29,532 nt of DNA from Oscillospiraceae bacterium (lineage in GTDB: Bacteria; Bacillota_A; Clostridia; Oscillospirales; CAG-272), in assembly GCA_015064665.1 (NCBI GenBank), contig SVRU01000031.1, positions 1 to 29,532 on the forward strand, read 5' to 3'. The first letter of the stretch is position 1, and each line of letters starts with the position of its first letter. The notes under the pieces were generated by a model, which had not been told where the DNA came from, made no database searches, and worked only from the letters and a program-made list of their open reading frames with translations. This document shows positions 1 to 29,532 of this stretch, one piece after another. The position numbers were made by a program, and so were the translations under genes.

Positions 1-308
1 GTGTGCGCGACCTTTATCTTGACAAGGTGAAGGGCTTGATTTGTGAGGCAGATTTCATTGAACTCTCAAAGGAGTTTACCTCACAAAAAGAACGTCTTGA
101 AGCTCAGGTGCTCGAATGTCAAAAGCGAATTGCCGAGATCGATGTTAAAATTGCCGTGGGTGACAACCGCCGTGAGCTGATCGAAAAATACGTCAAAGTA
201 GAACATCTGACACGTGAAATGGTGGAGATTTTGATCGATAAAATTATGGTCGGAAAGCGCATTCCGGGGACACGAAACGTGCCCATCGAAATTCACTGGA
301 ATTTCTGA
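1..308 (+). CDS. Large serine recombinase, C-terminal end (partial)
   Basis: This is the last ~101 residues of a gene that enters from the left edge of the window; the GTG at 3 is an internal codon. The segment is a charged, coiled-coil-prone stretch with the phrases LYLDKVKG, ELSKEF, AVGDNRRELIEKY and VGKR, ending in PIEIHWNF. This is the typical C-terminus of TnpX/CTn-type large serine recombinases carried by integrative elements and prophage-like elements of Clostridia. The catalytic serine domain and zinc-ribbon domain would lie upstream, outside the window. Such recombinases usually sit at the very end of their element, next to the attachment site. That fits the truncated cotJC that follows 86 bases later. 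The family call is by recognition of the C-terminal pattern only. Confidence 0.85.
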   Translation, partial: VRDLYLDKVKGLICEADFIELSKEFTSQKERLEAQVLECQKRIAEIDVKIAVGDNRRELIEKYVKVEHLTREMVEILIDKIMVGKRIPGTRNVPIEIHWNF

Positions 309-400
309 AAAATCGTCAACTCCAAAAGTGCCGTAAATCCTTGTAAAATAATGATTTTTCGCATTTTTTGAAAGTCCAAAAACATTGCGAATAGGTGATA
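309..400. other. Candidate element/chromosome junction (attachment site region)
   Basis: This non-coding stretch lies between the recombinase stop codon and the first residues that match CotJC. The cotJC reading frame is closed by a TAG at 392-394, and CotJC-like sequence begins at about 398-404. The crossover point of the element should therefore lie close to 385-405. No direct repeat can be seen because the other end of the element is outside the window. This is an inference from gene order and truncation, not from a recognised att sequence. Confidence 0.35.
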
Positions 401-607
401 GTAACAGAGCAAAAGGCTCGCGTAACCTACGATAATATTCTTCGGCTTTCGGATGACCCCGACGTTAACGATGCGATAAAATTTTTGCGTCAGCGCGAAA
501 TAGTTCATTTTCAACGTTTCGGCGAGGCGCTGAGACGGACACAGGAAACGCTTGATCAAAAGAATTATTATTCATTCAATCCTTCTTTTAAATGCGGCAA
601 TCGCTGA
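395..607 (+). pseudogene. cotJC: Spore coat protein CotJC, 3' fragment (5' part missing)
   Basis: The 70-residue frame contains EQKARVTYDNILRLSDDP followed by FLRQREIVHFQRFGEAL, which is the C-terminal third of the CotJC/manganese-catalase family. CotJC is about 190 residues in Bacillus and is normally the last gene of cotJABC, expressed in the mother cell under sigma-E. Here homology starts abruptly a few codons after an in-frame TAG (392-394). There is no ribosome site, so the 5' two thirds of the gene are absent. The recombinase end just upstream suggests that an integrated element split the gene, with the 5' part lying beyond the left edge. It may be a dead remnant, or half of a gene rejoined by excision during sporulation. 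Conserved residues in the fragment, including HxxRFGE, look intact. Confidence 0.8.
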
Positions 608-675
608 AATTATAAAAGAAGTTAGCGGTGAAATGATTTTAAATTAAAGCAAAACTTTATATTTTGTAATACAAG

Positions 676-718
676 AGAGGGCAGCTTGTTTTTGCAACTT
701 GGCTGCCCTCTGTTTTTT
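676..718 (+). terminator. Rho-independent terminator after cotJC fragment
   Basis: A perfect 10-bp stem, AGAGGGCAGC at 676-685 with GCTGCCCTCT at 702-711, is followed by a run of seven T. It lies 70 bases after the cotJC stop and before the oppositely oriented DUF421 gene. Confidence 0.85.
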
Positions 719-766
719 TGCGCTTGCCGAAAGGAATTTTTTTCGTACAGAAGTTGGGTTTATAAA

Positions 767-1444
767 TCAGTCGTTCGGATATAACGTCAGCTTATCCTCT
801 TCCGCTCGGTAAACGGCCAGGAAAATCTCCTTTGCGTCCTTATATCCTTGTAATTTCAGTTGGTTTCTCAGCCATTTTTCATCCTTGTCGAAGCGAGAAA
901 GGTTATTGCCCATAATCCGTCCGTCCATAATGACCTCAACGCTGATATGCGTTGCCTTGACAGTGATATTCAAGTCCTCGGGGGTCACGGGTCGGTTTGC
1001 CGCCTTTGGCAAAATCGATAGTCTTCCGTTATGCTCAAAGACTGCAGTTTGTATCTCGCCAAGCTCAAAATAACCTTGCTCACGGCAGAGTAGCATAAAC
1101 TCGGATAGGTCGAGCTTTGCCTTCTTTAAATTCTTTCTGTATAGCCTGCCGTTGTTCATTAGTATCGTTGGCGTTCCGTTAATGTATTTTCTCGTTTTTG
1201 GCAGTTTATGAGCGAGCAGATTTAAAACAACAGATGCTCCGCCCCAAACGCAAAGCGCAACAAGCGGCTTATACGGCTCGTCCAATTCGGTTGCAAGCTC
1301 GGCACCGATCGAGCCTATGGTAATTCCCGAAACGTAGTCGAAAAAGTCGAGCTGAGCTACCTGCTTATGCCCCATGATTTTCGTTATGATAAAGAGCGCT
1401 GCTACCGAAAGAAGCGCCGTTAAGATGACCTTGATTATATCCAT
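767..1444 (-). CDS. DUF421 (YetF/YcaP-like) membrane protein
   Basis: The 225-residue protein has three hydrophobic segments in its first ~80 residues (starting DIIKVILTALLSVAALFIITKIMG), then a soluble alpha/beta C-terminal half. The phrases DFFDYVSGITIGSIGA and NGRLYRKNLKKAKLDLSEF are characteristic of the DUF421 family (YetF/YkjA/YcaP), and the length is normal. Family members are inner-membrane proteins of unknown biochemical role, often sporulation-linked in Bacilli. The start ATG at 1444 is preceded by GGGAG at a short spacing. It is transcribed divergently from the FAD/Rieske oxidoreductase, with a 108-bp shared upstream region holding a palindrome. Confidence 0.85.
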   Translation of the reverse strand: MDIIKVILTALLSVAALFIITKIMGHKQVAQLDFFDYVSGITIGSIGAELATELDEPYKPLVALCVWGGASVVLNLLAHKLPKTRKYINGTPTILMNNGRLYRKNLKKAKLDLSEFMLLCREQGYFELGEIQTAVFEHNGRLSILPKAANRPVTPEDLNITVKATHISVEVIMDGRIMGNNLSRFDKDEKWLRNQLKLQGYKDAKEIFLAVYRAEEDKLTLYPND

Positions 1445-1487
1445 ATTGCTCCCGAATCGTTTCTTTTTAGTGTGTGATAAAGTTCAC

Positions 1488-1507
1488 TGAAATATACGAA
1501 TATTTCA
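1488..1507. promoter_or_regulatory. Palindrome between divergent genes, possible operator
   Basis: TGAAATAT (1488-1495) and ATATTTCA (1500-1507) are perfect inverted arms around a 4-base centre. They lie midway between the divergent DUF421 and oxidoreductase starts, where a shared regulator could bind. No convincing -35/-10 pair was found on either strand, so the role is speculative. Confidence 0.3.
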
Positions 1508-1552
1508 TTTTTAAATACAAATAATAAGACCATAAAAACAGGAGGCTTGTAT

Positions 1553-2851
1553 ATGGACTCGATATGGTTAAAAACGGCAAAAAAACCGCATTTTTATGCG
1601 CTTGAAGGAAATAAAAATACAGACGTTCTGATTATTGGCGGTGGAATTGCGGGGATATTGTGTGCTTACAAGTTGAAAGGGGCGGGCGTTGACTGTCTGC
1701 TTGCAGAAGCAGACGAGATTTGCTGCGGTATTACCAAGAATACTACGGCTAAGATTACGCTGGGGCACGGATTAATATATGACAAAATGATCAATCGCTT
1801 CGGTGAGCATAAGGCAAGATTTTATGCCGAGGCGCAGATCAAAGCAATCAAGGAATACGCCCGACTAAGCGAGAGCATCGACTGTGACTTTGTGATGATG
1901 GATAATTACGTTTACTCTTTAAGCGACCGAAAAAAGATTAAAAAAGAGGTTGCTGCTTTAAACAGTCTTGGTATTAAAGCCGAGTTTTCTGATGCTCGCG
2001 AGCTTCCCATCAAGGTCGCAGGGGCTGTATGCGTGGAGGAGCAAGCTCAGTTTCATCCGTTAAAATTTCTATATGCAATCGCCAAGGATTTGCCCATTTA
2101 CGAACATACCAATGTCGTGGAGCTGATGCCGCACAAGGCAAAAACCAACCACGGTGAAATCACCTACAAAAAGCTGATTATCGCAACCCATTTCCCAATG
2201 CTGAACAAGCACGGATTGTATCCTTTAAAGCTCTATCAGCACCGTTCCTACGTCATAGCTTTAAAAGGTGCGCAAAACGTGAACGGAATGTATGTGGACG
2301 AATCCGACACAGGTCTGTCATTCCGCAATTACGGCGGCATTCTGCTTCTGGGCGGCGGCGGACACCGCACGGGCAAAAAAGGCGGCTGCTGGCAAGAACT
2401 TGAAAATTTCGCAAGTAAACATTACAAAAATGCCGAGATTGTGGGTAAATGGGCAACGCAGGACTGTATGACGCTCGACGATATTCCCTATATCGGGCAG
2501 TATGCCAAGTCCATGCCAGACGTGTTTGTGGCAACGGGTTTTAACAAATGGGGTATGACCAACGCAATGGTTGCCGCCGATATTCTCTGCGATCTTGTTC
2601 GTGGCACGTCAAACGCCTACACCGCAGTTTTCGAACCCTCGCGCACCGTTTTACATCCACAGCTCGCCGTCAACGCATTTGATTCTATTGTGGGATTACT
2701 CACCCCCACCGCGCCTCGATGCCCACACCTTGGCTGCGCTCTCAAATACAACCGTGCGGAGCACACTTGGGATTGCCCCTGCCATGGCTCACGTTTCACT
2801 GAGGACGGCAAGCTCATCAACAATCCCGCAACCGATGACAAGAAGATGTAA
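1553..2851 (+). CDS. FAD-dependent oxidoreductase with C-terminal Rieske [2Fe-2S] domain
   Basis: A 432-residue protein. Residues ~25-45 carry the dinucleotide-binding signature IIGGGIAGILCAYKL of the DAO/glycine-oxidase type FAD fold. The central region holds the FAD/substrate domain (GLSFRNYGGILLLGGGGHRTG and a GFNKWGMTNA segment near the second FAD contact). The C-terminus has a Rieske cluster: CPHLGC at about 390-395 and CPCHGS at about 408-413, giving the Cys/His ligand pairs of a [2Fe-2S] centre. Such fused proteins occur in many Firmicutes, but their electron donor and substrate are not well defined. The start is placed at ATG 1553 because AGGAGG at 1540-1545 lies 7 bases upstream; a TTG at 1547 is too close to it. 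It is transcribed alone and meets the GH28 gene at a shared terminator. Confidence 0.85.
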   Translation: MDSIWLKTAKKPHFYALEGNKNTDVLIIGGGIAGILCAYKLKGAGVDCLLAEADEICCGITKNTTAKITLGHGLIYDKMINRFGEHKARFYAEAQIKAIKEYARLSESIDCDFVMMDNYVYSLSDRKKIKKEVAALNSLGIKAEFSDARELPIKVAGAVCVEEQAQFHPLKFLYAIAKDLPIYEHTNVVELMPHKAKTNHGEITYKKLIIATHFPMLNKHGLYPLKLYQHRSYVIALKGAQNVNGMYVDESDTGLSFRNYGGILLLGGGGHRTGKKGGCWQELENFASKHYKNAEIVGKWATQDCMTLDDIPYIGQYAKSMPDVFVATGFNKWGMTNAMVAADILCDLVRGTSNAYTAVFEPSRTVLHPQLAVNAFDSIVGLLTPTAPRCPHLGCALKYNRAEHTWDCPCHGSRFTEDGKLINNPATDDKKM

Positions 2852-2889
2852 TATATCGTTTGTTTTCACTTGTGTAATTGTAATAAAGA

Positions 2890-2930
2890 AAATAGCTCAA
2901 ACGCATTTTGCTGCATTTGAGCTATTTCAT
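2890..2930. terminator. Bidirectional terminator between convergent genes
   Basis: AAATAGCTCAAA (2890-2901) pairs with TTTGAGCTATTT (2916-2927). The stem continues inward as GCA/TGC (2903-2905 with 2912-2914). It lies between the oxidoreductase stop (2851) and the stop of the convergent glycosidase (2931), with AT-rich flanks on both sides. Confidence 0.75.
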
Positions 2931-4271
2931 TTAGTCTATTTTTAAGTTTTCAACGTATTCGAAAACCATACTGTTTCTCATATCCGTCTCAAGAGTCTGG
3001 GTATTTATATTTCTTAGTTTAAGATTCTTTACGTGTTTAAAATAAATTGCATATGCAGGAAGAAGCTCGGAATACGAGAAAGCTGCCGGTGTTGGTATCG
3101 GCTTGTCGGGAATCTCTATCTCTTGGGTTTTTTTATCGCATCCGCCCGGAACTGTAAGATAAATGTTTGAAAGCGAAATGTTTTCAAGCACCGAATCCTC
3201 AAGACCGGTAACGCTTGATGCAATAATCTTCGGCTCGTGATGATAATCCGTATCGGGAGGAAGGGTGGCGGTATAGCGTATCAGTGACATATCTTGATAA
3301 GGTCCGGTTGCAATAAGGTTGTCAATAATTACGTTTTTAATAGAGCCGACAGGAGTTCCCTCAGGGCCTCTTTTTCTGTCTGTAAGAGTAATAATGAACG
3401 GTGAGCCGACGTTTTTCATTGTGATTCCGGTTGCAACCAATCCGTCAATTTCGCCACCGTCTGCGATTTCTATCGCAAGACCGGTATAGCAGGTATCGTA
3501 AATAGTACAGTTGGAAACCGTTATGTTTTTGAATCCGCCGTTTGTTTCCGTGCCGAATTTTATAGCACACATTCGGGAGGAAACAACACAGTTTGTTATA
3601 ACAATATTTTCGCAGTCGATTTTTTTATTAAGAGTATAAGAGCTTTTAGGAACTATGGCATCATCGCCCGCAACAATGTTGCAGTCTGAAATGATTACGT
3701 TTTTGCAACAGTCAGGGCTTATTCCGTCTATGTTAACTTTAATATTTAACCCTGTTATTCTGCAATCCTCACATCCTGCAAGGTAAACGGCAAGATCTGT
3801 TGCGTTATAAAGATTCAAATCCTTGATAACAACGTTTTTGCAATATTTCAATGCGAAGATTTTATTTGCTCTTTTTGAACCGTTGAGGTGAGCATTTTTG
3901 GTTGGCTTGTCTTCCCAAACCTCTCGCATATCAATTGTACCATTGCCTGAGAATGAAATATTTTCGCATTCCTCCGCCCAAAACATACTTCTATGGAAAT
4001 ACGAATGTGAAACGTCTTGATAAAGAGGATAATCAACAAACTCTCTTTCATCAAAGTCATCGGGATCAAGGCTGCCGAGAAGTGTTGCTCCCGGTTCGAA
4101 AACAAAGTGAATATTGCTGTACAAATGCATACTTGCAAGCATATACGTTCCGTGGGGTATGTAAACTACACCTCCGCCGTTTGCGTGGCAGGCGTCTATT
4201 GCAGCCTGAAACGCCTTCGTTGAGTTAAAGTCCTCGCAATTTTTTGCGCCAAATTCTAAAACGTTATACAT
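2931..4271 (-). CDS. GH28-like glycoside hydrolase (polygalacturonase / pectate-lyase fold)
   Basis: The 446-residue protein begins with YNVLEFGAK and a pectate-lyase-3 type segment (TKAFQAAIDAC, GGGVVYIPHGTY, ~18-43). It continues as a right-handed beta-helix of short repeats (KNVVIKDLNLYN, KNVIISDCNIV, ENIVITNCVV). GH28 catalytic signatures are visible: N-x-D at ~180-182 (VNIDGIS) and GDD at ~202-204, followed by a CAIKFGTET segment in the place of the family's RIK strand. No signal peptide is visible, so it is probably cytoplasmic and acts on imported oligosaccharides such as pectin or rhamnogalacturonan fragments; the exact substrate is inference. The ATG at 4271 has AGGAG 7 bases upstream. 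It is monocistronic with its own promoter. Confidence 0.85.
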   Translation of the reverse strand: MYNVLEFGAKNCEDFNSTKAFQAAIDACHANGGGVVYIPHGTYMLASMHLYSNIHFVFEPGATLLGSLDPDDFDEREFVDYPLYQDVSHSYFHRSMFWAEECENISFSGNGTIDMREVWEDKPTKNAHLNGSKRANKIFALKYCKNVVIKDLNLYNATDLAVYLAGCEDCRITGLNIKVNIDGISPDCCKNVIISDCNIVAGDDAIVPKSSYTLNKKIDCENIVITNCVVSSRMCAIKFGTETNGGFKNITVSNCTIYDTCYTGLAIEIADGGEIDGLVATGITMKNVGSPFIITLTDRKRGPEGTPVGSIKNVIIDNLIATGPYQDMSLIRYTATLPPDTDYHHEPKIIASSVTGLEDSVLENISLSNIYLTVPGGCDKKTQEIEIPDKPIPTPAAFSYSELLPAYAIYFKHVKNLKLRNINTQTLETDMRNSMVFEYVENLKID

Positions 4272-4303
4272 TTTTATGCTCCTGATTCACATTTCTTAAT
4301 TAT

Positions 4304-4327
4304 ATTATCATTATAATTATCATTATA
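4304..4327. repeat. Perfect 12-bp tandem repeat overlapping the GH28 -10 box
   Basis: ATTATCATTATA occurs twice head to tail (4304-4315, 4316-4327). The second copy contains the complement of the -10 hexamer of the glycosidase promoter and the first lies just downstream of it. This placement suits a repressor or activator operator, but no regulator is encoded nearby. Confidence 0.45.
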
Positions 4328-4350
4328 GCACAACAAACTTTAAATTTCAA
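4322..4350 (-). promoter_or_regulatory. Sigma-A promoter for the GH28 gene
   Basis: On the minus strand TTGAAA (complement of 4345-4350), a 17-bp spacer and TATAAT (complement of 4322-4327) point at the glycosidase start at 4271. Confidence 0.75.
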
Positions 4351-4427
4351 CTAACGATATTAATATAAAGTGCGGGTTTTTTATTTTTTTTAATCAGTAT
4401 GTATAAGAAAATAAAAACATTATCCTA

Positions 4428-4456
4428 TTTACAAAAGAAAAAATATGTGATATAAT
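4428..4456 (+). promoter_or_regulatory. Sigma-A promoter for nfnA-nfnB-DUF975
   Basis: TTTACA (4428-4433) and TATAAT (4451-4456) are separated by exactly 17 bp, and the first codon of nfnA follows at 4483. GAGGG at 4470-4474 is the ribosome site. Confidence 0.85.
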
Positions 4457-4482
4457 AGCTAATAAAAACGAGGGAAAGATAA

Positions 4483-5334
4483 ATGTATAGAATAGCAAGA
4501 AAAAAAAGTCTTAATCCAACGGTTACGATGATGGATATAGAAGCCCCCTTGGTTGCAAGAAAAGCCGAGCCGGGTCAGTTTATAATTTTAAGAGTCGATG
4601 AAGAGGGAGAAAGGATTCCCCTCACCGTCGCGGGATACGATAGAGAAGAGGGAACTGTAAAGATAATCTTTCAAATAGTCGGCTCTACAACGGAAAAGCT
4701 TAATCATAAGCAAGAGGGTGAATTTATACAGGACTTTGTCGGTCCTCTTGGTATGCCAACGGAAACAGACGGTATAAAGAGCGTTTGTATCGTTGGCGGC
4801 GGTGTTGGCTGCGCTATTGCGCTTCCCGTAGCACAGAAATTTCATGAGCTTGGCTGTGAGGTAACGTCAATAATAGGCTTCAGAAGCAAAGATCTTCTCA
4901 TATTGGAAGATGAATTCCGCGCGGCATCAGACGAGCTTTACGTTATGACAGACGATGGTTCATACGGCAGAGCGGGCAACGTATGCGTTCCGCTCAACGA
5001 AATGTTTTCCAGCGGCAAGAAGTTTGATAAGGTTATAACAATCGGTCCGCTTATTATGATGAAATTTGTTGTTGAGGCTACAAGACCCACGGCTATACCA
5101 TGCGACGTTTCCATGAATCCTATTATGATTGACGGAACGGGCATGTGCGGAGGTTGCCGCCTCACTCTCAACGTTGACGGAAAACGTGTAACTAAATTTG
5201 CCTGTGTTGACGGTCCTGACTTTGACGGTTATCAGGTGGATTTTGACGAGGCGATGTCGCGCGGCACAATGTACCGTGATTTTGAACGTCATAAGCATGA
5301 GGAAAGCTGTAATCTTTTTAAGGGGGTAAACTAA
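4483..5334 (+). CDS. nfnA: NfnA: NADH-dependent ferredoxin:NADP+ oxidoreductase, small subunit
   Basis: A 283-residue protein of the dihydroorotate-dehydrogenase-electron-transfer / ferredoxin-NADP reductase family. The N-terminal beta-barrel FAD domain includes ERIPLTVAG (~43-51). The NAD-binding half has IVGGGVGCAIALP (~103-115). A C-terminal [2Fe-2S] site has GMCGGC (Cys222, Cys225) and FACVDGPDFDG (Cys241). Family length is ~280. With the GltD-like large subunit directly downstream (1-base gap) it forms NfnAB, which couples NADH and reduced ferredoxin oxidation to NADP+ reduction by flavin-based electron bifurcation in the cytoplasm of anaerobes. Databases often label it sulfide dehydrogenase subunit beta or GltA-adjacent protein; the pair order and sizes favour Nfn. 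It is first in its operon. Confidence 0.88.
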   Translation: MYRIARKKSLNPTVTMMDIEAPLVARKAEPGQFIILRVDEEGERIPLTVAGYDREEGTVKIIFQIVGSTTEKLNHKQEGEFIQDFVGPLGMPTETDGIKSVCIVGGGVGCAIALPVAQKFHELGCEVTSIIGFRSKDLLILEDEFRAASDELYVMTDDGSYGRAGNVCVPLNEMFSSGKKFDKVITIGPLIMMKFVVEATRPTAIPCDVSMNPIMIDGTGMCGGCRLTLNVDGKRVTKFACVDGPDFDGYQVDFDEAMSRGTMYRDFERHKHEESCNLFKGVN

Positions 5335-5335
5335 A

Positions 5336-6754
5336 ATGGCAAAAGCAAATATGAGCCCCAAAAAGAATCCCATACCTACAAGAGATGCATTGGAGCGCTC
5401 AAGAGATTTTTACGAGGTTGCAACGGGTTATGATGAGCAAACTGCAATTGATGAGGCGCTTCGATGCCTCGGCTGTAAAAATATGCCTTGCTCTCTCGGA
5501 TGCCCTGTAAATATCAGAATACCCGATTTTATATCAAAAATCAAGGAATGTGATTTCGAGGCGGCATATCAGATAATCGCCGAAACCTCAAGCTTGCCCG
5601 CTGTTTGCGGAAGAGTTTGTCCTCAGGAAACGCAGTGTGAATCAAAGTGCGTCAGAGGCATAAAGGGTGAGCCCGTAGGCATCGGACGTCTAGAGAGGTT
5701 CGTTGCCGATTGGCATAATGCGCATTCCGATAATATTCCAAAGATATCACAAAAGAACGGTAAAAAGGTTGCAATTGTAGGTTCGGGACCCTCGGGTCTT
5801 ACCTGTGCCGGTGACCTTGCAAAGCTTGGATACAGCGTAACCGTTTTTGAGGCATTACATACCGCAGGCGGTGTTTTGGTTTACGGTATTCCCGAGTTCC
5901 GTCTGCCTAAGGCTATCGTAAAAAAAGAGGTTGATAATCTCAGTGCTATGGGCGTTGAGTTTATGACCAATGTAGTAATAGGGAAAACGCTTACTGTTGA
6001 TGAGCTATTCGATATGGGATATGAAGCCGTGTTTATCGGCTCAGGCGCGGGACTTCCAAATTTTATGGGCATTCCCGGCGAATCCTACAAGGGCGTTTAT
6101 TCCGCAAACGAATTCCTTACAAGAAGCAATTTAATGAAAGCCTACAGGGATAATCCCGACACCCCTATTATGAAAGGCGGACGGGTTGCCGTCGTCGGCG
6201 GTGGAAACGTTGCGATGGATGCCGCGCGCACCGCGCTTAGACTCGGTGCGGAGAAGGTGTATATAGTTTACCGTCGCTCAATGGAGGAGCTTCCCGCAAG
6301 GCGCGAGGAGGTTGAGCACGCGGAGGAGGAAGGCGTAGAATTTCTTCTTCTCAACAACCCCGTTGAAATTCTCGGATATAATAATCCCGACGACAGACGT
6401 GACTCCAAAAACGGTTTCGTCACAGGAATGAAATGCATTAAAATGCAGCTTGGCGAGCCTGATGAAAAAGGCAGACGCAGACCCGTTGAAATTTCGGGTA
6501 GTGAGTTCGTGCTTGACGTTGATACCGTCATAATTTCGATAGGAACGTCACCGAATCCTCTTATCAAATCCACAACGGGTGGGCTTGACGTTAACAGCCG
6601 CGGCGGAATTATAGTAGAGGAATCGACCGGCGCAACTAGTAAAGAGGGGGTTTACGCGGGCGGTGATGCCGTTACGGGCGCCGCGACCGTAATTTCCGCA
6701 ATGGGAGCAGGAAAGACTGCTGCTGCGGCAATACACGAATATCTTATGAAATAA
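5336..6754 (+). CDS. nfnB: NfnB: NADH-dependent ferredoxin:NADP+ oxidoreductase, large subunit (GltD-like)
   Basis: A 472-residue flavoprotein of the glutamate-synthase-small-subunit family. The N-terminus has two cysteine clusters for [4Fe-4S] centres: CLGCKNMPCSLGCP (Cys44, 47, 52, 56) and CGRVCPQETQCESKC (Cys91, 95, 101, 105). FAD binds at IVGSGPSGL (~147-155). The NADPH domain has VVGGGNVAMDAART (~286-299), and the C-terminal FAD contact is YAGGDAVTGAATVISAMGAG. A GGGGG ribosome site precedes ATG 5336, one base after the nfnA stop. Without a glutamate synthase large subunit nearby, and with nfnA attached, its role is bifurcating transhydrogenase rather than glutamate synthesis; this is inferred from context. 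Confidence 0.88.
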   Translation: MAKANMSPKKNPIPTRDALERSRDFYEVATGYDEQTAIDEALRCLGCKNMPCSLGCPVNIRIPDFISKIKECDFEAAYQIIAETSSLPAVCGRVCPQETQCESKCVRGIKGEPVGIGRLERFVADWHNAHSDNIPKISQKNGKKVAIVGSGPSGLTCAGDLAKLGYSVTVFEALHTAGGVLVYGIPEFRLPKAIVKKEVDNLSAMGVEFMTNVVIGKTLTVDELFDMGYEAVFIGSGAGLPNFMGIPGESYKGVYSANEFLTRSNLMKAYRDNPDTPIMKGGRVAVVGGGNVAMDAARTALRLGAEKVYIVYRRSMEELPARREEVEHAEEEGVEFLLLNNPVEILGYNNPDDRRDSKNGFVTGMKCIKMQLGEPDEKGRRRPVEISGSEFVLDVDTVIISIGTSPNPLIKSTTGGLDVNSRGGIIVEESTGATSKEGVYAGGDAVTGAATVISAMGAGKTAAAAIHEYLMK

Positions 6755-6765
6755 GGAGGAATATT

Positions 6766-7545
6766 ATGAAATCTGCTGATTTTCGTCGCAATGCCAGAGA
6801 AGCGTTGAAGGGCAGATGGGGGTTTGCCGTTATAGCTGCCGTTATAGCTTCGCTTCTCGGTGTATCTTCAACACCAAGCATCAACTTTAATTTTACTTAT
6901 AATTTCGGCTCGTCAGGCGAGGGGAGCGCAAACGGTGATTATACCTTCAGCTTTTCCGAAATAGAGCCTGCTTTACTTAAAGTGCTGATAATCGTCGGCT
7001 CGATTGCTTTGATTATCGGTCTTGCGGTATCCGTTGTTTATTTTATAATTTCGAGTGTTGTGTCTCTCGGTTATTCCAAATTGAATTTAGCAATAGTGGA
7101 TAAAAGGGAATCTAACTACGGTGACCTTTTCTGCTATTTCAAAAATTGGAAGGCAGCCGCAAAAACACAGCTTTTGCGTGTCGTTTACATATTTTTATGG
7201 TCTTTGCTCTTTTTGATTCCCGGAATAATCGCTACGTACAGATACGCGCTCGTACCGTATATCTTAGCCGAATTCCCCGAAATAAGCGCGAAAGAAGCTT
7301 TAAGCATGTCAAAAAAATTGATGCGCGGAAACAAAGCGAGACTTTTTTATCTTGAGATGAGCTTTGTTGGCTGGGCTATTCTTTGCGCTTTGAGCTTCGG
7401 CATCGGATTTTTGTGGCTTAATCCCTACATCAGCGCCGCAAAAGCGGATTTTTACAGAGAAATTTCCGGAACAAGACCCGTTCTCGAAATTCCTTTCTGC
7501 GAGGTTGAAGCCGAGCAGTCTGGCGATAATGATTTTCAAGCATAA
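6766..7545 (+). CDS. DUF975 family integral membrane protein
   Basis: The 259-residue protein starts with the DUF975 signature MKSADFRRNAREALKGRWG, followed by a first TM (~17-30). A polar Asn/Ser/Gly-rich loop comes next, then TMs around 70-100, 145-165 and 200-225. The conserved stretch LIPGIIATYRYALVPYILAE precedes SAKEALSMSKKLMRGNKARLF, with YISAAKADFYREI near the end. Function is unknown for the family. A strong ribosome site (AAGGAGG) lies 11 bases after nfnB, so it is the third gene of that operon, but nothing links it to redox chemistry. Confidence 0.85.
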   Translation: MKSADFRRNAREALKGRWGFAVIAAVIASLLGVSSTPSINFNFTYNFGSSGEGSANGDYTFSFSEIEPALLKVLIIVGSIALIIGLAVSVVYFIISSVVSLGYSKLNLAIVDKRESNYGDLFCYFKNWKAAAKTQLLRVVYIFLWSLLFLIPGIIATYRYALVPYILAEFPEISAKEALSMSKKLMRGNKARLFYLEMSFVGWAILCALSFGIGFLWLNPYISAAKADFYREISGTRPVLEIPFCEVEAEQSGDNDFQA

Positions 7546-7557
7546 TACATAAAAACA

Positions 7558-7622
7558 GGTGCGGTTTGTCAGCTTGTTATCCTTGGTGGAGAACATACCG
7601 ATAAACCGCACCGTTCTGTTTT
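7558..7622. terminator. Long-loop inverted repeat, bidirectional terminator candidate
   Basis: GGTGCGGTTT (7558-7567) pairs perfectly with AAACCGCACC (7603-7612) around a 35-base loop, followed by a T-rich tail. Outer bases AAAACAG and CTGTTTT extend the pairing after a short bulge. It sits between the convergent DUF975 and AEC-transporter genes. The loop is unusually long for a simple terminator. Confidence 0.6.
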
Positions 7623-7635
7623 ATTTAATTACGTA

Positions 7636-8673
7636 TTAAATCGGAAGCCAGGTGTTATAGCCCAATATCGTGCATAGCAGTGTGAACATAATCGGAATGG
7701 TTATAACGCACAGCGTGTGGGATATCATAGCCATAGAAGCTCCCGTTTCGGGATCGCCGCCGTATGCTTCGGGGAATACGATTGTGTTAAGTCCGAGGGG
7801 TGTCGCTATTGCAAAGAATATAAGAAGTATAGCCGTGTTATCGACGGATGCGTCAAATATAAGATTGAAAAGCTCCTTGACACCAAACATTATTGCGAAA
7901 ATAATCGTCGGAATAAATATAAGTCTTAATGCCGTAGCAACATAAACCTTTTTCTTTTTGAACATGCCTGCAAGGTCGTAGTTTGCAACCGTAATGCCGG
8001 CAAGAAGCATTGCCGTCGGTCCCATGCAGCTTTTTAGCGAATCAAGAGTTCCGATAATAAAGCTTGGAAATGCAGCGTCGTATGCCGTAGCAACACCGTC
8101 GGGAATATCAACGAGCAAGCCGCACACAATTCCGACAAGGCAACCGATGAGCATTGCGATAAGCGGAGGATTCATTATTTTTTTGATAAACGAGCCTGAC
8201 GATTTGTCGGAGGGAACGAGATTGCTCATTCCCCACGTGTATATTGCGATGGAAAGCGGAATGCAAGCAAGCTTATAATACGAAAGGATATTGTCGCCGA
8301 ATATTGCCTGAACGAGTGGGTCACCCATATAACCGCTGTTTGCAAATGCAAGAGCATAGAGATATATACCTCTCTCATAGCACTTTTCTTTTACAAACAA
8401 TGGTGCGATTAAAATAGAAATGCCTATCGCAGCGGCAAGACCGACGAGAAACATAGAAATGTTGCTGGCGTGTATTTTCAACGTGCTGAGAGTAAAGTGT
8501 CTTGCCATTGTTGAAAATGAGAGAGCAGGATAAAATACCCAAACTACAAGCTTCGACATAATCTTGCTTGAATTGCTTGGAAGAATATTTGTTTTTTTGA
8601 GTAGGAATCCAATAAGCATGCAAATAAAGAGCGAAAGCATTGGATTCAGAGCTGCAAAAAATATGTCTAACAT
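7636..8673 (-). CDS. AEC-family permease (auxin efflux carrier-like)
   Basis: A 345-residue protein with about ten hydrophobic helices, beginning LNPMLSLFICMLIGFLLKKTNILP, which is typical of bacterial AEC (Mem_trans) transporters. Internal features include VWVFYPALSFSTMAR in the first half and AITVANYDLAGMFKKKKV at the junction to the second five-helix unit. Bacterial members export or import small carboxylates such as malate; the substrate cannot be read here. It starts 3 bases after the queT stop with a weak AAGG ribosome site inside the queT end. It is therefore probably cotranscribed with queT and would share control by the preQ1 riboswitch candidate, an unusual pairing. Confidence 0.85.
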   Translation of the reverse strand: MLDIFFAALNPMLSLFICMLIGFLLKKTNILPSNSSKIMSKLVVWVFYPALSFSTMARHFTLSTLKIHASNISMFLVGLAAAIGISILIAPLFVKEKCYERGIYLYALAFANSGYMGDPLVQAIFGDNILSYYKLACIPLSIAIYTWGMSNLVPSDKSSGSFIKKIMNPPLIAMLIGCLVGIVCGLLVDIPDGVATAYDAAFPSFIIGTLDSLKSCMGPTAMLLAGITVANYDLAGMFKKKKVYVATALRLIFIPTIIFAIMFGVKELFNLIFDASVDNTAILLIFFAIATPLGLNTIVFPEAYGGDPETGASMAMISHTLCVITIPIMFTLLCTILGYNTWLPI

Positions 8674-8676
8674 AAA

Positions 8677-9174
8677 TTATACCTTATTGAAAAATTTGAT
8701 TTTTAAGAGTGAGTAATAGAGGACAAGCCCCATCACCCAAGCGCACACGACCTCGCCTATTGCAACCGTCAGCATCAGAAAATGATATGCCCCCGAAGCG
8801 CCGTAAGCAAATATCAGAACGAATGGAACTATGATTGCATTCGCCAGCACCGTTGGCAGCGGTGCAAGCCAGATAAGCTTTTTCGGAAGCTTTCGAAAAA
8901 GCCTCGTTCCCACAGCGCCGATAAGAGTTGCAAGCGTACCAAATACAACGTCCCATATTACAGCGTTCGTCGAAAGATTTGCGATAAGACAGCCGAGAGT
9001 GAGCCCGACGACTGCCTCCGGCATGAATATCGGAAGAATACAGAGCATCTCGGATATTCTGAATTGAATAGCTCCGCTTGCCAGTCCGAATAGGGCTGAG
9101 GCAAAGGTAAGAGCTACGTAAAGCGCTGCAATAAGCGCGCCCCTTGTTAAAAAAAGAGTTGATTTTGCGTTCAT
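8677..9174 (-). CDS. queT: QueT family transporter (preQ1/queuine precursor, ECF S-component-like)
   Basis: A 165-residue, very hydrophobic protein with ~5-6 TMs. Diagnostic stretches are RGALIAALYVALTFASALFG, AIQFRISEMLCILPIFMPEAV, GLTLGCLIANLSTNAVIWDV and GTLATLIGAVGTRLF, matching QueT (COG4708), the membrane substrate-binding component for queuosine precursors used with ECF transporters. Length is normal. Its 5' leader carries a likely preQ1 riboswitch, which supports the substrate. GGAG lies 8 bases before ATG 9174. The next gene on the same strand is an AEC permease. No EcfA/EcfT genes are in the window, so it presumably shares a remote energising module. Confidence 0.9.
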   Translation of the reverse strand: MNAKSTLFLTRGALIAALYVALTFASALFGLASGAIQFRISEMLCILPIFMPEAVVGLTLGCLIANLSTNAVIWDVVFGTLATLIGAVGTRLFRKLPKKLIWLAPLPTVLANAIIVPFVLIFAYGASGAYHFLMLTVAIGEVVCAWVMGLVLYYSLLKIKFFNKV

Positions 9175-9182
9175 TTCGTTTT

Positions 9183-9243
9183 CTCCGTAGTTTTGTTTTT
9201 TGACCGCATCTGCGGTTTGGTGAGGATGGTTTCGAACTCACCG
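9183..9243 (-). promoter_or_regulatory. preQ1 riboswitch candidate in the queT leader
   Basis: Read on the minus strand, the leader starts at the predicted transcription start. It forms GGTGAG (9237-9242) with CTCACC (9219-9224) around the 12-base loop TTCGAAACCATC. A short linker leads to a second hairpin CCGCA-GA-TGCGG (9204-9215). An A-rich tail then runs into the GGAG ribosome site (9183-9186). A stem with a TTCG..AACCATC-type loop followed by an A-rich pseudoknot strand is the hallmark of preQ1-I aptamers; the extra hairpin before the tail recalls preQ1-II/III layouts. The class is therefore unresolved. Overlap of tail and ribosome site suggests translational control. Confidence 0.6.
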
Positions 9244-9249
9244 AAGAAC

Positions 9250-9278
9250 ATTTTAGCACATTTGCCGATAAAATACAA
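9250..9278 (-). promoter_or_regulatory. Sigma-A promoter for queT
   Basis: On the minus strand TTGTAT (complement of 9273-9278), 17 bp, then TAAAAT (complement of 9250-9255). The expected start, about 9243, coincides with the first base of the riboswitch stem. Confidence 0.65.
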
Positions 9279-9350
9279 TATATTTTGTTAAAAAGTTTTA
9301 ATATCCATTTTTTGTAATATTTGATACTGTCAAAAAACTTAAGGAAGCAG

Positions 9351-9356
9351 TATAAT
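9351..9356 (+). promoter_or_regulatory. -10 box upstream of mecA
   Basis: A consensus TATAAT lies 28 bases before the mecA start. The hexamer 17 bp upstream (TGTCAA) is a poor -35, so the promoter may be weak or need an activator. Confidence 0.45.
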
Positions 9357-9383
9357 GTATAGAAGAGGAAAGGAGATTGAAAA

Positions 9384-9956
9384 ATGGAGTTTCTTGTTGT
9401 CAGTGATTCAAAGCTTAAGATAATGATGACTCGTGAAGATATGAAAAAGTATGATATAGACTGTGATAATACAGATTACGATAATCCGAAAACACGGCGT
9501 TCCTTCTGGCGAATACTTGATGCCGCTCGCGAAAGATGCGGCTTCGAGGCCTCAGGCGATAAGGTTCTGATACAGTTTTATCCCTCAAAGGAGGGAAGCG
9601 AAATATTCGTGACAAAGCTTGGAATCGTTTCCTCCGGGGCGGAAAAAACGATAGCGAAATCAAGCAAGGTGGCAATGCTGTCCAGCCGAGTAGTCATATA
9701 TAGATTTGCGACCTTTTCTTCCTTGGTTGCCGCATCGCGTATAATTGACAAGGATGACTGTAAGCAGCCGCCGCGCGCGTATTTTGACGAGAGCGGATTT
9801 TATTATATAATAGCCGAGGACAGAAAGGGCGGATTTGAGAGAGCGGGTGAAATATCTCCGATAAGCGAATACGGAAAGGAAATACCCGATAATCTTGCGA
9901 CGTACATAGCCGAGCATTCATCTGAAATAAAATTTGACGTTCTCCAAAGATTATAG
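9384..9956 (+). CDS. mecA: MecA-like adaptor protein (Clp protease adaptor)
   Basis: The 190-residue protein has the MecA/YpbH arrangement. The N-terminal recognition domain holds KLKIMMTREDMKKYDID and SFWRILDAARERCGFEASGDKVLIQFYPSKEGSEIFVTKLG. This matches the family pattern of a DL-type start, an FW..LD.A....GF segment and a PSK(D/E)G.EIFVT segment. A linker and a ClpC-binding C-terminal alpha/beta domain (~95-190, VVIYRFATFSSLVAASRII) follow. MecA delivers substrates to ClpC and in Bacillus controls competence; here the targets are unknown. It is slightly shorter than the ~218-residue Bacillus protein. AAAGGAG precedes ATG 9384. It is monocistronic, convergent with rpiB. Confidence 0.85.
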   Translation: MEFLVVSDSKLKIMMTREDMKKYDIDCDNTDYDNPKTRRSFWRILDAARERCGFEASGDKVLIQFYPSKEGSEIFVTKLGIVSSGAEKTIAKSSKVAMLSSRVVIYRFATFSSLVAASRIIDKDDCKQPPRAYFDESGFYYIIAEDRKGGFERAGEISPISEYGKEIPDNLATYIAEHSSEIKFDVLQRL

Positions 9957-9986
9957 CCTTCAGAATTGTTTTGGGGTTAAAAAAGT

Positions 9987-10018
9987 CCGGAGTGATTTTT
10001 GCATCACTCCGGGCACTT
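9987..10018. terminator. Bidirectional terminator mecA / rpiB
   Basis: CCGGAGTGAT (9987-9996) pairs with ATCACTCCGG (10003-10012) around TTTTGC. A-rich sequence lies on the left and T-rich on the right, so it can stop both mecA and the plsY-rpiB operon that converge here. Confidence 0.85.
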
Positions 10019-10474
10019 TTATTTCTGCTTGTTTTCAATATCACTCATCATTTCAACGCGAATCCCGTGTCTTCCGCCTTCAAACTCGTTTTCAAGGAAG
10101 ATATCAACGATGTCTTCCGCAAGGCATGAGCCTATTACTCTCGCACCGAGGCAAAGGACATTTGCGTCGTTGTGGCGTCTGGTCATTTTTGCCGAAAAGG
10201 TATCCGAGCATACAGCGGCTCTTACACCGTTGAATTTGTTTGCGCACATCGACATTCCGATACCCGTTCCGCATATAAGAAATCCGTAGCTTGTGTCCGG
10301 ATTTGCCTGAACAGCTTCGCATACTTTTGACGCAAATATAGGATAGTGGCAGGACGCCTCGGAATCCGTTCCGAAATCCGTCACGTCATACCCAAGCTCA
10401 CAAATGTGTTTTTTGATTTCCTCTTTCAGAAGAAATCCCGCGCTGTCCGCGCCTATATAAATTTTTCTTTTCAT
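10019..10474 (-). CDS. rpiB: Ribose-5-phosphate isomerase B (RpiB/LacAB family)
   Basis: A 151-residue protein of normal family length. Key parts are IYIGADSAGF (~5-14), GYDVTDFGTDS (~28-38), the active-site loop FLICGTGIGMSMCANK with Cys68 as the expected proton-shuttling cysteine, and MTRRHNDANVLCLGAR (~97-112) with His101. It interconverts ribose 5-phosphate and ribulose 5-phosphate in the pentose phosphate pathway. The usual DHAG motif is DSAG here. LacA/LacB galactose-6-phosphate isomerase is a possible alternative, but no lac genes are nearby. Its ATG overlaps the tsaB stop by one base (TAATG), so it is the last gene of the plsY operon. Confidence 0.88.
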   Translation of the reverse strand: MKRKIYIGADSAGFLLKEEIKKHICELGYDVTDFGTDSEASCHYPIFASKVCEAVQANPDTSYGFLICGTGIGMSMCANKFNGVRAAVCSDTFSAKMTRRHNDANVLCLGARVIGSCLAEDIVDIFLENEFEGGRHGIRVEMMSDIENKQK

Positions 10475-11202
10475 TACTTTGCTTCTCCTTGCATTTTAAA
10501 TTGTTTTTCACGTTCAAGTCTTTCTCTTTCGGCTTGAGGGAGTCTTAAATAGGTAGGGGACATCTCGGTATCGGTAAGATATTCGTTGTTTCTGTATTTT
10601 TTCAGGGCGGAAACAGCGCAGGAATAGGCGTTTTCGGTAATAAGAAGAGTGGGTGTGTTTGCCGTTTTTATTCCGAGCTTTTCAAGAGCTGATTTTGCAA
10701 CGTTATATCCGTCGCCGCAAATATAAATGTTTTGACCGCTGTAATCCTTAAGCATATCGGCAAGCTCTTCAATTGAAATTGCCATATCTTCCGTCATTTT
10801 TTTAGCAGAAGCACCGTCGGATTTGTATATTGCCGTATAAACCTGCCCGCGCTTTGCGTCCATACAGGGCACGAGGATTCCCGCAAGGGGCGTCGTGTTT
10901 TCCGCAAGTGCGTCAAGAGTTGAAACCGAAACGCAGGGAATGTTTTTTCCAAACGCGATTCCTTTCACTAAGGAAACGCCTATTCTTACACCGGTAAACG
11001 ATCCGGGGCCCACTGCCGCACAAAGAAGACCGATATCGTCAAAGGTAAGCTTTAATGACTTCAGCAGATTTTCTGCCATAGGCAAAAGAAGCTCGCTTTG
11101 CGTTAGTCCGTTGTCAATGGTATAAAGACCGAGCAGACGCTCGTCTTCACATACGGCAACCGATGCAGCCCTTGCGGTACTGTCAAATGCTAGTATTTTC
11201 AT
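10474..11202 (-). CDS. tsaB: TsaB: tRNA threonylcarbamoyladenosine complex dimerisation protein
   Basis: The 242-residue protein has the ASKHA fold. It opens with KILAFDSTARAASVAVCED, has the conserved VGPGSFTGVRIGVSLVKGIAFG near 65-86, and continues with VSTLDALAEN and PCMDAKRGQVYTAIY. TsaB pairs with TsaD and TsaE to make t6A37 on ANN-decoding tRNAs and lacks kinase activity itself. It lies 9 bases after tsaE in the same direction and overlaps rpiB by one base. The C-terminal ~30 residues are basic/charged (QAERERLEREKQF). Confidence 0.9.
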   Translation of the reverse strand: MKILAFDSTARAASVAVCEDERLLGLYTIDNGLTQSELLLPMAENLLKSLKLTFDDIGLLCAAVGPGSFTGVRIGVSLVKGIAFGKNIPCVSVSTLDALAENTTPLAGILVPCMDAKRGQVYTAIYKSDGASAKKMTEDMAISIEELADMLKDYSGQNIYICGDGYNVAKSALEKLGIKTANTPTLLITENAYSCAVSALKKYRNNEYLTDTEMSPTYLRLPQAERERLEREKQFKMQGEAK

Positions 11203-11211
11203 CTTTAATTC

Positions 11212-11634
11212 TCACACAATCTCAATTCTTCGCTGGTTTTCGTTGTCTTGGATTCGGCTTATCGTTACGCAAACCGCATCGGACGGAATACTGTCGGATA
11301 TGTTTTCCGACCATTCAACGATACAAATTCCGTCACCTGAAACATATTCGTCGTATCCTATTGAATATAGGTCGTCCTCGCTTTCGATTCTGTACATATC
11401 GAAGTGATATACAGTCCGTCTTCCGCGATATTCGTTCACCACCGTGTAGGTGGGGCTCTTTACGTTGCCGATGCCAAAAAAGGATGCAAATCCGCGCACG
11501 AACGCCGTTTTACCTACACCCATTTCACCTCGAAGAGCAACAAAAGAGCATTGAGTGGTTGACGTGTCAATTTTTTCGGCCAGTATACGTCCGATGCTTT
11601 CTGTTTCTTCGGTACTGTTTGTTACATATATCAT
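11212..11634 (-). CDS. tsaE: TsaE: tRNA threonylcarbamoyladenosine biosynthesis ATPase
   Basis: A 140-residue P-loop ATPase. GEMGVGKT (36-43) is the Walker A motif, SPTYTVVNEY (60-69) the conserved switch segment, VYHFDMYRIES the Walker B region, and CIVEWSENI the terminal signature. TsaE powers turnover of the TsaBDE complex for t6A synthesis. It sits between a class I methyltransferase and tsaB in one transcription unit. tsaD is not in the window. Confidence 0.9.
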   Translation of the reverse strand: MIYVTNSTEETESIGRILAEKIDTSTTQCSFVALRGEMGVGKTAFVRGFASFFGIGNVKSPTYTVVNEYRGRRTVYHFDMYRIESEDDLYSIGYDEYVSGDGICIVEWSENISDSIPSDAVCVTISRIQDNENQRRIEIV

Positions 11635-11654
11635 AATGAAATGAAAACCTTTGT

Positions 11655-12845
11655 TTACAAAATTTCCTTCAAATAAGAATTCGCGCCGTCACCGAGAAGA
11701 AAGGCGAGAATTTCATCGTATTTTCTTTTTCGAATCAGTAATTCTTCGGGTTGAATGCCGTTTTCGCGCACGGCCTTGAGGAGCGTATTTTTAGGGGTGT
11801 TTTCGGGGTCGGTCAATTCAAGAGCCGATACCCTATATCCCGCGGCCCTTATCCGAGCAAGTCTTATTGCGTCCGTCATCGCTTCACACATTTTGTTTTT
11901 TAACTGAGGATAATCGGTGACGAATGCAAGACTGTCGTTATTTATCTTGTCGTTGAGATACTTATGGCAGCAGGGAGTCGAAAGTATAACTTTAGCCTTA
12001 AGTTCTATAGCTCTGTTCAAAACGATATCCGTAGCAACGTCGCACGCGTGCAGGGAAATAACCATATCGGGTGAGCATTCGTTCGGCGTGTTAGTCACGT
12101 CGTCGCATATAAAATGCATTCCGCAATACGAAAGCTTTTTCGCAAGCGAATCGCACCAATCTATGACGTCGCGTTTTAAATCAATTCCGAGAAGCTCGGT
12201 TTCGGGCCTGTTTTTGAGCTTTGTGAGATAATAGTAAACGGCAAAACTGAGATAGCTTTTTCCGCAGCATAAATCGTAAATAACTATTTTTTCGTTTTTG
12301 GGCAGCTCATTGTAAACGTCTTCGATATGCTCAAGAAATCTGTTTATCTGACGGAATTTTGCCTGTCTTTTGTCATGTACGCGGCCGTTTTTATCGGATA
12401 TGCCGAGAGCAATAAGAAAATCCTCATCACCCGAGAGAATGTAATTTTTCTTTTTGTCAAGCTCCTCAATTGCACTCTCGAAGCTTTGGGGTGCTCCGTT
12501 AAGCTTCCTTTTAAGCGAATCGCCACCGAGCAAAATCTCTTTTCCGCTTTTTGAGATTTTCCATTCCGCATCTCCGAGCGCGGTAATCAAATTTGCCTGT
12601 TTGTATTCGCCCAAAAGCTTAATAAGCTCGTCGTAAATCATATTTTCTTTGACGTTTTTTTGGGAAACGGTATTGCCGGGGAGAGAATATTCCAAGGCAA
12701 GAATACGGTTGCCTCTATGAGCGCACAATCTTGCCGAAACCTTTGAAATTTCAGAGGACGTCGGACGCGAGAAAACGAGTTTTTTTAACGTTTCGCGTGA
12801 GACCGACTCTCCCACAAGGCTTACAAAATCAATTTTCTGACTCAT
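11655..12845 (-). CDS. Class I SAM-dependent methyltransferase (Methyltransf_32-like), substrate unknown
   Basis: A 396-residue protein. The N-terminal ~180 residues form a family-specific domain with VHDKRQAKFRQINRFLEHIED. A Rossmann methyltransferase domain follows, with the SAM-binding motif IYDLCCGKSYLSFAVYYYL (~189-207), LLGIDLKRDVIDWC (motif II) and VISLHACDVATD (~262-273). A TPCCHKYLN segment follows at ~290-298. The layout matches the METTL25/GSTCD-like Methyltransf_32 group, whose targets are rRNA or proteins in eukaryotes and undefined in bacteria. The start overlaps the end of plsY by 17 bp, so it is translationally coupled. Neighbouring tsaE/tsaB hint at an RNA target, but this is only association. 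Confidence 0.75.
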   Translation of the reverse strand: MSQKIDFVSLVGESVSRETLKKLVFSRPTSSEISKVSARLCAHRGNRILALEYSLPGNTVSQKNVKENMIYDELIKLLGEYKQANLITALGDAEWKISKSGKEILLGGDSLKRKLNGAPQSFESAIEELDKKKNYILSGDEDFLIALGISDKNGRVHDKRQAKFRQINRFLEHIEDVYNELPKNEKIVIYDLCCGKSYLSFAVYYYLTKLKNRPETELLGIDLKRDVIDWCDSLAKKLSYCGMHFICDDVTNTPNECSPDMVISLHACDVATDIVLNRAIELKAKVILSTPCCHKYLNDKINNDSLAFVTDYPQLKNKMCEAMTDAIRLARIRAAGYRVSALELTDPENTPKNTLLKAVRENGIQPEELLIRKRKYDEILAFLLGDGANSYLKEIL

Positions 12846-13605
12846 CTTCTTTGTTCTCTTCGGGTTTTGCGGTTACTTCGGGAGCTTTTTTGAATGAAAA
12901 CTTTCTTTCGGTTCTGTTTGATATTCTTTGGATGTTTCCGCGGTGGCACCACACGATAAGTATTGCAATAATTATAGTGGACAAGGCTGCAAGACCGGGG
13001 AATGATTTTTCCGCGCCCGAAAATACGACTGAAAAGTAGCCGTGGATTACTACGGGCAAAAGCGTTGCACAGGTTATTGAGCCAAGTGAAATATATCCCG
13101 ACGCAAAAACGATTGCCGCGAATAATGCAAACAAAATCAAAAAGGGAATAGGAGCAAGTATAAGAGCCGTTACGGCCGTGGTAAGAACGCCCTTGCCGCC
13201 TTTAAACTTATAATAGACGGGGGATATATGACCTATAACGGCAAAAAGCCCCGCAACGTAACACATTCCGTCACCGGTACTTACGCCGCCCACGTAGTTC
13301 ATTCCGAAGAAGAATCCTGCAATCAATATTGAAACGGCGGTTTTTGCAATATCTCCCAAAAGTGTGAGACCGGCAGCTCCTTTACCGTACGTTCTCATTA
13401 CGTTTGTAAGACCCGCGTTGCCACTTCCGTGATTTCGGATATCGTCTTTATACATCGTTTTTGATACGATTATGGCAGAGTTGATGCTGCCGAGAAGGTA
13501 TGAAGAAATTATAATCGCTACGGTAAATAAAAGATAATAAATTGATTCGCCCGCAACGTTTGAGTCGAGCAGATATTTATACAATCCACCATCGTTAAAG
13601 CTCAT
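12829..13605 (-). CDS. plsY: PlsY: glycerol-3-phosphate acyltransferase
   Basis: A polytopic membrane protein with the three PlsY motifs: LLGSINSA (~38-44), NHGSGNAGLTNVMRTYGKGAA (~58-78) and KFKGGKGVLT (~133-142). PlsY transfers the acyl group of acyl-phosphate to glycerol 3-phosphate, the first step of phosphatidic acid synthesis. At 258 residues it is longer than the usual ~200, owing to a ~20-residue N-terminal extension and a ~30-residue charged tail ending in KPEENKEDESEN. It is first in the five-gene operon plsY-methyltransferase-tsaE-tsaB-rpiB. Confidence 0.9.
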   Translation of the reverse strand: MSFNDGGLYKYLLDSNVAGESIYYLLFTVAIIISSYLLGSINSAIIVSKTMYKDDIRNHGSGNAGLTNVMRTYGKGAAGLTLLGDIAKTAVSILIAGFFFGMNYVGGVSTGDGMCYVAGLFAVIGHISPVYYKFKGGKGVLTTAVTALILAPIPFLILFALFAAIVFASGYISLGSITCATLLPVVIHGYFSVVFSGAEKSFPGLAALSTIIIAILIVWCHRGNIQRISNRTERKFSFKKAPEVTAKPEENKEDESEN

Positions 13606-13640
13606 AAAAAACTCGCTTTCTTATATAAAATATTTTTATT

Positions 13641-13669
13641 ATTATACAATAAAAATCTATAAAAGTCAA
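13641..13669 (-). promoter_or_regulatory. Sigma-A promoter for the plsY operon
   Basis: On the minus strand TTGACT (complement of 13664-13669), 17 bp, TATAAT (complement of 13641-13646), about 36 bases before the plsY start. Nearly consensus. Confidence 0.85.
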
Positions 13670-13677
13670 GGAATATA

Positions 13678-13706
13678 TTGCAAAAGCATAGAGTGTGTGA
13701 TAAAAT
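13678..13706 (+). promoter_or_regulatory. Sigma-A promoter for the QueG-like gene
   Basis: TTGCAA (13678-13683), 17 bp, TAAAAT (13701-13706), then a GGGGGA ribosome site (13718-13723). It is back-to-back with the plsY promoter. Confidence 0.7.
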
Positions 13707-13728
13707 ATAGTAAAAAAGGGGGATACAA

Positions 13729-14532
13729 ATGCATAAGAGCTTTTTTGATAAAGAGTATATAGAATACTTCGCGGTTTTGAGATATGGCTCATGTAAGCTT
13801 ATCCGCCCCGACATAATGGCGCGTCAGAATTTTTTGCCGAAGTCCGTCATTGTATATTTGATTCCGTATTATGCGGGAGAAACCGTAAATATATCGCGAT
13901 ATGCATCGGCTCTTGATTACCATCTGTATATCAAGGAGCTCAATCTCAGGCTCGAGGATTTTCTAAGGAACAGCTATCCTAAAAATAACTACAAAGGGTA
14001 TGGCGACAGCTCACCGATTGACGAACGTCACGCTGCTCTCATATCAGGTCTTGGGATACTTGGCACAAACAGATTGGTGATAAATGAAAAATACGGAAGC
14101 TATGTTTTTATTGGTGAAATGATGACCGACATTGACCCCGAGCTACTCGGTGCAGCAGACCCGTGTGAAATCAACTCTTGTAGAAAATGCGGAATTTGCC
14201 AAAAAAACTGCCCAACGGGAAGCCTTATTGATAGCACTGCCGCTTGTCTGTCAGAAATAACTCAAAAAAAAGGCGAGCTTTCGGACAGCGAAAAAGAAAT
14301 CATAAGGAAGTGCGGAACAGTCTGGGGGTGCGATGCCTGTCAGGTTTGTTGTCCGCATAATAGGAATGTGAGTATAACGCCTATTGAATTTTTTCGTCAA
14401 GGACGCATAGAGGAGCTTACAGAACAAACCCTTTGTTCAATGAGTGATGATGAATTCAAAATGCGTGCATTTTCATGGCGGGGAAGAAAAACAGTAGAGA
14501 GAAACATAAAGCACATAATGAAAAACGACTGA
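13729..14532 (+). CDS. QueG-like double [4Fe-4S] reductase (epoxyqueuosine reductase family)
   Basis: The 267-residue protein carries the QueG phrase GDSSPIDERHAALISGLGILG (~92-112), where the family has VDSxPxxER..A...GLG; Asp93 matches the expected catalytic acid. Two ferredoxin-type clusters follow: CRKCGICQKNCPTG (Cys151, 154, 157, 161) with Cys173, and CDACQVCCPHN (Cys201, 204, 207, 208). QueG reduces epoxyqueuosine to queuosine in tRNA with cobalamin and [4Fe-4S] centres. This protein is shorter than canonical QueG (~380), with a reduced N-terminal domain and no C-terminal HEAT repeats. It could be a compact queuosine enzyme or a related reductase. The queT/preQ1 leader 4 kb away supports a queuosine role. 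Confidence 0.7.
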   Translation: MHKSFFDKEYIEYFAVLRYGSCKLIRPDIMARQNFLPKSVIVYLIPYYAGETVNISRYASALDYHLYIKELNLRLEDFLRNSYPKNNYKGYGDSSPIDERHAALISGLGILGTNRLVINEKYGSYVFIGEMMTDIDPELLGAADPCEINSCRKCGICQKNCPTGSLIDSTAACLSEITQKKGELSDSEKEIIRKCGTVWGCDACQVCCPHNRNVSITPIEFFRQGRIEELTEQTLCSMSDDEFKMRAFSWRGRKTVERNIKHIMKND

Positions 14533-14549
14533 TTTGATTCAGTCGTTTT
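14522..14549. terminator. Bidirectional terminator overlapping two stop codons
   Basis: AAAACGACTGA (14522-14532) pairs with TCAGTCGTTTT (14539-14549). The left arm encodes the last codons and TGA of the QueG-like gene. The right arm, read on the other strand, encodes the last codons and TGA of the pseudouridine synthase. Both proteins thus end in KND. Confidence 0.85.
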
Positions 14550-15513
14550 TAGTTTCAAAAAAATCCTTAGTAAAATAAATATCACTTTTGCTGATTTTGA
14601 ATTCTTTTCCGTTAAGATAATCAAGCGCACATGCTTCACCTTTAAAGCTGAATTTCAGCTTATAGGAATACAAGGCCTGGTATTTATAGCCTTTTGCTCG
14701 GTCATCCTTGTTAATTCCATACTTTCCGTCGCCGACAAGCGGATGACCGATGAATGCCATATGCGCGCGTATTTGATGCGTTCGTCCGGTAAGGAGTTCA
14801 ACCTCTACAAGAGATAGGTTTTTCTTCGTGGCAATAACAGTATATTTTGTTATTATGTTTTTTGCATTTCTGGGTGGATTTTTATCATACACCTTGACGG
14901 TATTGATTTTTTCGTCTTTAAGAAGGAATCCTGTCAACGTGTCGGATTTTTTTGAAGGTATTCCGTGAATGGCGGCAAGATAAAATTTATTTATTTCACG
15001 GTTTTTGATTTTTTCGTTCATTATGCGAAGTGATTCCGCGTTTTTTGCAGCAATAACTATTCCGCCTGTGTTTCTGTCGATTCTGTTGCAAAGAGCAGGG
15101 GTAAAACTCTGTTCTTTTTCGGGCTCATATTCGCCCTTTTGCACAAGATATGCTATCAGATGTGTTATAAGAGTGTTGTTTTCCGAATGCTCGTCCTCGT
15201 GCACTGATATTCCGGGGCGCTTATTCAGAAGAATGATATTTTCATCTTCGTAAACTATATCAAGCTTCGGTGTGATTCTTGCTAAGGCTTCGCTTTTTGT
15301 TTTTTTCTTTTCGAAAACGTCATCCGGCAAAAAGCATTGAATCGTGTCCCCCTCGCAGAGAACAGTTCCGTTTTCCGCGCGCTTTCTGTTTACCTTTATT
15401 TTTTTAAGTCGGATAGCTTTATATAGAAGACTCATCGGTAAATCAAGAGATTTGGATATAAATTTATCAAGTCGCTGTCCGGCATCGTTCTTGTTTATTT
15501 TTAACTCTCGCAT
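14539..15513 (-). CDS. RluA-family rRNA/tRNA pseudouridine synthase
   Basis: The 324-residue protein begins with an S4 RNA-binding domain (MRELKINKNDAGQRLDKFIS through ~62). The RluA catalytic domain follows, with CNRIDRNTGGIVIAAK (~142-157); Asp146 is the catalytic aspartate. LTGRTHQIRAHMAFIGHPLVGDGKYG is the second hallmark. It isomerises uridine to pseudouridine in rRNA or tRNA; the exact site (RluC/RluD-type) cannot be told. The start is set at ATG 15513, with AAGGA 5 bases upstream and where family homology begins. The open frame to 15618 encodes an unrelated hydrophobic and basic stretch. Confidence 0.88.
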   Translation of the reverse strand: MRELKINKNDAGQRLDKFISKSLDLPMSLLYKAIRLKKIKVNRKRAENGTVLCEGDTIQCFLPDDVFEKKKTKSEALARITPKLDIVYEDENIILLNKRPGISVHEDEHSENNTLITHLIAYLVQKGEYEPEKEQSFTPALCNRIDRNTGGIVIAAKNAESLRIMNEKIKNREINKFYLAAIHGIPSKKSDTLTGFLLKDEKINTVKVYDKNPPRNAKNIITKYTVIATKKNLSLVEVELLTGRTHQIRAHMAFIGHPLVGDGKYGINKDDRAKGYKYQALYSYKLKFSFKGEACALDYLNGKEFKISKSDIYFTKDFFETKND

Positions 15514-15714
15514 ATTCGTCCTTAACTTTTTTATTAAGTAAATTATAACTCTTTTTCTTCTTTTTTTCAATAGCAGACAAGAAAATAAATTTAAAAGCCG
15601 AAAAATGTAAAAAAACAAAGATTTATTCTGTTGCGGTACTGCCTAATATATAAGGATATAATATTTTGAATTTAAAAATCGCCATAAAAAAGCACTCATA
15701 TTTGTTCGTTTTTT

Positions 15715-15756
15715 CAAAAAATAGATATATTTTTTTACAAAAAATAGATATATTTT
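15715..15756. repeat. Two 19-bp direct repeats upstream of a promoter
   Basis: CAAAAAATAGATATATTTT occurs at 15715-15733 and again at 15738-15756, a 23-bp period. The second copy ends just before the -35 box at 15760. The position suits an upstream activating element, but the AT-rich content means chance slippage is possible. Confidence 0.55.
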
Positions 15757-15759
15757 CTA

Positions 15760-15788
15760 TTGCATTGCGTATTGTTTTGTTATATAAT
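15760..15788 (+). promoter_or_regulatory. Promoter for the nucleotidyltransferase leader
   Basis: TTGCAT (15760-15765), 17 bp, TATAAT (15783-15788). The expected start near 15795 gives a leader of about 177 bases before the start codon at 15972. Confidence 0.6.
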
Positions 15789-15797
15789 CTATGTGAT

Positions 15798-15922
15798 GTT
15801 AATTTCACGAAAGGTGAAATTAACAGTGTTGCCTTGCGGCACCACACCGAAAATCTTAGGATTTTCGCACATGTCTTGAAATATAGTCGTTCGTGCTTGC
15901 TGGCAAGCCGACAGACACGAAC
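15798..15922 (+). other. Hairpin-rich leader or dispersed intergenic repeat
   Basis: Four consecutive hairpins fill this stretch. First, GTTAATTTCAC/GTGAAATTAAC (15798-15808 with 15814-15824). Second, GTGTTGCC with GGCACCACAC (15826-15833 with 15838-15847, two-base bulge). Third, CGAAAATC/GATTTTCG (15848-15855 with 15860-15867). Fourth, a compound stem in which GTTCGTG (15889-15895) pairs with CACGAAC (15916-15922) outside a GCTTG/CAAGC stem (15895-15899 with 15904-15908). An AT palindrome follows at about 15926-15942, then AAGGAGA. It may be a cis-acting RNA or a small interspersed repeat that carries a promoter. No match to a named riboswitch class is evident. Confidence 0.5.
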
Positions 15923-15971
15923 TTCGTATATTATAATATATGTAATATTAATATTTTTTAAGGAGAGTTTT

Positions 15972-16883
15972 ATGAAAAATCCAGAACTTGTAATAATGGC
16001 AGCAGGTATGGGCAGCCGTTACGGCGGTCTTAAACAGATTGACAAGATTGATGATGCCGGCCACATAATAATAGATTATTCTATTTTTGATGCAATACGC
16101 GCAGGATTCCGCACAATTACGTTTATTATCAAAAAAGAAATCGAAAAGGATTTTCGTGAGGTTATGGACCCTCATCTTGCTGGAAAGGATATTGAGGTCA
16201 AGTACGTATTTCAGGAGCTTGATAAGATTCCGCAAGGCTACAAGATTCCGGATGGACGCAAAAAGCCGTGGGGAACGGCTCATGCTCTTATGTGTTGCCT
16301 CGACTCGCTCGATGCACCGTTTGCTGTCATAAATGCAGACGATTATTACGGAGCACATGCCTTTGAGAAAATATATGAGTTTCTTAAGAACGCAAAAGAC
16401 GACGAAAAGTATCACTATGCAATGGTTGGATACCGTATAAAGAACACCGTAACCGAGCAGGGAACTGTTTCTCGCGGTGTTTGCGAGTCCGATTCAAACG
16501 GAATGCTCACTTCCATAGTTGAGCGCACCAAGGTCGGAACGAAGGACGGACGTGTTTACTATCTCGAGGACGGTGAAGAATACGATCTTGATCCCGATAC
16601 CCTCGTTTCAATGAACTTATGGGGATTAACTCCGTCATATCTTCGCGAGGTTAAGGAAAGATTTTCTGTATTTCTTGATAAAAATCTTCCAATCAATCCC
16701 GAAAAGTGCGAGTTTTTGCTTCCCACGGTAATATCCGAGCTTATAACCGAGGGCAAAGCCGACGTTCGTGTTTTTGATAACGTTGATAAATGGTACGGTG
16801 TTACCTATAAAGAAGATAAAGAGAGCGTTGTCAATGCTTTACGCGAATTGAAAAAACAGGGTGTATATCCAGAGAATTTTTAA
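15972..16883 (+). CDS. Sugar-phosphate nucleotidyltransferase
   Basis: A 303-residue protein with the NTP-transferase nucleotide-binding motif MAAGMGSRYGGLKQ (~9-22) and the metal-binding NADDYYG (~121-127). The segment KKPWGTAHAL (~98-106) corresponds to the nucleotide/sugar contact region. It would transfer a nucleotidyl group to a sugar 1-phosphate or phosphocholine-like substrate. Similar Clostridia proteins are annotated simply as nucleotidyltransferase, and a GalU-type UTP-glucose-1-phosphate activity is possible but not established. AAGGAGA sits 5 bases before ATG 15972. The open frame extends upstream to 15666, but that part runs through the hairpin leader and is unlikely to be coding. 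It is monocistronic. Confidence 0.8.
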   Translation: MKNPELVIMAAGMGSRYGGLKQIDKIDDAGHIIIDYSIFDAIRAGFRTITFIIKKEIEKDFREVMDPHLAGKDIEVKYVFQELDKIPQGYKIPDGRKKPWGTAHALMCCLDSLDAPFAVINADDYYGAHAFEKIYEFLKNAKDDEKYHYAMVGYRIKNTVTEQGTVSRGVCESDSNGMLTSIVERTKVGTKDGRVYYLEDGEEYDLDPDTLVSMNLWGLTPSYLREVKERFSVFLDKNLPINPEKCEFLLPTVISELITEGKADVRVFDNVDKWYGVTYKEDKESVVNALRELKKQGVYPENF

Positions 16884-16890
16884 CTGAAAA

Positions 16891-16942
16891 GGGCAGGTTC
16901 AAACAGATTTTTCTGTATTTGAACCTGCCCCGCTGCTTTATT
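16891..16942 (+). terminator. Terminator after the nucleotidyltransferase
   Basis: A perfect 13-bp stem, GGGCAGGTTCAAA (16891-16903) with TTTGAACCTGCCC (16918-16930), contains an inner CAG/CTG pair. The tail is only moderately T-rich. Confidence 0.75.
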
Positions 16943-17030
16943 GGCAATGGCAATATAAATGCGGCACGCCTAAAATAGTAAAAAATTGTGCTGCTTTCCG
17001 AAAATTTGCTCGCAAAGTCCGCGCTTTGCT

Positions 17031-17057
17031 TCTTTTCTTTTCTTTTCTTTTCTTTTC
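17031..17057. repeat. TCTTT pentanucleotide tract
   Basis: Five and a half copies of TCTTT lie in the gap (16943-17126) between two convergent genes. A weak GCAAAG/CTTTGC hairpin immediately before the tract could make it a second terminator tail. Nothing else is seen in this gap. Confidence 0.6.
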
Positions 17058-17126
17058 AAAAAACATCATTAAATTTTCGAATTTTTAGGGAAGAGCTTTT
17101 TTAAGTGGATGAATTTTTTACTATAT

Positions 17127-17765
17127 TTATTCAACCTGATCGTCTATCAGCTTCTGAACAGCTGCGGCAATAATTTTTGCCGTTTCTTCGATTCCAAAGG
17201 TTGAGGAATTTATCGCCATGTCGTAATTGTCGTATTTTCCCCATTTGTTTCCCGTATAGAAATTGTAGTAGGACGAACGGCGTTTATCTGTTTTGTTTAT
17301 AACGTCGATTACCTGAGAAGACTTTAATTCTGGATGACGCTGCTTAACGCGCTCTTGCCTGTGATCAAGATCTCCGTAAATGAAAATTCTGAAAAGATTA
17401 GGCTCTTCTCTTAATACGTAGTCAGCGCATCTGCCGATAATAACACAGCTTCCTTGGGAAGCATAATCCTTTATTGCCTCGGACTGAAGGATAAAGAGCT
17501 TGTCATTTATAGGCATTTTGTATCCGAAATGTATTGTTGTTCCCAAAAGGTTTGAGCCCATAGCAAGTGTGTAAAGAAGGCTGTTTGCCGCAGATTCATC
17601 GGCACTCTTTATAATGTCCTCTCCTAGCTCGCCCTTTGATGCGGCATCCTTGATAAGTTCTTTGTCAATAAGCGGGATATTCAGTATTTTTGCGATATTT
17701 TCGCCTATTTCGCGGCCTCCGCTTCCAAACTGACGTGCAATGGTAATGATAATCTTTTTTGCCAT
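17127..17765 (-). CDS. Cytidylate kinase-like protein (Cytidylate_kin2 family)
   Basis: The 212-residue protein begins MAKKIIITIARQFGSGGREIG, where RQFGSGGREIG (11-21) is the family's atypical P-loop. IPLIDKELI (~30-38) and GSCVIIGRCADYVLREEPNLFRIFIYG in the middle are further Cytidylate_kin2 signatures. Such proteins are common in Clostridia and are presumed NMP/CMP kinases or kinases of unknown substrate; they are distinct from canonical Cmk. The start ATG 17765 has AGGAG 8 bases upstream; codons further upstream to 17807 lack homology. It has its own promoter, divergent from the NAD(P)HX repair gene. Confidence 0.85.
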   Translation of the reverse strand: MAKKIIITIARQFGSGGREIGENIAKILNIPLIDKELIKDAASKGELGEDIIKSADESAANSLLYTLAMGSNLLGTTIHFGYKMPINDKLFILQSEAIKDYASQGSCVIIGRCADYVLREEPNLFRIFIYGDLDHRQERVKQRHPELKSSQVIDVINKTDKRRSSYYNFYTGNKWGKYDNYDMAINSSTFGIEETAKIIAAAVQKLIDDQVE

Positions 17766-17798
17766 GTTTTGAACTCCTATCGTTGTCTTTCTACCTCT

Positions 17799-17827
17799 AT
17801 TATACAAAAACTTATAGGATTTGTAAA
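17799..17827 (-). promoter_or_regulatory. Sigma-A promoter for the cytidylate kinase-like gene
   Basis: On the minus strand TTTACA (complement of 17822-17827), 17 bp, TATAAT (complement of 17799-17804). Confidence 0.8.
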
Positions 17828-17856
17828 GAGTTTTTCTATATTTTCACTATAAAATA

Positions 17857-17885
17857 TTGAAAATGCTCATAAAATATGATAAAAT
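17857..17885 (+). promoter_or_regulatory. Sigma-A promoter for the NAD(P)HX repair gene
   Basis: TTGAAA (17857-17862), 17 bp, TAAAAT (17880-17885), 30 bases before ATG 17915. Confidence 0.7.
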
Positions 17886-17914
17886 TAATGAAAAAATTTA
17901 ACGGAGTAAATCAG

Positions 17915-19465
17915 ATGAAGCTAGCAAGATCGGCAATGATATCAAAAATAGATACGTATTCTAAGGAAGAGCTTGGAATACCGATAAAGAGTCTAATGGA
18001 AAAAAGTGGAACAGCTGTAGCCAACGTGATTAAAGAGCGCGCGCCGAAAGGCAAATACATAGTTATTCTGGCTGGAAAAGGAAATAACGGCGGCGATGGA
18101 TATGCGGCGGCTGTTCAAATTATGGATGAATATCACGTAACGGTATATAACATTTTTGACGGTGGACAGAAAAGTCAGGAGGGAAGGGAGTTTCTTGAAG
18201 AATTCCGCTCTCGCGGCGGTAAAATACTGAACTTTGAGCCAACGGAAGAAATACTTTCTCATATTAAAAATGCGGGTTGTATAGTTGATGCCGTTTTTGG
18301 CACGGGATTTCACGGGGAAATGCCGGAGAGCATACGTCCGCTTGCCATAACTATAAGGGAGTCTGTCGAGGCGGAAAAGATTGCTATTGACGTTCCTCTC
18401 GGTATAAACGCCGACAACGGAACGGTGAGTGACTTTGCGATATCCGTCGGCGCAACGGTTGAACTGTCGTATATTAAACCCGGAATAATCTCCTATCCTG
18501 CGCGCTCTTACGTGGGCAAGGTTATATATGACGATCTCGGACTTCCAAAGGAGGAAATTGAAAAGTTTTTTCCGTTTAAGTATCATATGATAGATTCACG
18601 TTGGGCTTCAAGAAATCTCCCCGTTCGCGAAAGCAATTCGAATAAGGGGACGTTTGGAAAACTTCTTATGATAACCGGAAGCAAAAAATATCGCGGAGCG
18701 GCGCATCTGTCGCTTGAAGCAGCGCTTCGCGGCGGTGTGGGACTTGTTAACTTTCTTGGTACGCACGAGCTCGTTTCGGAGCTGTCGCAGAAATATCCCG
18801 AGGCCGTTTATACCGAAGTCAAGGACTTGTGCGATTTTGACGGCGATGATATCCAAAGAGTTGTTAAAATGTCGGCGTCATGCACGGCAACGCTTATCGG
18901 CTCGGGCTCTGATAACACAGACGGACTTTTAAGGCTGACGCTTGCATTGCTTGATTCCGAAGGCGGCACGCTTATTCTTGACGCCGACGCGATAAATTCA
19001 CTTGCGTCGATTGGCAAAGACGGCATAAAAGCTATTAAAAATTCAAAAAGAGAGGTTGTTATAACTCCTCATCCGCTTGAGTTTGCGCGTCTTTACGGCA
19101 CTGAGGTTGCGCTTGTTCAACAGCACCGTCTTGAAAGCGCGGAAGGCTTTGCAATGGAGAACTCCTGTATAGTTGTATTGAAGGGCGCCGGAACGATAAT
19201 TACGGACGGCGGCGAAGTTTATATAAATTCGGCAGGCACGTCGGCTTTGGCAAAGGCGGGAAGCGGTGACGTGCTCGCAGGATTCCTTGCAGCTCTTGTC
19301 GCGCAAATGAAGGGCTCTGTGAGAAATGCGGCGGCACTTGCCGTGTATTATCACGCGCTCGCAGGCGAAAGTCTGGCAGAGGAGTACTCCTCTTACGGAG
19401 TGACTCCCTCTGATATTCCGTGCGAGATAGCAAGACAGCTTGCAAAAACGCACAGAAAACAGTAA
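17915..19465 (+). CDS. nnr: Bifunctional NAD(P)H-hydrate epimerase / ADP-dependent dehydratase
   Basis: A 516-residue fusion. The N-terminal YjeF_N epimerase domain has LAGKGNNGGDGYAAA (~52-66) and AIDVPLGINADNG (~157-169). The C-terminal ribokinase-like dehydratase begins at NKGTFGKLLMITGS (~243-256). It contains LIGSGSDNTDG, VVITPHPLEFARL and AKAGSGDVLAGFLAAL, with Asp452 as the expected catalytic base. The enzyme repairs hydrated NADH and NADPH. The start is set at ATG 17915 because ACGGAG lies 8 bases upstream and family homology starts there; an in-frame ATG at 17876 overlaps the -10 region. It is monocistronic. Confidence 0.92.
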   Translation: MKLARSAMISKIDTYSKEELGIPIKSLMEKSGTAVANVIKERAPKGKYIVILAGKGNNGGDGYAAAVQIMDEYHVTVYNIFDGGQKSQEGREFLEEFRSRGGKILNFEPTEEILSHIKNAGCIVDAVFGTGFHGEMPESIRPLAITIRESVEAEKIAIDVPLGINADNGTVSDFAISVGATVELSYIKPGIISYPARSYVGKVIYDDLGLPKEEIEKFFPFKYHMIDSRWASRNLPVRESNSNKGTFGKLLMITGSKKYRGAAHLSLEAALRGGVGLVNFLGTHELVSELSQKYPEAVYTEVKDLCDFDGDDIQRVVKMSASCTATLIGSGSDNTDGLLRLTLALLDSEGGTLILDADAINSLASIGKDGIKAIKNSKREVVITPHPLEFARLYGTEVALVQQHRLESAEGFAMENSCIVVLKGAGTIITDGGEVYINSAGTSALAKAGSGDVLAGFLAALVAQMKGSVRNAAALAVYYHALAGESLAEEYSSYGVTPSDIPCEIARQLAKTHRKQ

Positions 19466-19634
19466 GGAAAAATTCTTGCTTACAGATTTTTCGGTTTTTA
19501 AAGTAAAAGTGGTAAGTTCTTAACAAAGAACACCGTTTTAGGTGAAAGAACGCAAAAAAATGAGAAATGGGGACGCAGTTGCCCATAAAACCTCTCGGTT
19601 GCTTGCTTTTGTTTGAAACGGAGTGTAATCGGCT
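19466..19634. other. Intergenic region, no gene recognised
   Basis: The gap before the band-7 gene is 293 bases. It holds a small hairpin (GTTCTT/AAGAAC, 19516-19531) and otherwise no terminator or conserved frame. The texture differs from a typical promoter region, so a short dispersed repeat is possible. Confidence 0.4.
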
Positions 19635-19663
19635 TTGACAAAATAAAGAAAAAATGGCATAAT
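19635..19663 (+). promoter_or_regulatory. Sigma-A promoter for the band-7 gene
   Basis: TTGACA (19635-19640), 17 bp, CATAAT (19658-19663). A hairpin CAGGATG/CATCCTG (19669-19689) begins at the predicted transcript start and could protect the 5' end. Confidence 0.75.
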
Positions 19664-19758
19664 ATATACAGGATGAGGAACACATCCTGAAACCGAGGCG
19701 GAAATATATTAAAACATTGTTACCGCTTCAGACCTAATATTAAATTTTGGAGGGAAAT

Positions 19759-20826
19759 ATGGCTATAAGTTTAATTTTAAGCACGGTATTTGTTGTTCTT
19801 CTTTTGGTAGGCGCGGCTCTCGTGGCGTGGCAGCTTCATAAAAGCAAATATAAGAAGGTTGATATTTTGGGTGCGATAATCGTCGCCGTGGCTGTTATTT
19901 GTCTTGCTCTGATACCGAAAAGCTTTCATACGGTTGAAGCGGGCGAAATTGCCGTCGTAAAGCACCTTGGCGAAGCAAGAAACGTTCGCACCGCGGGTAC
20001 ATACTTCGATTTCTGGATTACCGAAAAGTACGAGATTTACGATGCAAAGGTTCAGAATATGGATATTCAGACTCAGGCTTATTCCAAGGATGCTCAGACG
20101 ATGACTATTGCCATGAACGTGCAGTACAAGATTGACGAGTCTAAGGTTGTCGACATTGCAAATCAATACGGGACCATTGATCTACTGGCAAGCCGTATAG
20201 AGTCTATCGCTATCGAAAAGGCAAAGGCGACTCTATCCTCGTATTCTGCTATGAATATCATCGAGACCCGCTCTTCTATATCACCGCTCGTTGAGGAAAC
20301 GATAAAGAATGCCGTAAACAAGGAATACTGCGTGAATATAGTTGCCGTCGTTCTTACAAATATTGATTTCTCAGATGCTTTTGAGAAAACGGTAGAGGAT
20401 AAAATGATTGCAGAGCAGGAAAAGCTTAAAGCGGAATACGAAAAGGAGACTGCAATCGTAAACGCCGAGAAGGAGCTTGAGGTTGCTAAGCTTGAGGCGC
20501 AGGCGAAGCTTGAGAAAGCAAAGGCCGACGCAGAGGCGCAGATAGCGGTTGCAAAAGCAGAGGCTCAAGCCGTAAAGCTTAAGTCAATAGAGGTTGCGCG
20601 CGCTCTCGGTTTTGCGATAAATCAGACGGAAATTACCGATGACGAAGGCGTTGTTACCTCAGTCGAATATGAAATTAATTTTGACGGCAAAACTGCCGAG
20701 GAGATACAGCTCATTACCGAATACCTCAAGTACATAGAATATCTTGCTAAGTGGAACGGTGAGCTTCCGGGTGTCGTTGCAGGCGAATCCGCCTCAATAA
20801 TGATTCCAATAGATCCCACGAATTAG
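19759..20826 (+). CDS. SPFH/band-7 (prohibitin-like) membrane protein
   Basis: The 355-residue protein has two N-terminal membrane segments (~3-24 and ~36-53). A band-7 domain follows (TVEAGEIAVVKHLGEARNV through EKTVEDKMIAEQEK, ~58-210). Next comes a long Ala/Glu/Lys coiled coil (~210-280, with KLEKAKADAEAQIAVAKAEA) and a ~70-residue C-terminal acidic region. Such proteins oligomerise in membrane microdomains or regulate membrane proteases. The double TM start is different from single-TM HflK/prohibitin. ATG 19759 has GGAGGG 4 bases upstream; the TTG at 19747 lies before the ribosome site and is rejected. No NfeD partner is adjacent. Confidence 0.88.
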   Translation: MAISLILSTVFVVLLLVGAALVAWQLHKSKYKKVDILGAIIVAVAVICLALIPKSFHTVEAGEIAVVKHLGEARNVRTAGTYFDFWITEKYEIYDAKVQNMDIQTQAYSKDAQTMTIAMNVQYKIDESKVVDIANQYGTIDLLASRIESIAIEKAKATLSSYSAMNIIETRSSISPLVEETIKNAVNKEYCVNIVAVVLTNIDFSDAFEKTVEDKMIAEQEKLKAEYEKETAIVNAEKELEVAKLEAQAKLEKAKADAEAQIAVAKAEAQAVKLKSIEVARALGFAINQTEITDDEGVVTSVEYEINFDGKTAEEIQLITEYLKYIEYLAKWNGELPGVVAGESASIMIPIDPTN

Positions 20827-20900
20827 TATGCCTGCATATTAATTCAGATTCAGCAAAAAACAAAACCGGGCTGTCTTATCCGACAACCCAAAAAAGTCCG

Positions 20901-20935
20901 AAAATCCGCCGTGACGGCGGATTTTCTTTGCTTTA
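20901..20935 (+). terminator. Terminator after the band-7 gene
   Basis: AAAATCCGCCG (20901-20911) pairs with CGGCGGATTTT (20915-20925) and is followed by a T-rich tail. A weaker GGG-TGTC / GACA-CCC hairpin precedes it near 20868-20889. Confidence 0.85.
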
Positions 20936-20960
20936 CAGAGATTTTTCTCTTATTTGTAAA

Positions 20961-20978
20961 ATTTTACCTCGGTAAAAT
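20961..20978. promoter_or_regulatory. AT-rich palindrome upstream of the Rhs remnants
   Basis: ATTTTACC-TC-GGTAAAAT is a perfect inverted repeat. A second dyad (CAACA/TGTTG) follows near 20982-20996. It lies 67 bases before a promoter-like pair and may be an old operator. Confidence 0.35.
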
Positions 20979-21044
20979 AAACAACATAATTTGTTGAATA
21001 TATACGAAATTGCGTTTGTATGAAAAGGAATACAGAAAAACCGC

Positions 21045-21073
21045 TTTACAACTTGTTTGAATTTTGGTAAAAT
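21045..21073 (+). promoter_or_regulatory. Promoter-like pair before the Rhs remnant
   Basis: TTTACA (21045-21050), 17 bp, TAAAAT (21068-21073). It could still drive the downstream immunity-like genes. Confidence 0.5.
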
Positions 21074-21104
21074 TAAGATAGGAAAATAATAGCTTAATAA
21101 CGTC

Positions 21105-21391
21105 ATAAACACCCCGTCAAGATACAGGGGCTATTACTACGACGCTGACCTTGGACTTTAATATCTCAATATGAGATATTGTGATTCAAATACGGGTAGG
21201 TTTATTGGCGCTGACGACGTTGGATATCTCGGCGCAAACGGAGATTTGAACAGCTATAACCTGTATGCTTATTGCAGTAATGATCCGATGAAGCTTTTAA
21301 TGGAAGCGTTGATGCCACAAGTTATATTAACAATGCGATTGCTACAGGCACTATAGGACTTGCGGCTGGTTATTTTGTTCCTTCGATATAA
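21105..21391 (+). pseudogene. Rhs core fragment with nonsense codon and frameshift
   Basis: In frame 3 the sequence reads RYRGYYYDADLGL, a TAA stop (21159-21161) and YLNMRYCDSNTGRFIGADD, then YLGANGDLNSYNLYAYCSNDP. This is the Rhs-associated core (RYRGYYYD..TGLYYL..RYYDP..GRFI), where the TAA replaces the expected Tyr codon. After about 21295 the coding sense continues in another frame as FNGSVDATSYINNAIATG and ends at 21389-21391. One missing T in the run near 21295-21298 would restore it. The frame thus carries at least two inactivating changes, and everything N-terminal of the core is absent. The tail after the core would be the start of a variable toxin region. It is immediately upstream of an immunity-like gene. 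Confidence 0.8.
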
Positions 21392-21442
21392 TCAAATAGT
21401 TAAATGGATTGTTCGCAAGTTGTTCTATGGTAGGTGATTTGG

Positions 21443-21868
21443 ATGAAAAAATTTTTTTACGAATTAAACTTCCGATATACTGATTATAACAATGATAATC
21501 ATTATTTCCTTATCGGTTATTTTTCAAGCATGACGAACGCCAAGCAAGCTATTGAAAAAGTCAGATACAAACAAGGTTTTAAAGATTTTGAAGGAATTTT
21601 TGAGATTGAAAAATTTGGGGTAAACTTCGACAAAAAAACAACTGAAAGCGAAGAAATTATTTTATACGAACTCTCACATGAATACTTAGATTCTAAAGGT
21701 TACGATAATTTTACGGTTTTTGGATTATATTCTTCTCTTGAAGAGGCTCAAAAAATACAATTAAAAAAATCCAAACAAAAACCATATATTAATTACCCAG
21801 ATTGTTTTTTGATTGCTGAATGTAAGATTGATTTATGCGGATGGACAGAAGGATTTTCGACATGGTAA
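21443..21868 (+). CDS. Putative immunity protein with two DUF7336-like repeats
   Basis: A 141-residue soluble protein built of two related halves. The first has YELNFRYTD, HYFLIGYFSSMTNAKQAIEK and GFKDFEGIFEIEKFGV. The second has LYELSHEYLD, FTVFGLYSSLEEAQKIQLKK and YPDCFLIAECKID ending in WTEGF. The pattern (YxLxHxY, GxYSSxxxAxxAI, FxIxxxxxDxxxWxEGF) resembles DUF7336, a small family often found beside Rhs/polymorphic toxins. The ATG at 21443 has TAGGTGA 6 bases upstream and is preferred to GTG 21434. It directly follows a dead Rhs/toxin tail, so an immunity role is inferred from place rather than shown. Confidence 0.65.
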   Translation: MKKFFYELNFRYTDYNNDNHYFLIGYFSSMTNAKQAIEKVRYKQGFKDFEGIFEIEKFGVNFDKKTTESEEIILYELSHEYLDSKGYDNFTVFGLYSSLEEAQKIQLKKSKQKPYINYPDCFLIAECKIDLCGWTEGFSTW

Positions 21869-21992
21869 ACCTAAAGGGCCACATTGGGATTACAATGATT
21901 CATTTGGGATAAAATGGGCGGTAACAAAAGAATATGGAAGAACCGTAATCAGATATTGGAAAAACAATAAAATTTTAATCGAAATTTTTTAA
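21852..21992 (+). pseudogene. Polymorphic toxin C-terminal tail fragment
   Basis: In the frame of 21852 the sequence reads DFRHGKPKGPHWDYNDSFG and continues to IRYWKNNKILIEIF before TAA 21990-21992. The HGKPxGPHxDY pattern is typical of the very end of Rhs-delivered toxin domains. The fragment overlaps the end of the preceding immunity-like gene in another frame, has no start of its own, and is followed 20 bases later by another immunity-like gene. It is a leftover of a lost toxin. Confidence 0.6.
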
Positions 21993-22012
21993 AAACTAGG
22001 GGAATAAAGTTT

Positions 22013-22258
22013 ATGGATGATTGGAGATTAAATGGCCAAGAGGATTATTTGTTTGGAATAACGCTAACAAGAAAAAAATTTGAATCATGCGGATATTATG
22101 ATCATGCCCACTGCGATTTTTGTTGGGCTAAGATCAGTGATTGTTGCGAGGGTGCTCTAGAATTTGGATATTGCTCTTCGGGCGAGACACACTGGATATG
22201 TGAAACATGTTACAAAGACTTTAAAGATTTGTTTAAATTTAAATTGAGTGAAACATAA
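22013..22258 (+). CDS. Small Cys-rich protein, putative Rhs immunity
   Basis: An 81-residue protein starting MDDWRLNGQEDYLFGITL. It contains HCDFCWAKISD and HWICETCYKDFKDLF, two CxxC pairs (with extra cysteines between) that could bind zinc. Proteins of this WRLNGQE...C.FCW...YHWIC..C.DF pattern are recurrent small hypothetical genes at Rhs and polymorphic-toxin loci in Firmicutes. An AGGGG ribosome site precedes ATG 22013. It follows the toxin-tail fragment ending at 21992, which fits toxin-then-immunity order. Function is unproven. Confidence 0.65.
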   Translation: MDDWRLNGQEDYLFGITLTRKKFESCGYYDHAHCDFCWAKISDCCEGALEFGYCSSGETHWICETCYKDFKDLFKFKLSET

Positions 22259-22350
22259 ACTTAGAATTACAGATCAAATCAGCTGCATTTATGTTTAGAT
22301 ATTAATAACATATCTGCCGGGTTGAAAAGAACCTACAGGGTGAGCAAACG

Positions 22351-22375
22351 AAAAACGATTAATAATCGTTTTTGT
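22351..22375 (+). terminator. Hairpin with T tail inside the Rhs remnant region
   Basis: AAAAACGATT (22351-22360) pairs with AATCGTTTTT (22364-22373). The stem is AT-rich with a 3-base loop. It follows the Cys-rich gene and may end its transcript. Apart from this, the gap 22259-22452 also has a long inverted repeat (AGGACAAGCC 22401-22410 with GGCTTGTCCT 22454-22463) but no gene. Confidence 0.5.
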
Positions 22376-22452
22376 GAAGCGAAGTCCACCGAGTGCGAGT
22401 AGGACAAGCCGAGATTTACCGAGGCAAAGTCATACGACACACGAATGGACAG

Positions 22453-22586
22453 GGGCTTGTCCTGTAATTGCCGTATATACTCATGCGGGCACGAAGCTTG
22501 TATCCTACAAATACGATGCATGGGGCAATACAACTGTAACCTACTATAACAGTGGTTCATCAACCCCAAATAGGAACAGATGGTAG
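22453..22586 (+). pseudogene. Rhs YD-repeat fragment
   Basis: The frame reads VIAVYTHAGTKLVSYKYDAWGN then TTVTYYNSGSSTP and stops at 22584-22586. AVYTxxGTKLVSYxYDAWGN is a canonical Rhs YD repeat from just before the core. The Rhs sense ends at STP, where the following bases already belong to a toxin tail in a different frame. This indicates a deletion joining the YD repeat to a toxin C-terminus and removing the whole core. Confidence 0.75.
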
Positions 22587-22737
22587 AGCAATTAAAGAAC
22601 GGCATAATACAAATCACGGCAAGCCCAGGTACCACACCTCCCCGCATGATCACGATATTACTTGGGATTCGGATGGAAATCCTCACTGGAGCGAACTGAA
22701 AAATTACTGGGACGGAAATATTCCAATTTTTTCTTAA
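22570..22737 (+). pseudogene. Toxin C-terminal fragment (His-rich, RHxTxHGxP type)
   Basis: In the frame of 22570 the sequence reads IGTDGRAIKERHNTNHGKP then HTSPHDHDITWDSDGNPHW and ends IPIFS. The RHxTxHGxP...PHDHxIxW arrangement recurs at the end of polymorphic toxin proteins of the Rhs/WapA kind. It has no start codon or ribosome site, begins out of frame with the adjoining YD-repeat piece, and is followed 10 bases later by a small gene with a strong ribosome site. Confidence 0.6.
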
Positions 22738-22747
22738 AGGAGAGGTT

Positions 22748-23023
22748 ATGTTAAATTTTTATGATTTATATGACTCATTCGATAGTTTCTATGATAGTTT
22801 TTTTAGAGGTAATGAGGTGGAATTTTTGTATAATAACACCCTTTACTGTGTTCTCCCTGTTTTTGATGACTCAAACAATGTATCGGGGGTACTTATAGGG
22901 AAAGAAAATGATGAACAAGAGTCAATATGTTACTCTAAAGAAGAATTGTATTGCGCAAAAATTTCAGAAACTTTTTTAGGATGTATTTTAAATGAGATTA
23001 AAATTGTTTGGAACAATCTGTGA
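22748..23023 (+). CDS. Small acidic protein, putative Rhs immunity
   Basis: A 91-residue acidic, aromatic-rich protein (LNFYDLYDSFDSFYDSFFRG, EVEFLYNNTLYCVLPVFD, CYSKEELYCAKISETFLG). There is no signal peptide or TM. AAAGGAGAGG lies just before ATG 22748, an excellent ribosome site. Its place immediately after a toxin C-terminal fragment and its size suggest the cognate immunity protein. No family name is recognised with certainty. Confidence 0.6.
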   Translation: MLNFYDLYDSFDSFYDSFFRGNEVEFLYNNTLYCVLPVFDDSNNVSGVLIGKENDEQESICYSKEELYCAKISETFLGCILNEIKIVWNNL

Positions 23024-23106
23024 CTAAAAATTTAATGATGTTTAATTATAAACCAAAACATAGCAATAGTTAAACATCTAAATATCCAAAATCTACCTTT
23101 TCTTGA

Positions 23107-23325
23107 AATCGGGTCGCCAAAACTACCTCCGTAAATGCCGGAACAAACGAGCTTTGCGAATATACGTATGCCGAGAATAACGGTCTGCTTACTAAAGTGA
23201 CCTACGGCAACGGATTTGTTGTAGAATACGATGGCATAGAGTATAACGAATACAACTATAGTGAAGAATTTGATCCCAACAATTTAGGCTGGCGGTTTAT
23301 ACACGCATATTACCTGGGGGAATAG
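23107..23325 (+). pseudogene. Second Rhs YD-repeat fragment fused to an unrelated tail
   Basis: The frame opens after a TGA at 23104. It reads TTSVNAGTNELCEYTYAENN and GLLTKVTYGNGFVVEYDG, a typical YD repeat (YxYxxNGLLTxVTYGNG...EYDY). It then changes to EYNEYNYSEEFDPNNLGWRF and ends at 23323-23325. The switch from YD repeat to tail occurs without the core, as in the fragment at 22453. No start or ribosome site is present. Upstream, 23024-23106 holds only an AT-rich inverted repeat (GATGTTTAA 23037-23045, TTAAACATC 23070-23078). Confidence 0.7.
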
Positions 23326-23329
23326 GCAT

Positions 23330-23566
23330 ATGAAGAATATTAAAAAAGCTCTTTGTTTCTTGTTGTGTATAGCGAGTATTCTCTCAATGACAGGATGTCC
23401 TGGGCTCGCTATATATTTGCGGATATTATTTAGGAGAATACGAATAAATGAAAAAAATAATAATAGCGGTATTGGTTGCAGTTTTTATATTGCCAGTGTT
23501 AGTATTTTGTTTGTTTTTGATTGGTCGTATAAATCTTTACATAGACATTTATCGTCGTTATCCTGA
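23330..23566 (+). CDS. Lipoprotein-leader ORF, probably truncated
   Basis: A 78-residue frame starting MKNIKKALCFLLCIASILSMTGC, a convincing type II signal peptide with its cysteine at residue 23. GGGGG upstream gives a ribosome site. After about residue 38 the frame overlaps the next gene in a different phase and the sequence is not protein-like, so only the leader is believable. It is probably the broken 5' end of a lipoprotein gene, or a start left by deletion. Confidence 0.35.
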   Translation: MKNIKKALCFLLCIASILSMTGCPGLAIYLRILFRRIRINEKNNNSGIGCSFYIASVSILFVFDWSYKSLHRHLSSLS

Positions 23567-23959
23567 CAATTATCCCAGTTCTACTTGGTCCAATTCTGAT
23601 GAAACTATTGTTTTTAAGGTGGAAGAAGAAAAAAACGTTTTAGTGGTACGGATTTAAGCTTGAAAGGTACCTATATAGAGGTCTCCCCTTTGTACGCAAG
23701 TATGTTCGGCACTATGAAATTTGAAAATAATCAATATGACTTTTTCTTTAATTTGATGATAGATGGTGGAGCCTTTATTTCAGATGATTTGCCTATGGTG
23801 TCAGAAGAGGGTAAATACTCTGAAACCATTGAGGAATATACTCTAGTGTCTTTCAGCATTGATTACAAAAGCAAAAAGCATTTTGTTGCGGAAGTAATAA
23901 AAAGTGAAATTTCCGAAATACACGTTGGTGAAAGAATTCATTTTTATAGAATCAACTGA
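23448..23959 (+). pseudogene. Membrane-anchored protein split by a -1 frameshift at an A7 run
   Basis: The first part (23448-23657) encodes MKKIIIAVLVAVFILPVLVF, an N-terminal membrane anchor, then INLYIDIYRRYPDNYPSSTW and EETIVFK-like acidic sequence up to 23635. Its frame ends at 23655-23657. The second part continues one base back as RFSGTDLSLKGTYIEVSPLY, then NNQYDFFFNLMIDGG and ends at 23959. Joining them gives about 170 residues: one anchor and a soluble extracytoplasmic domain. The break falls exactly at AAAAAAAC (23629-23636). It may be an inactivating indel, an assembly error or a programmed slip. AGGAGA precedes ATG 23448 by 10 bases. The family is not recognised. Confidence 0.55.
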
Positions 23960-24049
23960 ACTGAATTACGGTAAATGAACTCAAAAGTACGACTCAAAAT
24001 CGAAGCGGGAAGAATTTATTTTAAAAGCCACTGGAAGAAAGGAGGCAAA

Positions 24050-24148
24050 ATGACAACTGTAAATTATGAAAATCTAATATTAGTTATAGTTTTGCCTCCT
24101 TCCGAATGCGGTCGGCAGCATTTTATATCGGCAAACTCAGAGAGATAA
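24050..24148 (+). CDS. 32-codon small ORF with a sequestered ribosome site
   Basis: ATG 24050 lies directly after AAAGGAGGCAAA and opens a 32-residue frame (MTTVNYENLILVIVLPPSEC then GRQHFISANSER). AAGGAGGCAAAA (24039-24050) is matched 39 bases later by TTTTGCCTCCTT (24090-24101), so the ribosome site and start codon can be paired away by the ORF's own codons. Whether it is translated is unknown. It could instead be the inverted ends of a tiny repeat element. Confidence 0.3.
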   Translation: MTTVNYENLILVIVLPPSECGRQHFISANSER

Positions 24149-24166
24149 AGCTAAAATTAAAAACGG

Positions 24167-24200
24167 GCGAGGCGGAAAAATCCGCCTCGCTTTTGTATTT
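24167..24200 (+). terminator. Strong terminator closing the accessory region
   Basis: GCGAGGCGGA (24167-24176) pairs with TCCGCCTCGC (24181-24190) around AAAA and is followed by a T-rich tail. Confidence 0.9.
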
Positions 24201-24224
24201 TTGGAAAATTTCTAACGATAAAGA

Positions 24225-24254
24225 GCGGAGAAACTTTTAAACAAGCAACTCCGC
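24225..24254 (-). terminator. Terminator candidate for the SLH protein gene
   Basis: On the minus strand GCGGAG (complement of 24249-24254) pairs with CTCCGC (complement of 24225-24230), with inner A/T pairing in the 18-base loop and a short TCTTT tail. It is 27 bases past the stop. Confidence 0.5.
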
Positions 24255-24280
24255 CCTAAATTTAGTAAGGCTTTTTGATT

Positions 24281-25564
24281 TTAAATTATCTCAAGTATTT
24301 TGTAAAGATAACGCGCGGCGTCCGCTCTCGTCACCGGAGAAGAAGCGTCAACCGTATTGCCGTCATGCTCAAAAATTCCGGCAGCGCACATTGCGTAAAC
24401 GCTGTTTTTCGCCCAGCAGGGAATCCTGTCTTCGCCGGAGAAGGATAAAACGGGAGCATCGTCATTCAAATCTTCACCTATAATGTTAGCTAAAATAACT
24501 GCTGCATCGTACTTCGTTATTGCATCGTTTGGCGAGAAAATCAATTCTCCGTTTTTGAATTCACCGCTTATTATACCGATTCTCTGCGCTGTTGCCACGT
24601 AACCGAGCAGGGGCTCTGGAATTTTTTTGTTATCGTCAAAGTAGGTTGACGAAAGGGTTGAATCGGCTCTGATACCGGCGGCTTTCATTGCCATTGCCAC
24701 GAATTCAGCGCGTGTCACCGTCTCATCGGGGGAGAAATATACTCCGTCGCCTATAACCTTTCCGCCCATAATTCCCATAGCCGTCATTGCAACCGCGGCA
24801 TTATATTCCGGGCGTTCAAGCATATCAACGTACTTTACTTCACTCATTCTTTCGGTAACCGTAATATTGACGGTTGCCGTCTTGGAAAAATTGCCCCATT
24901 CGTCCTGCGCGACGTAAATGAAGCTATCCTTGCCCGTGAAGGAGCTGTTGGGAGTATAAACGTACTCACCCGTGTCTTTGTTGAATGAAGAAAGAAGACC
25001 GCTTTGAGGATAGGAAACAATCATATATCTTATAGCGTCTCCTTCTGTATCCGTGGCGCTGACAGCTCCGTGAATTCCTATATCGCGCTGTGTGCTTACG
25101 GTGAGGCTTTTGTTGTCCTCGCTTTGAATTTTGGGCTCGTAGTTAACCTTGTCGGTAAATTTCAAAATGAAATCTATTTCCTCATCCGAAGCGTAGCCGT
25201 CAATTTTGAAGCTGAAAGAGCTTTCTGCGATTTCCTTGCTCGTGGGGATGAAGACGAGAGAAGGAAGATTTTTCCTTTTTATCTCAGCGCCCTCGCCGAC
25301 ACGTCTGCCGGCCAGCATAAGCGTTCCTTCGGATGTTGGGGGCAGCTTCGTGACGGTAATTTTCTTGAAATCATTTATGCAAAGACCTTGCTTGAAATCG
25401 GCGTCCGAGAAGCTTATTTTTCTTCCGAGCAACCCCGTTTTGATGAGTTTGATGTCCTCTGCTACAACGGCAACTCCCGAGCCGAAGTCAGATGCCGCAG
25501 CTGCCGTGGCTGCAAAAGAGAGTGTAATAGCTGCAATAATCAGTGCAACCGTTATTTTTTTCAT
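24281..25564 (-). CDS. Secreted cell-surface protein with Ig/cadherin-like domain and three SLH repeats
   Basis: The 427-residue protein has a Sec signal peptide (MKKITVALIIAAITLSFAAT, cleavage after the Ala run ~21-24). A first beta-rich region (~30-140) precedes an Ig/cadherin-like domain (~150-236) with SATDTEGDAIRYMIVSYPQ, GEYVYTPNSSFTGKDSFIYV and ATVNITV, the pattern of bacterial tandem Ig repeats. The C-terminus has three SLH domains (~244-299, ~307-362, ~373-427). FSPDETVTRAEFVAMAMKAAG and SSPVTRADAARYLYKILEII show the signature TRAE/TRADA motifs. SLH domains bind pyruvylated cell-wall polymers, so it is probably wall-attached. It is monocistronic and divergent from the LRR operon. Confidence 0.88.
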   Translation of the reverse strand: MKKITVALIIAAITLSFAATAAAASDFGSGVAVVAEDIKLIKTGLLGRKISFSDADFKQGLCINDFKKITVTKLPPTSEGTLMLAGRRVGEGAEIKRKNLPSLVFIPTSKEIAESSFSFKIDGYASDEEIDFILKFTDKVNYEPKIQSEDNKSLTVSTQRDIGIHGAVSATDTEGDAIRYMIVSYPQSGLLSSFNKDTGEYVYTPNSSFTGKDSFIYVAQDEWGNFSKTATVNITVTERMSEVKYVDMLERPEYNAAVAMTAMGIMGGKVIGDGVYFSPDETVTRAEFVAMAMKAAGIRADSTLSSTYFDDNKKIPEPLLGYVATAQRIGIISGEFKNGELIFSPNDAITKYDAAVILANIIGEDLNDDAPVLSFSGEDRIPCWAKNSVYAMCAAGIFEHDGNTVDASSPVTRADAARYLYKILEII

Positions 25565-25653
25565 TTTTTGTTTGTTCCTTTCCTTGAATTTGTTCTATTT
25601 TTAGCGTATGTAAGGTAATTTATGCACGGAAAGGTAAAATTACTTTTACTCGA

Positions 25654-25682
25654 TTGACAAAGTATGTATTTAATAGTATAAT
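25654..25682 (+). promoter_or_regulatory. Consensus sigma-A promoter for the LRR operon
   Basis: TTGACA (25654-25659), exactly 17 bp, TATAAT (25677-25682): both hexamers are perfect, and a GAGGG ribosome site follows at 25702-25706. High constitutive expression is expected unless a regulator intervenes. Confidence 0.9.
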
Positions 25683-25712
25683 AAATATATTAAATTATTT
25701 CGAGGGATTAAA

Positions 25713-28604
25713 ATGATATTCAAAAGTAATAAAAGGCTTACAATAACCGTGCTGACGGCAATTCTGCTCGTTGCGGCGGTTGCCGTTGCGGCTATCGTTA
25801 TATTCTTGAAAAAAGACGGTGAAGGGGAGCGAGAGTATTTTACGCAAGGCGATTTTGAGTACACCGTGCTTGAAAACGGCCGCCTTGAGATAACGAAATA
25901 TCTTGGCTCTCAAAGCGCAGTTGATATACCCGACGTAATTAATAACCGTTCGGTTTATTCAATCGGAGAGAGCGCTTTTGCTTCGTCAAGATTAAATACC
26001 GTTAAAATCCCTGCCTTCACAAAAGAAATTAAAGATTACGCATTTGCCGAGTGCCCAAATCTATATTCGGTGGAAATTGAGGGCAAATTAGAGCGCATCG
26101 GTGCGTACGCCTTTGTCGGTACGGGAATAAAAGAGCTCGTTATGCCGAACACCGTCACGAAAATCGGTGAATCTGCATTTGCATATTGCGATCTTTTGAA
26201 AAAAGCAAATATATCGGAAGGAGTTTCGGAAATTTCGGATTCTCTTTTCAAAGAATGCGTCTCGCTTTCCGAATTGTATATTCCAAACGGCATAGTATCC
26301 GTCGGTGACGAAGCGTTTTATGAATGCGCTTTGCTCGAATTAGTTACCGTTACCGATGCTCTTACGAAAATAGGTGATAGGGCGTTTTATTCGTGCTCTG
26401 AAATCAAAAGTATTAATATCGGAAAATCCGTTTGCGATATTGGTGACGAAGCCTTTTACGGATGCTCGTCTCTTGAAGAAATTAAGGTAAATCCGGAAAA
26501 TGAGAGATACGCCTCGGCTGACAGCGCACTTATTGATAAGCAAGAGAAAAAGCTTATGTATGCGCCGTCAAAGTCGTCCGCAACCGTCTGCAATGTTCCC
26601 GAATACGTTGTGGAAATATGCGATAACGCCTTCAGAGGATGCGATGAGCTTGTATCGGTATCCTTGCCGACGGGCATTGTCAGAATAGGCGATTATGCAT
26701 TTTACGGAGCAGGAAAACTCGAAAGCTTGAATATACCCGACAGCACCTCGTTTATAGGTGCGCTCGCCCTTCAGGGAACTGCGTATTATAAAGCCCTTGC
26801 CGACGAGTTTACCGTCTTGGGCGAAGGAATTCTGATTAAATATAATCCTCAAAAAAATTCAGACGGCAAGCTTTTGACCACGGAATATGCGAGCGTTTTG
26901 AAAAACGGCGAGAGGGAGATTGGCGTATCCTTGACCCTTCCCGATAATATTAAAAAGATTTCATCGGCGTTCGTTTACTGTGATGACCTTGTTGAAATTA
27001 AACTCGGCTCGTCTGTTGTTGAAATTCTTAATTGCGCCTTTTATCACGCGACCTATCTTGAAAAGGTGTTTTTTTCGGACTCAAAAGTTGAATATATTGG
27101 TGATAATGCTTTTGGAAACTGCCAAACGCTTCGCGAGGTTTCATTGCCTCAAACTCTGAAAAAGGTAGGCGTGTCGGTTTTTCTTGATTGCTACGGCTTA
27201 AAGAGCGCTTTTGTTCCGTCATCTCTTGAAAGGATAGGCGAAGCGATGTTTTCCGAATGCAAATCGCTTGAAACCCTCGTAATATCCGAGGGAGTGAAGG
27301 CGATTGACAGTTATGCGTTCTTTTATACCGAGGCGTTAAAAGCCTTCAGTTTTCCGAAGAGCGTTCATTCGGTGGGTGACTATGCATTGGCATATTCGGG
27401 TATAACCGAAATCACTGTGCCGAGCACCGTTAAAACGGTTGGCGAAAATCTGTTTGTTGCGTGCGGTGATCTGAAAAAACTGACCTATGAGGCGTCGTGT
27501 TCGACTGTGGCTAAGGGATTGTGCCTTGGTGCAACGTCTCTTACCACGGTAACGATTAACGGCGATTACACAGCGATAGACAACGATGCCTTTTACGATT
27601 GCTTGGCACTTACGGAAATTAAAATACCGAATACGGTTAAGAAAATAGCTGACGAGGCTTTTGCATACTGCACGGCGCTTGAAAAAATTTCTCTTCCCGA
27701 AAAGCTTACCGAAATCGGCAGCGGTGCATTCTATTCAAACACGGCGTTGAAATCCGTATCGCTTCCGTCGGAATTAAATTATATAGGCAACAGTGCGTTT
27801 TATTGCTGTACCTCGCTTGAATCAATTAATTTATCCGAGGTTGATGAAATTGAAGCGTATGCATTTGAAGGCTGCGAGCTTCTGACGTCGGTTGATATCT
27901 CTTCCGTGAAATACAGTATAGCTCCGCACCTATTTTCAAATTGCACATCTTTAACGTCGGTTAAATTTAATAGCAGCGTTGACAGAATCGGAGGGGCTGC
28001 TTTTTCGGGCTGTTCATCGCTTAAGGAAATCACCTTGCCGAAGAGTCTTGCGATGATATGCGAGGATGCTTTTACGGCTTGTTCGGCTCTTGAAACCGTA
28101 AAATTTAACGGGAAATTGCTTGAGCTTGGACAGAAAGCCTTTTATAACTGCACCTCGCTCAGAGAGGTTGCTTTGCCAAACAGCGTAAAGACGGTCGGCA
28201 ACGGAGCGTTTGAGCTTTGCGTATCGCTTGATAGCTTTGTTATGCCCGATTCGGTTGAAACTATCGGACATTCCGTATTCAGAGGCTGTACGGCTCTTCG
28301 TTCGATAAAACTTTCAAGCTCATTAACCGAAATAACCGAGTGGGCGTTTGCCGAGTGTACTTCTCTTGAGGTTATATCTTTGCCCGAGGGAATAGGCACG
28401 GTTTATAACGAAGCATTTTACGGTTGCACCTCGCTCAAGTCAATGTACGTTCCCACAACTTTGACCGTAGTCGGCAAAAATGCTTTTGGCGGTTGCTCTG
28501 CAATATCGCGCCTTGATTATAACGGAAGCGCAGCAGAGCGTGACGGTGTAATTTTTGCCGTTGGAAACGAAAGCTTTACCAGAGTGTTTTTGGGGGATAA
28601 ATAA
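25713..28604 (+). CDS. Membrane-anchored BspA-type leucine-rich repeat protein
   Basis: A 963-residue protein. One N-terminal TM (~9-31, LTITVLTAILLVAAVAVAAI) is followed by KKDGEGE, so the rest is extracytoplasmic if the anchor is uncleaved. From ~65 to ~945 it consists of LRR_5 units of about 22-24 residues with the pattern IGDEAFYGCSSLEEIxVPxx. Typical copies are KIGDRAFYSCSEIKSINIG and VGNGAFELCVSLDSFVMPDS; well over 25 units can be read. A non-repeat island near residues 375-400 (LGEGILIKYNPQKNSDGK) interrupts the array. BspA-like repeats mediate surface binding in treponemes, Bacteroides and Trichomonas. A ~20-residue C-terminal tail ends SFTRVFLGDK. It overlaps the next gene by one base (TAATG). 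Confidence 0.9.
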   Translation: MIFKSNKRLTITVLTAILLVAAVAVAAIVIFLKKDGEGEREYFTQGDFEYTVLENGRLEITKYLGSQSAVDIPDVINNRSVYSIGESAFASSRLNTVKIPAFTKEIKDYAFAECPNLYSVEIEGKLERIGAYAFVGTGIKELVMPNTVTKIGESAFAYCDLLKKANISEGVSEISDSLFKECVSLSELYIPNGIVSVGDEAFYECALLELVTVTDALTKIGDRAFYSCSEIKSINIGKSVCDIGDEAFYGCSSLEEIKVNPENERYASADSALIDKQEKKLMYAPSKSSATVCNVPEYVVEICDNAFRGCDELVSVSLPTGIVRIGDYAFYGAGKLESLNIPDSTSFIGALALQGTAYYKALADEFTVLGEGILIKYNPQKNSDGKLLTTEYASVLKNGEREIGVSLTLPDNIKKISSAFVYCDDLVEIKLGSSVVEILNCAFYHATYLEKVFFSDSKVEYIGDNAFGNCQTLREVSLPQTLKKVGVSVFLDCYGLKSAFVPSSLERIGEAMFSECKSLETLVISEGVKAIDSYAFFYTEALKAFSFPKSVHSVGDYALAYSGITEITVPSTVKTVGENLFVACGDLKKLTYEASCSTVAKGLCLGATSLTTVTINGDYTAIDNDAFYDCLALTEIKIPNTVKKIADEAFAYCTALEKISLPEKLTEIGSGAFYSNTALKSVSLPSELNYIGNSAFYCCTSLESINLSEVDEIEAYAFEGCELLTSVDISSVKYSIAPHLFSNCTSLTSVKFNSSVDRIGGAAFSGCSSLKEITLPKSLAMICEDAFTACSALETVKFNGKLLELGQKAFYNCTSLREVALPNSVKTVGNGAFELCVSLDSFVMPDSVETIGHSVFRGCTALRSIKLSSSLTEITEWAFAECTSLEVISLPEGIGTVYNEAFYGCTSLKSMYVPTTLTVVGKNAFGGCSAISRLDYNGSAAERDGVIFAVGNESFTRVFLGDK

Positions 28605-29305
28605 TGATTAAAATCGGCATTGCACAGCTGACGGTGGGCATAGAAAACCGTTTTGATCATATTGAAGATATGTCGGTTGAATATCTCTCGGACGGTGATC
28701 CTGCATTTTGCGTAAGCGTCAGCGACAGCGATATTGAGGAAGAACGGATATCCTCTCAAACAAACTATGGGAGCGGATATTACGAAAGCATTGTTGCATA
28801 CCGAAAAATAGCCGAAAGACTTCCCGAATTCGATGCGTTTCTTTTTCACGGCTCGGTTATTGCAATGAGAGGAAAAGCGTATATAATTACCGCAAGCAGC
28901 GGAGTGGGTAAAACTACGCATACGAGGCTTTGGCTTTCGGAATTTGGCGAAGAAGCGCATATTTTAAACGGTGACAAGCCAATTGTGCGAATAATCGACG
29001 GAAAGACGTATGCTTGCGGAACACCTTGGAAGGGCAAAGAGGGGTATGGCATAAACGAGATTTTGCCCGTAGAGGGAATTGCCTTTCTGACACGCGCCGA
29101 ACATAATAAGGCGTTTGAAATTTCACCAACCGAGGCGGTTACCCGCTTTATGTCACAGATATATCTGCCAAAGCAAAACAAGCTTTCGCTTATAAAAACG
29201 ATGAAGCTTGCGGATAGCGTTATAAAAAGTGTAAAGCTTGTTCATCTTGAATGCAATATGCATCCTGCGGCTGCGCGTATCTGCAAAGAGGCTTTTACAA
29301 TATAA
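28604..29305 (+). CDS. HPr-kinase/PEPCK-fold P-loop protein (ScmC-like)
   Basis: The 233-residue cytoplasmic protein has FLFHGSVIAMRGKAYIITAS then SGVGKTTHTRLW (Walker A ~97-106), followed by ILNGDKPIVRIIDGKTYACG (Asp124 in the expected metal site) and PWKGKEGYGINE (~141-152). This is the HprK/PEPCK-type P-loop arrangement seen in peptide or protein kinases of RiPP clusters (ScmC, lasso-peptide kinases). Canonical HPr kinase is longer (~310) and has a distinct N-terminal domain, so HPr is probably not the substrate. No PqqD-like or precursor-peptide gene is visible in the window. Its start overlaps the LRR gene stop, implying coupled translation. Confidence 0.75.
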   Translation: MIKIGIAQLTVGIENRFDHIEDMSVEYLSDGDPAFCVSVSDSDIEEERISSQTNYGSGYYESIVAYRKIAERLPEFDAFLFHGSVIAMRGKAYIITASSGVGKTTHTRLWLSEFGEEAHILNGDKPIVRIIDGKTYACGTPWKGKEGYGINEILPVEGIAFLTRAEHNKAFEISPTEAVTRFMSQIYLPKQNKLSLIKTMKLADSVIKSVKLVHLECNMHPAAARICKEAFTI

Positions 29306-29328
29306 AATTAAAGAGCGGAGTATACGGT

Positions 29329-29532
29329 ATGCTAAGAAGATTTTTGTTTGTATTTTTGTTTATATCTGTTGTTTTATTTACGTTTTCTTGTGGCGCAAAC
29401 AACACGTGCGACGCTTGTGTTGATAATAACAGTGATGGCGTTTGTGACGTATGCAAAACGAAAATTGAAGGCGAAGAGGTGAAGGACGTCGTTCTTATCG
29501 AGGACGGAGAAACCACCTTCCAGATAGTTTTG
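29329..29532 (+). CDS. Putative lipoprotein with Cys/Asp-rich segment (partial, runs off the window)
   Basis: The frame begins LRRFLFVFLFISVVLFTFSCG, a hydrophobic leader with a possible lipid-modified Cys21 (the lipobox FTFSC is imperfect). It continues CDACVDNNSDGVCDVCK, a CxxC...DxNxDGxCDxC pattern reminiscent of thrombospondin-3/dockerin-like calcium-binding loops common in surface proteins of Oscillospiraceae. The remainder (EGEEVKDVVLIEDGETTFQI) is the start of an extracytoplasmic domain that is cut off by the window. GCGGAG lies 8 bases before ATG 29329, and the gene is 23 bases after the HprK-like gene, so it is third in the LRR operon. Confidence 0.65.
   Translation, partial: MLRRFLFVFLFISVVLFTFSCGANNTCDACVDNNSDGVCDVCKTKIEGEEVKDVVLIEDGETTFQIVL

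Follow-up and report, generated by a model that had tools for sequence, protein, structure and literature searches.

Recombinase-carrying elements in the spore-coat gene cotJC of gut Clostridia, and its possible reassembly in the mother cell

At the start of the window, by which we mean the whole 29,532-nucleotide stretch of DNA analysed here, the spore-coat gene cotJC of an uncultured gut Clostridia bacterium is interrupted by an element with a site-specific recombinase of its own: the window contains the end of this large serine recombinase (LSR), and complete LSRs are found in relatives. CotJC is a mother-cell coat protein. On balance we favour the reading that the element is an island inserted at a recurrent position in cotJC, referred to below as site C, and that it is excised in the sporulating mother cell to rebuild the gene. 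Four things were observed directly, namely the anatomy of the split gene, its recurrence, the restored reading frames and selection on one old split gene.

Anatomy of the split gene in the window and in related islands

The anatomy of the split cotJC in the window is near certain. Its parts are as follows.

3..308, + strand: LSR C-terminus, 101 codons and stop, with DUF4368; the rest lies beyond the window start
309..406, + strand: end of the element, a spacer and the attR element arm, with the conserved arm at about 385-406
407..408, + strand: predicted crossover dinucleotide GA in cotJC codon 136, common to both site-C halves, which differ around it
407..607, + strand: cotJC 3' piece, codon 136 to stop, with PF05067; listed as the open frame 395-607

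As the preliminary description of this DNA had proposed, cotJC is cut by a serine-recombinase element, the LSR end at 3-308 being followed by a cotJC piece joined at attR. The frame 3-308 (+) closes with a TGA at 306-308, matches PF14287 (DUF4368; E = 2.2e-10) and aligns over 101 residues with the C-terminus of the LSRs of relatives. The frame 395-607 (+), of 70 codons, has a GTG start right behind a TAG at 392-394, 86 bases past the LSR stop, and matches positions 147-197 of PF05067 (Mn_catalase; E = 7.1e-12), which bears out the C-terminal third of CotJC that had been recognized there. In the interrupted coding region the 3' piece opens at attR within codon 136; it is 86% identical to residues 133-196 of the intact CotJC of locus L023 and free of in-frame stops; the earlier remark that its conserved residues are undamaged is correct. 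By comparison with relatives that have both cotJC halves, we place the probable crossover at the GA at 407-408 (codon 136); with a crossover there, positions 395-406 would be element DNA and true cotJC would begin at 407. The 22-base attR arm of the window is one base off the right end of six complete islands from relatives. Rfam and tRNA scans of the window gave no match.

The closest host relative is IMG/VR locus L001, whose GH28 protein is 96.5% identical to that of the window over 198 residues. The preliminary description had suggested a comparison with relatives that have an intact cotJC; the cotJC of L001, 84% identical to the window piece, is continuous at the window junction. Another LSR interrupts the L001 gene further upstream, at site A, and the two close hosts thus differ in the element that their cotJC carries.

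Between cotJC and the GH28 gene the window has, at 767-2851, a DUF421 gene (-) and a FAD/Rieske oxidoreductase gene (+); in L001 the GH28 gene follows cotJC directly, without intervening genes. As the window oxidoreductase resembles copies within site-C islands (82-87% identity), 767-2851 may be island-derived.

Eight relatives have LSR ends 82-98% identical to that of the window at the same cotJC site (94-98% for G144, G187, G282, G273, G302, G293 and G321; 82% for G301). In six of them the whole island is on one contig, between cotJC halves that are on the same strand and in phase. The 5' half that had been predicted for the far end of the element is thus present in the islands of relatives, and for the window's own 5' half the same is presumed. 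In G144, both cotJC pieces were found in the family search described below. The six complete islands measure 7.7, 13.9, 16.7, 20.4, 21.1 and 26.6 kb, and in five of them the left arm begins GATGCTGCAAT. Common to all six are a Mn catalase (Pfam was run on one copy), a FAD/Rieske oxidoreductase and the LSR, which in L195 has Resolvase, Recombinase and Zn-ribbon domains. The open reading frames of three window-group islands (L195-L197) are non-viral by eye, with Pfam run on eight element proteins; other cotJC elements were found on IMG/VR contigs. Because of the contents of the relatives' islands, we expect an island rather than a phage beyond the window start. A full LSR of the window group gave nine matches in IMG/VR; searches of the same collection with the LSR C-terminus gave eight pattern matches, no relative being confirmed among them, and exact attP patterns gave no match.

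As to cargo, the G273 island (L195) has a bile-salt-hydrolase-family enzyme with TrkH and TrkA, and the G282 island (L196) has Cas9 and Cas1; in these two, cotJC as landing gene shelters gut-adaptation and defence cargo.

The cotJC pieces of the window group are only 69-92% identical, as against 94-98% for the LSR ends; between G187 and G144, for example, the LSRs are 96% identical and the hosts' cotJC pieces 84-90%. Since the LSR ends are far more alike than the cotJC pieces, the window-group insertions look recent, and the intact halves in this group therefore prove little.

Recurrent split sites and recombinase lineages

Breaks recur at about codons 31 (site A), 62 (site B) and 136 (site C) of the L023 reference, and base-by-base comparison of halves predicts the cores GG, GG and GA, respectively. 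A fourth site, E, near codon 178, has matching halves in G197 and G139, and a junction near codon 146 was seen once, in L022. Site E was rejected for G297, of the window's genus, where codons 175-181 mark just a shorter C-terminus; for this reason seven such family genomes are not counted as split.

Each of the 22 IMG/VR loci retrieved with the window piece has a partial cotJC. Among 80 genome loci, 55 have a full-length cotJC and 25 a partial one, four of the latter starting at a contig edge; a 5' piece lies elsewhere in 21 of the 25 partial-locus genomes, and no close full-length copy was found in these 25. G024 has two cotJC pieces that overlap and differ, and may hold two copies.

The frequency of splits was estimated from 196 genomes that belong to the same family as G048, the best-matching genome and that of L023; counts were made by hand, and the search was repeated for 61 genomes. 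A CotJC match was found in 153 genomes, and 145 were kept once eight with a distant paralog or a weak match only had been removed. Of these 145, 92 have a full-length cotJC, 43 a split one, and seven one that matches only to about residue 180; three were set aside (G090 and G119 as unclassified; G176 dropped, its pieces overlapping at contig ends, which is an assembly break and no split). A second intact cotJC had been named at the outset as evidence that would count against reassembly; an intact close copy occurs in just one of the 43 split genomes (G067, counted as split though it also has a full copy). In 26 of the 43, the pieces together span cotJC, apart at most from a contig end; 13 have one piece only, and four lack a middle or end part. 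At least seven carry two or more elements (G060, G077, G139, G158, G212, G215 and G239): G060 has three cotJC pieces in order on one strand of one contig, and G139 has four pieces, with three elements at once. A second element in G107 and G226 was rejected, the extra pieces having 38% and 51% identity, and both were counted as single splits. In a phylum sample of 299 genomes, 179 matched, and there are further splits among the matches listed (14 inspected); these are left out of the frequency counts. Carriers include named strains, namely Anaerotruncus colihominis JM4-15 (L028), Oscillibacter valericigenes An907 (L029) and Pseudoflavonifractor sp. An44 (L096); the elements of An907 and An44, both at site B, measure about 19 kb and 7.9 kb, respectively.

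Several loci have other arrangements. In IMG/VR loci L230, L231 and L235, LSRs that are 71-74% identical to a window-group LSR lie beside a piece of codons 63-136, and the gene seems to be cut there at both B and C; in the 69 kb record G620, the 3' piece lies 23.5 kb from this piece, on the same strand. A full-length cotJC and an orphan 3' copy, which runs from about codon 28-30 to the end, are found on one strand in G429 C141 (L239; about 9 kb apart, 83% DNA identity) and in G508 C1 (L240, L241; about 50 kb apart, 97%); here an incoming element may supply a substitute 3' end, so that cotJC stays whole.

We found 79 LSR frames no more than 1.2 kb from a junction, a number that includes some places twice because they belong to two loci. 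In a tree of 76 frames, LSRs cluster by cotJC site: those at site C form one clade of 30, those at site A one clade of 17 plus one, and those at site B separate clades of 13 and 11, plus one; site E is represented by one place (L019, two loci), and L022 stands apart. We read this tree as at least five LSR lineages having come to use cotJC (A, B twice, C and E). Two LSRs are truncated, to 313 residues in L208 (G248, site C) and 293 residues in L146 (G139, site B), the adjoining cotJC pieces being open; this suggests that some elements have lost self-excision. The two truncations have the look of early decay. At L096 3927-6131 (-), the LSR of An44 is a 734-residue frame, compared with the usual 500-550, with a tail that by eye we take to be like a DNA alkylation repair protein. 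The element of L054, at one point thought to be without a recombinase, has one of 515 aa. Before 63 representative LSRs there are 14 sigma-E/K-like sites, against 8.2 +/- 2.5 in 200 shuffles (maximum 14), which is no clear enrichment.

Reading frames, selection and competing explanations

In the listed rows, neighbouring pieces on the same contig have the predicted strand and order in 31 of 32 joins, with spacings of about 4.7 to 163 kb; the exception is G059. Placed end to end, the pieces give at least 192 of 197 codons in 41 of the 49 genomes or records that we fetched, which were mostly picked for complementary pieces, and no in-frame stop was found in the pieces of these 49 or in that of the window. 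As a control, we looked for the sporulation gene spoIVA (TIGR02836) and recovered it from 70 of 80 of these genomes, in every case full-length in a single frame and never split; it is present in 40 of the 43 split genomes, in all 19 of the 19 with an intact cotJC, in eight of the nine that were unresolved or dropped and in three of nine without a CotJC ortholog. The split genomes therefore have the appearance of spore formers, and general gene breakage does not account for the splitting. The medians of nearest-neighbour pN/pS are 0.126 for split and 0.125 for intact cotJC, which fits continued selection and recent insertion equally.

Sequence comparison gives good evidence that selection can continue to act on a split cotJC as on a whole protein, and this would need reassembly. 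The evidence comes from the G127 clade, a genus and a site other than those of the window. In this genus (17 genomes), six species have the order rnhA, cotJA, cotJB, the first 30 cotJC codons, attL and a fakA-like gene (rnhA and fakA were named by eye), and the presence of a common gene beside attL favours a single old split over six new ones. G127, G059, G247 and G259 have the LSR with attR and the 3' piece at another place; for G215 we did not see the site-A junction of the 3' part, and G257 yielded no 3' piece. In all four clade genomes with an LSR seen, a sigma-K-like site precedes the LSR start by about 60-70 bases. Across the six species the 5' piece (90 bases, 30 codons) has undergone at least 18 synonymous changes and one nonsynonymous change by minimal count (neutral P = 1.5e-10); it varies in 15 codons, G257 being identical to G059 there. 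Between G127 and G059, dN/dS is 0.012 for the 3' piece (dS 0.86) and 0.115 for the adjoining LSR (dS 1.27). The 3' piece is directly preceded by an in-frame stop in G127 and G059 but not in G247 and G259.

For the window, we propose that a mobile island of the site-C group integrated via its LSR into cotJC codon 136. To judge from relatives, the 5' piece (codons 1-135) would lie at the far end of the island, where it would follow the upstream cotJ genes on the same strand and be in phase with the 3' piece. The LSR, together with a directionality factor, would excise the element in the sporulating mother cell, and cotJC would be rebuilt. As the only cell that needs CotJC is the mother cell, which is terminal, an element in cotJC would cost little in growth. 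Excision, its timing and the continued activity of the window's copy are what we infer here, by analogy. We consider programmed reassembly likely for one lineage or more and plausible, if unproven, for the window. We put at slightly under an even chance the wider proposition that the division of cotJC into pieces is purposeful, phages and islands of at least five LSR lineages having converged on four codons, sometimes with three elements at once, and each element being excised in the mother cell by its own recombinase, with one lineage perhaps inverting instead.

It is unlikely, although the possibility carries real weight, that these are plain disruptive insertions, in which cotJC is a conserved but dispensable attB, spores are made without CotJC and the young halves will decay. 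The strong purifying selection on the long-separated 5' piece of six species speaks against this reading, as do the freedom from stops of every fetched piece, the retention of spoIVA by 40 of the 43 split genomes and the arrival of several independent LSR lineages at the same gene. The reading would nevertheless agree with the near identity of window-group LSR ends across species, which marks them as recent, with the two LSRs already truncated and with the 13 split genomes that have one piece only, a number that incomplete genomes also explain. Loss of CotJC is, moreover, reported to be harmless in B. subtilis, where mutants without the protein had no apparent defect (PMC12122855).

We regard it as improbable that the pieces are used unjoined, with the 3' piece serving as an N-terminally shortened CotJC or the island Mn catalase replacing CotJC. 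Such use would account for the Mn catalase in all six complete window-group islands, for the site-A 3' pieces of G247 and G259 that have no stop directly before them, and for the full-length copy beside an orphan 3' copy in G429 and G508; it is opposed by the in-frame stop directly before the 3' piece in G127 and G059, by the retention of the 5' piece as well, by the fact that the site-C 3' piece is a third of the protein only, and by Mn catalases equally similar to CotJC that occur also in genomes with an intact cotJC.

In G059, the sole clade member with both pieces on one contig, the 3' piece with the LSR and attR is at C3:54036-54548 (+) and the 5' piece with attL at 162493-162588 (-), 108 kb apart and inverted. 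With pieces so placed, simple excision would not rebuild cotJC, and recombination by the LSR would invert; G059 may hold an LSR-driven inversion switch, and inversion would also rebuild the gene. That some lineages reassemble cotJC in this way, between inverted att sites, is very doubtful as a general account, for although the 5' locus order common to six species and the selection on the 5' piece agree with it, the orientation comes from one contig of one assembly, and each of the other five species either has its two pieces on separate contigs or yielded no 3' piece.

Relation to known sporulation elements

We return to excision in the mother cell, for which three known systems offer comparison; the recombinase of one of them, SP-beta, is of the serine kind. 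The gin element in gerE of Bacillus cereus ATCC 10987 is, like the cotJC islands, a non-phage LSR island inside a mother-cell gene, and its halves likewise share a short overlap (PMC5595907). For gin, however, rearrangement has been demonstrated, and it has three recombinase genes and occupies one gene at one site (same source), whereas the cotJC elements have four sites, several LSR lineages and stacked elements, and their excision is predicted. SP-beta in spsM of B. subtilis also splits a spore-envelope gene; it differs in being an active phage with demonstrated excision and a single site (PMC4191935). The skin element in sigK carries a recombinase and lies in a mother-cell gene, as the cotJC elements do, and is excised in sporulation; that of C. 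difficile has a directionality factor (PMC5025042). Skin regulates a sigma factor needed for late development, whereas cotJC is a coat protein gene. The C. difficile prophage phi027 is attached beside the cotJC-like gene cotG but, unlike the cotJC islands, leaves it unsplit, as a 678 bp ORF downstream of attR (PMC11222575 and PMC12122855).

In the accessible text of open-licence PMC literature on cotJC with prophage or recombinase, preprints and most subscription journals lying outside this scope, we found no report of a split cotJC, and the recurrence of splits at this gene appears to be unreported within the literature searched. Split-and-rejoined sporulation genes are few in the same material (sigK, spsM, gerE and yabG). 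In our judgement, the cotJC-splitting islands belong with the sporulation gene-intervening elements.

A single coat gene, cotJC, is thus interrupted in 43 of 145 gut-family genomes by unrelated recombinase lineages and, as some carriers are named strains, the question of reassembly is directly testable. Should reassembly prove real, programmed rearrangement of DNA would commonly form part of sporulation in gut bacteria; this would also explain the preference of mobile elements for genes that are used only in the dying mother cell.
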